A stretch of DNA of 45,865 nucleotides from Myxococcales bacterium (GTDB lineage Bacteria > Myxococcota_A > Polyangia > Polyangiales > Polyangiaceae): the NCBI GenBank assembly GCA_013297655.1, contig JAAFHV010000043.1, positions 1-45,865 on the forward strand, given 5' to 3'. Below are positions 1 to 45,865 of the stretch, piece by piece; the first letter of the stretch is position 1, and every line of letters starts with the position of its first letter. The translations under genes were made by a program, and so were the position numbers. Under the pieces are notes generated by a model, which worked only from the letters and a program-made list of their open reading frames with translations, ran no database searches and was not told where the DNA came from.

Positions 1-333
1 ACTCCCATGTACGACGTGCGCGACCTCGGCGTCCGCGCGCAAGATCCGACCGGGCCGCAGTATTCGTCCGCGCTTGCCGTCGATGGGTATGGCCTCCTCC
101 ACCTCGCCTACGTTCGGCCCACGTCCGACACCCGCTGCGCGATAGGCTACATGCGCCAAACCCGCAAAGCGGGGGTCGTCACCTGGCTCGACGACGGCGT
201 GACCGACAACCTCCCCTGCGAGGACTACACCGGAGTCCGGATCGCCCTCGCGGTCGACGAGAAGGGGAGGCCGCATATTGGCTACGCGGTCGCGGGCCAA
301 GGCTTGTTCTACGCCACCCGATTCGATCGTTGA
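1..333 (+). CDS. C-terminal part of an exported beta-propeller-like protein (partial)
   Basis: The reading frame is open from the left edge of the window to a TGA at 331-333, so the gene starts outside. The visible part contains two similar segments, 'SSALAVDGYGLLHLAYV' and 'RIALAVDEKGRPHIGYA', the second followed by 'GLFYATR'. This pattern (hydrophobic strand, D-x-x-G, H-[IL]-[AG]-Y, then L-x-Y-A) is typical of repeats in secreted myxobacterial proteins that fold as beta-propellers. Two Cys residues suggest an extracytoplasmic location. No catalytic residues can be named from this fragment, so its function is unknown. It could equally be the tail of a larger sialidase-like or WD-like repeat protein. 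Confidence 0.6.
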   Translation, partial: TPMYDVRDLGVRAQDPTGPQYSSALAVDGYGLLHLAYVRPTSDTRCAIGYMRQTRKAGVVTWLDDGVTDNLPCEDYTGVRIALAVDEKGRPHIGYAVAGQGLFYATRFDR

Positions 334-367
334 GCTCGGACGTGCGGCGCTTCCGCGGCTCCGAGCT

Positions 368-961
368 TCACGGCGTGCAGCCGTAGCGGGCGAGCGCGGC
401 GGCGGTGGTCTCGCCGTCGTCGAGCTTTCGCACCGCGCGGGCGACGCCGTCCCACTCGAGACCGTCGATGCACCAGCCGGGGTTCTCGGTCTTGCCCGGC
501 TCGGGCGCGACGCCGATCGCGAACACGTCTCCTACTTGCCACTCCAAGAAGCAGGCGTGCTCCCCATAGTGGACGACCCGCGCGCTCGAGCAGCCGCCGA
601 CCCGCACGAGCGTGACGTGCGTGCCGCCCGCCCCGGAGCACTCTTCGGCGACCTCGACCGCCCTGTACACGCCGACCGCGCGCGCGAGCCCGAACGCCTT
701 GAGGTTCGCCTCCGCGTCACCGTCGTAGAGGCCACATTGGCCCACCTTCCCGGCCGGCACCGGGCTCACCGGACTAGACGTTGGTGCCGAGGGAGGTGAG
801 GACGTGGGCACCGGCGCGCCGGTCGACGGAGGCGAAGAGGTGGGCCCGCTCGTCGCGGTGGACGTAGGCACGACCCCCGCAGGAGTGCCCTCGTCGAGGA
901 CCTTGCCCCCGCACGCAGCGACGAGAAAAAAGGCGGCGGAGACGGAAGCTAGGCGACGCAT
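368..961 (-). CDS. Lipoprotein with Ser/Thr/Pro linker, unknown function
   Basis: The protein has 197 residues. The ATG at 961 is chosen because it opens directly into a lipoprotein signal peptide (MRRLAS, then a hydrophobic run ending in the lipobox LVAAC). The frame stays open upstream, but that extension has no sensible sequence. After the lipobox come about 45 residues of repetitive Thr/Ser/Pro linker with a recurring T-S-S-P motif. A compact domain of about 130 residues with six Cys then follows, and probably forms disulphides. I do not recognise the domain. The protein should be anchored to a membrane with the domain exposed in the periplasm or at the cell surface. The next gene on the same strand (1057-1764) is also a Cys-rich lipoprotein, but the two share no obvious sequence. 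Confidence 0.75.
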   Translation of the reverse strand: MRRLASVSAAFFLVAACGGKVLDEGTPAGVVPTSTATSGPTSSPPSTGAPVPTSSPPSAPTSSPVSPVPAGKVGQCGLYDGDAEANLKAFGLARAVGVYRAVEVAEECSGAGGTHVTLVRVGGCSSARVVHYGEHACFLEWQVGDVFAIGVAPEPGKTENPGWCIDGLEWDGVARAVRKLDDGETTAAALARYGCTP

Positions 962-1010
962 GCGCGAGAGGTTAGCACGCAAAAACGGGCCGCGCCGGGG
1001 CCCACGATAG

Positions 1011-1033
1011 GTGCGTAGGTGCGTAGGTGCGTG
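1011..1033. repeat. Short tandem 8-bp repeat
   Basis: The unit gtgcgtag occurs at 1011-1018 and 1019-1026, followed by a partial copy (gtgcgtg) at 1027-1033. It lies in the gap between two lipoprotein genes. No function is suggested. Confidence 0.6.
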
Positions 1034-1056
1034 ATGCACGTGGCTCGCGGGCCAGG

Positions 1057-1764
1057 TCAGCTCCCGCACAGGTACGTGGCCACTTTGACGATCGACTCTT
1101 GGCTGGACGCGCCGCGGCAGACGGGGATCCATACGCTCGCGTTCGCGTCGACGGCTTGGTTGCACGCGGCGTCGACGGTGAACGCGCAGACGGCGGTCTT
1201 CGCGGCGTCCGCGCACGCCTTCTTCGTGGCCTCGCTGCAGGTCGCGCAGACCGTGCTCGTGCACGTCGCCTGTCTGGAGAGCGGCACGGTGCACGCAGGT
1301 CGATTCGATACGAGCGCTGCGCAAGCGGCCTCGTTGGCGGCGAGGGCGGACTCGGAGACGGGAATCAGCGCCCCGACGGGGGTGGTCTTCGGATCGTCGC
1401 CGTCGAGCACGCCGAACATGCATCGCGCGCAGCTACGATTGGCGACGATCCAGGCGTCGCAGTCTGCGGTCGCGGCGATGCATTTGGCGTAGCCCTCGGT
1501 GATCTGCGGCGCCGTACACGCCCCCGCGCGGACAGAGGGAGCGATGCCCTCGACGACGAGCGCGGCGTCGTCCTGATAACAGGCGAGACCGGTCGGCTTC
1601 GTGTCTGCCGCCGCGTCGAGGGGAGTCGCGTCCGGGAGCGGGGCGCTCGAATCTCCCTCGACCGAGGCGTCGGCGTCGGTGGCTGGGGACACCGAAGAGC
1701 TGCACGCCGTCGCGACGACGAACGCTCCCACCACGATCGCGCAGACGAGGGCCTTGTGGAGCAT
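1057..1764 (-). CDS. Cys-rich lipoprotein, unknown function
   Basis: The protein has 235 residues. It begins with a signal peptide (MLHKALVC and a hydrophobic core) ending in a lipobox at VATAC, followed by an Asp/Ala/Ser-rich linker of about 40 residues. The mature part contains about 16 Cys, with spacings such as C-A-R-C and C-A-T-C. This arrangement recurs in secreted myxobacterial proteins and suggests a disulphide-stabilised helical domain. No enzyme motif is visible. The start is supported by the signal peptide. The gene lies downstream of the amylase gene on the same strand, 86 bp after its stop codon, so co-transcription is possible but unproven. Confidence 0.75.
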   Translation of the reverse strand: MLHKALVCAIVVGAFVVATACSSSVSPATDADASVEGDSSAPLPDATPLDAAADTKPTGLACYQDDAALVVEGIAPSVRAGACTAPQITEGYAKCIAATADCDAWIVANRSCARCMFGVLDGDDPKTTPVGALIPVSESALAANEAACAALVSNRPACTVPLSRQATCTSTVCATCSEATKKACADAAKTAVCAFTVDAACNQAVDANASVWIPVCRGASSQESIVKVATYLCGS

Positions 1765-1850
1765 GCCGAACGATCTCCCTCCTCCATGCGCGCCGTCAAG
1801 GCGAACGTCGTCGAAGGGGGCTCCGCGCGCGGCGTCGAATCAGCGACCGC

Positions 1851-3668
1851 TCAGGGCACGACCTGCTCTTGGGGCACGAGGATTCGTGTGCTTTGCGGGG
1901 GAACGCTGACCTTGATGGTCTTGTCGGCGCCCACGGTGAAGGTGGGCTTCTGCGGGTCCATCACGTCGACCAAGACGATACCGGCGGTGAGGCTCGTCGC
2001 CATCGCTTTGCCGCCCGCCTCCGTGACGCCCTCTTTTTTGCCATTCGAGTTCGCGACGACGAGGGCATACGCGTTTCCTGCGTCGCCGCCGGTGCGCTCG
2101 AAGGCGAACATTCCCGCGTCGGGCTCGTCCTTCGTGCTCGTGGTGGAGAAGATCACGCTCTGGTCACCACGCCGGAGCGCGGCGTAGCTCTTCCGGATGC
2201 GCGCGAGCTTGGAGAAGTGCAAGAAGGTGTCGCCCGTGGTCTTGAACTCGGTGTCCCACAGCACCTCGCGGTTCGCCGGATCGTTGCCACCGGCGAAGTC
2301 TTGCTCGGTGCCGTAATAGAGGCAGGGAATGCCCTCTTCCGTCATGAGGAGCGAGAGCGCGTTACGAAGGGAGGCCTTCTTCTCTTGTTCGTTTCCGCGT
2401 GCGAAAAACAGGAATCGCGCGACGTCGTGGTTGTCGATGAAGTTCACGAGCGCTTTGGTCGGCGGAATGCCCACGCCGTTCTCTTGCGGCTCCGCGGCGT
2501 AGTTCTTCGGCCGTTCGCCCCACAGATCGGCGATCTGTTTCGTGCCCTTCTGCTCGGCGTCGTTCGCGTACTGGTAAACGTCGCGATAAACCTGGAAGTG
2601 TTGCGAGAAGTAAAACACGCTGTCGAGGCGGTTCTTCTGGGTGTAGCTCCCGAGGAGCTTGTCGTTGCCGTCGAACGCCTCGCCGAACATGAGGAAGTTC
2701 TTCTTCCCCAAGGCCGCGAGCCGCTTACGAACGGCGGGGGCGAACATCTCCCAGAACTCGTATTCCACATGCTTCACGGTGTCGATCCGGAAGCCGTCGA
2801 GGTCGGTCAGCTCCACCCAGCGGGCGTAGGCGTCGACCATCGCCTCGCGGACCTCCGGGCTCTCCGTGTTCACGTCCTTCAGGCCGCCGGGGAAGTCCCC
2901 CAAGAGGCGCTGTTGGTCGTCGTCGTAGTTCAATATGCGTCCGAAGCCGTGATACCCCTCGAGCCGCCCGAGGATGCCCGGCTGCGGCGGCACGCGGTTG
3001 ATGCTCGGATCTTGGATGAAAATGAGGGGCGCGCGCCCCGCGTTGCCGAGCGAAGTCGCGGCCTGAACCCCGCGCGGATCCCAGTCCGGATCGAACTCCG
3101 AGACGCGCTCCACCTTCGACGTGGACCCGGTTCCGCCGATGTAGATATCGGCCTTTCCGTTCAGGTTCATGTCGTAGAAGAACGCCTGCCCCATGTGGTT
3201 CGTCACGATGTCGAGCACCACCTTCAGCTTGCGCTTGTGGGCCTCCGCGACGAGCTGACGAAGATCGGCGAGCTCGCCGAAGTGGGGATTCGTCTTGGTG
3301 AGGTCTTGTGCCCAGTAGCCGTGATACCCGTCTACGTCGGCGTCGGTCTCCACGTTCTTCACGACGGGAGAAATCCAGAGCGTGGTGACGCCGAGGCTCT
3401 CGATGTAATCGAGGTGCTCCACCATGCCGAGCCAGTCGCCGCCTTGGTAGCGCGCGAGCGCGCCGGGCCGCACTTGGAAGTCGTTGTTCACGGTGCCGTT
3501 CGCGAAGCGGTCGACGAGCACTTGGTAAATGACCTCGTCGCGCCAATCGCCGACCCGCGTGCCGAGCACGGGCTGCGCGCCCTCCTCCGGGATCGATACA
3601 CATGCCGTCTGGTTCACGAACGCAGACAGCGCGACGGACAGGGCGAGGACGGTGGTGGCTTTTTTCAT
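1851..3668 (-). CDS. GH13 alpha-amylase family lipoprotein
   Basis: The protein has 605 residues. The ATG at 3668 is preferred because it opens a signal peptide (MKKATT) with a lipobox-like N-Q-T-A-C, and because the longer open frame would overlap the porin gene. All four GH13 signature regions are visible: DIVTNHMG (region I), GFRIDTVKH (region II, with the nucleophile Asp), FGEAFDG (region III, acid/base Glu) and FIDNHDVARF (region IV). The enzyme should cleave alpha-1,4-glucans or maltodextrins outside the inner membrane, probably tethered by lipid. The C-terminal roughly 100 residues form the usual beta-sandwich. The maltoporin gene lies 61 bp upstream on the same strand, so the pair probably works as a starch/maltodextrin degradation and uptake unit. 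Substrate specificity (amylase, cyclomaltodextrinase or neopullulanase type) cannot be decided by eye. Confidence 0.92.
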   Translation of the reverse strand: MKKATTVLALSVALSAFVNQTACVSIPEEGAQPVLGTRVGDWRDEVIYQVLVDRFANGTVNNDFQVRPGALARYQGGDWLGMVEHLDYIESLGVTTLWISPVVKNVETDADVDGYHGYWAQDLTKTNPHFGELADLRQLVAEAHKRKLKVVLDIVTNHMGQAFFYDMNLNGKADIYIGGTGSTSKVERVSEFDPDWDPRGVQAATSLGNAGRAPLIFIQDPSINRVPPQPGILGRLEGYHGFGRILNYDDDQQRLLGDFPGGLKDVNTESPEVREAMVDAYARWVELTDLDGFRIDTVKHVEYEFWEMFAPAVRKRLAALGKKNFLMFGEAFDGNDKLLGSYTQKNRLDSVFYFSQHFQVYRDVYQYANDAEQKGTKQIADLWGERPKNYAAEPQENGVGIPPTKALVNFIDNHDVARFLFFARGNEQEKKASLRNALSLLMTEEGIPCLYYGTEQDFAGGNDPANREVLWDTEFKTTGDTFLHFSKLARIRKSYAALRRGDQSVIFSTTSTKDEPDAGMFAFERTGGDAGNAYALVVANSNGKKEGVTEAGGKAMATSLTAGIVLVDVMDPQKPTFTVGADKTIKVSVPPQSTRILVPQEQVVP

Positions 3669-3729
3669 CGCTTGGGCTCGGGCGAAGGGTCGCTTCGGAG
3701 GGACGGGGGCTTCCGGTCGCGGGCGGCGA

Positions 3730-5400
3730 TCACGGGTACGAGCTCGAGTTGAACCACCACTCGGCGCCGATACCGAGGTAGTGATCGACGCCGCGCTGGG
3801 CGACGATGTCTTCGGCGGCATAGAGGCGCTTGGCCCCGCTGTCGCGCGCGGTGAGGGCGTAAAGGAGGCGAATCTGCGGGCGCTTGAAGGTGCCGCGCCC
3901 CGAGGGCGAGAAGAAGGGCATCACCGCGAAACGACCGACCTGCGCCGTGAGCGGGCCGTCGGTGTTGGGGTCGATGACCTGGAGCCTACGCTGCTGATAG
4001 CTGCCTTCGATCGACATGCCGAAGTGGTCGTTGAAGAAGAACGAGGGCCGCGCGACGACGGCGCCTTCGTCGTACTTCTGAGTCGTCGAGGTGTCGGTCG
4101 AGGCGTCGCGGAAGAAGCGCACGTAGCCGCCCCACGCGACCGCGAACGGCCCCTGCTCGATGTTGCCGGAGAACGCGATGCGGGTGTCGCTCGCGCCGGC
4201 GGTGCTGCGGTCGATGGTGAACGTGGTGGGCGACTCGAGCGGATCGTAGGCCGCGATGCCGCGCGCGTGGCGGAGGAAGAGGTGCGCGTGGGTGTCACGC
4301 TTGCCTGTAAAGTAGGTGAGCTGACTGCCAATCATGAACCCGGTGTCGGACGGGAGATCGCGGTCGCGCTGGGTGAGCGGATCTTGGAATACGCCGGACG
4401 AGATTTGGTGCGCCTCGCCGTAGAGCGAAACTTTGAAGCCCTGGTCGTCGTCGGCGAAGAAGCGCGCTTGCGGCCCGTTCTTGAAGAGCTGCGTGATTTT
4501 CAGCGTCTCCACCATGCGCGGGCGATCGAGCTTGGTGACGTTCACCGTGCCGAAGCCGAACGGAGCGACGACCGGCACCTGCTGGAACTGGTAGGGGTTG
4601 TCGAGGCGCTGCTGGCCCATGTGGACCGCCAAGATGGTCTTGCCGGCTTTGGAGTCGAACGAGCCGAACGCGCCGCCGCCGACGGTGTTCTGGTTGTCGA
4701 GTGGCCACCAGTTGAGAAGATAGATGTCGTCGCCGCGGTACATGCGCGAGCCGGCCCAGAGATTGATCTTCTCGTAGCTGCCCTGCGCGTAGAGGTTGCG
4801 CACCCCGATCGCGTTCATCGAGTTGCCGTTGAAGTGGAAAAACGGCGGAAACAGCGCGAGCGTGGCGACGACGCGGCCCTTCGTTTTTTCGCTCCACGTG
4901 TCTTCGCGACGGAGCTCGAGCTCGGCGTAGCTGCCCTCGTCCACCACGCGCGGACCGAAGGCGACGATGTTGGACCCGCGACCGAGGCGGCCCTGGAGAT
5001 CCGTCGCCGCCCACACACGGCCGTAAGAGCCGAACTCGAAGTGCCCTTCGTGCCCGCTGCTGGGAGCAGGCAGGTAAGGGGAGGGCGCCGGGGAGGTGAT
5101 GCTGTTGCCAGTGGAAGCACCCTGGCTTCCCGCCGAGTCGACCGGGCGAACGCGCGAGTCGTCCACCGGCGGTGGCTTCGCGGCGGCGGGCGCGACCTGG
5201 GAGCCCTGCGCGCCGCGCGGCTCAAGCGGTGTCACGCGCGAGTCGTCCGTAGGGACGGGGGCGTTCGGTGGGGGGGCGCTCGCCGGGGCGGGCGGAGCTT
5301 GCGCAACCGCGCCGAACGAGACGAGCGAGGTCGCGACCAGAGGCGCGACGAAAAAGAGCGAACGATGGAGAAGACGCGCCACGGACCACCGAATTAGCAT
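3730..5400 (-). CDS. LamB-type maltoporin, outer-membrane carbohydrate channel
   Basis: The protein has 556 residues from the ATG at 5400; an in-frame start at 5430 is also possible, and neither has a clear ribosome-binding site. A signal peptide ending near AVAQA is followed by about 75 residues of Pro/Ala-rich linker containing the repeat D-D-S-R-V. The beta-barrel then begins at FEFGSYGRVW. LamB hallmarks are present: YAELEL near the start, an R-x-Y-R-G-D-D-I block with WW-x-LDN, RPQIRLLYAL near the end, and a terminal aromatic strand (GIGAEWWF). These point to a trimeric porin for maltodextrin-like sugars in the outer membrane. The Pro-rich N-terminal spacer is longer than in enterobacterial LamB and might sit in the periplasm. 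The amylase gene follows at 61 bp. Confidence 0.85.
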   Translation of the reverse strand: MLIRWSVARLLHRSLFFVAPLVATSLVSFGAVAQAPPAPASAPPPNAPVPTDDSRVTPLEPRGAQGSQVAPAAAKPPPVDDSRVRPVDSAGSQGASTGNSITSPAPSPYLPAPSSGHEGHFEFGSYGRVWAATDLQGRLGRGSNIVAFGPRVVDEGSYAELELRREDTWSEKTKGRVVATLALFPPFFHFNGNSMNAIGVRNLYAQGSYEKINLWAGSRMYRGDDIYLLNWWPLDNQNTVGGGAFGSFDSKAGKTILAVHMGQQRLDNPYQFQQVPVVAPFGFGTVNVTKLDRPRMVETLKITQLFKNGPQARFFADDDQGFKVSLYGEAHQISSGVFQDPLTQRDRDLPSDTGFMIGSQLTYFTGKRDTHAHLFLRHARGIAAYDPLESPTTFTIDRSTAGASDTRIAFSGNIEQGPFAVAWGGYVRFFRDASTDTSTTQKYDEGAVVARPSFFFNDHFGMSIEGSYQQRRLQVIDPNTDGPLTAQVGRFAVMPFFSPSGRGTFKRPQIRLLYALTARDSGAKRLYAAEDIVAQRGVDHYLGIGAEWWFNSSSYP

Positions 5401-5585
5401 GCCCGTAGGCACCGGCCACCTAAAAGTCACTCAGGGGTGCGTGACGCATTGCGCACGGCGAAAAAAGGGGGTTCGGCGCTCGCCGAATCGCTGGCGGGGC
5501 CCCGTTTCGACGACGCCGCGGTAGCCTCGGGCATGCCCGTCGCCGTGGTCACGACGCTGCCCGCCGTCATCCCGCGGGCCACAGC

Positions 5586-5888
5586 GTGGAGGTCATCTGG
5601 TACGTCGAGCTCGCCGATCCGTCGCGCGAGCTCGCTGAGCCTCGGATCCTCGATCTCGATACGATGATCGAGTACGGCGCCGCCGTGCACCACACGTCGG
5701 AGCCGCCCGAGCTCGGCGTACCGACGCCCGCTCTCCCGGTCGGCGTGCGGTCCGGCCTCCGTCGCATCCGAACGCTGCGCGGCACGGTGCGCCGTTGCAT
5801 CGTCACGCAGGTGCGCGGGTACGAGGGGCTGCAAACTCGCGTCACATTGCTCGTGGAGCCGCACTCGCCGACTACCCCCTACCGCTGA
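5586..5888 (+). CDS. Hypothetical 100-residue protein
   Basis: The frame begins with GTG at 5586, has strong G/C third positions throughout and ends at TGA 5886-5888. The protein is unrecognised. It contains an acidic first half (VELADPSRELAEPRILDLD) and a strand-rich second half (GTVRRCIVTQVRGYEG, then TRVTLLVEP). An ATG at 5533 lies in a different frame whose first 18 codons also look coding. A one-base deletion near 5580 could therefore have split a slightly longer gene, but this is speculation. The gene stands alone between the divergent maltoporin gene and the convergent GNAT gene. Confidence 0.5.
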   Translation: MEVIWYVELADPSRELAEPRILDLDTMIEYGAAVHHTSEPPELGVPTPALPVGVRSGLRRIRTLRGTVRRCIVTQVRGYEGLQTRVTLLVEPHSPTTPYR

Positions 5889-5929
5889 GCCCTGCGCAGG
5901 CTGGGCCGAGAATTGCCGCTCGTCGGCGC

Positions 5930-6418
5930 TTATTCGGGAGTCGGTTTCGGGAGCTCGGCCGTCATTTCGAGCATGGTCGTGCGGAACCCTAGTTTGGCAA
6001 AGAGCCTTTGTGCGTTTTCGTTCTGGGTCGCGGTCAGCAACACCACACGAGGAGCGCCGCGGCGGGTCATCTCCGCTTGGATCGCGCGGACCAGCGCCTC
6101 GCCCACACCGCGCCCCCGCGCGCGATCGTCGACATAGATATCGTGGAGCTTCCCGCAGGCGTCGAGGAGCGCGAAGTAGTCGCGACCCTCGAGGGTGCCG
6201 TACACGTAACCCATCAGCTCGCCGTCGACGAACGCAGCGAGGAGCACCGTCTTCGGATCGCCGAGCACCCGCGGCAGGAAGCGCGCGTATCCCGCCGCCG
6301 GATCGTCGAGGTGAAGGAAGCGCTCTTGGTCGAACGCCTCGTGCTGCGCGACCAACATGCCTGCGAGGCGCGCGACGGCGGGGATCTCATCGAGCGTGGG
6401 AGGGCGAACGACCACCAT
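5930..6418 (-). CDS. GNAT-family N-acetyltransferase
   Basis: The protein has 162 residues from the ATG at 6418, chosen because the family's first strand (MVVVRPPTLDEIPAVARL) starts there; the longer frame adds only low-complexity sequence. The acetyl-CoA-binding motif A is clear: LHDIYVDDRARGRGVGEALV, with the R-x-x-G-x-G/A signature. It is followed by motif B, 'NAQRLFAKLGFR'. The enzyme should transfer an acetyl group from acetyl-CoA to an amine, but the substrate cannot be inferred. Length and layout match a single-domain GNAT of the aminoglycoside/diamine-acetyltransferase-like type. It is transcribed away from the DUF2330 array, with a shared upstream region of about 175 bp. Confidence 0.85.
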   Translation of the reverse strand: MVVVRPPTLDEIPAVARLAGMLVAQHEAFDQERFLHLDDPAAGYARFLPRVLGDPKTVLLAAFVDGELMGYVYGTLEGRDYFALLDACGKLHDIYVDDRARGRGVGEALVRAIQAEMTRRGAPRVVLLTATQNENAQRLFAKLGFRTTMLEMTAELPKPTPE

Positions 6419-6593
6419 GGGCGCCGAACGTAGGGGCTCTCGGCCCGCGGAAGAAGCGCGCCGATCGCCGACCCCGGACAGGTCCATGTGCCACCCTGAG
6501 TCGCGACCGCGCTCGACCTCGCTTTCTCCTCGCCGAAGCACGGCAAATCCAGGTGTAGCGGTCGTGGCATGTGCCGTGCATAATCATCGATTG

Positions 6594-7972
6594 ATGAACC
6601 GACTCAAGATGCTCTCATTCGCGGTCGCGCTCGGGTTGGTGGGGGCGTTCGGCGCCACCGTGGTGGCCGAGGGGCGCGCCGAGGCGTGCGGCGGCTGCTT
6701 CGTTCCGGCGGAGGACGCCACGGTCGTGACCGACCACCGCATGATCCTCTCGGTGGGCAACAACGAGAGCACGCTCTACGACCAGATTCGGTACCAAGGT
6801 CTGCCGACCGAGTTTGCCTGGGTGCTCCCGATCTCGGGCGACGCCACGGTTGGCCTCTCCGCCGACACGCTCTTCAGCACCATCGGCGGCTTCACGCAGA
6901 CCACCGTCGTCGCGCCGCCGCAGAACTGTCCGCCGCGCCCGAGCTGCGAGGGGGACGACGAGACCAGCTACACTTCGGGCCGAGACTCCGCGCAATCTCC
7001 CGCTCCGAGCGCGGGCGGCGTGACGGTGACGAAAGAAGAGAACGTAGGCCCCTACGCCACCGTTCAATTGCAATCGACGGACGCGGAGGCCCTCAACAAG
7101 TGGCTCGCGGACAACAAGTTCACGGTGCCCGCGGACGTGAAGCCCGTGATTGCGCAGTATGTGAAGGAGAACTTCAATTTCCTCGCGCTCAAGCTCCGCC
7201 CCGGCGCGAACGTGCAGGCGATGCGCCCCGTGCGCGTGACCACGAAGGGCCCGAACGTGGTGCTCCCGCTTCGCATGGTCGCCGCCGGCACCGGGCCTAT
7301 CGTGGGCATTACGCTCTGGGTCGTGGGCCAAGGCCGCTACGAGCCGACCAACTTCCCTACCTTCGCCGTCAAAGCCGACGAGCTCTTCTGGGATTGGACG
7401 AAGAGCGAGAGCAACTTCAAGGCTCTCCGCGCCGAGCGCGCCGCCGCTGGGAACAACCGAAGCTGGGAGATCGAGAGCGCGTTCCGTTTGCCCGTCGGGC
7501 AGATCACGCTCCCGCTGGAGAACGGGGGCCGCTTCGGCAATGGCGGCAGCGGCGACTACACCGCGATCCCGCCCTCTGGCAACGACCCCGGAAAGTCCGT
7601 CGAAGAGGTGCGCAAGGAAGACCTCGACGTGCTCTTCGGAGGAGCGTCGCGCCCGAGCGACGTCTTCGTCACCCGCATTCGCACCGACATCGCTCACGCC
7701 GCCCTCTCGGAGGACTTGCTCCTTCGCGCCCCCGCCGACCAATCGCTCTTCTCGAACATCCGCCAGGTCACGAAGGAGCTCAACGAGCCGCTCTGTCCTG
7801 TCTATGTAGGGTGCACGCAAAACGGCGTCGCGCCGCGGAGCGAGGCGTTTCGTCGGTCGACGGAGAGCTGCTCCACGACCGGCGCGCTCCCCAAGAGGGT
7901 TTCGCCGCTGCGGCCCTCGGTTTCGTCGGTCTCGCGGTCGTGCGCGCGGGCCGCCGCCGCCGCAAGTCTTGA
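6594..7972 (+). pseudogene. DUF2330 protein, copy 1, frameshifted before its sorting tail
   Basis: The first 433 or so codons match copy 2 (8074-9456) almost residue for residue. They run from a signal peptide (MNRLKML...AEA, then ACGGCFVPAEDATVVTDHR) through the DUF2330 domain to CSTTGALP. At about 7888-7900 the frame is lost. The continuation that matches the paralogues (GFAAAALGFVGLAVV then a GRRRRK tail, stop at 7970-7972) lies in the next frame, as if one base were missing in the c/g-rich stretch. Read without correction, the open frame runs on to 8453 and overlaps the next gene out of frame. A corrected product would have 459 residues, against 460 for copy 2. The lost tail is a Cys + hydrophobic + Arg cluster resembling MYXO-CTERM, so the product would not be anchored. 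Real mutation and sequencing error cannot be told apart here. Confidence 0.8.
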
Positions 7973-8073
7973 GCTCGAAGCGACCTCTCTTCTCTTAACT
8001 CTCGATAGCGTGACCTCGTTCGCCGTCGGCGTACCCGCTACGACGTCGCGCGAGCTCCAAAAGGACGTATCCA

Positions 8074-9456
8074 ATGAAGCATCGTTTTGCCGTGCTCGCC
8101 CTCTCCGGAATTTTGGCCGCGACCGGTGCCTTCGCGCTCGAGGGGCGCGCCGAGGCGTGCGGCGGCTGCTTCGTTCCCGCGGAGGACGCCACCGTCGTGA
8201 CCGACCACCGCATGATCCTCTCGGTGGGCAACAACGAGAGCACGCTCTACGACCAGATTCGTTATCAGGGGTTGCCGACCGAGTTCGCCTGGGTGCTCCC
8301 GATCTCGGGCGAGGCCAAGGTCGGCCTCTCCGCCGACACTCTCTTCAGCACCATCGGTGGCTTCACCCAGACGTCGATCATCGCGCCGCCGCAGAACTGC
8401 CCCGCGCCGACCGACTGCAACAGCGACAACGAAGCGACGAGCGCCTCCGATAGCCGCGGGTTCGCCGATGCCGGCGCCGCGAGCCCGGGCGGCGTGACGG
8501 TGACGAAAGAAGAGAACGTAGGCCCCTACGCGACGGTTCAACTGCAATCGACGGACGCGGAGGCCCTCAACAAGTGGCTCGCGGACAACAAGTTCACGGT
8601 GCCCGACGACGTGAAGCCCGTGATTGCCCAATACGTGAAGGAGAATTTCAATTTCCTCGCGCTCAAGCTCCGTCCCGGCGCGAACGTGCAGGCGATGCGG
8701 CCCGTGCGCGTGACCACGAAAGGGCCCAACGTGGTGCTCCCGCTTCGCATGGTCGCCGCCGGCACCGGGCCTATCGTGGGCATTACGCTCTGGGTCGTGG
8801 GCCAAGGCCGCTACGAGCCGACCAACTTCCCCACCTTCGCCGTCAAAGCCGACGAGCTCCTCTGGGATTGGACCAAGAGCGAGAGCAACTTCAAGGCCCT
8901 CCGCGCCGAGCGCGCCGCTGCAGGTAACAACCGAAGCTGGGAGATCGAGAGCGCGTTCCGCTTGCCCGTGTCGCAGATCACGCTCCCCCTCGAGAACGGC
9001 GGGCGCTTCGGCAACGGTGGAAGCGGCGACTACGCAGAGATCCCCGCCAGCGGAACCGAGCCCGGCAAAACCGTCGCCGAGGTCCGCAAGGAAGACCTCG
9101 ACGTGCTCTTCGGCGGCACGAACCGGCCCGCCGACGTCTTCGTCACCCGCATTCGCACCGACATCGCTCACGCCGCCCTCTCTGAAGATTTGCTCCTCCA
9201 GGCCCCCGCCGATCAAGCCGTCTTCTCCAACATTCGCCAGGTCACGAAGGAGCTCAACGAGCCGCTCTGCCCTGTGTATGTAGGATGCACGCAGACGGGC
9301 ACCGCCCCTCGCAGCGAGGCGATCAGCCGCGCCGCGCAGTCCAACTGCTCCAGCAGCGGCGCCCTTCCGAGCAACGGGTTCGCCGCCGCCGGCCTCGCCT
9401 TCGTCGGTATCGCCGTCGCCAACGCCGCGCGCCGTCGCCGCGTCCGCAAAGCCTGA
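8074..9456 (+). CDS. DUF2330 surface protein with MYXO-CTERM-like tail, copy 2
   Basis: The protein has 460 residues. The ATG at 8074 is preceded by an AAGGA ribosome-binding site. The signal peptide ends at AEA, and the mature protein begins CGGCFVPAEDATVVTDHR, the typical DUF2330 opening. The domain continues to 'NEPLCPVYVGC', after which come a short Ser/Cys segment (SNCSSSG), a hydrophobic helix (GFAAAGLAFVGIAVANAA) and RRRRVRK. Such a Cys-helix-Arg tail resembles MYXO-CTERM, which is thought to be processed by myxosortases for surface display; that is established for the signal, inferred for this protein. The function of DUF2330 is unknown. Long stretches, for example around 8493-8640, are nearly identical in DNA to copy 1, implying recent duplication or gene conversion. 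Confidence 0.9.
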   Translation: MKHRFAVLALSGILAATGAFALEGRAEACGGCFVPAEDATVVTDHRMILSVGNNESTLYDQIRYQGLPTEFAWVLPISGEAKVGLSADTLFSTIGGFTQTSIIAPPQNCPAPTDCNSDNEATSASDSRGFADAGAASPGGVTVTKEENVGPYATVQLQSTDAEALNKWLADNKFTVPDDVKPVIAQYVKENFNFLALKLRPGANVQAMRPVRVTTKGPNVVLPLRMVAAGTGPIVGITLWVVGQGRYEPTNFPTFAVKADELLWDWTKSESNFKALRAERAAAGNNRSWEIESAFRLPVSQITLPLENGGRFGNGGSGDYAEIPASGTEPGKTVAEVRKEDLDVLFGGTNRPADVFVTRIRTDIAHAALSEDLLLQAPADQAVFSNIRQVTKELNEPLCPVYVGCTQTGTAPRSEAISRAAQSNCSSSGALPSNGFAAAGLAFVGIAVANAARRRRVRKA

Positions 9457-9502
9457 TTTACCCGCTTCGGGACTACCGAGGCGTCGACCCAAAGGAACAC
9501 CC

Positions 9503-10900
9503 ATGAAGCATCGCACGTCCGTCTTGGCGCTCTCGGGAATGGTGGCCGCCCTCGGCCTCGTGGCTTCGGAGCGCCCGGCTTCGGCTTGCGGAGGGTGCTT
9601 CGTGCCTCCGGAGTCGAACACCGTGGTCACCGACCACCGCATGCTGCTCTCCGTGGGTCAGGGGCAGTCCACCCTTTACGATCAGATTCGATACCAAGGC
9701 TCGCCCGAGTCGTTCGCGTGGGTACTTCCCATTTCGGGCGAGGCAGAGGTGGGGCTCTCCGCGGACACCGTGTTCTCCGTGCTCGACTCGCTCACCCAGG
9801 TGGGCGTCGTCGCGCCGCCGCGGAACTGCCCTCCCGCTCGCGACTGCGACTCACGCAGCTTTGGGACTCCTTCGTCTCCGAACGCAGGAAGCGCCTCTCC
9901 CGAAGACGGCGTCACGGTCACCAAACAGGAGGTGATTGGCCCCTACGAGACGGTGCAGCTCCAGGCGACCAACCCCGAAGCGCTGAACCAGTGGCTCGCG
10001 ACGAACCGGTTCACCGTGCCGGACGACGTGAAGCCCGTCGTCGCGCAGTACGTCCGCGAGAGCTTCAATTTCCTCGCGATGAAGCTCATCCCCGGCGCCT
10101 CGGTGCAGGCGATGCGTCCGGTGCGTGTCACCACCCGCGGCGCTTCGGTCACGTTGCCGCTCCGCATGGTCGCCGCCGGCACCGGCGCGACGGTGGGCAT
10201 CTCGCTCTGGGTCCTCGGTCAGGGCCGCTACGAGCCGCAAAACTTCCCCGCGTTCGTGATCAAACAAGAAGAGCTCGCCTGGGATTGGAACGCCAATCAG
10301 TCGAACTACAAGACCATCCGCGAAGAGCGCACGCGCGCCTCGAATGGCCGCGCGTGGGAGCTCGAGTCGAGCCTCGCCCTCCCCACAGAGCAGATCGACA
10401 ACGGCGTTCGTAACGGCGGCTTCGTGGGCAGGCCCGGCCCGCAGCCCACCACCCCCGGCGACGACTACGCCGCGATCCCGGCCGCGAACGGAAACCCCGG
10501 AAAAACAGCCGCAGAAGTGCGCGACGAAGATCTCGGGATCTTGCTCGGGCGCGTGATCTCCGGAGCCCAGATCCGCGTCACGCGCATGCGCGCCGACCTG
10601 AACCACGCCGCGCTCTCGGAGGACTTGCTCCTCACCGCGCCGGCCGACCAAGCGCTCCTCGGCAACACCCGCCAAGTCACGCGTGAGCTGAACGAGCCGC
10701 TCTGTCCGGTCTTCAGCGGATGCGACCAAGTGGGGCAGGCGCCGCGCAGCGAAGCGGCAGCGCAGGCTTCCGGTGGCTCCTCGTCCGCCTCGAGCTGCTC
10801 GACGGGCAACACGAATTTGGCCTCCGGTGGCCTCCTCGGCGGCGCGTTCGTGGTCCTCGGCCTCGCGTTCGTGCGCTCGCGCCGCGAAAAACGAGCCTGA
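9503..10900 (+). CDS. DUF2330 surface protein with MYXO-CTERM-like tail, copy 3
   Basis: The protein has 465 residues. The ATG at 9503 has AAAGGAA just upstream and lies 46 bp after copy 2. The signal peptide (MKHRTSVLALSG) strongly resembles that of copy 2. The mature start is CGGCFVPPESNTVVTDHR. The domain follows the same order as copies 1 and 2 but is clearly more diverged (for example TLPLRMVAAGTGATVGISLW against VLPLRMVAAGTGPIVGITLW), so it is the older paralogue. A 10-residue Pro/Gly insert (PGPQPTTPGD) precedes the D-Y-A-A-I-P segment. The tail has a Ser-rich Cys segment (SSASSCSTG), a hydrophobic helix and a RSRREKR end, again MYXO-CTERM-like. The spacing suggests one transcript for the array. 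Confidence 0.9.
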   Translation: MKHRTSVLALSGMVAALGLVASERPASACGGCFVPPESNTVVTDHRMLLSVGQGQSTLYDQIRYQGSPESFAWVLPISGEAEVGLSADTVFSVLDSLTQVGVVAPPRNCPPARDCDSRSFGTPSSPNAGSASPEDGVTVTKQEVIGPYETVQLQATNPEALNQWLATNRFTVPDDVKPVVAQYVRESFNFLAMKLIPGASVQAMRPVRVTTRGASVTLPLRMVAAGTGATVGISLWVLGQGRYEPQNFPAFVIKQEELAWDWNANQSNYKTIREERTRASNGRAWELESSLALPTEQIDNGVRNGGFVGRPGPQPTTPGDDYAAIPAANGNPGKTAAEVRDEDLGILLGRVISGAQIRVTRMRADLNHAALSEDLLLTAPADQALLGNTRQVTRELNEPLCPVFSGCDQVGQAPRSEAAAQASGGSSSASSCSTGNTNLASGGLLGGAFVVLGLAFVRSRREKRA

Positions 10901-10913
10901 TCCGAGGGTCGTT

Positions 10914-10946
10914 CGGGGTGGGCGCGGCGACGGGGCCCCCACCCCG
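10914..10946 (+). terminator. Stem-loop after the DUF2330 array
   Basis: A perfect 9-bp inverted repeat, cggggtggg (10914-10922) and cccaccccg (10938-10946), with a 15-nt loop begins 14 bp after the stop codon of copy 3. There is no T-tract, so it is at best a weak intrinsic terminator or an mRNA-stabilising hairpin. Confidence 0.4.
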
Positions 10947-10972
10947 TGTACCGCGCCCTCGTTCGCGTGAAG

Positions 10973-10999
10973 TATGCATGCGTGTGGTGTGCATGCATA
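10973..10999. promoter_or_regulatory. 9-bp inverted repeat, possible operator
   Basis: The arms tatgcatgc (10973-10981) and gcatgcata (10991-10999) are perfect inverted copies separated by gtgtggtgt. The site lies in the 254-bp gap (10901-11154) between the convergent ends of the DUF2330 array and the sigma-factor gene. It is therefore not in a usual promoter position, and its role is unclear. Confidence 0.35.
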
Positions 11000-11154
11000 T
11001 CTGCGCGCCGCCGTCATCCACGCGCGCTGCGACCTGAGGAGACGCGTCGCTCACCGCGCGTCGGATACGCACGGGCGGCCAGAGCTTCCCGTGCGTTCGT
11101 TCGTTCGAAGGTCCCGCGCGGCCCGCTCCCGTATTCGGAGGCGAGCGGGCCGGC

Positions 11155-12039
11155 TCAGATCCCGCTGTCGAGCGCCGGGGGCTTTGGCTCCGGCGGGCGT
11201 GGGAGGGGAGGGGAGAGCACGTCCATCGCGGCCGCGCGCGCCTGCTGCACGTCCTTCGCGTCGTCTCCGTCCGGATCGAGCGCGCGCGCCTCGTCGAGAA
11301 GATCGATGCACGCGCGGGCTGCGCCAGCGGAGCACTCGGTGAACGCGCGACGGCGGAAGTCTTGCGCGAGCTCCTGCGGGGTGCGTTCGGGCGCGACGCT
11401 CGAGGGGACGTCTTTTGTGATCGGCTCCGGGTGCACCGGATGAAAGAGAAATTGCCTCCCGAGCGCCGCCGCGATGCCGAGCGCGGCGAGGGCGGCGACA
11501 TAGAGCGACCATCGGCGCCGGAAGTGCTCGCGTAGCCGGCTCACGCGTTTGCGCACCCGCGTCGCGGGCAATCGAGACTCCTTCGCGATCGACTCGAGGC
11601 TCTCGCCGTCGGCCTCGCGAAGCATCCACTCGAGCGTCTCCTCGGCGCCGTCCCCGCTCGGCATTTCGTTCGCGGCCCAGCGCAAGATGTCGTCGTCGTC
11701 GGCGACCTTCGCGCTCTCGTCGGCGATCTTCGCGTTCTCGTCGGCGGCGTCGCCCACGTTCCCGAGCAGCTCACGACGCTTCCTGAAGTGGTCAATCATC
11801 TTGTTGCGCGCGACCGCCGCCACCCAGCGCCGGAGCAACACAGGATCTTCGTTTGCCTTGCCCGCGGCGACGGCCTCGGCGAGCGCGCTCTGCACGAGGT
11901 CCTCCGCGTCGTCCTCCGGGAGCCGCCGCGCGAGCGCACGAACGAGGGCAGCGCGGAACCGCGTGTCACCGAAAGGATGCGACGGATCGTAGGCGGTCAT
12001 CGGACGAGGGCTCTTCGGAAGCGACACCAGGGTCGACAT
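11155..12039 (-). CDS. ECF-like sigma factor with C-terminal membrane anchor
   Basis: The protein has 294 residues from the ATG at 12039 (MSTLVSLP); an internal ATG at 12000 is an alternative. Residues about 25-90 match sigma-70 region 2 (FRAALVRALARRLPEDDAEDLVQSALAEAV, then RRWVAAVARNKMIDHFRKRREL). Residues about 135-172 match a region 4 helix-turn-helix (ESLESIAKESRLPATRVRKRVSRLREHF). Between them is an acidic linker with the near-repeat AKIADES / AKVADDD. Residues about 178-199 form a transmembrane helix, and about 95 residues with a helical, TPR-like character lie beyond it. This predicts a sigma factor tethered to the inner membrane with an extracytoplasmic sensor tail, instead of a separate anti-sigma factor; none is encoded next to it. 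Regulation by proteolytic release is an inference. Confidence 0.8.
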   Translation of the reverse strand: MSTLVSLPKSPRPMTAYDPSHPFGDTRFRAALVRALARRLPEDDAEDLVQSALAEAVAAGKANEDPVLLRRWVAAVARNKMIDHFRKRRELLGNVGDAADENAKIADESAKVADDDDILRWAANEMPSGDGAEETLEWMLREADGESLESIAKESRLPATRVRKRVSRLREHFRRRWSLYVAALAALGIAAALGRQFLFHPVHPEPITKDVPSSVAPERTPQELAQDFRRRAFTECSAGAARACIDLLDEARALDPDGDDAKDVQQARAAAMDVLSPPLPRPPEPKPPALDSGI

Positions 12040-12214
12040 AGCCAAAAAACGTTCGACACGATCGAAGTGTGACCGTGTCCGCGAATTTCTTTTTTTTCGA
12101 TTCGCGTGGTCACGAACCTCCTCGCCACTCGATCTCCCGTCGAGTCCCACGCGAATCCCGCCGCCGGCGGAGGACGCGCGGGCCAATGCGCGCTTCGTCG
12201 CGCGGGAGGTCGTC

Positions 12215-12967
12215 ATGTCGATGGCGAGGAAAGTCGCGTTTTCCATTCTCTTTTTGTTCTCGTTGCTCGGCGCGTCGTTCGCCTCCATGCGCGATCTCCG
12301 CGCCGCGACCGATCTCCCGCCGCATGAGCCGGCGCTCGCCGCTCGCCCCGCGCCCGAGCCGCCCGACACGCCGAGGCCTGCCCGCCGGTTGCCGCGTGAG
12401 ATCGTCTACGTGCACGGCCGCGGGGAGAATCCGACCGCGGAGGGCTGCCCCGTGCTTCGCGCGCTCCTGATGGCAGAGGGATACACGCGTTGCCCGTCCG
12501 GGAACACGCGGCTCTGGGGGGGATTCGATTGGGTCGGCCGCGGAGAGGAAATGGCGAGTCGCCTCGATATTGAAGAATCTCCCCTCGAGCCCAAGCTCGA
12601 TGCGCTCGCGAAACCGAGTATCCTATTTGGCTTTTCGCAAGGGGGGTATGTCGCGCCGGCCATCCTCGCCGCGCGGCCGGGCCGGTTCTTCGCCGCGATC
12701 CTCGTCGGCGCCGACGTGCCGCTCTGGAAGTCGGGGCTCGAGCGCGCGGGGGTCCGTCGTATCGCGCTCGCCGCCGGGCAGTGGGACAGGACCTACGAGG
12801 GAATGAAGCGCACCGCGAAGCGCCTCGCACGCGAAGGGTTCGACGCCCGCTTCGTTGATCTCGGCGCGGTGGGCCACACGTACTTTCCAAAAGAACCGCA
12901 CGACATCGTGGACGTCGTCGCGTGGCTCAACCAGGCCGAGACGAGCGGCGCCGACCTCGGCTGGTGA
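12215..12967 (+). CDS. Exported alpha/beta hydrolase (esterase-like)
   Basis: The protein has 250 residues. The ATG at 12215 follows a strong ribosome-binding site (GGGAGGT at 12204-12210). An N-terminal hydrophobic segment (VAFSILFLFSLLGASFA) is a signal peptide or anchor, followed by a Pro/Ala-rich linker. The alpha/beta hydrolase core starts at EIVYVHGRG. The nucleophile elbow G-F-S-Q-G-G places Ser141, His221 lies in AVGHTYF, and Asp191 in AGQWDRTY is the likely third triad residue. This layout fits the phospholipase/carboxylesterase-like predicted esterases, but the substrate is unknown. The gene diverges from the sigma-factor gene with about 175 bp between starts, so the two could share a control region. 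Confidence 0.75.
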   Translation: MSMARKVAFSILFLFSLLGASFASMRDLRAATDLPPHEPALAARPAPEPPDTPRPARRLPREIVYVHGRGENPTAEGCPVLRALLMAEGYTRCPSGNTRLWGGFDWVGRGEEMASRLDIEESPLEPKLDALAKPSILFGFSQGGYVAPAILAARPGRFFAAILVGADVPLWKSGLERAGVRRIALAAGQWDRTYEGMKRTAKRLAREGFDARFVDLGAVGHTYFPKEPHDIVDVVAWLNQAETSGADLGW

Positions 12968-13109
12968 CGAACGGGAGATCCGCGCGCCACGTGCGGGCGA
13001 GCCTCGGTGCCGCTCCGGGCGCGCGCGTCGCTCACCGAGGAACGGGCGAGTCGTGGGTGTGCGCGCGGATCTCTTCTCCTTTGTTCGCAACCCGACTAAC
13101 GTCCCGTTC

Positions 13110-13742
13110 GTGATCGGCCGCCTCACGGGCATTCTCTCGGATGAAGACGACGGGTCCCTCCTCGTCGACGTGAACGGCGTGGGGTACGAAGTGGTCGCGC
13201 CGCTCGGCACCCGCGGTCGGGCCAAGGTCGACGCTCAAGGCCGCGCCACGTTGCTGGTGCACACCCACGTCCGCGAAGACGTGCTCCAGCTCTTCGGGTT
13301 CGCGACGGACGCCGACAGGTTCGCGTTTCGCACCCTCATCGCGGTGAGCAGCGTCGGCCCGAAGACCGCGGTCGGCATCCTCAGCGCGTTGCCCGCTCAC
13401 GATCTCGCGCGCGCCATCTCGCGGCGGGAGCTCTCCACCCTCACTTCGGTCTCGGGGGTGGGCAAAAAGACGGCCGAGCGGCTCCTGCTCGAGCTGAAAG
13501 ACAAGCTCCCCCTCAGCCCTGGCACCGAGGCGGGCCAAGGCTCCGACCTGTCGCGCGAACGCGGGCCGACCCACGTTTCCGCGGCGTCCCAAGCGTCCGG
13601 CGACCTCCTCGCGGGTGCGCTCGTAAAAATGGGCTACAAGCAGGTCGAGGCGGATCGGGCCGTCGCCCTGCTCGGGGCGCGGGTCGCAGAAGCCGAACTT
13701 CCGACGCTCCTCCGCGAAGCGCTCGCCCTCCTCGCCAAATAG
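13110..13742 (+). CDS. ruvA: Holliday junction DNA helicase subunit RuvA
   Basis: The protein has 210 residues from a GTG at 13110. This start places the family's invariant opening (MIGRLTG) at the N-terminus; the longer open frame upstream is not RuvA-like. The N-terminal OB fold is followed by two helix-hairpin-helix segments (IAVSSVGPKTAVGIL and LTSVSGVGKKTAERLL) that bind the junction backbone. A flexible linker and the C-terminal domain III (DLLAGALVKMGYKQVEADRAV) that contacts RuvB complete it. RuvA tetramers load RuvB and drive branch migration during recombinational repair. The length is normal for the family. No ruvB or ruvC is next to it. It is followed after 9 bp by the gene at 13752, which is probably on the same transcript. 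Confidence 0.95.
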   Translation: MIGRLTGILSDEDDGSLLVDVNGVGYEVVAPLGTRGRAKVDAQGRATLLVHTHVREDVLQLFGFATDADRFAFRTLIAVSSVGPKTAVGILSALPAHDLARAISRRELSTLTSVSGVGKKTAERLLLELKDKLPLSPGTEAGQGSDLSRERGPTHVSAASQASGDLLAGALVKMGYKQVEADRAVALLGARVAEAELPTLLREALALLAK

Positions 13743-13751
13743 GCAATCTTC

Positions 13752-14570
13752 ATGGCCAAGAAGTCTCGACGGAACACCACCAAACGCCAACGTAGCGAGC
13801 GGCGCTTCTTGCCGCAGAGCGCCTCCAATCCTTGGCTCGTCCGTGCTCCTGGCGCGATCGGGGCGATGGGCATCGGCGCGGGCGTTTGGGGCTATTTTTA
13901 CGGCCACTTCGTCCCCGACGAGGCGCACCCGGTGCAGGGCACGGCCTACAACATTCCGCTCTTCGTGCTCGCGGGCGGCGCGGTGCTCATGGCGGCCGCG
14001 ATTTGGTTCGGCACCTCGGGTGAGGCGGCGATCCGCGTCGGCGATCCTGGCATCTCGGTCGAGAAGGGCGACATTCGCCGCATGCCGTGGTGGAAGGTGA
14101 AGTCGATCTCGTTCGACGGGCCCTCCGAGTCGCTCGTCGTGACTGGCAAAGACGAGGCCGACGCCGACTTCTCGTTCCGCGTCCGTGGTCGCGCGCACCC
14201 GCTCGCCGTCGCGTGGATCGTGAAAGAGGCGGAGGCGCGGATCCCCAAGAAGCTCAACGTCGACGACGCCGATCTCGCGCGCATCGGCGAGGCTCAAGAG
14301 GGCGGAACCAAGCTCGTCTTGGAGCCGCTCCAAGTCGTCGGCCGAAGGTGCGCCGCGACGAAGAAGCTCATCGCCTACGAGCCCGAGGGCGTGGTGTGCC
14401 CGGCGTGCGAGCGCGTCTACCACAAGGCGAGCGTCCCTCGAAAATGCGCCTGCGGGAGCGAGTTCTCGAAGAGCCAGGTGAGCGCCGCGGAAGCCGACGA
14501 CGACGTCGACGAGCCCGTCCGCGTCGCGGAAGCCGACGACGAGAAGTCCGACGCCAGCGCCGAGGCGTGA
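13752..14570 (+). CDS. Membrane protein with C-terminal zinc ribbon, unknown function
   Basis: The protein has 272 residues and starts 9 bp after ruvA, suggesting an operon. The N-terminus is strongly basic (MAKKSRRNTTKRQRSERR). Two transmembrane helices follow (about residues 30-55 and 70-92). A PH-like beta-rich cytoplasmic segment then reads 'GDPGISVEKGDIRRMPWWKVKSISFDG'; the WW-K-V-x-S-I pattern resembles the start of bacterial PH domains. Near the end, Cys216-x2-Cys219 and Cys232-x-Cys234 form a likely zinc ribbon (CPACERVYH...RKCACG). The tail is highly acidic and carries a short repeat (AEADD). No function is assigned. The order basic N-terminus, two helices, PH-like domain, zinc ribbon suggests a membrane scaffold that senses or binds a protein or lipid partner. 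Confidence 0.75.
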   Translation: MAKKSRRNTTKRQRSERRFLPQSASNPWLVRAPGAIGAMGIGAGVWGYFYGHFVPDEAHPVQGTAYNIPLFVLAGGAVLMAAAIWFGTSGEAAIRVGDPGISVEKGDIRRMPWWKVKSISFDGPSESLVVTGKDEADADFSFRVRGRAHPLAVAWIVKEAEARIPKKLNVDDADLARIGEAQEGGTKLVLEPLQVVGRRCAATKKLIAYEPEGVVCPACERVYHKASVPRKCACGSEFSKSQVSAAEADDDVDEPVRVAEADDEKSDASAEA

Positions 14571-14646
14571 GCGTGGGCAGCGCAACATCGCGCGAGCGGC
14601 GCTTCGTCCTTTTCCTCGCCCTCGTTTTCCGCTTTGATCGCGCGTC

Positions 14647-15027
14647 ATGAGCGCGAGCGAGAAGCCACTCTTGGCGCGAGGGCAGGGCGCGAGCCCCGGG
14701 ATCGCGACCGGTAAAATCGTGTTCGTATCCGACGAAGCGGTGAAGCTCGCTGCGGCGGGCGAGAGCGTGATCCTCGTCCGTATCGAGACCGAAGCGGAGG
14801 ACACCCCCGGCCTCCGCGCCGCCGTCGGCATCGTGACCACCCGCGGCGGCCTCACGTCCGACGCCGCGATCATCGCGCGAAGCCTCGGCAAGCCGTGCAT
14901 CGCCGGCTGCACCACGGTGAGTGTAAACTACAGCGAAGAGAAGCTCGTCATTCGCGGCGGGCCCACCCTCGCGAAGCACCACGTCATCACGATCGACGGT
15001 GCTCGTGGTCAGATCCACGAAGGCTGA
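14647..15027 (+). CDS. Stand-alone PEP-utiliser mobile domain with Asp in place of the phospho-His
   Basis: The protein has 126 residues. It aligns by eye with the swivelling phosphohistidine domain of pyruvate phosphate dikinase and related PEP-utilising enzymes: GASPGIATGKIVF, ILVRIETEAED, then TTRGGLTSDAAIIARSLGKPCIAGC. In those enzymes the motif is T-x-G-G-x-[TL]-[SC]-H-A-A, with the His carrying the phosphate. Here position 72 is Asp (codon gac at 14860-14862). No ATP-grasp or PEP/pyruvate barrel domain is fused or encoded nearby, so it cannot be a normal catalytic subunit. It could be a regulatory or phospho-mimic relic, or a subunit acting with a distant partner. The gene lies 76 bp downstream of the membrane/zinc-ribbon gene. 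Confidence 0.85.
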   Translation: MSASEKPLLARGQGASPGIATGKIVFVSDEAVKLAAAGESVILVRIETEAEDTPGLRAAVGIVTTRGGLTSDAAIIARSLGKPCIAGCTTVSVNYSEEKLVIRGGPTLAKHHVITIDGARGQIHEG

Positions 15028-15143
15028 TTGCGGCGAGGTCGTGCATGCGAACGTGTTCGTGGTTCGAGCTCTCGATCGCGCGAACGCCGACACACGAGCG
15101 ACCGGGTTAGTCCGTTCGTTTCGTTACACGTAGCGGAGGAACG

Positions 15144-16019
15144 ATGACGACGAAGACGGTGGCGGTGCTCGGCGCGGGGACGATGGGTCGCGGGATCGCG
15201 CAGATTTGCGCGCAAAAGGGGCATCTCACGCGTCTCGCCGACGTGGACGAGGGCCGCGCGAAGGGGGCCCTCGCCGACATTTCGAAGACGCTCGAGAGGC
15301 TCGTCGAGAAGGGAAAGATCACGGGCGACCAGCGTCACGCGACGATGTCGAACCTCTCTGTCGCGCCGACGGCGAAGCTCGCGTGCGAGGGCGCGGAGGT
15401 GATCGTGGAGGCCGTGTTCGAGAGCATGGCGGTGAAGGTGGAGCTCTTGTCCGAGGTGATCCCGGTCGCGGAGAAGTACGCCATCGTCGCGAGCAACACT
15501 TCGTCGCTCTCGATCACGGAGCTAGGCGCGCGTCTAGGGGTCGCCGAGCGCACGGTAGGCCTCCACTTTTTCAACCCGGTACCCGTAATGGAGCTCGCGG
15601 AGGTCGTGCGCGGGCTAAGCACCTCGGAGAAGACGGTGGAGCTCACGGTCGCCTTCGCGAAGGAGCTCGGCAAGACCCCGATCGTCGTCAACGACATGCC
15701 AGGCTTCGCCACGAGCCGCCTCGGCGTCATCCTCGGAGCCGAGGCGATGCGCATGCTCGAGCAAGGCGTCGCGAGCGCCCAAGACATCGACCGAGGCATG
15801 GAGCTCGGCTACCGCCACCCCATGGGCCCCCTTAAGCTCACCGATCTCGTCGGCCTCGACGTCCGCCTAGCGATCCTCGAGCACCTCCACCGCGAAATCG
15901 GCGAGCAATTCCGCCCCCCCGCGCTCCTCCGTCAAATGGTCCGCGCCGGCAAGCTAGGCAAAAAAACCGGCCAAGGCTTCTACCTCTGGGAAAACGGCGA
16001 ACCCAAACCCCACCCCTAA
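15144..16019 (+). CDS. 3-hydroxyacyl-CoA (3-hydroxybutyryl-CoA) dehydrogenase
   Basis: The protein has 291 residues, the normal length for the single-function enzyme. The ATG at 15144 has GGAGGAA upstream. The NAD-binding Rossmann motif GAGTMG is at residues 10-15. Substrate and catalytic residues are visible in SNTSSLSIT and in HFFNPVPVMELAEV (catalytic His and Glu). The C-terminal domain holds DMPGFATSRLGV and the signature ELGYRHPMGPLKLTDLVGLD. It oxidises (S)-3-hydroxyacyl-CoA to 3-ketoacyl-CoA with NAD(P), in beta-oxidation or in butanoyl-CoA or polyhydroxybutyrate metabolism. The direction cannot be told from sequence. The usual Asn in PGF-x-x-N-R is Ser here, a variant that I believe occurs in a recognised subgroup. 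Confidence 0.92.
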   Translation: MTTKTVAVLGAGTMGRGIAQICAQKGHLTRLADVDEGRAKGALADISKTLERLVEKGKITGDQRHATMSNLSVAPTAKLACEGAEVIVEAVFESMAVKVELLSEVIPVAEKYAIVASNTSSLSITELGARLGVAERTVGLHFFNPVPVMELAEVVRGLSTSEKTVELTVAFAKELGKTPIVVNDMPGFATSRLGVILGAEAMRMLEQGVASAQDIDRGMELGYRHPMGPLKLTDLVGLDVRLAILEHLHREIGEQFRPPALLRQMVRAGKLGKKTGQGFYLWENGEPKPHP

Positions 16020-16036
16020 CCGAGTGCCCCGAGCAA

Positions 16037-16126
16037 GGGCGGGTCTCCGAGCCCAAGCGGGTCTCCGAGCCCAAGCGGGTCTCCGAGCGAGGGCGGGTCT
16101 CCGAGCGAGGGCGGGTCTCCGAGCCC
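16037..16126. repeat. 18-bp tandem repeat, five units
   Basis: Five consecutive 18-bp units carry the core gcgggtctccgag: 16037-16054, 16055-16072, 16073-16090, 16091-16108 and 16109-16126. Unit ends alternate between 'ccc' and 'cga', and unit starts between 'ggg' and 'aag', so at least four sequence variants are present. The array follows the dehydrogenase stop codon by 17 bp. On the minus strand it reads as an R-R-P-A-[LW]-A repeat, but no gene call is justified. It is likely a non-coding VNTR. Confidence 0.85.
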
Positions 16127-16141
16127 GAGCCAACGAACCCA

Positions 16142-16327
16142 TGAAGGTAGGGCGATTCGGGGCGAGACCGAGCTCCAGCTAGGAGGCCGCGCGGAGCGTA
16201 CTCCTGTACGTGAGCACGGCCGACGACGCTGGAGCGAAGGTATCGCCCCGAAGCGCCCTGCCTTCAGTACGTGAGCACGGCCGACGACGCTGGAGCGAAG
16301 GTATCGCCCCGAAGCGCCCTGCCTTCA
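16142..16327. repeat. Large palindromic REP-like element with duplicated right half
   Basis: The segment 16142-16266 is one long imperfect palindrome. Its ends read tgaaggtagggcg and cgccctgccttca, the arms contain ttcggggcga and tcgccccgaa, and ctccagc and gctggag, and the centre is gtac-tcct-gtac. The right half, 16206-16266, is repeated exactly once more at 16267-16327 with a 61-bp period. The element lies between convergent genes, touching the SUKH stop codon at 16330. It looks like a dispersed palindromic repeat of the REP/MITE kind. No other copy is visible in this window. Confidence 0.75.
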
Positions 16328-16329
16328 CT

Positions 16330-16905
16330 TCAGGTCCAGTGGCCGGCGCGGAGGGCGGCAGCGTCGATGACTTTGACCTTCGGGGTCATCGCCTCGCGGA
16401 AGCTCTCTTCGTCCTCGTCGTCCATGATCGCGTCGCCGAAGCCGGTCGCGACCTCCATTCCCATCGCCAAGATGCGAAGGAACTGGGCAAAGCTCGACGC
16501 GGCGAGGGTGGGAACCCACTTCTCCTGGCCGCTCATCGCCGTGTACACGGGGCAATCGCCCTCGGGGTCTGGCTTGGAGACGTCGAGGAAGTACGGATCG
16601 CCGAGGAGCGCGCTCTCCCCGACGATGACCCAAGACGGCTTCCACTCCGGGCCGCCCTCTCGCGGGGCCTGCGCCTGCTCGAGCTCCTCCGCCGGAATGA
16701 GGCGAATCTTCTCGACGGGCGTCGCCGTCTCCACCCGGACCGGGTTCGCGGAGAGCAAGAACGCACGGTAGCGCGGCGGAATCTTGAACTTCTTCTTCAG
16801 CTCGTCGACCAGCGGGGCGGGGGTCTTGGCGAGGGCGAGGTCGATCTTCCGGCGCTTGAAGATTTCCTTGAGCGCCTCGACCGCTTCTGAAAGATCACTG
16901 TCCAC
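16330..16905 (-). CDS. SMI1/KNR4 (SUKH) family protein
   Basis: The protein has 191 residues from a GTG at 16905. The frame is open further upstream, but the extension is low-complexity and overlaps no signal. The SUKH fold is recognisable by 'IPPRYRAFLLSANPVRVE', then 'WVIVGESALLGDPYFLDV', 'DCPVYTAMSGQEKW' and 'AASSFAQFLRIL'. In bacteria SUKH proteins are often immunity proteins against nuclease or deaminase toxins, and some are general interaction modules. No toxin or Rhs-type gene lies beside it, so an immunity role is only a possibility. The N-terminal roughly 55 residues (EAVEALKEIFKRRKIDLAL) are helical. The start codon is the weakest part of this call. Confidence 0.75.
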   Translation of the reverse strand: MDSDLSEAVEALKEIFKRRKIDLALAKTPAPLVDELKKKFKIPPRYRAFLLSANPVRVETATPVEKIRLIPAEELEQAQAPREGGPEWKPSWVIVGESALLGDPYFLDVSKPDPEGDCPVYTAMSGQEKWVPTLAASSFAQFLRILAMGMEVATGFGDAIMDDEDEESFREAMTPKVKVIDAAALRAGHWT

Positions 16906-17065
16906 GCCGGCCTCGATTCGATGCGGTGCGCTAGAAGAGGCGCCCCTGAGAGCCGCAGAACGGTACCACTTTTTCGACGAAGGCTCCCGGATTTCTCCCT
17001 TCGGAGACCGTCTCCCCGCGCCGCGCAACTCGCTGCTACGAGCCGCTACTAGAAGAGCGGGCGTC

Positions 17066-17935
17066 CTAAAGCCCGGCGTCGGGGTCTTTGGGCTCGATTT
17101 TGGGGGCGGAGAGGGTCTGCCCGGGGCACACGATGGTGAGCTCGGCCTTGGTAGACGAGACGGGACCTTGAATGCTCCGGACCGCCTCGGCGTAGGCCTC
17201 GACCGCACGGCGGACGGCGTTCACCTCCGGCGCGCTCGACTCCACGGCGGACGAGAGGTGGGCGAGCTCGTTGCCGGGAGCGTCGAGCGTGAGGTGGTAG
17301 GTCTCGGGGGTGGAGCTCACCGGCACGAGCGCACAAACGGCAGGGCGCACGATTTTCTCGGCCCACAGTGGCAGGTCGACCCCGCTCGGCCCCACGAAGG
17401 GCTTGCACGCGCCGCCCTCACGGTACTGCCCAACCTGGCAAGGTTCGGAAATTGCGCAGGTTTTTCCGTTCCAGACCTGGTGGTAGCGGCAGAACGAGGC
17501 GGGCCGACAGCCGAGCTTGCCGTGCCCGAGCTCGAGGGCGCCGGTGGGGCAGGTGAGGCGCTCTCCTTCATGAAGCCCCAACCAGGAGGCCTCGGGAATC
17601 TCGGCGACCTCCTTCGCGGGGATGCAGGAGCCCTTGGTGGGATCGAGGGCCTCGCCGCGCTCGCACGCGACGGCGCACGTGTCCACGGTGGACGGGTGCG
17701 GCCCGCAGGTAGCGAGCTCGGCTGCATGATCGGCGCAGGCTCCTCCGACGGCGACGAGCGACTTCGGGCACGGACAGCCGACCCTCGTTTCAGTGGTGTC
17801 ACACGATGCCACCGGGAGCGGAGCAGGGGCGCTCGGTTTGCACCCTGTCGCCTCGAGCGACGCCGCAAATCCAGCCATGATCAGCCCGAAGAATGCCCGT
17901 GACTTCCATCGAAACTGGGCTAAGCCAGGTCGCAT
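17066..17935 (-). CDS. Cys-rich lipoprotein, unknown function
   Basis: The protein has 289 residues. The signal peptide (MRPGLAQFRWKSRAFFGLIMAGFAASLE) leads to a lipobox at A-T-G-C. The mature region has about 18 Cys in loosely repeated modules, each with a pattern like C-x(3-10)-G-x-C followed by a short loop ('VGCPCPKSLVAVGGACADH', 'CVACERGEALDPTKGSCIP' type). This recalls small EGF- or trefoil-like disulphide modules common in myxobacterial surface proteins. The last 110 residues have few Cys and look helical (SAVESSAPEVNAVRRAVEAYAEAV). There is no enzyme motif. The gene is divergent from the Met-zincin gene with 385 bp between, so a shared control region is possible. Confidence 0.7.
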   Translation of the reverse strand: MRPGLAQFRWKSRAFFGLIMAGFAASLEATGCKPSAPAPLPVASCDTTETRVGCPCPKSLVAVGGACADHAAELATCGPHPSTVDTCAVACERGEALDPTKGSCIPAKEVAEIPEASWLGLHEGERLTCPTGALELGHGKLGCRPASFCRYHQVWNGKTCAISEPCQVGQYREGGACKPFVGPSGVDLPLWAEKIVRPAVCALVPVSSTPETYHLTLDAPGNELAHLSSAVESSAPEVNAVRRAVEAYAEAVRSIQGPVSSTKAELTIVCPGQTLSAPKIEPKDPDAGL

Positions 17936-18320
17936 CGTAAGAGCTTACTCGGTTTCTCGCGTGCACGTCATTGGCGGGAGCTTCCTGAATTCCGCGTGAG
18001 AAAGAAATCGCCTGGTCTCGGCAAAGAAGGCGTCCTTGACGCCCTCCCGCGGCCAAGGCTAAGTCACGCCGCCCCGCGAACGCGCGTGGGTTGGTTTTGG
18101 TGCCCGCTCTTCCACGGGAGAGGGCGGGCGCGAGGGGCGAAGGCGACAACCTCCGCACGGGGCGCGCGAGTCAATGCTCTAACGGCACCGGTTCCAGCAG
18201 CGGCACGATAACTTCAACTGCTGGAAAAGATTCACAATAGTTCCTGGAATACAGTTTGCTAGAGAGCACGTGGTCGTTTCGGGCAATCGGAACCCTGCGT
18301 GTTTGTTCAAGGAGGTCGGG
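17936..18320. other. Divergent intergenic region upstream of the Met-zincin gene
   Basis: No gene is supported in these 385 bp. A G/C-rich imperfect hairpin lies around 18104-18131 (gcccgctcttcc against ggagagggcgggc). The last 130 bp are noticeably richer in A/T than the surroundings and contain the inverted repeat at 18192-18226, a palindrome-like ttcctggaa at 18241-18249 and a strong ribosome-binding site (AAGGAGGT) just before the ATG at 18321. The promoter for the protease most likely lies here. I could not fix a -35/-10 pair. Confidence 0.5.
18192..18226. promoter_or_regulatory. 9-bp inverted repeat upstream of the protease gene
   Basis: The arms ttccagcag (18192-18200) and ctgctggaa (18218-18226) are perfect inverted copies with a 17-bp spacer, about 95 bp before the start codon. 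A third ctggaa half-site lies at 18244-18249. The spacing would suit a dimeric regulator binding two turns apart, or a hairpin in the leader RNA. Confidence 0.4.
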
Positions 18321-21300
18321 ATGCAATCGAGGTGGAAACGACGACTCGGGTTGGGGGCCCTCGCGGCCACTCTTGCCTGGGCGTCCGTTGGCTGCGCTGG
18401 CGAGCGTGAGCCGATAAACAGAGTTCAAGCCAACGCGATGCCGAAGAGCTTCTTCATCGGCGCCATCGCGGACAACAACGACGACCCCGAGTTCTACATG
18501 CGGAACACGGTCGTCGACGTTCCGTACGGTGCTGGGCAGGACGGCCTCTTCACGGCCACCTACGCGCAACCGACGAACCGTATCAAATGGGAAGTTCAAG
18601 AGCGCGCGCTCATCGCGCGTTCGACCTTCGAGCGCATCCAAGACAGCGACAACAAAGGCACCCGTCGTACCAACGACGGCCAAGTCGTCGCCATGTTCGC
18701 GATCGAGAGCCACTTCGACATCCGCCGCGACTACAACCCGGGCACGGGCGAAGAGTCGAACACGATCGTCGAGAACGCGGGCGACCGTCCCTGGTACCAG
18801 CGCGAGTACATTCGCGTCGACTGGTCCAAGAACATGGTCACCGACGGCTACGAGGTCGACACGCTCTCGCAGGTCGGTCTCTACGGCGGCGTGAAGTTCA
18901 GCCCGCTCGAGTACAAAGTCGAAGATCCGAACGACCCGAACGCCCCCGCGTTCGCGCCGGAAGAAGGCTACTTCGACGTCGCCACCAAGGCGTTCGCCGT
19001 CCCCGGCCTCATCAACACGCCCTGGGGCGAGTACCCCGCGTGTTGGTTCTACGGCGCCCCCGCCTCGAACTGCAACCCGACCGAGCTCACCCTCCGTCTC
19101 TCGTTCAAGAAGGTCACCGAGACCGACTACGAGCCGAGCGACTGGGACGGCACCCGCATGGACGCGTTCGGCGCGTTCTACGCGAGCCGCTACGGCTACG
19201 AGCGCAACTACGGCATCCTCGACCAGCAGTGGCATCGCCTCGCGGCGAAGTACAACATGTTCGAGCGCAGCCACATCTCGTCCGGCCAGGGCGAGAACGA
19301 GGTCTTCGCCCAGTGCAACGTCGACTTCTGGCGTGACAAGAACGGCGACGTCCAGAAGTTCAAGACGAACGGCTCGGGCTTCGCGACTGACGCGAAGACG
19401 GGCCTCCCGATCCCGGACGCGAACGGCAAGCCCCTCCCGGGCAGCTCCGTCGCCGCCGGCCAGGCGCGTAACGCGAACCGCTGGAAGATCCTCGACCAGA
19501 ACGAGAACAAGACCGACGACGAGTGCGAGTTCAAAGACTCGAGCGGCAACCTTCTCCACGCCGGCTCGCGCTGCGACACCCTCGCGCGCCGCTGTACGCT
19601 TCCGCTCCACGAGCGCAAGACGAAGACCATCCCCTGGTACTACGGTGGTGACGGCCCGGCCGACCTCTACCCCTCGACGGCCGCGGCCACCGAGCAGTGG
19701 AACGTCGCCGCCAAGGTCGCTCTCCAAGCGGGCGCCAAGGTCGACGCCGAGCGCGTCGGTATCACCGACACGTCGAAGTTCATCACGGACGAGGCCGCGA
19801 TCGCCAAGCGCGAAGGCGCCGCGAAAGACGTGACTGACGTGTTCGTGCTCTGCCACAGCCCGGTCCTCGAAGGGGACCACACGGCGTGCGGCAAGCCCGG
19901 CACCATCGCCCGCGTCGGCGACCTCCGCTACAACTCGGTCAACATCATCAACACGCCGCAAGACCCGAGCCCCTGGGGCATCATGGTCGACGGCGACGAC
20001 CCCCTCACCGGCGAGAAGGTCAACACCTCCGTCAACGAGTGGGGACACATCCTCGACATCATCAGCCAGAGCACCGCGGACTACATCCGCTGGCTCAACG
20101 GTGAAGTCTCGGACGAAGCGGTCAGCGGCGGGCAGTACATGCTCGACTGGACCACCGGTGCGAAGTTCGCCGCCAAGGCGACCGAGACCAAGGTCCTCTC
20201 CGAGAAGGAAGTCCAGACTCGCCTCGCTTCGGTGCTCTCGGCCGACGGCAACGGCAAGTTCTACCCGCGCAAGGTCCTCACCCGTGACGAGCAACTGCCG
20301 ATGCAGCAGATGCTCGACAAGCTGAAGGCCCAGGGCCAGGCTCGCAAGAAGTCCGGTATCGCCCTCGACGAGAACACCCAAATCGAAGCTCGCCGCAAGC
20401 AGCTCGTCGGGTCGAAGTTCGAGGCGATGCTCGCGACCAAAGAGATGCAGGTCATGGCTGGTGTTCCCGCGCGGAACGCTGGCGAGATGGCCCTCACCGA
20501 CGACAAGACCCTCGCGAAGTTCTCGCCGCTCCGTGGCCAGAACCCGCAGCTCCGTCGCTGGCTGGACAACATCAAGAACCAGCACGCTCACGAGCACACC
20601 ACGTGCACCGTCGAGGCTCCCCTCCCGGACGCGACCGGCATCATCGGCCTCGCGCGCCAGGCGAAGACCCTCTACCCGCTCCCCGCTTCGGACGACGCGG
20701 ACTTCGCGGCCAAGAAGCAGAAGCGCGACCGCGACCTGTTCCAGTGGATCCGCGAGCAGTTCCACATCTCGGTTATCCTCCACGAGATGGGCCACTCGAT
20801 GGGCCTCCGCCACAACTTCACGGGCAACTTCGACGCCCTGAACTTCCACACGCAGTACTGGCAGCTCCGTACCCGCAACGGTCAGGAAAAGGCTTGTACT
20901 CCGGAGCCGCAAGGCAGCCCTGGCGCTCCCCGCACCTTCAAGCCGCACACCAACGGCGAAGATTGTGTCGGCGGCCGCTGGTTCGACCCGATCACCGAGA
21001 CCGAGCAGAACGGCATCCTGCCGCGCTGGGGCTCCTCGACCGTCATGGACTACCCGGGTGACTACTCGCAGGACATGAACGGCCTCGGCAAGTACGACAA
21101 GGCGTGGATGCGCTTCATGTACGCCGATGTCGTCGACGTCGACACCGACTCGAACGGCGGCAAGAAGGTTGGTTACTACCCCTTCATGGCCGACCGTAAC
21201 AGCGGTGGCGTTCTCGGTCCGTTCTTCATGCCGTCGTACTGGAAGTTCAACGACATGTTCAACCTCGTAGGCGACTGCGAGGGAGGCGACCCCAAGGATC

Positions 21301-22847
21301 CGCTTTCGGCCAAGTGCACGGGCGTCAAGCTCGACTACCGCAAGCTCTACGACATGCAGGACGCCTCGGGCTCGGTTCGCACCGAGAGCTTCGGCGCGGC
21401 CTCCTGGTCGGGTAACTTCAACAAGTCGGAAGACGGCTACGCCCGTCACCCGTACATGTTCAGCTCGGACGAGTTCGCGGACGGCGGCAACGTCTCCGTC
21501 TACCGTCACGACGCTGGCGCCGACCTCTACGAGCAGTCGCAGTACTTCATCAACTCGTACGAGAACCGCTACATCTGGGACAACTTCCGTCGTAACCGCG
21601 TGACGTTCAACGTCGGCGGCACGGTCAACCGGACGCTCTCCCGTTACTTCGACAAGATGACGTCGACGACCAAGGCCATGGGCCTCATCCTCGACGGCAG
21701 CTCGAGCGACGGCCAGTACCTCGGTCACGAGGAGCTCCTCCTCACGCACGCACTCTCGTCGTCGATGGGCTTCGAGGAGTTCATCAAGGTCCTCACCCGA
21801 CCCGAGCCCGGCGCGTACCGCTTCTCGCGGAGCCGCGACCTCTCGGACACCTGCACCACGAAGAGCTACGCCGAAGTCTCGGAGTACTACGCCGACGACC
21901 TCTGCTCCGCTGCGAGCGCCACCACCCCCCCCGCGTTCACCCTCAAGGTGGGCCAGGGCGTCCGCTACCTGCACAACGAGTACGACTACTCGAAGGGCTA
22001 CGAGTGGAGCGACTACCTGCGCTGGGTCGGCTCGTACTACGAGAAGATCTACGTCACGTACTTCCTCACCGAGGCGTACAACAACTTCTTGCAGAACAGC
22101 CGCGACGACTACGTCGATGGTCGTGACCGCAACATCAACTACGCGAAGATCTACCCCGAGCAGATGCGCCGCCTCACGGCCAGCCTCCTGCAGAACGACT
22201 CGACGCTCTACGCGCCGTACGTCCTGCCGCAGACTGCCGGCTTCGCGACCTCCTCGGATCCGGTTCAGTGGCTCCCGCTCGACCGCTTCACGCAGGCCGA
22301 CCCCGGCACTGTTTCGCCCACCTACCCCGCCGGCGCGGTTCGCGTGAACCCGCTCGTTGGTTGGGAGCAGCAGTTCCCCGCGATCATGTTCAACTACATC
22401 TACGCGTCTACGACGATGACGATGGACCAGAACAACCAGATGCGCATCTGGTACCCGGACAGCGACGGAAACGTCCCCGTCCCGGTCGATCAGCAGGTTC
22501 GCTACTCGGATCCCATCTCGGGCATCCTCTACGCAGCTCGCAGCTACGGCCGCGAGACCATCGCGGGCCGCCAGGTCCAGCGTGCAACCGGCTCCCGTAT
22601 GCTGCAGTACGCGAACGACTTCGCGACCTCGGCCTTCGTGATCCTCAGCACGGACCCCGTCACGGGCGTGCACACCTACCAGCGAGCTGGCGTTGCCAAC
22701 GAGCCGGTGTGCAAGACCTTCGCCGGTGTCGACGACCAGGACATCGCGTGCGCGAACGCCAAGAAGCGCATCAAGCTCTTCTCGTCGAACCTCGACACGA
22801 TGCGCGAAATCGCGCTCTACGTTCAGAGCCCCGTTTCGGCTCAGTAA
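18321..22847 (+). CDS. Met-zincin (DUF4953/DUF5117-type) zinc metalloprotease, lipoprotein
   Basis: The protein has 1508 residues. The ATG at 18321 follows AAGGAGGT and opens a signal peptide ending at the lipobox S-V-G-C. The active site H-E-M-G-H-S-M-G-L-R-H-N is at about residue 821 (H-E-x-x-H-x-x-G-x-x-H, three zinc ligands and the general base Glu). A Met-turn, S-T-V-M-D-Y-P, follows at about 909, so it is a metzincin-like enzyme. The order and 'SVMDY' signature match the large secreted bacterial proteases annotated as DUF4953/DUF5117. The roughly 820-residue N-terminal part and 600-residue C-terminal part contain no domain I can name. Codon use is unusually uniform (AAG, TTC, AAC, GGC and CTC almost throughout), as in highly expressed genes. 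The gene stands alone and ends in a strong terminator. Confidence 0.9.
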   Translation: MQSRWKRRLGLGALAATLAWASVGCAGEREPINRVQANAMPKSFFIGAIADNNDDPEFYMRNTVVDVPYGAGQDGLFTATYAQPTNRIKWEVQERALIARSTFERIQDSDNKGTRRTNDGQVVAMFAIESHFDIRRDYNPGTGEESNTIVENAGDRPWYQREYIRVDWSKNMVTDGYEVDTLSQVGLYGGVKFSPLEYKVEDPNDPNAPAFAPEEGYFDVATKAFAVPGLINTPWGEYPACWFYGAPASNCNPTELTLRLSFKKVTETDYEPSDWDGTRMDAFGAFYASRYGYERNYGILDQQWHRLAAKYNMFERSHISSGQGENEVFAQCNVDFWRDKNGDVQKFKTNGSGFATDAKTGLPIPDANGKPLPGSSVAAGQARNANRWKILDQNENKTDDECEFKDSSGNLLHAGSRCDTLARRCTLPLHERKTKTIPWYYGGDGPADLYPSTAAATEQWNVAAKVALQAGAKVDAERVGITDTSKFITDEAAIAKREGAAKDVTDVFVLCHSPVLEGDHTACGKPGTIARVGDLRYNSVNIINTPQDPSPWGIMVDGDDPLTGEKVNTSVNEWGHILDIISQSTADYIRWLNGEVSDEAVSGGQYMLDWTTGAKFAAKATETKVLSEKEVQTRLASVLSADGNGKFYPRKVLTRDEQLPMQQMLDKLKAQGQARKKSGIALDENTQIEARRKQLVGSKFEAMLATKEMQVMAGVPARNAGEMALTDDKTLAKFSPLRGQNPQLRRWLDNIKNQHAHEHTTCTVEAPLPDATGIIGLARQAKTLYPLPASDDADFAAKKQKRDRDLFQWIREQFHISVILHEMGHSMGLRHNFTGNFDALNFHTQYWQLRTRNGQEKACTPEPQGSPGAPRTFKPHTNGEDCVGGRWFDPITETEQNGILPRWGSSTVMDYPGDYSQDMNGLGKYDKAWMRFMYADVVDVDTDSNGGKKVGYYPFMADRNSGGVLGPFFMPSYWKFNDMFNLVGDCEGGDPKDPLSAKCTGVKLDYRKLYDMQDASGSVRTESFGAASWSGNFNKSEDGYARHPYMFSSDEFADGGNVSVYRHDAGADLYEQSQYFINSYENRYIWDNFRRNRVTFNVGGTVNRTLSRYFDKMTSTTKAMGLILDGSSSDGQYLGHEELLLTHALSSSMGFEEFIKVLTRPEPGAYRFSRSRDLSDTCTTKSYAEVSEYYADDLCSAASATTPPAFTLKVGQGVRYLHNEYDYSKGYEWSDYLRWVGSYYEKIYVTYFLTEAYNNFLQNSRDDYVDGRDRNINYAKIYPEQMRRLTASLLQNDSTLYAPYVLPQTAGFATSSDPVQWLPLDRFTQADPGTVSPTYPAGAVRVNPLVGWEQQFPAIMFNYIYASTTMTMDQNNQMRIWYPDSDGNVPVPVDQQVRYSDPISGILYAARSYGRETIAGRQVQRATGSRMLQYANDFATSAFVILSTDPVTGVHTYQRAGVANEPVCKTFAGVDDQDIACANAKKRIKLFSSNLDTMREIALYVQSPVSAQ

Positions 22848-22879
22848 TCGAAGAGCACGCTTAACCGCGTAACTGTGCG

Positions 22880-22916
22880 GCGGCGCTCTGGGAAACCAGG
22901 GCGCCGCGGCGCTTTT
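22880..22916 (+). terminator. Intrinsic terminator after the protease gene
   Basis: Twelve-bp arms gcggcgctctgg (22880-22891) and ccagggcgccgc (22896-22907) pair completely, counting one G-U. They close a GAAA tetraloop and are followed after 5 nt by tttt (22913-22916). The structure starts 33 bp after the stop codon. Confidence 0.8.
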
Positions 22917-23030
22917 GTGGTCATGACGCTCCTCGAAGGCCAGGGCTCGGTTGTCGGCGCCGCTTCGGCACGACCGACGCGGACAAATGGCCTCGTTCGC
23001 GTCGGCTTCGATGCGCGCTAGCCTCGGCTC

Positions 23031-24461
23031 ATGGAAAGCCGTGAGCTCTTCGTCGGGGGCCGTCGTGTCGCTTCTCGTGCGAGCCGCGAGATCGAAGATC
23101 CGTGGACTCGGGCGGCCTTCGACCGCGTGCCCCTCGCCGACGAGGCGCTCGCGGAACAGGCGGTGGTCGCGTGCGTGAAGGCGTTCGAGGTCACGAAGCG
23201 GATGCCCACGTATGCGCGTCGCGACGTGTGCGCGAAGGTCGCGTCGCTGCTCCGCGCGCGCAAAGAGGAGCTCGCGACGGTGCTCGCGCGGGAGGCGGGG
23301 AAGCCCATTTCGCTCGCGCGGCTCGAGGTGGAGCGCGCGGCGAGCACGTTCGCGATCGCAGCGGAGGTGGCGACCCGTCCCACCGGCGCGGTGATCCCTC
23401 TCGATTTGTCCGAGGCGCAAGCGAAGCACTCGGGCAGCTACACGCGCGTGCCCAAGGGGCCGGTGCTCGCGTTCTCGCCGTTCAATTTTCCTCTGAACCT
23501 CGTCGCGCACAAGGTGGCCCCCGCGCTCGCGTGTGGCGCGAGCGTGCTCGTGAAGCCTGCGCCGAAGACGCCGCTCTCTGCCCTCGCCCTCGCCGACATC
23601 GTGCGCGAGGCGAGCGCCCCAGAAGACGCGGTGACCGTGCTCCCGTGCGATGACGACGTGGCAGAGAAGCTCGTTCGCGACGAAAGGTTCGCGCTCTTCA
23701 CGTTCACCGGCAGCGCGCGCGTGGGTTACCTGCTGAAGGCGATCGCGGGGAAAAAATACGTGATCTTGGAGCTCGGGGGCAACGCATCTGCCCTCGTTCA
23801 CGACGACGCGCCGGACCTCGGTTGGGCGATGGACACGCTGACCACGAGCGCGTTCGCCTACGCGGGCCAGGTGTGCATCAAGACGCAGCGCATCTTCGTG
23901 CATCATGCACGTTACGAGGAGGTCGCCGCGGGCCTCGCAGAGCGGGCGTCGAGGCTTCGTCCCGAAGAGCCGGTGTCGGCGAAGGGCGTGCTCGGCCCCG
24001 TGCTCGACGTCGCGAACGGGAAGCGAATCGGCGAGTGGATCGACGAAGCGACCTCACGTGGCGCGAAGGCCCTCGTTGCCGGGGCCCGCGACGAGAACCG
24101 CCTCGGCGCGACGGTGCTCGAGGTGCGCGGGGCGACAGAGGGCATGCGCGCGGTGGAAGAAGAGATCTTCGGGCCGGTGCTGGTGTTGCGTCCGTACACG
24201 TCGCTCGACCGTGCGATCGCAGAGGTGAACGCGTCCCGTTACGGGCTGCAAGCGGCCATTTTTTCCGACTCGCACCGCGCGATCGACGCAGCCTACGACG
24301 GGCTCGACGTGGGAGGCCTCGTCGTCAACGATTCGCCGAGCTTCCGCAACGACGCGATGCCCTACGGCGGCGTGAAGGACTCGGGGCTCGGTCGTGAGGG
24401 CGTGTCGTTCGCGGTGGAGGAGTACACCGCGCCGAAGATGCGGGTCGTGCGTCGCGTGTAG
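23031..24461 (+). CDS. NAD(P)-dependent aldehyde dehydrogenase
   Basis: The protein has 476 residues, the usual length for the superfamily. Key motifs are in order: SPFNFPLNLVAHKVAPALACG (cofactor-binding region with the conserved Asn), FTGSARVG, ELGGN with the general base Glu247, and AYAGQVCIKTQR with the nucleophile Cys282. 'EEIFGPVLVL' and 'GGLVVNDSPSFRNDAMPYGGVKDSGLGREG' close the C-terminal oligomerisation part. The enzyme oxidises an aldehyde to an acid. The wording of the motifs is closest to the lactaldehyde / phosphonoacetaldehyde dehydrogenase branch, but substrate assignment by eye is unsafe. No pathway neighbours are present: upstream is the protease terminator, and downstream is a convergent lipoprotein gene only 29 bp away. 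Confidence 0.9.
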   Translation: MESRELFVGGRRVASRASREIEDPWTRAAFDRVPLADEALAEQAVVACVKAFEVTKRMPTYARRDVCAKVASLLRARKEELATVLAREAGKPISLARLEVERAASTFAIAAEVATRPTGAVIPLDLSEAQAKHSGSYTRVPKGPVLAFSPFNFPLNLVAHKVAPALACGASVLVKPAPKTPLSALALADIVREASAPEDAVTVLPCDDDVAEKLVRDERFALFTFTGSARVGYLLKAIAGKKYVILELGGNASALVHDDAPDLGWAMDTLTTSAFAYAGQVCIKTQRIFVHHARYEEVAAGLAERASRLRPEEPVSAKGVLGPVLDVANGKRIGEWIDEATSRGAKALVAGARDENRLGATVLEVRGATEGMRAVEEEIFGPVLVLRPYTSLDRAIAEVNASRYGLQAAIFSDSHRAIDAAYDGLDVGGLVVNDSPSFRNDAMPYGGVKDSGLGREGVSFAVEEYTAPKMRVVRRV

Positions 24462-24490
24462 GTTGCACGAATAGATGTCACGCGCGCCCG

Positions 24491-24964
24491 TCACGGCCGA
24501 GTCGGGACGGGGCCGTCCATCGCGGCTCGCAAGTCCGCGGCGAGCTTGGGTCCGTCGATCGCGCCGCCGCTTCGGTAGCGCTCGGTCTTGCAGTCCGAGG
24601 CCATGACGACGATCGTGCCGCCCTTGCTCATGTACGGGTGGAACATGCTCGTCGCGACCTCGACCTCGCGCTCCTCGTCCGCGGGCGGGCTGGTGCTCAT
24701 GTACGTGTTGCTCCGGTCGACATGGAGCGCCACGTAGTTGCGCGCGAGGATCGATCGCACGTCGAGGTCCTCGAAGGCGCCGCTCTCGAGGTGGGCGGTG
24801 ACGATGTCCCAATCGGCGCGCAAAAAGAAGAACACGGGCTTCCCGCTGGTCGCGGCCTCCGCGCAGGCGGTCGCGACCTTCGTGTGCCAGCGCGGCTTCG
24901 GGGCGAGCTCTTTGCACCCGCCGAGCGACACGAGGGCGAGCGCGACGATGGCGGCGCGGAGCAT
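24491..24964 (-). CDS. Thioredoxin-like lipoprotein lacking the CxxC motif
   Basis: The protein has 157 residues from the ATG at 24964, which opens a signal peptide with lipobox S-L-G-G-C (Cys17). A thioredoxin-fold signature follows: KPVFFFLRADW, then HLESGAFEDLDVRSILARNYVALHVDRSN, and GGTIVVMASDCKTERYRSGG with the C-terminal strand pair. At the place where thioredoxins carry W-C-x-x-C this protein has W-D-I-V-T (residues 52-56), so both redox cysteines are missing. It therefore cannot act as a normal disulphide oxidoreductase and is more likely a binding or chaperone-like relative of the DUF255 / thioredoxin_7 group. The open frame continues upstream through the 25-bp repeat array, but that extension is not believable. 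It is convergent with the aldehyde dehydrogenase gene. Confidence 0.75.
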   Translation of the reverse strand: MLRAAIVALALVSLGGCKELAPKPRWHTKVATACAEAATSGKPVFFFLRADWDIVTAHLESGAFEDLDVRSILARNYVALHVDRSNTYMSTSPPADEEREVEVATSMFHPYMSKGGTIVVMASDCKTERYRSGGAIDGPKLAADLRAAMDGPVPTRP

Positions 24965-25031
24965 CGGAGGATCATAGGCGCCTGGTGATTCGGCGCTACT
25001 CGGGCCGATCGGCTCGTTCGAGGGCCGCGGT

Positions 25032-25142
25032 GAGGCTCGCGCCTCCAGAGCGACGCGAGGCTCGCGCCTCCAGAGCGACGCGAGGCTCGCGCCTCCAGAG
25101 CGACGCGACGCTCGCGCCTCCACAGCAACGTGAGGGTCGCGC
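25032..25142. repeat. 25-bp tandem repeat, about 4.4 units
   Basis: Units at 25032-25056, 25057-25081 and 25082-25106 are identical and start gaggctcgcgcctcc. Unit four (25107-25131) has several changes, and a partial fifth reaches 25142. Each unit contains the short inverted repeat gaggc-tcgc-gcctc. The array sits between the divergent thioredoxin-like and Mrp genes and ends about 38 bp before the Mrp start codon. It may therefore influence either promoter. Confidence 0.85.
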
Positions 25143-25180
25143 TTGACGTGCTTCCCCGGGGAAACTACCGAGGTGACATC

Positions 25181-26071
25181 ATGTCGAACGACACGCCTGC
25201 CTCCCGCACCATCGGCCCCGACGATCCGCTCCCCCAAGTAAAAAACGTGATCCTCGTCATGAGCGGCAAGGGCGGTGTGGGCAAGAGCACCACCGCGACG
25301 AACCTCGCGCTCGCGCTCAAGCGGCAAGGCTTCCGCGTCGGACTCCTCGACGCCGACATCTACGGCCCCTCGATCCCCACCATGCTCGGCGTGAGCGGGC
25401 GCCCGGTGTCGACCGACGGCAAGACGATCGAGCCCCTCGAGCGGTTCGGCGTGCGCCTCATGTCGATCGGCTTTTTGCTCGAAGATCCGAAGCAGGCCGT
25501 GATTTGGCGCGGGCCCATGCTGCACGGCGCGCTCCAGCAGTTCTTGAAAGACGTGAGCTGGGGCGAGCTCGATTTCCTCGTCCTCGATCTCCCGCCCGGC
25601 ACCGGCGACGTGACGCTCACTCTTTCGCAGCGCATCGGCGTGAGCGGCGCGGTCATCGTCACCACGCCGCAGGCCGTGGCCACCGACGACGTCTACAAGA
25701 GCGTCTCCATGTGCGAAAAGGTGAACATCCCGATCCTCGGCGTCGTCGAGAACATGAGCTTCTTCATCGACACCGCTGGCGTTCGCCACGAGCTGTTCGG
25801 CAAGGGCGGCGGGCAAGCGATCGCCGATTTTGCGAAGGCGCCTCTGCTCGGGAAAATCCCGATCGATCAGCGTGTTCGCGAGTGCGGCGACAAGGGAATT
25901 CCCCTCGTGCAGGCTGAGCCGGAGGGCCCGACCGCTCTCGTGTTCGCCGACATCGCCGAGAAGCTCGTGAAGGTCGTCTTCGACAAGGCCGAATCGGGCG
26001 ACGATGACGGCCCCGTGATCGATCGCAGCGGCGGCCCCGGTGGCAAGAAGCGACTCAACGTCGTGAAGTGA
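25181..26071 (+). CDS. mrp: Mrp/ApbC-type P-loop ATPase without the usual Cys pair
   Basis: The protein has 296 residues from the ATG at 25181, preceded by GAGGTGA. The deviant Walker A motif S-G-K-G-G-V-G-K-S-T is at residues 28-37, followed by LLDADIYGPSIPTMLG, RGPMLHGALQQF and LVLDLPPGTGDVTLTLSQ, all diagnostic of Mrp/Nbp35/ApbC proteins, which bind and transfer Fe-S clusters. In those proteins the segment after V-V-E-N-M-S carries C-P-x-C-G. Here residues 191-200 read N-M-S-F-F-I-D-T-A-G, so both bridging cysteines are absent. Without them an Fe-S carrier role is doubtful, and it may be a ParA/MinD-like ATPase that has kept the Mrp scaffold. The N-terminal DUF59 domain found in many homologues is also missing. 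Confidence 0.85.
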   Translation: MSNDTPASRTIGPDDPLPQVKNVILVMSGKGGVGKSTTATNLALALKRQGFRVGLLDADIYGPSIPTMLGVSGRPVSTDGKTIEPLERFGVRLMSIGFLLEDPKQAVIWRGPMLHGALQQFLKDVSWGELDFLVLDLPPGTGDVTLTLSQRIGVSGAVIVTTPQAVATDDVYKSVSMCEKVNIPILGVVENMSFFIDTAGVRHELFGKGGGQAIADFAKAPLLGKIPIDQRVRECGDKGIPLVQAEPEGPTALVFADIAEKLVKVVFDKAESGDDDGPVIDRSGGPGGKKRLNVVK

Positions 26072-26200
26072 GCGCGCGCGGGGGCCAGCGCCCGCGGTCC
26101 GGGGCCGGGATGCTCACCGTCGAGGGCAGGGGCGCGCTCGTACGGGCGCCGCGTGCACGGGTTTTTTCCCTCCTGCGCCTGGTGTGCGACCATCGGCGCC

Positions 26201-26668
26201 ATGAAGAAGAAGCGCTCATTCTGGTGGATGGCCGTGCTCCTCGGGACGTTGGCGGCCTCGGCTCCAGCGTTCGCCGCGGGGCCGGTCAAGGAAGCGAAAG
26301 AGAAGCTCAAAGAGGAGAAGAAGGAGCTCAAGGACGCCAAGAAGGCCGGCGATGCGGGCGCCGCCGCGGAAGAGAAGAAAGACGTCAAGGAGGCTGCGAA
26401 GGACGTCAAAGAAGCGCGCAAGAAGCGCCGTGACGACCACCTCGCCGAGGTTCGCTCGAAGTGGGGCGACGTCGCGAAGGCGCCCGCGGCAAAAGAAGAG
26501 ATGCGCGTTCATGCGCGGCGCATGGCGCGACTGAACCGCGTCGAAAAGCTCGCCAAAGACGCCAAGAAAGACGCCATCGTGAAGCGCGCGAACGCCGCTC
26601 AGGAAAAAGAGAAGGCGCGGCACGAGAAAAAGATGGGTGAGCTCAAGGCCGCAGGAGGTGCAAAATGA
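26201..26668 (+). CDS. Secreted Lys/Glu-rich coiled-coil protein
   Basis: The protein has 155 residues. The ATG at 26201 opens a signal peptide (MKKKRSFWWMAVLLGTLAASAPAFA) with an A-F-A cleavage site. The mature protein is almost entirely charged helix, with heptad-like repeats such as KEAKEKLKEEKKELKDAKKA and DVKEAAKDVKEARKKRRDDH. It is basic overall and predicts a long coiled coil in the periplasm. No family is recognised. The stop codon overlaps the start of the next gene (ATGA at 26665-26668), so the two products are probably made in a fixed ratio. The partner is a strongly acidic lipoprotein, which suggests electrostatic pairing. Confidence 0.7.
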   Translation: MKKKRSFWWMAVLLGTLAASAPAFAAGPVKEAKEKLKEEKKELKDAKKAGDAGAAAEEKKDVKEAAKDVKEARKKRRDDHLAEVRSKWGDVAKAPAAKEEMRVHARRMARLNRVEKLAKDAKKDAIVKRANAAQEKEKARHEKKMGELKAAGGAK

Positions 26669-26949
26669 AGCTCCGCTCGACCCTGTACCTCGCCGCCGTC
26701 GTGGGCTGCCTCGTCGCGCTAGGAGCGCTCGCCTCCGGCTGCAAGGACGACAAGAAGCCAGACGAGCCGACGCCCACGCCGAGCGTCACGGCGAGCGCCA
26801 GCGCGGCGCCGCCGGCGAGCGCCTCCGCCGCGATCGTCATGGACGACGACACGCCGACCGAAGAAGACTTCGAGGAGGAGGCCGAAACCACCATCAGCGG
26901 CACGAACCTCGAGGACGAGCTCACGAAGATCGAGGGCGAGCTCAAGTAG
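26665..26949 (+). CDS. Small acidic lipoprotein
   Basis: The protein has 94 residues. The ATG at 26665 overlaps the upstream stop codon by 4 bp and has GCAGGAGG before it. A signal peptide ends at the lipobox A-S-G-C and is followed by K-D-D-K-K-P-D. Next come a Ser/Ala/Pro/Thr linker and an acidic C-terminus (MDDDTPTEEDFEEEAETTISGTNLEDELTKIEGELK, given here as positions about 59-94). The protein is lipid-anchored with a short helical acidic end. No known domain is present. Its charge is opposite to that of the coupled upstream protein, hinting at a complex. The next gene starts 3 bp after its stop codon. Confidence 0.7.
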   Translation: MKLRSTLYLAAVVGCLVALGALASGCKDDKKPDEPTPTPSVTASASAAPPASASAAIVMDDDTPTEEDFEEEAETTISGTNLEDELTKIEGELK

Positions 26950-26952
26950 CGC

Positions 26953-27408
26953 GTGAGCCGGGCGGCCGACCCGAGCCGGGGACCGAGCAACGACGGCACC
27001 GTGGACGAGCCGCACATGACGAACGCCTGGTTCCACGCGCTCCGTGAGCTCCTCGGGGGCAGCGAGCGCGCTGGTCCCGGCACTGGACCGTCGGAACAAT
27101 CGATGCTCGCGTTCGAGCGCCGTGGCGCGAGCCTCGTGATGGTGGACGCGATCGCGGGGAGGGCTCCTGCGATGCGCCGCGTGAAGGTGCCGTTCGTCCC
27201 GTTCTTTCTCGAGGTCCTCGAGGGAGGGCGCGTGCTTTGGGAGCTGTCGGCGAAGCTTCGCGAGGCGGTCGCGAAGAGGCGGGGGAGCGTGACGCATGAG
27301 GTCGCAGCCCGCCTCGACGTGGTCGCCGACAACGTGTTTCTCGAGGGAGATTTGGCCGATCTCGAGGTGCTCGAGGAGAAGCTGCGCGCGTTCGACACAG
27401 GGACGTGA
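26953..27408 (+). CDS. Hypothetical protein, third gene of the 26201 operon
   Basis: The protein has 151 residues from GTG at 26953; an internal ATG at 27016 (MTNAWFHALRELL) is a good alternative, giving about 130 residues. No family is recognised. The middle contains a hydrophobic patch (GASLVMVDAIAG, then RVKVPFVPFFLEVLEGG), and the C-terminus is helical and acidic (LDVVADNVFLEGDLADLEVLEEKLRAF). There is no signal peptide or transmembrane helix, unlike its two upstream neighbours. It lies 3 bp after the acidic lipoprotein gene and so is probably co-transcribed. Confidence 0.6.
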   Translation: MSRAADPSRGPSNDGTVDEPHMTNAWFHALRELLGGSERAGPGTGPSEQSMLAFERRGASLVMVDAIAGRAPAMRRVKVPFVPFFLEVLEGGRVLWELSAKLREAVAKRRGSVTHEVAARLDVVADNVFLEGDLADLEVLEEKLRAFDTGT

Positions 27409-27575
27409 CGCGCAGCGAGGGGATCGCGCGTCGGTCCGCCGGCGCGCGTGGCTTCCACTCGTGTCGGTGCGGGCCGACATAGCTCGATCGCGAGCACGGG
27501 CAAGGTCGCGAAACGCATGGATCTTCGGAGGTGAGAGCCTCGACGAAGGCACGTTCGACAGCTAGACCTGCGGGC

Positions 27576-29267
27576 ATGATTCGCTTCCCTGTTCTTCCGG
27601 CCACCCTCGCGCTCTTGTTCGGTGGTCTCGTGCTCGGTCCGGTCGCGTGCTCCAGCGAGCGTGGCACCGCGGCAGGGGAGGACGGCGGGGTCGAGCCGGA
27701 CGCAGAAGGTAGCGACGGATCGGTGGTCGTCCCCACCGGCGACGTGTGCAAGGTGGCGCGGGCTGGCACCGCGGGCGTCGTGCTTCGTGGCTCGCTCTTG
27801 CTCCCGACCGGCGAGCCCACCGACGGCGAGGTCGCGATCAGCGCGCAGGGAAAAATCACCTGCGTGGGGCAGTGCGACGCCGCGAACGCGAGCGCGACCC
27901 TCCTCGACTGCAGCGGCGGCGGTGTCATCGCGCCCGCGCTCGTGAACGCGCACGACCACACCGACTACAACGTGAAGGGCCCTTACCCGGTCGGACAGAC
28001 GCGCTGGACCTGGCGTCACGGTTGGCGCACCGGCGCGCTCGGCGAGAAGAAGCTCCCCGCGATGCCGAAGGTCAGCGGCAACACCGAGTCCGCGATCGCG
28101 GAGCTTCGTTTCGTGCTCGGCGGATCGTCGGCCGTGGTCGGCTCCGGCGGCATCGACGGGCTCGTTCGTAACCTCGCGACCTTCCCCAAGAACGCAGACA
28201 CCGCGCAGCTCACGGGCAAGACGGCCACGTTCGATACGTTCCCGCTCGAAGACTCGAACGGCGCGCGCACACCCGCCGCCTGCGATCCGACGAAGGTCGC
28301 CAACCCTGGTGGTGCGTTCCGCGGAGGCAACTACGTCCCGCACGTGGGCGAGGGCACCGCCGAAGCCGCGAAGGACGAGTTCGCGTGCCTCTCGCAGGCC
28401 TCGGTCGGCGTGATCTCGAACCGCACCGCGATGATCCACGCGGTGGGCTTCGGAGCTTCGGAGGCGGCCGCCGCCAAGACCGCGAACGCGAAGATCATCT
28501 GGTCGCCGCGATCGAACATCGTGCTCTACGGCAACACCGCTCCGATCTCGCTCTTCAAGGCGACGGGGCTCACGATCGCGCTCGGCACCGACTGGCTCCC
28601 CTCCGGCTCGATGAACATGCTCCGTGAGCTTGCGTGTGCTTCGTCGCTGAACGAGAAGTACTTCGCGAAGGCGCTGAGCGATCGAGACCTGTTCGACATC
28701 GCGACCAAGAACGGCGCCGAGGCCGCGGGTTACGGCGCGGAGATTGGCCAGCTCACGGTCGGTTACGTCGGCGACGTCGCGGTGTTCGACGGCCGCGCCC
28801 ACGCGGGCTTCCGCGCCGTCATCGACGCGAGCACCGAAGACATGCGCCTCGTGCTTCGTGGTGGCGTGCCGCTCTACGGCGACGCGCCCCTCGTCGACGC
28901 GCTCGCCAAGGGCTGCGACGCGGCTTCCATCTGTGGGCTCGACCGGCGCGTGTGCCTCGGCGACGTGGAGGGCGGCGTGAAGTGGGCCGACATCGACGCG
29001 TCGATCAAAGCGGGCAACTATCCGCTCTTCTTCTGCCGCGGCGAAACTCCCAAAGACGAGCCGAGCTGCGTGCCCTACCGCGACACGTACCCGAACGGAA
29101 CGTCCGCGACCGATCGCGACGGCGACGGCGTGCCCGACGCGACCGACTCTTGCCCCGCCGTGTTCAACCCGCCGCGCGGGATGGACGGGAACGTCCAGGC
29201 AGATGCAGACGCGGATGGCGCGGGCGATGCGTGCGATGCGAAGCCGCTGGATAAGGGCGCGAAGTAG
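27576..29267 (+). CDS. Lipoprotein amidohydrolase with C-terminal thrombospondin type-3 repeats
   Basis: The protein has 563 residues from the ATG at 27576 (MIRFPVLPATLALL, lipobox G-P-V-A-C). An Asp/Gly-rich linker is followed by an amidohydrolase fold. N-A-H-D-H-T-D-Y carries the H-x-H metal ligands, further candidate ligands are in V-P-H-V-G-E-G and M-I-H-A-V-G, and the catalytic Asp is in L-G-T-D-W-L-P-S-G-S. The metal sits in a TIM barrel, and the family includes chlorohydrolases, deaminases and prolidase-like enzymes; the substrate is not predictable. The last 60 residues contain DRDGDGVPDATDSCP and a second D-x-D-x-D-G-x-G-D-x-C-D segment. These are calcium-binding TSP3-type repeats, unusual on an amidohydrolase and consistent with an extracellular location. 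Confidence 0.85.
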   Translation: MIRFPVLPATLALLFGGLVLGPVACSSERGTAAGEDGGVEPDAEGSDGSVVVPTGDVCKVARAGTAGVVLRGSLLLPTGEPTDGEVAISAQGKITCVGQCDAANASATLLDCSGGGVIAPALVNAHDHTDYNVKGPYPVGQTRWTWRHGWRTGALGEKKLPAMPKVSGNTESAIAELRFVLGGSSAVVGSGGIDGLVRNLATFPKNADTAQLTGKTATFDTFPLEDSNGARTPAACDPTKVANPGGAFRGGNYVPHVGEGTAEAAKDEFACLSQASVGVISNRTAMIHAVGFGASEAAAAKTANAKIIWSPRSNIVLYGNTAPISLFKATGLTIALGTDWLPSGSMNMLRELACASSLNEKYFAKALSDRDLFDIATKNGAEAAGYGAEIGQLTVGYVGDVAVFDGRAHAGFRAVIDASTEDMRLVLRGGVPLYGDAPLVDALAKGCDAASICGLDRRVCLGDVEGGVKWADIDASIKAGNYPLFFCRGETPKDEPSCVPYRDTYPNGTSATDRDGDGVPDATDSCPAVFNPPRGMDGNVQADADADGAGDACDAKPLDKGAK

Positions 29268-29384
29268 GGCTCGCGCCGCCCGCGATCGAGGCGCGGAGGA
29301 ACCGACGGCTGGGCTTCCCGAATCGTGGGCGTTCGATAGGACGCCCTCCTTGACGGTCCCGCACCGCTCGCTTACCGACACCCG

Positions 29385-32300
29385 GTGCTCGATGTCGCCT
29401 CTGCTGCTATCTGGTCCCTCGCGAAGCTCTCCGACGCCGACGTGTCTCGAGGAGAGTCGATTTTCACGCGCGGCGGGGTGACGCTCAAGACGTTCGAGGG
29501 CAAGGACACGAGCCACGAGGTTGACGCGTCGGTCGCCGATGGCAAGCGGAGCTTCACGGTCAGCGTTGCGCTGGATGACGGCGAATGTTTCGGTGCCTGT
29601 AGCTGCCGCGATGGCTCCGACTGCGCGCACGTGGCGGCGGTGCTCGCGTTCATGCGCGACCGCGCGCGACCGGACGACACGAAGGCCACGCGCCCGCAGG
29701 CCCGCAAGCGAACATCGACGGCGCCGGTAGCCGTTCCGCCCATCCCGCCCGCGCCTGCTATCGCGGAGATCGCGCGCGACGATGCCTCTGTCGAGGCACC
29801 TCCCGCCGCGCCCGTCGACTGCGTCCCGCAGACCGAGCGCGCCGCGCCATCCTCCATCGTCCTCTCCACGAAGAGCGAAAGCGCGCTCGTGATCGAGACG
29901 GTCACGCCCGAGCCGCTCGCCGTCGCCCACGAGGTGTGGCTCGAGCGCCTCTCCGGCTCGGCCCACGTCGAGAGCCCGCACGCCCCCCACTACGTGCTCC
30001 GCCGCAACGTGCGCGGGGAATACCAAGTCAGCGTCGAGATGGCCCCGCGGAGCCTCGGGCGCCGTTCGCCGCTCGACGCGCGTACTCCCGCGCGGGTTGA
30101 GGTCTCGTTCGACGAGCTCGTGCGACGCGGACACGAGCTTACGTCCGACGACATCGCGGTCATGCAGACCATCGACGATGGCGTGGCCTACGGCGCGTCC
30201 GCCCTTCCGCTCGATCCGCGCGAGGACTGCGAGGCGTTCGCGGCCCTCGCGCGCACCCGGCGCGCGTACCTCGAGGTCCCCGGGGGAGAGCGCACGCTCC
30301 TCCGTCGCGGCCGCGAGCGACGCGGGGTGCTCACCTACGCGATCGACGAGCACGGGGTACAGCTCCCGGTCATTCGCGTCGGCGCGGTCGGCGAGGCCGC
30401 GGGCGTCGATCCCTCCGCTTCGGACAGGGTTGCGATCGCCCTCGGCCGGCCCGCGAATCGCTACTTCGACCCGCGGACGGCGGAGGTGGGAGAGCTCGTG
30501 TTCGACGTCGCGGACGCCGTCGTCGAGGCGTGGAGCATGGGGTATGCGATCCCTCCTGCGCAGGCGAAGGCCGTCCGTGAGGCGCTCGCGGCGCGCGGGC
30601 TCGCGGGTCCAAAAGACGTGGTGCGCACGCGACAGCCAGTCGCGGTGAAGGCTCGCCTCGACTCCACGGTGACCGATCGCAACCTGAACGGCTGCGACCC
30701 TCGCATGACCGCGCTCGTGGAGGCGTCGCCGGGGGTGTGGAAGCCGGTCTTCGACGTCGCGCCAACGGTCGTCGAGCGCGAGACCACGATCGAGCTCGTG
30801 GAGCCAGACCTCGCGCCTGTCGTGGCCCTCGGCGCGGCGCTGGCGGCAGGTGGGTTCGACGCGTTCGGCGCGCGCGGGGGCCCACCGTCACGGTTCGTGC
30901 TCGGCGACGGCACGCGCTACGAGACGGAGCACGCCGCGCGCACGGCCCTGCGGGGCACGTCGTTCGAGCTCGAGGTCGCGCCAGACTACGCGTTCGCGAG
31001 CACACCGATCGCGAAGGCCGAGCTCGGGCTCGACGACGACGGGGACGGCGCGTACGCGGCTGGCCTCTACGTGGACCTCGACGGGCACAAGGTCGACATC
31101 CTGCCGGCGCTCCTCGACACCCTTCGTCGCGGACAGACGCTGCCCAAGTACGGGATCTCGTTCGAACAAAGCGGGAAGATGTACTTCCTCCCGGTAGACC
31201 GGCTCGGCTCGATTCGTTCGCTCCTGCTCGAGCTCGCGACGCGTACGGGCGCGCCGCGCATCCCTCGGCTGCGCGCGCTCGGCCTCCCGCCGGGGATCCT
31301 CCCGCGCTCTCCGGAGAGCCTCGAGACCTTGCGGCGCGAGCTTCGTTCGCCGCGCGAGGTCGCGGTCCCGAAGAAGCTCGACGCCACCCTGCGCGCCTAT
31401 CAGGTCGACGGTTTTCGTTGGCTCGCGGCGCGGCGCCGGCTCGGTCTCGGGGCGGTGCTCGCCGACGACATGGGCCTCGGCAAGACGATCCAAACGATCG
31501 CGCTCTTCCTCTCCGAACGCGAAGGCAAGGCGAAGGTCGCGCCGAGCTTGGTCGTGTGTCCGAAGAGCGTGGCGCCGAACTGGTTCGACGAGCTCCGGCG
31601 GTTCGCGCCTTCGCTGCGCGTGCTCGAGCACCACGGCAAGGCCCGCGCGACGGACGACGCCGCGTTCGCCGAGGCCGACGTGATCGTGACTACGTATCCG
31701 ATCCTCGCGCGTGACGGCGCGCTCTTCGCGAAGCGATCGTTTTCGACGATCGTGCTCGACGAGGCGCAGTCGATCAAGAACCCCGCCTCGGGCATGGCGA
31801 TCGCGGCCTTCGGGCTCACCGGCGCGTTCCGCCTCGCGCTCACCGGCACGCCGCTCGAGAACCACCTCGGCGAGCTATGGAGCCTCTTCCGCTACGTGCT
31901 ACCGGAGCTGCTCCCCGACGCGAGGGGCTTCGGCGACATCTACCGTCGCCCGATCGAGAACCGCGGCGACGCGGAGGCGCGCGCGTCGCTTCGGGGGCGG
32001 CTCTTTCCGTTCCTGCTCCGGCGCACGAAGGAGCTCGTCGCGAAGGACTTGCCGCCGAAGACGCTCACGGTCACGCGGGTCGAGCTCGAGCCTGCGCAGC
32101 GCGACGTGTACGAGACGATCCGCGCGTCGATGAGCGCGCGGGTGGCGGAGGCGCTCGCCTCGCGAGGTCTGCAGCAGGCGCAGATCATCATCTTGGACGC
32201 GCTCTTGAAGCTCCGCCAGGCGGTGTGCGATCCGCGGCTGCTCCCCCTCGCTTCGGCGAAGAAGGCCGGCTCGGCGAAGCTGACTCACCTCGTCGCGATG

Positions 32301-32774
32301 GTGACCGAGCTCGTCGCGGAGGGCCGTCGTGTGCTCGTGTTCTCGCAGTTCGTCACGATGCTCGAGCGCATCGAGACGGAGCTCGTCGCGGCGAAGATCC
32401 CATACACGATGCTCACCGGTCAGACCGACGATCGACGGAGCGTGGTGGAAGAGTTCACGAAGGGCGACGTGCCGGTGTTCCTTCTCAGCCTGAAGGCGGG
32501 CGGCACCGGCCTGAACCTCACGGCGGCCGACGTGGTGATTCACTACGATCCGTGGTGGAACCCGGCGGCGGAGAACCAAGCGACCGATCGGGCGCATCGC
32601 ATTGGGCAGACGAACCCGGTGTTCGTCTACAAGCTCATCGGCAAGGAGACGATCGAGGAGAAGATCTTGGCGCTCCAGGAGCGGAAGCAGGCCTTGTTTT
32701 CGTCGATTTTGGACGACGGATCCGAGGTGGCGAAGAAGCTCACCGAGGACGACGTGCGGTTCTTGTTTTCGTGA
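29385..32774 (+). CDS. SWIM zinc-finger SNF2-family helicase/ATPase
   Basis: The protein has 1129 residues from a GTG at 29385. The N-terminus carries a SWIM zinc finger, C-x-C-x5-C-x-H (Cys72, Cys74, Cys80, His82). A long middle region (about 90-660) contains a Pro/Ala linker and a poorly conserved domain common in bacterial SWIM-SNF2 proteins. The SNF2 motor follows: motif I A-D-D-M-G-L-G-K-T at residues 693-701, motif II L-D-E-A-Q-S-I-K-N, motif III LALTGTPLEN, motif V LSLKAGGTGLNLT and motif VI ATDRAHRIGQ. These proteins translocate on DNA or remodel protein-nucleic acid complexes, as RapA/HepA do. The gene is flanked by the amidohydrolase gene upstream and converges on the DUF4276 gene of the defence-like island, so it could be an island member or simply its neighbour. 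Confidence 0.9.
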   Translation: MLDVASAAIWSLAKLSDADVSRGESIFTRGGVTLKTFEGKDTSHEVDASVADGKRSFTVSVALDDGECFGACSCRDGSDCAHVAAVLAFMRDRARPDDTKATRPQARKRTSTAPVAVPPIPPAPAIAEIARDDASVEAPPAAPVDCVPQTERAAPSSIVLSTKSESALVIETVTPEPLAVAHEVWLERLSGSAHVESPHAPHYVLRRNVRGEYQVSVEMAPRSLGRRSPLDARTPARVEVSFDELVRRGHELTSDDIAVMQTIDDGVAYGASALPLDPREDCEAFAALARTRRAYLEVPGGERTLLRRGRERRGVLTYAIDEHGVQLPVIRVGAVGEAAGVDPSASDRVAIALGRPANRYFDPRTAEVGELVFDVADAVVEAWSMGYAIPPAQAKAVREALAARGLAGPKDVVRTRQPVAVKARLDSTVTDRNLNGCDPRMTALVEASPGVWKPVFDVAPTVVERETTIELVEPDLAPVVALGAALAAGGFDAFGARGGPPSRFVLGDGTRYETEHAARTALRGTSFELEVAPDYAFASTPIAKAELGLDDDGDGAYAAGLYVDLDGHKVDILPALLDTLRRGQTLPKYGISFEQSGKMYFLPVDRLGSIRSLLLELATRTGAPRIPRLRALGLPPGILPRSPESLETLRRELRSPREVAVPKKLDATLRAYQVDGFRWLAARRRLGLGAVLADDMGLGKTIQTIALFLSEREGKAKVAPSLVVCPKSVAPNWFDELRRFAPSLRVLEHHGKARATDDAAFAEADVIVTTYPILARDGALFAKRSFSTIVLDEAQSIKNPASGMAIAAFGLTGAFRLALTGTPLENHLGELWSLFRYVLPELLPDARGFGDIYRRPIENRGDAEARASLRGRLFPFLLRRTKELVAKDLPPKTLTVTRVELEPAQRDVYETIRASMSARVAEALASRGLQQAQIIILDALLKLRQAVCDPRLLPLASAKKAGSAKLTHLVAMVTELVAEGRRVLVFSQFVTMLERIETELVAAKIPYTMLTGQTDDRRSVVEEFTKGDVPVFLLSLKAGGTGLNLTAADVVIHYDPWWNPAAENQATDRAHRIGQTNPVFVYKLIGKETIEEKILALQERKQALFSSILDDGSEVAKKLTEDDVRFLFS

Positions 32775-32842
32775 GCTCGTGACGCGAGCGCACCGTTCAA
32801 AGGATGGCGAAGTCGGCTGCTAGGGGCGAGCCGCGGTCGGTC

Positions 32843-33469
32843 TCACGGGAGCAAGCGGCTGAGCTCCTTGTGGAGCTTCTGAAACGATCGCGACGGGCTC
32901 TTGGCCCCTTCCGCGAGGGGCAGGCGCTTGGCGAGGCGAGCCTGATCCGCCGTGGGGGCGTAGCTTCCGAGCCAACCCTCGAGCACCTTCTTGCAGTCTC
33001 GGATCGCCTCGATCTCGCGCGTTGGCTGCCAAGCTTGTGCGGCAGGGCAGGTGGGGACGACGGCGGTCCGATGGTGAAGGAACCACGCCTCGAACTCTCT
33101 GTCGGCGATGACGACTCCGATTTCCTTGTGCCCCGCTACGGCCCTTGCGCGTTCGAGAACGTGAGCTCCAAGAGGTTGCTCGTTCTTTCGGGCACGCTCG
33201 CGGCAGGCGTCGTCCGCGTCGAGAACGATGAGCAGAAAGTCGGGGTCGGCGCGCAGGGCGGCATTTACGAAATACTCGACCCCGCGCTGGAACGCCGGCT
33301 GCAGCGGCGCCAAGAGATTCGCCTGCCCCTTGGCGCAGACGGCCTTCTCGGTCACGAGTTGCCACCGCGCGTGCAAGTTGTTCTGCGTCAGCCATTGCCT
33401 GATGAGGGCAGGCACCGCGTCAACCTCGCCTTGCCCTTCCACGATGGCGGCGATGCGTTTCCGGGTCAC
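32843..33469 (-). CDS. DUF4276 (Toprim-like) protein of an AAA-ATPase pair
   Basis: The protein has 208 residues from a GTG at 33469, which overlaps the stop codon of the ATPase gene as GTGA (33466-33469), so translation is coupled. The start of the fold reads RIAAIVEGQGEVDAVPALI, with Glu11 and Glu15 where Toprim nucleases have their catalytic Glu. LLIVLDADDAC supplies Asp84 and Asp86, and 'REFEAWFL' is the typical DUF4276 motif. The Toprim-like reading is an inference from these acidic residues. DUF4276 genes are commonly found beside AAA ATPases of the OLD/SMC-like type, an arrangement analogous to two-gene phage-defence modules (OLD, PARIS, AbiL). A role as the nuclease half of such a system is likely. 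Confidence 0.8.
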   Translation of the reverse strand: MTRKRIAAIVEGQGEVDAVPALIRQWLTQNNLHARWQLVTEKAVCAKGQANLLAPLQPAFQRGVEYFVNAALRADPDFLLIVLDADDACRERARKNEQPLGAHVLERARAVAGHKEIGVVIADREFEAWFLHHRTAVVPTCPAAQAWQPTREIEAIRDCKKVLEGWLGSYAPTADQARLAKRLPLAEGAKSPSRSFQKLHKELSRLLP

Positions 33470-34848
33470 GGTCCGATCTCGAAGAAGTTTTCCGGCGTGC
33501 GCAGCGGTTCGTCGGCCGGGAAGAGCGCGTTGATGCTCTCGAGCCCGCCGACGGTTTCGGGGGGGACGAGCGCCTCGCGCACCCCGTCCGCAACGAGGAA
33601 CACCTCGCTGCGACCCTCGACCCACTTCACGATGCGGACGCGCTCGGCCGTCACGAGCGGATGACTGAGCAGCTCGGTGCTGTGCGTGGTCACGAGGACC
33701 TGGGGGCCTGGGGGGTGGTAGTCGCTCGGTGGTTCGGGGATGGCGAGAATCGGTTCGGGACTGACGGTTCGGAGTCCGGCCGGGGATCCGCGCGTCGTTG
33801 CGTCGGCGGCTTCGAGGAGAACGGCGAGCGCTCCGTGGTGGATCGACTCTTCGATTTCGTCGATGCAGACGAGAGAGCGCGAGCCGAAACGCTCCCGGTA
33901 CCGAAGCGCAAGCAGGATGCCCAGCGAGCGCGCCGTGCCGTGCGACATCGCTTCGCCGGGTAAGGCGTGCCGGCCGTCTTTGCCGTGATCTTGTTCGAAC
34001 TCGATGTAGCGCCGACCTACGTGGGTCGTCGCGCGCACGTCTACGATCCCAGGGGCGATTCGCTCCAGCCGGGCCATTACCCAGTCGTACACGCGCTCGA
34101 CGTTGAGCTGATGCCAGTCGCTGATCACGTCACCGAGGTTCGACCCGTCCGGTGCGAGCGCGCTCGGGCTTCCCACCGGCTGGGGCGACGTGATCGCCGT
34201 CCAGGTCGGGCGCGATGCGCGTAGACCCCTGACCGCGCGCTGTGCGACCGATGCGATGCTGTCGAGTGCCCCCGTTCCGATCGCAAGATGGAGCCGTTCC
34301 GGATCAGCGACGGGGTCAGCGTGGTCCGCCGAGCGGCTTGGCCGAATTTTCTGGGCGTCGCGAGAGAACCCATCGAGCTCGTCAGAGTCGCTTCGACAGT
34401 GCTCCTCGATCACCTCGTAGCCGCGACCGTCCCCTCGCGGCCTGACCGCCAGACCATAGAGTCCTCGGGCTCGGCGTAGCTCGCGCACGTTCGCATCATC
34501 GACGATAACCACGACGTCCGCGCGAGGATCCGACGAGTAGCCCCGCGGAGGGACGAGCGAACGGGACACCCGCAGTACGTCGAGCTCGAAGGTGATCGCC
34601 AGCCGAAGCACTCTCGGCGCCTCGCCGTCACGTCCTCTCCGCAACACCCCCTGGAAGCCGCCGCGACGCTCGAGCGCAAAAGGGAGCGAGTCGACCACTG
34701 CGTCACGCAGGAACTCGATGGCGTCGATGAGCGTGCTCTTGCCCGAGGCGTTCTCGCCGATCACGATCGTAAGGTCGCTCAGCGGAAGGCGGGCGTCCTC
34801 GAACGAGCGGTAGTTTTGTAGCCGCAGCTCCGTGAGTCGAACCGCCAT
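33466..34848 (-). CDS. AAA ATPase (OLD/SMC-like), partner of DUF4276
   Basis: The protein has 460 residues from the ATG at 34848. It opens with LTELRLQNYRSFEDARLPL and Walker A G-E-N-A-S-G-K-S-T (residues 31-39), the classic start of SMC/RecF/OLD-type ATPases. The ABC-type signature is LPGEAMSHGTARSLGILLAL, Walker B is around residue 330 (L-V-C-I-D-E-I-E-E), and the H-loop is in VLVTTHSTELL. No Toprim nuclease is fused at the C-terminus. Instead the next gene, overlapping by 4 bp, encodes the DUF4276 protein. The pair looks like a split OLD-family defence module in which the ATPase senses and the partner cuts, an inference from gene order. It starts 71 bp downstream of the three-gene operon, so all five genes may share a transcript. 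Confidence 0.85.
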   Translation of the reverse strand: MAVRLTELRLQNYRSFEDARLPLSDLTIVIGENASGKSTLIDAIEFLRDAVVDSLPFALERRGGFQGVLRRGRDGEAPRVLRLAITFELDVLRVSRSLVPPRGYSSDPRADVVVIVDDANVRELRRARGLYGLAVRPRGDGRGYEVIEEHCRSDSDELDGFSRDAQKIRPSRSADHADPVADPERLHLAIGTGALDSIASVAQRAVRGLRASRPTWTAITSPQPVGSPSALAPDGSNLGDVISDWHQLNVERVYDWVMARLERIAPGIVDVRATTHVGRRYIEFEQDHGKDGRHALPGEAMSHGTARSLGILLALRYRERFGSRSLVCIDEIEESIHHGALAVLLEAADATTRGSPAGLRTVSPEPILAIPEPPSDYHPPGPQVLVTTHSTELLSHPLVTAERVRIVKWVEGRSEVFLVADGVREALVPPETVGGLESINALFPADEPLRTPENFFEIGP

Positions 34849-34919
34849 GGCGAGTTTTTACCACGGACGCCGCCAAGGTGAGGCGAAGCTGTCGATGGAC
34901 GCCGAGGACCTGACCGACG

Positions 34920-35489
34920 CTACTCTGCTGCCGGCGGCGAAGTCGCCGGAGGCTCGAGCGCCGGGGCGACGTTGGCCAGCATCCACTCGAGCGCGTCGTG
35001 CGGCGCGAGCCATGGGAGGGGAACGCGTACAGGCTGCGCGTGCTTGTTCGACGGATCGCTGCCGATGTGGGCGTGGCGAAGCGGGTGCCCGCAGGGGCCT
35101 TCTCCCTTCTGCTCGTCGTCGAGGTCGATGCGCACGTACCACGGAGCACCGGTGCTCTTGTCCTTCCCTACGAGGCTCATCGTGTACTGCTCGAGACGCC
35201 CGTCGCGGTGAAGCGCGATTCTGAACGCGAGCTTGGGATCGTCGAGATGCGGAAGCTCCTTGAGAAGGATCGCGGGGACGTGGGCCTTCACCGTGGGCAT
35301 CGTCGCCCCGGCGCGCGGTTCGATCTCGACGGCGTTGCTCCGACGTTTCACGCGATAGCGCTCGTGGGCGCCACAAAGACCATGGGACGACAGGCGAGTA
35401 AGTAGCTTTATGATCTCGGTCTCCCAGAGCTGCTTCTTTAGGTCGCGAGCGCTTTCGATCTCGCTGCGCAAAAGCTCCCAGCGAGTCAT
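34920..35489 (-). CDS. Unrecognised 189-residue protein, last gene of the three-gene ATPase operon (candidate effector)
   Basis: The ATG at 35489 overlaps the stop codon of the preceding gene (ATGA at 35486-35489), so translation is coupled. The N-terminus is helical (MTRWELLRSEIESARDLKKQLWETEIIKLLTRL). A strand-rich middle follows (KAHVPAILLKELPHLDDPKLAFRIALHRDGRLEQYTMSLVG, positions about 65-108). Then come WYVRIDLDDEQ and a His-rich segment G-H-P-L-R-H-A-H-I-G, and the protein ends in a Pro-rich helical tail. I recognise no family with confidence; the overall layout slightly recalls small toxin-like proteins of the DUF6516 kind. The clustered His residues could bind metal or catalyse. Its position behind an ATPase and a Rossmann-like protein makes it the most likely effector of the operon; that is inference. 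Confidence 0.7.
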   Translation of the reverse strand: MTRWELLRSEIESARDLKKQLWETEIIKLLTRLSSHGLCGAHERYRVKRRSNAVEIEPRAGATMPTVKAHVPAILLKELPHLDDPKLAFRIALHRDGRLEQYTMSLVGKDKSTGAPWYVRIDLDDEQKGEGPCGHPLRHAHIGSDPSNKHAQPVRVPLPWLAPHDALEWMLANVAPALEPPATSPPAAE

Positions 35490-36049
35490 GGGCGGCCCTC
35501 TTCGAGAGACAGCGCCTCGCTCAGGATATGGTTGTTCTCGAGGGTGTCCGGAAGTGCGCCGCTTCGCCACTCCGCGAGCCAGTCGGTGAACGACTTTCCA
35601 TGGGTGGCCTCGAACGTTTTCTCGAGCTCGGCGATCGACGGAGACCGACCGACCTCGAAGCTCGCGTCGCGAGCGAAGCTCGACAGCGAGGTGGCGTCTT
35701 GCAGCGCGCGCTCGCCGGAGCCGCCACGCATCAGAAGCAACACGAAGCGCGCCGGGCCGAGCGTGAAGTGATCGCGGTTCCGGTCGAAAAAGGTGACCGT
35801 TGCCGCGGGATTGCTCGGGTCGACGAGGACGAGGGCTTCATCGCGAGCGCACGCGAGCGCCTCTTCTCCGGAGCGGACGAGCTTTGTCGCGGTGGGGGAT
35901 GCCAGCGCGGCGAGGCGCTCGATGAGCTCGTCCCGAGACGAGGGGTCGTGAAAGATCGCGATCGAGATCGGCTCGGCGAGCTCGAAGACCGCGGCAGGGC
36001 CGATGGTGTCGTCGGCGAGGGGCGAAGCTGCGTCAGCCAACGGGGACAC
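35486..36049 (-). CDS. Rossmann-like 'RD' protein, middle gene of the ATPase operon
   Basis: The protein has 187 residues from the ATG at 36049, which lies inside the end of the ATPase gene (17-bp overlap). Strands and helices alternate: ISIAIFHDPSSRDELIERLAAL, then ALVLVDPSNPAATVTFFDRNRD, then ARFVLLLMRGGSGERALQDATSLSSFARD. In my reading the middle part resembles the segment 'F-x-x-L-N-x-x-R-D ... P-D-L-x-S-F-x-R' that precedes TPR or STAND ATPase regions in many bacterial signalling and conflict proteins. That likeness is not proven. The C-terminus (ELEKTFEATHGKSFTDWLAEWRSG) is helical. There is no catalytic signature. It could be an adaptor between the ATPase and the 189-residue protein encoded next, with both junctions overlapping. 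Confidence 0.7.
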   Translation of the reverse strand: MSPLADAASPLADDTIGPAAVFELAEPISIAIFHDPSSRDELIERLAALASPTATKLVRSGEEALACARDEALVLVDPSNPAATVTFFDRNRDHFTLGPARFVLLLMRGGSGERALQDATSLSSFARDASFEVGRSPSIAELEKTFEATHGKSFTDWLAEWRSGALPDTLENNHILSEALSLEEGRP

Positions 36050-37103
36050 CTACGGCGCTGGCGAGCAGCGGAGCGACGCGGAGGATGTTCCCGTTCGACG
36101 TGGGGTATTCGAGTAACAGACCGTTGGCGAGAAATCGCACCTTCCGCGACGTCTCTACTTCGAGACCGGACGTCCCGTGGGCTGCCCGCAGGGACGCAGC
36201 ATCGCCGTCCTTAAGAAGTCGGAGCATGAACGCCGTTTGGTCAGCCTCCGCGCGCGCCACGTCGTCGTCGGTTGGCGTGGTCGCACCGCGCACCGTGCCA
36301 TAAAGAGCCGCCTTTTGGAGGAGCTGAAGGTACGTGCGTACCAGCCCTCCGCTCGCACGAATCGCTCGGCGCATCGCCGAAACGAGGACGACGTTCGTGT
36401 GCCCGATGAGATCGTCTGGGATTCCAAGGCGGCGTCCGACCAGCTCGAAGAGGCGCTTCCAAGCGCGTTCCCATTCGGGATTGAAGTCCGGCACGACGTT
36501 CACTGGGCCCACCGAGACGAGATGGTAGTCCGCGAGTGCGTGGGCGGACTGGCCGGTGATGACCTCCATCGGCGCCACCACGATCACCTGGGCTTCCCCG
36601 CGAAGCTCCCCTAGCGCGGTCAGCGTTCGTCGCGCGAGGCCCTCAGACGCTTTTTCGAGCCCGTCGACGAGGATGCCGACCGGCCGACCGTCGCTCCCGA
36701 AGGCGCGAACCATCCCGAGGAGACGATCGCGTCCCCGCGCGCCAAAGCCGTCGAAGGTTGCGCCGATAGGGATGTGCGCGGGCGATGTACCGAACATCTC
36801 GGCCGCGATGGCGTCGAGCACGTCGTCGAGAGAGGTGTTGTCGCTGTACGGCAGGACACGGTCGAGCCGCACGAGCGTGCCGTGCCAACGTGTCGCCCGA
36901 CGCGCTACAAGCGCCGCGAGCTCGGTGCTTTTGCCTGCCCCCGCGGGACCGAAGAACGCGACGGGCTGGTCGAGGCCGGCCTGGAATAGCAGATCGACCT
37001 CGGCGGCTCCGGCACCGTCGCGACGAACGTACAACTTCCCCGCCTCGGTCTCGGCGGGGTCGAGCGGGCGCGTGGGGCTGAGGGCTTTCCAGTCGAGAGT
37101 CAC
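36033..37103 (-). CDS. P-loop ATPase (AAA_16/STAND-like), first gene of a three-gene operon
   Basis: The protein has 356 residues from a GTG at 37103. Walker A G-P-A-G-A-G-K-S-T is at residues 52-60, and Walker B is V-G-I-L-V-D-G-L-E-K with Asp147. A sensor-like segment, AQVIVVAPMEVITGQ, follows, then an all-helical lid (PEWERAWKRLFELVGRRLGIPDDLI...SAMRRAIRASGGLVRTYLQLL). The end looks like a winged helix (VRFLANGLLLEYPTSNGNILRVAPLLASAVG). This order is that of ORC/Cdc6-like and STAND NTPases used as switches. The protein is short, has no fused effector or repeat-sensor domain, and instead overlaps two more genes. It probably acts as the nucleotide-driven switch of the operon. The 139-bp gap upstream separates it from the damaged HNH gene. 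Confidence 0.8.
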   Translation of the reverse strand: MTLDWKALSPTRPLDPAETEAGKLYVRRDGAGAAEVDLLFQAGLDQPVAFFGPAGAGKSTELAALVARRATRWHGTLVRLDRVLPYSDNTSLDDVLDAIAAEMFGTSPAHIPIGATFDGFGARGRDRLLGMVRAFGSDGRPVGILVDGLEKASEGLARRTLTALGELRGEAQVIVVAPMEVITGQSAHALADYHLVSVGPVNVVPDFNPEWERAWKRLFELVGRRLGIPDDLIGHTNVVLVSAMRRAIRASGGLVRTYLQLLQKAALYGTVRGATTPTDDDVARAEADQTAFMLRLLKDGDAASLRAAHGTSGLEVETSRKVRFLANGLLLEYPTSNGNILRVAPLLASAVGVPVG

Positions 37104-37242
37104 GAGGGGCAGGGTAGTCTAGCGCGCGCCGCGGGCCAACGACGGGGCCGACTCGAAGCGGCGAAGGCGCCAGCAACGAGGCTCGCGAGACGGACCGCCG
37201 CACGCAAGGCCGAGTTCCTCGCGCGGCCCTTCGAGCACGGCG

Positions 37243-37831
37243 CTATTGGAGCTTCCACTCCACCACGCCAAGCATTGGCGGAAGCGCGGGCAGAGCGCGG
37301 TCGCGCCATTTCGGGAGGTAGCTCCGCCACGCGGGCTTACCGTAGTCCTTCACGCCTTCGTTCTTGAAGAGAGAGAGGAACGCCTTCCACTGCTGGTAGC
37401 GAAGCGATGGGAGGTCGCCCGCGTTTAATCCAAGCGTCTCGATGTCGGCGCGAGCGGCCTCGTCGTCCGAGGTGATGAAGAGCGCGCCATCGTGGCCGGT
37501 TCGCGTTTCGTACTTGAGCTTGGCGATGGCGAGCGCCTGGGTGGGGTCGAGCGAGATGCGAGTGTTCTCTTGCGCGACGTCGCAGGTGTTTGCTGGGCCA
37601 GACGTTCCCTTGCACGATGCGAGCAAGTTCGCCCAGGTGAGCGCGGTGCTTCACGGGGACGAGATGCGCGACGCGCGTGTCCGGATCGTCCCAGATCCGG
37701 CGTATGCAGAAGGCGCAGAGGTGGCCCTGCTCCGCGAGGAGTCTCGCTCGAAGCGCACCTTTGTCGGCGACTTCGTCGATTCGGCCCTCGCCGGCAAGCG
37801 TCGCCACGGCGATGGTCCCTAACCCATGCAC
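37243..37831 (-). pseudogene. HNH endonuclease (PtuB / TIGR02646-like), frameshifted and probably 5'-truncated
   Basis: Two frames must be joined. The first (GTG at 37831 downward) gives ALRARLLAEQGHLCAFCIRRI, then RVAHLVPVKHR. The second resumes as ALTWANLLASCKGTSG, NTCDVAQENTRISLDP, and runs to the stop codon at 37243. The junction lies around 37636-37650 and looks like one missing base. Joined, the protein has the layout of HNH nucleases of the retron-associated/Septu PtuB group: C-x-x-C, a [EA]-H-x-x-P block, W-x-N-L-L-A-S-C, and N-x-R-I-S-L-D-P. The N-terminal 40 or so residues usual in the family appear short, and the start abuts the oppositely oriented YCII gene with only 11 bp between, leaving no room for a promoter. 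It is therefore probably a dead remnant, unless the base loss is a sequencing error. Confidence 0.7.
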
Positions 37832-37842
37832 AGGAGTTTACT

Positions 37843-38189
37843 TTGAAATACGTACTCATGATTTATCACTCGCCCACCTTCGACGCGAAAAAGCTCTCGA
37901 AGGAGGAGCACGCCGAGATCGCGAGCCAATATCGCGCCGTGAGCGCCGCTTCCAACGCAACGCCGGGCCCGCCTCTCGGCCTTCCCGAGCAGGCAACCAC
38001 CGTCCGCGTCAACGACGGGGTAGTGTCGTCTTCGCCGGGGCCTTATGTGACCGTCGCCGGTGGCGCGGTCGGGGCTTTCTGATCCTGGAAGCCGAAAGCC
38101 TCGACGAAGCCGTATCCATCGCGGCCAAGATCCCTCCCGCACGCCTCGGTGGCACGATCGAGGTAAGGCCCTGCGCAGTGTACTGGTGA
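37843..38189 (+). pseudogene. YCII-related protein, frameshifted at a G tract
   Basis: A TTG start at 37843 has AGGAG six bases upstream. The first frame reads KYVLMIYHSPTFDAKKLS and later ATTVRVNDGVV and PYVTVAGGAVG, the standard YCII-related (DGPF-type) opening. It then hits a stop. The rest of the domain, FLILEAESLDEAVSIAAKIP and GTIEVRPCAVYW, continues in the next frame to a TGA at 38187-38189. The break is at the run of four G at 38071-38074, where five G would restore the frame and give about 115 residues, normal for the family. YCII-like proteins are small dimeric ferredoxin-fold enzymes of mostly unknown role, often next to ECF sigma factors of the SigJ type; none is adjacent here. 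Homopolymer sequencing error is a real possibility. Confidence 0.75.
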
Positions 38190-38363
38190 GGCTCGCAGCT
38201 CGGCGAAAATCCTCGGTCATTAAGCGGTTCGGTGATCTAGGGCGATGGGGATTTCGAGCACACTTCGCCGCGGTCGTGGCGCAGGTGTGCAGCGTACTTC
38301 ATAGGCCGCGCGCCCACTTCTCTCGAATCGACGCTGTCCGTCCGCGCCTTGGGCCACCGTCGT

Positions 38364-39500
38364 TCAATTCATCGCGGCACGAAGCACGTATTTTCCGAAC
38401 ATCTCGACGGGATCCTGGCTGCCCTTCCCGTCGTAGTCGCTCCCGGTGAACGCCGCGACGAGTCGGTAGGCCGGCGCGACGAAGACGTACTGACCGCCGT
38501 TGCCTCGCGCGAAGATCACGTCGACGGGCGTGCCGGCGACGTTGAACGTGTTTATCCACCAGAGCGAACCGTACCGCGAATCTCCGAGGGAGGTTCGCGC
38601 GGTCATCGAGCTCGTGACCCAGCTTTCCGACAGCACGCGCCGGCCGCGCCACGTTCCACGGTCCAGGAAGAGCTGGCCGAGCTTGGCGAAGTCCCGCGGC
38701 CGGAGCCGGAGATGGCCTCCGGTGTCCGCGTCCCCATTCGGCGCGAGGGCCCATTGCGGGCCTATCACGTCGAGCTTGTCGAAGAGCGCTTCCCGCGCAA
38801 ACTCCGGGACCGAGCGCTTCGTGGCGCGCGCGACGACAGCGCCGAGCGCCACCACTCCACCGGTACAATAACGGGTCGACTGCCCCGGCGCGTGCGCCAT
38901 GGGCAGGTCGAGGGTGAAGCGCACCCAATCGTGGGTGCCGTACATGTTCTCTTCGTTGCCAGGGCTATCCGGCACCCAGTCGTCGCACGCGAGCCCGCCC
39001 TGCATATCGAGCAAGTGCCGTATCGTGATGGCGTCTTTCCGAGGGTCCGGGTTCGCGATGGGCGCGCCATTGGCGAAGAAGCTCGTCACCGTCGCATTCT
39101 CGGAGAGCATCCCGCGATCGATCGCCGCCCCCACGAGCGCGGAGGTGAACGTCTTCGTCGCAGAGCGCAGATCGTGAGGTGTATCTCGCGTAAACCCATT
39201 CCAATAGCGTTCGTGTACGAGTCGGCCGTCCTTCGCGACGACGAGGGCGTCGGGCCGATAGGTGCCTGCCGCGATCTTCGCGTCGAGGTCGTCGAGCAGC
39301 GCCGTTGCCATCGTGGCTCGTGGTGCCGTCGCGCCCATCCACCCGTCTGGCGCGCCCCCAGACGGATCGGGCCCGGCGGCCCCACTTTCGCCGTCGGCCG
39401 CCGCATCGGCGACCTTCGTCGCGACGTTCGGATCGTGCGGCGCGCACGCGAGTGAACACAAGGAGACGAAGCCCGTCAGTGCATACCGCCAGGTGGACAT
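38364..39500 (-). CDS. Serine hydrolase, class C beta-lactamase-like, lipoprotein
   Basis: The protein has 378 residues from the ATG at 39500. The lipobox is around L-A-C (residues 17-19), followed by an Asp/Gly/Pro-rich linker. The active-site Ser is in S-A-T-K (Ser113, Lys116) within LRSATKTFTSALVGAAIDRG. The Tyr motif is RYCTGG, in place of the common Y-S-N, and the third motif is near A-R-G-N-G-G-Q-Y. This is the AmpC / EstB / D-aminopeptidase fold (penicillin-binding-protein-like), more often an esterase or peptidase than a true beta-lactamase. It should act outside the inner membrane. A perfect 16-bp palindrome lies 7 bp upstream of the start codon and probably controls it. The gene is followed by a 174-bp gap with nothing recognisable. 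Confidence 0.88.
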   Translation of the reverse strand: MSTWRYALTGFVSLCSLACAPHDPNVATKVADAAADGESGAAGPDPSGGAPDGWMGATAPRATMATALLDDLDAKIAAGTYRPDALVVAKDGRLVHERYWNGFTRDTPHDLRSATKTFTSALVGAAIDRGMLSENATVTSFFANGAPIANPDPRKDAITIRHLLDMQGGLACDDWVPDSPGNEENMYGTHDWVRFTLDLPMAHAPGQSTRYCTGGVVALGAVVARATKRSVPEFAREALFDKLDVIGPQWALAPNGDADTGGHLRLRPRDFAKLGQLFLDRGTWRGRRVLSESWVTSSMTARTSLGDSRYGSLWWINTFNVAGTPVDVIFARGNGGQYVFVAPAYRLVAAFTGSDYDGKGSQDPVEMFGKYVLRAAMN

Positions 39501-39507
39501 CCCTATT

Positions 39508-39523
39508 TACTACGCGCGTAGTA
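39508..39523. promoter_or_regulatory. Perfect 16-bp palindrome, probable operator of the serine hydrolase gene
   Basis: tactacgcgcgtagta is fully self-complementary and begins 7 bp upstream of the ATG at 39500 (minus strand). This is the place where a repressor would block initiation. Size and symmetry suit a TetR-type dimer, although no regulator gene is next to it. Confidence 0.6.
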
Positions 39524-40031
39524 GTCGCCGGTCAAGCGAAGCACCATCGCGGGCGCGCCACCGTCCTCGCCTTTCCACGATTCGCGGGCTGCCACTCTGC
39601 AACTACGCCATTCGGAAGCTCTCGCAGAGGGCGCCGAAGCTCGCGGCGCGAGGGTTCGACATCGAGAGCTTCTTCGAGTCACCGGCGGCACGGGTGAGCT
39701 AGTGAATCCCAATTGGTCGTCCCGGGGGGCTCGTCGTCGACGCGAGGTTCATTTCGAGGCGGTGGTGCTTACTACTGACGACCGTTTGCCTGCCGGCTTG
39801 CGCACTCCTCGTCGGTTGGACGACAAAGAGCCTCGCGGACGCGCTAGGCCCTGATTCTTCGGCATCGCAAGATGGCACCTCTATCCATATTTGCGAGACG
39901 CGTGGGGCGGTCACGGGCTCGACGCGTGCGATACGCTTCGAGCGGGTGAAGAGAAGGCATAGAGGCGTACGTTCGTTCACTTCCACCCAAGTCACGGGCT
40001 CACCCCTCGGCGCGCTCTCCGCGACCGCTTC
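39524..40031. other. 508-bp region without a supported gene
   Basis: No complete gene is evident. One plus-strand frame ending at TAA 40033-40035 has a membrane-like stretch, R-W-C-L-L-L-T-T-V-C-L-P-A-C-A-L-L-V-G-W, from about 39763, then a polar tail. It lacks any ATG, GTG or TTG start. Another plus frame ending at 39702 closes with CNYAIRKLSQRAPKLAARGF and E-S-F-F-E-S. Base composition is less G/C-biased at third positions than in neighbouring genes. Decayed coding sequence is the best reading. Confidence 0.35.
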
Positions 40032-40628
40032 CTAAATTCCCTCTACCGCCCGCATGACTACCGGCTTCACCAAATGATGCGCGAACCCGGCCGCCAGCGC
40101 GTGGGCGCGGTCCGAGGCTTGGCCGCAGCCGGTGAGGGCGACGAGGGTGGCTCCTTGCATCGTAGGGAGCTCGAGGAGCTTTCCCGCGAGCTCGTAGCCG
40201 TCCATGATCGGGAGTCCGATATCGAGGAGCGCCGCGTCGAATCGCGCGTCCGTCGCCTTCACGAGCGCCTCCGCTCCATCGTGCGCGACGACCACCCCGT
40301 ACCCGCGCATCTCGAGGATGGTGCCCAACATCTCGACCGCGTCCTCGTTGTCGTCGACCAGAAGAACGCGGAGCGCGGACGACGCCCGCGCTGCGGGGGG
40401 CGGGCCGAACCGGTCCGGGATTCGCGACGATAGGCCCGCCTCCGCTCGCGGCAGACGCACCTCGAAGACGCTCCCTTTGCCGGAGCGTAAGCGAAACAAG
40501 CCCCCTTTTGCGAGCAGGGAAAGGCGGGACGTCGTGGCTCGTGGGCCGGTGCGGGGATAGCGCGATTTCGGCCCTGGCACGGAGGTTGCGGAGCGGTCAA
40601 AAGAGCGGAGGCGCACGCGACAATGCAC
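40032..40628 (-). pseudogene. Remnant of a hybrid histidine kinase: end of HATPase domain plus receiver domain
   Basis: From about residue 80 the frame encodes an intact receiver domain: VLLVDDNEDAVEML, an aspartyl phosphorylation site in ALLDIGLPIMDGYE, then LVALTG and HHLVKPV. All key residues (DD, D, T, K) are present. Just upstream is G-K-G-S-V-F-E-V-R-L-P-R, the last strand of a histidine-kinase ATP-binding domain. Before it, the N, G1 and G2 boxes and the whole dimerisation domain are missing, replaced by meaningless Arg/Ser-rich sequence. It is therefore the 3' end of a hybrid kinase whose front has been deleted. The receiver could still be made if an internal start is used, but no good start was found. 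It is divergent from the DUF4241 gene. Confidence 0.65.
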
Positions 40629-40695
40629 TTCGGACGTCGTCTACGCGAGAGACCACGATACTTTCGAGAACGGTGCGCAAGTAGGCGCGGAGGGA

Positions 40696-41286
40696 ATGAG
40701 AGCCATGGCGGGCCGGAAGAAAGCCTCCAGACCAAAAACGAAAGAGTCCGAAACGGAAGTGGTGGCGCGCGCCTCGGCGGATTTCGCTTCCGTCCATGGC
40801 CGGCTAAAGGCGCCGTTTGCGAGCCTCTCGGTTATCGGCACGGTCGTCGCGGGCGACGGAGCGACGTTCAGCTGCCATGCGTCCGCGCCGTTCCCTACGG
40901 GTACGCTTGACGTCTTCGAAGTGACGTTCTCAGACGGAGACTACAGGGGCGCAGCAGCAAAGCCGCTCGAGCCTTGGTACCTCGCGCTTCTGCGAGGGCG
41001 AGAGCCTCTTCGATGGAGCGACGCTGGAGTGATCCGATGCGATTCGGGTACAGGCGCCATTTTCGCCGGCGAAACACGCGACGAACTTGATTCCATGGCG
41101 GAGGACGACGAGAGCGACGAGATGTTCATGCACGATCAGGTGGACGAAGTGGACCTTCCCGCGGTGGTGCATACGCCCAGCGGCGCACCGGTCGCGGTCT
41201 TTTCCTTGAGGGATGACGGTACCTACCCGGTGCTCACGGGTTACGACGCAGCCGGCGAGCCATGTGCCTTCATGATCTACGTGTAG
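40696..41286 (+). CDS. DUF4241-like protein
   Basis: The protein has 196 residues from the ATG at 40696; a second ATG at 40705 is as likely, with GGAGG at 40689-40693. The N-terminus is basic (AGRKKASRPKTKES). The DUF4241-type core is suggested by EPLRWSDAGVIRCDSGTGAIFAG, an acidic loop (DSMAEDDESDEMFMHDQVDEVD), and the ending AVFSLRDDGTYPVLTGYDAAGEPCAFMIYV (about positions 167-196). The 'V-x-[CV]-D-S-G-T-G' and 'D-G-x-Y-P-V-x-x-G-Y-D-x-x-G-x-[PE]' patterns are my basis for the family. Its biochemical role is unknown; some relatives lie in toxin-immunity neighbourhoods. It stands alone between a kinase remnant and a structured intergenic region. Confidence 0.65.
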   Translation: MRAMAGRKKASRPKTKESETEVVARASADFASVHGRLKAPFASLSVIGTVVAGDGATFSCHASAPFPTGTLDVFEVTFSDGDYRGAAAKPLEPWYLALLRGREPLRWSDAGVIRCDSGTGAIFAGETRDELDSMAEDDESDEMFMHDQVDEVDLPAVVHTPSGAPVAVFSLRDDGTYPVLTGYDAAGEPCAFMIYV

Positions 41287-41322
41287 TGCGCAAGTTGCGC
41301 GGTTTGGTTCCGTCGGCTTCTG

Positions 41323-41406
41323 GATGGGAAAGTCGTCTCCCATCGCTGAAGAGTGGCGCAAGAACACGCGGTGCTTTCGTAGCCAGCGATGGGAGCGCGA
41401 CTCTTC
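41323..41406 (+). other. Set of mutually exclusive inverted repeats (possible structured RNA)
   Basis: gatggga (41323-41329) can pair with tcccatc (41338-41344) across an 8-nt loop. The longer tcccatcgctg (41338-41348) can instead pair perfectly with cagcgatggga (41384-41394). Adjacent gaagagtggcgc (41348-41359) pairs 11 of 12 with gcgcgactcttc (41395-41406). The order A-B-A'-B' is that of an H-type pseudoknot, and the first hairpin competes with it. The set starts 36 bp after the DUF4241 stop codon. No T-tract follows. Confidence 0.5.
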
Positions 41407-41664
41407 AACGAACCTTGTTGGGCCGCTCGTCAGCTCTCGAGCGACTGCGTGTAGACGCGGTACTTCTTGTAGACCTTGCCGCCCATCATCTTGATGCCCT
41501 CCCCGCGGTGGCGGACCCCGCCCGCGCGCGCCGCCCGTCCGGGTTGCACGAGTTGGCTTGCGCAGGTCGTGCAACTCCGCCGGAGGACCACAAAAAAACC
41601 GCGTAGACAACGCCTCCGCGCGCGGCACGGAGCCTGCTGTTCCGGGGGAGAAAGGTAAGATCCC
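41407..41664. other. Gap with a short coding-like fragment on the minus strand
   Basis: No full gene is supported. On the minus strand, 41430-41498 reads G-I-K-M-M-G-G-K-V-Y-K-K-Y-R-V-Y-T-Q-S-L-E-S then stop, with perfect G/C-biased third positions, unlike the sequence before it. It may be the surviving 3' end of a lost gene. Together with 41287-41406 this makes 378 bp between the DUF4241 and fasciclin genes. Confidence 0.3.
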
Positions 41665-43470
41665 ATGCCGACCTCCCTCCCGTCTCCCCTCCTCCGCCGC
41701 GCCCGAGGCCTCCTCGCCGCGAACCGCGATCGCGCCGCGCTCTCCGTCGTCGGGGCCGCCCTCGTCTTCCTCACCGGCTGCGGAGGGGTTCCCCTCGACC
41801 AGATCGACGGCGAACGCTACGCCTGCGAGTGTGGCTTCACGGTCAGGACCCCCGTGTGCGTTACGTCTTCGCGGCCCCTCGAGGGCTTCTGCTCATGGGT
41901 GCCGCTCACGTGGGGCGGGGAGACGTACGAGCCGACCGACCGCGAGGAGCAGGTCCCCGTTCAGGCGTGCACCGACTTTGCGAGCACGGACCCGCACGCG
42001 GTGTGCTCCCACGCGTGCCAGGAGTACGTACGCACCCGCCGCGGCGCGATCGATCCGCCGAGCGGCCTCATCGAGACCCACGGAGATCCGCTCCGTCCGC
42101 TCCCGCTCGAGGGCTCCATCCACGCGGTGCCCGGGTTCTCTCGCCACCCGGGCGATGGCCGCTGCACCGAGGACGCCGCGCCCGGCTCCACCATCCTCAC
42201 GTTTCCCTCCGTCCCCAACGACTCGGTCCGGAACGGGTACATCGACCCGTACCGCTCCACGATTGACGTGACGATCGAAGGGGTCGGCCGCGCGGAGGAC
42301 GTCCCGGCCGAGGATCGCATCGTGGGCGGCGTTCACACGAGCCGCATCTCGATCGGCCTCGGGAGCTGCTCCTCGGGGATGACCTGCCCCTTCTCGATCA
42401 ACGAAATGACCGCGTTTTTCCCGTCGACGGTGACGATCGGAGACCTTACGATCGATAACTTCGCGATGCGGTTCGCTGGCGGCGCGTCCACGCCCGCGCG
42501 TGGTGAGGTCACGCGGCGCCCCACCGTCGCGACCGACGCCTGGGCGCTCGCGCCCGGCTCGTGGCTTCCCCTCGAGCTCGTCGGCACCCACGCCGGCAAT
42601 CCGGTCTCCGCGACCGCCGACTGGGGCCTTGGCGCGACGGGCGAGGTGCGCCCGCATGGGGAGCTCACGCTCCGCCGCGGCGCCGACCCCAAGTTCATTC
42701 AGGTCACCGGCACCGCGACGAGAGTGGTCGACTTCGGGCCCGCCGGTGTCCGCAACGTGACCGTCGACGCCGACCTCCGCTACCGGTTTTACGGAGGCGC
42801 GCCGGAGCCGGTCATCGAGATGAGCATGTCACCCCTCACGTCCACCGAGGTCGTGCTCGACGGGACCGGCACCGTCGACGAGCTCGGCGGCGTCCCGGAC
42901 GGGCGGCGTCCTCTCGACTTCGAGTGGCTCGTGTTCGACACCCGCACCCGGGCCTACGGCGCGATCGCGCACGGGCGCCTCGCCCAGATCCCGCGCGCGG
43001 CGTACGACTCGGTCAAGAGCGGAAACGGGCAGCTCTGCCTGCGCGTCTACGACGAGGACCGCAACTTCGGGACGACCTGCCGGGCGCTCGGGCCGCTCCC
43101 GCCCCCCTCGAACACCGTCCCCGTACCCGGCTGCGGCGACGTCGCGCTCGCCCCCGTACGTTCGCAAACGTTCCTCCGTATCGTCGAGGTCGCGGGCATG
43201 TTCGACGAGCTCCAGGCGAAAGGAAACGGGAAGACCGTGGTTGTCCCGAGCGACACCGCCTTCGCCGCCATGCCTACCCCGGAGCGCGAGAAGCTCCTCG
43301 TCGACAAGGCCGCAGCGAGGGCCTTCGTCGCGCGTCACATCGCGCAGGGCGTGTACCCCGCGTCGTCGATCGCGAAGGGGTTCCCGAAGCTCAAGGGCAA
43401 GCTCACCCTCCCCGATCGCCCCTGCGGAGACGGGCTCGTCCACGAGTCGAACGGCACCGTCGCTCCGTGA
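41665..43470 (+). CDS. Lipoprotein with C-terminal fasciclin-like (FAS1) domain
   Basis: The protein has 601 residues from the ATG at 41665. It opens with a long basic signal region and a lipobox at L-T-G-C. The first 150 mature residues are Cys-rich (CECGFTVRTPVCV, CSHACQEYV). A beta-rich middle follows, with VGGVHTSRISIGLGSC, DLTIDNFAMRFAGG and IEMSMSPLTSTEVVLDGTG. Residues about 500-595 look like a FAS1 adhesion domain: SQTFLRIVEVAGMFDELQAKGNGKTVVVPSD-T-A-F, then ARAFVARHIAQGVYPASSIAKGFPKLKG (both parts in positions about 493-570). FAS1 domains mediate cell-surface adhesion, so this is probably an outer-surface lipoprotein. No partner is encoded beside it. The beta-rich middle is unrecognised. 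Confidence 0.8.
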   Translation: MPTSLPSPLLRRARGLLAANRDRAALSVVGAALVFLTGCGGVPLDQIDGERYACECGFTVRTPVCVTSSRPLEGFCSWVPLTWGGETYEPTDREEQVPVQACTDFASTDPHAVCSHACQEYVRTRRGAIDPPSGLIETHGDPLRPLPLEGSIHAVPGFSRHPGDGRCTEDAAPGSTILTFPSVPNDSVRNGYIDPYRSTIDVTIEGVGRAEDVPAEDRIVGGVHTSRISIGLGSCSSGMTCPFSINEMTAFFPSTVTIGDLTIDNFAMRFAGGASTPARGEVTRRPTVATDAWALAPGSWLPLELVGTHAGNPVSATADWGLGATGEVRPHGELTLRRGADPKFIQVTGTATRVVDFGPAGVRNVTVDADLRYRFYGGAPEPVIEMSMSPLTSTEVVLDGTGTVDELGGVPDGRRPLDFEWLVFDTRTRAYGAIAHGRLAQIPRAAYDSVKSGNGQLCLRVYDEDRNFGTTCRALGPLPPPSNTVPVPGCGDVALAPVRSQTFLRIVEVAGMFDELQAKGNGKTVVVPSDTAFAAMPTPEREKLLVDKAAARAFVARHIAQGVYPASSIAKGFPKLKGKLTLPDRPCGDGLVHESNGTVAP

Positions 43471-43843
43471 GGCCCGCTGCCGCGCCGCCCTCGAGGTAGC
43501 GTGGATATCCGGGGCGGGAGTGCCCGCTCAGAACGTGGCAGGCGGGACGAAGCTTGTGGAGCCGCATCGACGGGCACGATAGCCGACGCGCCGAACCTCG
43601 ACCACGACGCTCATTTGGGCGGAGCGGGCGGGCGCCTCCGAGAGAGCGAGCCCCTCTCTCGGCCGACGCGGCGTTTTACGCGGCTCCGAAGCCTCCACCG
43701 CGCTCCGAGGCCCCATTCAGAGGCTGCAAAGGTCACAGACGACGCACGGAGGTCCGGTTACACGACTTGCAACGGGGCATGCGCACGTCCGCACATCCGG
43801 TTCAGAGGTTGTAACCGCCCTCCAGGACCACTACGCCCCGAGC
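43471..43843. other. Intergenic region with hairpin and direct repeats
   Basis: No gene is supported in these 373 bp. A perfect hairpin, ccgagagag (43638-43646) and ctctctcgg (43654-43662) with a 7-nt loop, lies 168 bp after the lipoprotein stop codon; a T4 run follows 10 bp later, so it may be a weak terminator. The near-repeat ttcagagg[ct]tg[ct]aa occurs at 43716 and again at 43801. ggttaca (about 43756) and tgtaacc (about 43810) are inverted copies. The second half is probably the promoter region of the next gene. Confidence 0.4.
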
Positions 43844-44530
43844 ATGTCGCCTATGCCCGCCTTGCTCCGCGACAACGAGAGTCTCGATTCACACTGGGAA
43901 GAGCTGGTCTACAGCGAGGCCACGTTCCTCGCCGGTGGCCACAAGGCACAAGCCGCTTCCACCGCAAAAGCGCTGAAGCAGCTCGACGCTGTTCAGGGCG
44001 GGCAGCGCGCGGCGTGGCGCCGCGAAATCGTGGCGCAAGCGCTCGTCGACTTTGCTGACGAGGATCTCGACGAGGGCGTCGAGCAGCTCGGGCGCGATTT
44101 GCTCCACCTCGAAGCGGGCAATCGAAAGGCGTCTCGTTTCAAGCAGTACTTCAAGACCGCGGTGAGCGCGGTCACGCGCTTGGGGCTGGAGTCTCAGATC
44201 CCGGTCGTCGAGGCGATGGTGGTCACTCTCGGAAGAGAGACCGAGAAGCAGCTCAAGGAGCACGCGAAGACGCTGCTCGGGTTCATCAAGCGCGGCAAAG
44301 AAGCGGTCGACGAGCGCCGCACAGCCGCCGCCGAACGTGGCGCCCACCGCGCCCAAGAGATCATCCGCTTCGTCGACGACATCAACGCGCTCCGTACGTC
44401 GCAGCACGCGGAGATCACCCTTGAGGCGGCGAAGGCGGGGAAGCCGCGCGACTATGCGGATCGTTTCTTCCGCCGCCAAACCCGCACCGCGCGACCCGTC
44501 CCGGGCGAGGTCAAGCCGACCCCGACGTGA
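43844..44530 (+). CDS. Hypothetical helical protein
   Basis: The protein has 228 residues from the ATG at 43844; an internal ATG at 43853 is possible. It is predicted almost wholly helical, with charged amphipathic stretches (ETEKQLKEHAKTLLGFIKRGKEAVDERRTAAAERG) and an acidic helix (ALVDFADEDLDEGVEQLGRDLLHLEAG). There is no signal peptide, membrane helix or catalytic motif, so it is likely cytoplasmic. No family is recognised. It is followed after 66 bp by the WGR-ligase gene on the same strand. Co-transcription is plausible and would hint at a DNA-linked role, but the sequence itself does not show one. Confidence 0.7.
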   Translation: MSPMPALLRDNESLDSHWEELVYSEATFLAGGHKAQAASTAKALKQLDAVQGGQRAAWRREIVAQALVDFADEDLDEGVEQLGRDLLHLEAGNRKASRFKQYFKTAVSAVTRLGLESQIPVVEAMVVTLGRETEKQLKEHAKTLLGFIKRGKEAVDERRTAAAERGAHRAQEIIRFVDDINALRTSQHAEITLEAAKAGKPRDYADRFFRRQTRTARPVPGEVKPTPT

Positions 44531-44596
44531 CCGGGCGTCGGTTCGCGGGCGAAAGCACGTAGGACAACGCCCGCGCCTTCCACGTAATCTCCCTTC

Positions 44597-45745
44597 ATGG
44601 CGACCCTACGCGCCGTCTCTCTCTTCTTCCAAGAAGGCACCTCCGACAAGGTCTACAACGCGACGATCGTCGAAGACGGCAGTGGCACGTACTCGGTCGA
44701 CGTGGAGTGGGGCCGGCGCGGGAGCAAGCTGAACCGCGGGCGCAAGGCGATCAAAGTGTCGCTCGCGGTGGCAGAGAAGACCTACGCGCGCCTCGTTCGC
44801 GAGAAGACCTCCAAGGGCTACGAGGAGCTCACCGACGCGGTGCAGCCGCAAGAGCAAGCGCCGCCGGAGGGCGAGGGCTCCGGCAGTCGCGCGACCGGCG
44901 TTCGTAAGAAGGTGGGCCACGTCGCGCAGCTCTTGAATGCCATCGAGCAGGACGACGCGTTCGAGCACATGGAAGACGACCTCATGATGGTGCAGCAGAA
45001 GCTCGACGGGAATCGCGTGCTGCTCCACGTGGAAGAAGCGGAGGTCGTGCCGACGAACCGCGCCGGACAGCGCACCACGGTTCACGCAGCGATCCTCGAA
45101 GCGGCGCGTGCGTTTCCGCTCGGCACCGTCGTCGACGGCGAGGTGGTGCCCGGCGAAGGAGGTCCCACGTATTGGCTCTTCGATATCCTCTTTTGGGGAC
45201 CGGAGGACGTGCGTACCGAAGGGTATGGCGCGCGCTGGGAGCGGCTCTCCGCGTCGATCGCGCCTCTGTTGTCCGGGCCGATGGCGATCCTCGCCTGTGC
45301 GCGCACCACCGACGAGAAATGGTCACTCTACGAACGCCTTCGCGAGGCGCGGGCGGAGGGCATCGTCTTCAAAGACATCCGTGCACCCTACACACCGGGT
45401 CGCCCCAGCTCGGGCGGCACGCAGCTCAAGCACAAGTTCGTCAAGTCGGCCGACGTGCTGCTCACCGAGAACGCGGGGAATGCCTATCAGATGGCGGTCT
45501 ATCGCGGCCCGCGCCTCTGCCACGTAGGCAAAGTGTTCTCCGGCACGAGCAATACGATCCGCGAGGAGATCGACGACGCCTTGGCGCGAGGGGAGCGCCC
45601 GATCGCCGAGGTTCGTTACCTCTACGCGACCGACGACGACCAGCTCTTTCAGCCCGTGTTCGTGCGCCTCCGCGACGACAAGGAAGACTCCGAGTGCGTC
45701 CTCGAGCAGCTCGAGAAGACGAACCGCGTGGTGCAGGCGATTTAG
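44597..45745 (+). CDS. WGR-domain fused to ATP-dependent DNA ligase core
   Basis: The protein has 382 residues from the ATG at 44597. Residues about 5-78 are a WGR domain (LFFQEGTSDKVYNATIVED, then VEWGRRG, then AEKTYARLVREKTSKGYEEL). From about 125 comes an ATP-dependent ligase nucleotidyltransferase core: motif I Q-K-L-D-G-N-R with Lys135 as the adenylation site, motif III V-V-D-G-E-V-V, motif IV E-G-I-V-F-K-D and motif V L-K-H-K-F-V-K. An OB-like C-terminal segment (AYQMAVYRGPRLCHVGKVFSG) follows. There is no N-terminal DNA-binding domain and no LigD-type phosphoesterase or polymerase part. WGR domains bind nucleic acid ends in PARPs, so the fusion suggests a repair ligase recruited to nicks or breaks. 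That targeting role is inferred. Confidence 0.88.
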   Translation: MATLRAVSLFFQEGTSDKVYNATIVEDGSGTYSVDVEWGRRGSKLNRGRKAIKVSLAVAEKTYARLVREKTSKGYEELTDAVQPQEQAPPEGEGSGSRATGVRKKVGHVAQLLNAIEQDDAFEHMEDDLMMVQQKLDGNRVLLHVEEAEVVPTNRAGQRTTVHAAILEAARAFPLGTVVDGEVVPGEGGPTYWLFDILFWGPEDVRTEGYGARWERLSASIAPLLSGPMAILACARTTDEKWSLYERLREARAEGIVFKDIRAPYTPGRPSSGGTQLKHKFVKSADVLLTENAGNAYQMAVYRGPRLCHVGKVFSGTSNTIREEIDDALARGERPIAEVRYLYATDDDQLFQPVFVRLRDDKEDSECVLEQLEKTNRVVQAI

Positions 45746-45789
45746 CGCCCCCGGTTGTCACCACGCATCGATGGCTCTAGTCACGCGGC

Positions 45790-45865
45790 GTGGGATCGAA
45801 AGACGAAGACGAGGGAAGCGCGCAACGACGCGCGATACGCATCCTGACCCTCGACGGCTCGGGGG
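45790..45865 (+). CDS. Possible start of a patatin-like phospholipase (partial)
   Basis: From a GTG at 45790 the frame is open to the window edge and ends R-A-I-R-I-L-T-L-D-G-S-G. This closely resembles the first strand and oxyanion loop of patatin-like lipases (I-L-[ST]-L-D-G-G-G). An in-frame TAG at 45778 limits the start. Only 25 codons are visible and no Shine-Dalgarno is clear, so the call is tentative. Confidence 0.4.
   Translation, partial: MGSKDEDEGSAQRRAIRILTLDGSG

Follow-up and report, generated by a model that had tools for sequence, protein, structure and literature searches.

A stand-alone PPDK-type swivel domain with a fixed His-to-Asp change in Myxococcota, a candidate pseudo-phosphocarrier

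A small gene of a group of soil-dwelling, Polyangiales-type Myxococcota encodes a protein that is, by fold and sequence, the central (phosphohistidine) domain of pyruvate phosphate dikinase (PPDK) and nothing more, with Asp72 in place of the catalytic His. The replacement is fixed, as residue 72 is Asp in all 20 distinct stand-alone sequences and His in all 46 PPDK-type swivel domains with which they were compared, and no other column separates the two sets perfectly. The swivel protein probably regulates an enzyme system rather than performing PPDK chemistry. The favored, still tentative reading is that it is a pseudo-carrier that resembles phospho-His PPDK and acts on the PPDK/PDRP circuit through PDRP.

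The gene and its product

The gene occupies positions 14647 to 15027 on the forward strand of the window (the whole stretch of 45,865 nucleotides that was analyzed), with an ATG at 14647 and a stop codon ending at 15027, and encodes an intact protein of 126 amino acids. Its identification as a stand-alone PPDK-type central domain gene is based on the ORF, PF00391 and TIGR01828 matches, homologues and a structure model. From stop to stop, the frame around the ORF spans just 129 codons, which leaves no room for a hidden flanking catalytic domain. Within the motif T-T-R-G-G-L-T-S-D-A-A, the Asp72 codon (gac, 14860 to 14862, forward strand) lies at the position of the phosphate-carrying His, and the Thr70 codon (acg, 14854 to 14856, forward strand) specifies the equivalent of the PPDK Thr targeted by PDRP, which is invariant in all 20 stand-alone and all 46 PPDK-type sequences.

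The protein matches PF00391 (PEP-utilizing enzyme, mobile domain) with 75.8 bits, above the cut-off of 23.1, and the phosphate-carrying His that follows the GGxTx motif of this family is absent from the window protein and all 20 stand-alone homologues. Among NCBIfam models, that of PPDK (TIGR01828) matches best, at positions 383 to 503 of 865 only; a score of 126.9 bits against a cut-off of 843 and the absence of nucleotide and PEP domains place the protein outside functional PPDKs. A PDB sequence search returned PPDKs and the isolated phosphoryl carrier domain of Clostridium symbiosum PPDK (2fm4), whose own NMR structure indicates that the domain is able to stand alone. In the alignment to C. 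symbiosum PPDK, Asp72 falls on the catalytic His455 (chain index 454 or 455, depending on the entry) and Thr70 on the Thr two residues before it. The AlphaFold2 model has a mean pLDDT of 94.6 and, in Foldseek, matches PPDK central domains with a TM score of 0.92 and an rmsd of 0.8 to 1.0 Å.

The ORF, the PF00391 match and the C. symbiosum alignment uphold the original prediction of an isolated PEP-utilizer swivelling domain in which Asp replaces His and no catalytic domains are fused. “Swivelling domain” was accurate, and “PEP-utilizer” was too generic for what is specifically a PPDK central domain (TIGR01828). With Asp72 at the phospho-His position, the normal phospho-His shuttle is impossible for this protein, as had been predicted for its catalysis.

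Upstream lie ruvA and a gene for a 272-amino-acid membrane protein with a C-terminal zinc ribbon (13752 to 14570, forward strand), both read from the sequence; a 3-hydroxyacyl-CoA dehydrogenase gene (15144 to 16019) follows immediately downstream. The first two neighbors had been named correctly and the dehydrogenase had gone unmentioned. A promoter and terminator scan of the swivel locus found nothing. An 18-bp tandem repeat (5.4 copies, 16029 to 16125) and a perfect 61-bp duplication (16206 to 16327) are located behind the dehydrogenase gene. Elsewhere, the window carries two tandem DUF2330 (PF10092) paralogues (8074 to 9456 and 9503 to 10900, forward strand) and a gene (18270 to 22847, forward strand) for a 1,525-amino-acid protein that has an HExxH-type motif (HEMGHSMGLRHNF), lacks a Pfam match and is probably a secreted zinc metalloprotease. 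The genome containing the window is 9.9 Mb in size; of the named relatives in the genome collection, Labilithrix-like MAGs (Myxococcota) are the nearest.

Conservation, distribution and origin

Stand-alone homologues span eight lineages of Polyangiales-type Myxococcota. Among 183 genomes of the order, the carriers are 12 genomes of one genus (g36) together with G106, G107, G109, G110, G111 and G153. A motif scan over ~85,000 bacterial and archaeal species, which requires conserved motifs and could be escaped by very divergent members elsewhere, found stand-alone forms in Myxococcota only and added one divergent member (L080); its matches in other phyla were all PPDK-sized proteins with His. 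Matches on plasmids were all of <60% identity and mostly PPDK where annotated.

Across 14 stand-alone members the mean column identity is 57%, with 22 invariant columns. Around the site, the Gly-rich loop, Arg78 and Lys82 are invariant in the stand-alone family. Ser71 has drifted to Gly in 17 of the 20 sequences. The median dN/dS within g36 is 0.32, a value that is approximate owing to high G+C. These comparisons indicate that the stand-alone proteins are under purifying selection. Homologues with His at this site, proposed originally as the sign of a chance mutation, did not appear among the 20 stand-alone sequences, and the Asp common to all of them rules out chance mutation or sequencing error as its source.

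The same data make it very improbable that the gene is what is left of a dead ppdK copy, without function. As might be expected of such a remnant, it corresponds to part of a larger enzyme gene, lacks the catalytic residue, is scattered and unlinked in several lineages and is absent from sister genera; nevertheless, all 20 frames are intact over eight lineages, start and stop codons are coupled with those of upstream genes in some, and Asp is fixed without drift. Together with the column identity, the invariant columns and a dN/dS of about 0.3, this conservation disfavors a remnant.

Conservation around the site also bears on whether Asp72 itself receives phosphate. PPDK, PEP synthase or Enzyme I might phosphorylate it in trans from PEP or ATP, yielding a labile acyl-phosphate with a role as phosphate sink or as signal. 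The PTS carrier HPr can still accept phosphate slowly when its His is changed to Asp, and such a chemical role is in line with the invariant loop, Arg78 and Lys82 and with the presence of Asp, not Glu or Asn, in every member. However, the catalytic partners evolved for His, so the reaction would be very slow, and the residue beside the site, Ser71, has drifted; we therefore regard phosphorylation of Asp72 as quite improbable.

In a tree of stand-alone and PPDK-type domains built without the His/Asp column, and for which no root was inferred, the stand-alone proteins all fall on one side of a branch with 98% bootstrap support, implying one H/D change; few columns and some long branches leave the internal details of this tree uncertain. 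The swivel gene lies directly behind glyS (glycyl-tRNA synthetase beta subunit, PF02092) in two lineages (L064/L071 of g33, and L080), with overlapping stop and start codons in L064 and L080 (GTGA and ATGA). Many relatives and some Alphaproteobacteria have full-length ppdK close to glyS instead. The swivel gene of these two lineages is found where relatives usually carry ppdK, so its most likely origin is a ppdK copy that was reduced; the simplest history is that a copy behind glyS was cut to its central domain and then relocated. The original view that the neighbors give no metabolic context is corrected by the relatives, in which glyS-ppdK is a common order and some homologues lie behind glyS, and by host genomes encoding PPDK and PDRP.

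The genomes G180 and G182 carry truncated PPDKs of 553 to 560 amino acids just behind glyS (L039, 4833 to 6494, forward strand; L043, 5600 to 7282, reverse strand). These comprise the ATP-grasp and swivel domains, with TSH intact, and lack the PEP-binding domain, a layout similar to that of mycobacterial VadK. With them, reduction of a ppdK copy linked to glyS is seen a second time.

In the window and in all 12 g36 genomes, the swivel gene instead follows the zinc-ribbon membrane gene, and its start overlaps the zinc-ribbon stop in at least one g36 genome (L059). The zinc-ribbon protein has no Pfam or NCBIfam match, and its gene is widespread and single copy (104 of 183 genomes of the order). 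In the six genomes of other lineages that were checked, the two genes never share a contig. A functional partnership was rejected, since the zinc-ribbon gene is family-wide and unlinked in other lineages; the adjacency is positional. No neighbor of the swivel gene is conserved across all lineages, and the gene was not seen to be linked with either ppdK or the PDRP gene.

These shifting neighborhoods, in which the swivel gene adjoins unrelated genes by lineage (glyS, the zinc-ribbon gene and others), would suit a domain repurposed for another partner, e.g., one acting in translation, replication or signalling, so that PPDK would be no more than its ancestor. There are precedents: the swivel domain of Bacillus subtilis pyruvate kinase affects replication initiation (PMC9009071), and in Mycobacterium tuberculosis the PPDK-derived VadK has been turned to the methylcitrate cycle (PMC13400623). 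Against such repurposing, which we consider unlikely, no adjoining gene is common to all lineages, and in and around the Thr-x-Asp loop the protein has stayed closer to PPDK than a scaffold alone would require.

PPDK and PDRP in the host genomes

Of the 19 carrier genomes, 18 yielded PPDK or a piece of it at a contig end. The genome of the window initially gave the impression of a host without PPDK, which was ruled out by the C-terminal part of PPDK at the very end of contig C393; an assembly gap accounts for the rest. Breaks of ppdK at contig ends recur in several MAGs (G000:C393, G107:C77, G118:C102/C103, G122:C11 and G153:C149) and are commoner than we would expect. PDRP (DUF299, PF03618) is likewise present in 18 of 19 carrier genomes, the exception being a 72%-complete MAG. 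Across the family, the swivel gene is associated with PDRP (18 of 19 carriers versus 51 of 89 genomes; Fisher P of 0.001), but in a phylogenetic control using a tree of 100 genomes, with the zinc-ribbon protein as species marker, there were two well-supported independent pairs, PDRP mostly did not differ within them and none was usable, leaving the association unsupported. Co-occurrence was therefore dropped as functional evidence, because the swivel gene is confined to one clade that carries PDRP almost throughout. Sister genera exist with PPDK and PDRP and without the swivel gene, which is thus dispensable for the circuit. The presence of PPDK and PDRP permits a role through PDRP and does not test it.

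PDRP, a bifunctional regulatory kinase/phosphorylase, inactivates PPDK and PEPS in an ADP-dependent manner by phosphorylating a Thr close to the catalytic His; its substrate in this inactivation is the catalytically phosphorylated enzyme (PMC2817694). A regulatory role of the Thr equivalent to Thr70 is documented (PMC2817694, PMC9009071), and this Thr, two residues before the catalytic position, is retained in all stand-alone sequences. With Asp in place of His, an intact Thr and a PDRP substrate that is the phosphorylated enzyme, the domain would permanently resemble what PDRP recognizes. We propose that a ppdK copy was reduced to its central swivel domain, that the catalytic His changed once to Asp and that the domain was then kept as a separate small protein. 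The carboxylate of Asp72 beside Thr70 may give it a permanent likeness to catalytically phosphorylated PPDK, leading to recognition by PDRP, which would either phosphorylate Thr70 or have its site occupied. PPDK would thereby be buffered or protected from ADP-dependent inactivation, and pyruvate-PEP interconversion would be tuned to adenylate status. It is conceivable, if somewhat doubtful, that the protein is a natural phospho-His mimic, dedicated to a permanent display of PPDK's phosphorylated-carrier state and thereby serving ADP-dependent PDRP as decoy or sensor.

In favor of a pseudo-carrier, the comparisons show a PPDK fold, one H/D change after which Asp72 stayed fixed, a Thr70 without variation, and purifying selection, in hosts that encode PPDK and PDRP. 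Against action through PDRP, Asp imitates phospho-His only roughly. In addition, Thr70 is invariant in PPDK as well, so that its retention may be structural and is no proof of regulation alone. Among the options offered originally, the best fit is with phospho-His mimicry and with regulation; a phosphate-accepting Asp keeps the low probability given above.

The free domain could also act on PPDK directly, without PDRP, by docking on the nucleotide- or PEP/pyruvate-binding domain in place of the enzyme's own swivel and so inhibiting, activating or stabilizing it. Many positions shared with PPDK are kept, including Glu51 (Glu or Asp in 20 of 20) and Arg66 (19 of 20), which align with Glu434 and Arg449 of C. 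symbiosum PPDK, presumably the central-domain partners of Arg219 and Glu271. A PPDK mutant R219E/E271R/S262D is on record (PMC5371819), and the two-component dikinases show a swivel-bearing subunit working in trans (HpeHI, PMC12167813). However, close to the active loop several residues conserved in PPDK have been replaced (His54 by Pro, Met69 by Leu or Ile, and Ser71 by Gly), and a free domain must compete with a tethered swivel at very high local concentration. Direct docking is accordingly considered improbable.

Comparison with known systems and significance

The closest counterpart of the swivel protein is the PPDK central domain (1kbl, 1vbg and 2fm4), with which it shares the full-domain fold, the Gly-rich loop, ~40% identity and the Thr two residues before the active site. 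Unlike PPDK, the protein stands alone, has neither a nucleotide- nor a PEP-binding domain and carries Asp for His in all members. Aconitase X has a similarly small, free-standing swivel-fold subunit (weak fold match, 7cnr), which is part of a dehydratase and not a phosphocarrier, and there is no PPDK-like sequence match. The PEPut domain of Bacillus pyruvate kinase (fold match 2e28) is likewise a swivel kept as a regulator without phosphotransfer; in B. subtilis it regulates activity via a Thr-Ser-His (TSH) motif, in which Asp has been used as a phospho-mimic (PMC9009071). In contrast to the myxococcal protein, that domain is fused to pyruvate kinase, retains His and belongs to Firmicutes. VadK (Rv1127c), a PPDK-derived truncated histidine kinase of mycobacteria, is also a reduced PPDK copy turned to regulation (PMC13400623). 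Two-component dikinases of the HpeHI/phenylphosphate synthase type resemble the swivel protein in that their swivel and ATP-grasp domains sit on different polypeptides, whereas their swivel is fused to a substrate-binding domain and its His is essential (PMC12167813); assignment to this type is not supported, as the His is absent and no ATP-grasp neighbor occurs in the window or the relatives examined.

Pseudoenzymes are well known for kinases and phosphatases. In the literature searched, which covered few subscription journals, we found no earlier description of such a protein, no pseudo-substrate regulator of dikinases of the phospho-His-mimic type and no free-standing pseudo-phosphohistidine carrier in which a His-to-Asp change is fixed. 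The Asp72 observation now extends from one protein to a conserved family. Recognition by PDRP is hard to study because its true substrate is a labile phospho-His enzyme, and the swivel protein may offer a ready-made small phospho-His mimic for probing it. If the protein does act on PDRP or PPDK, it would represent decoy-domain regulation of the pyruvate-PEP step in bacteria.
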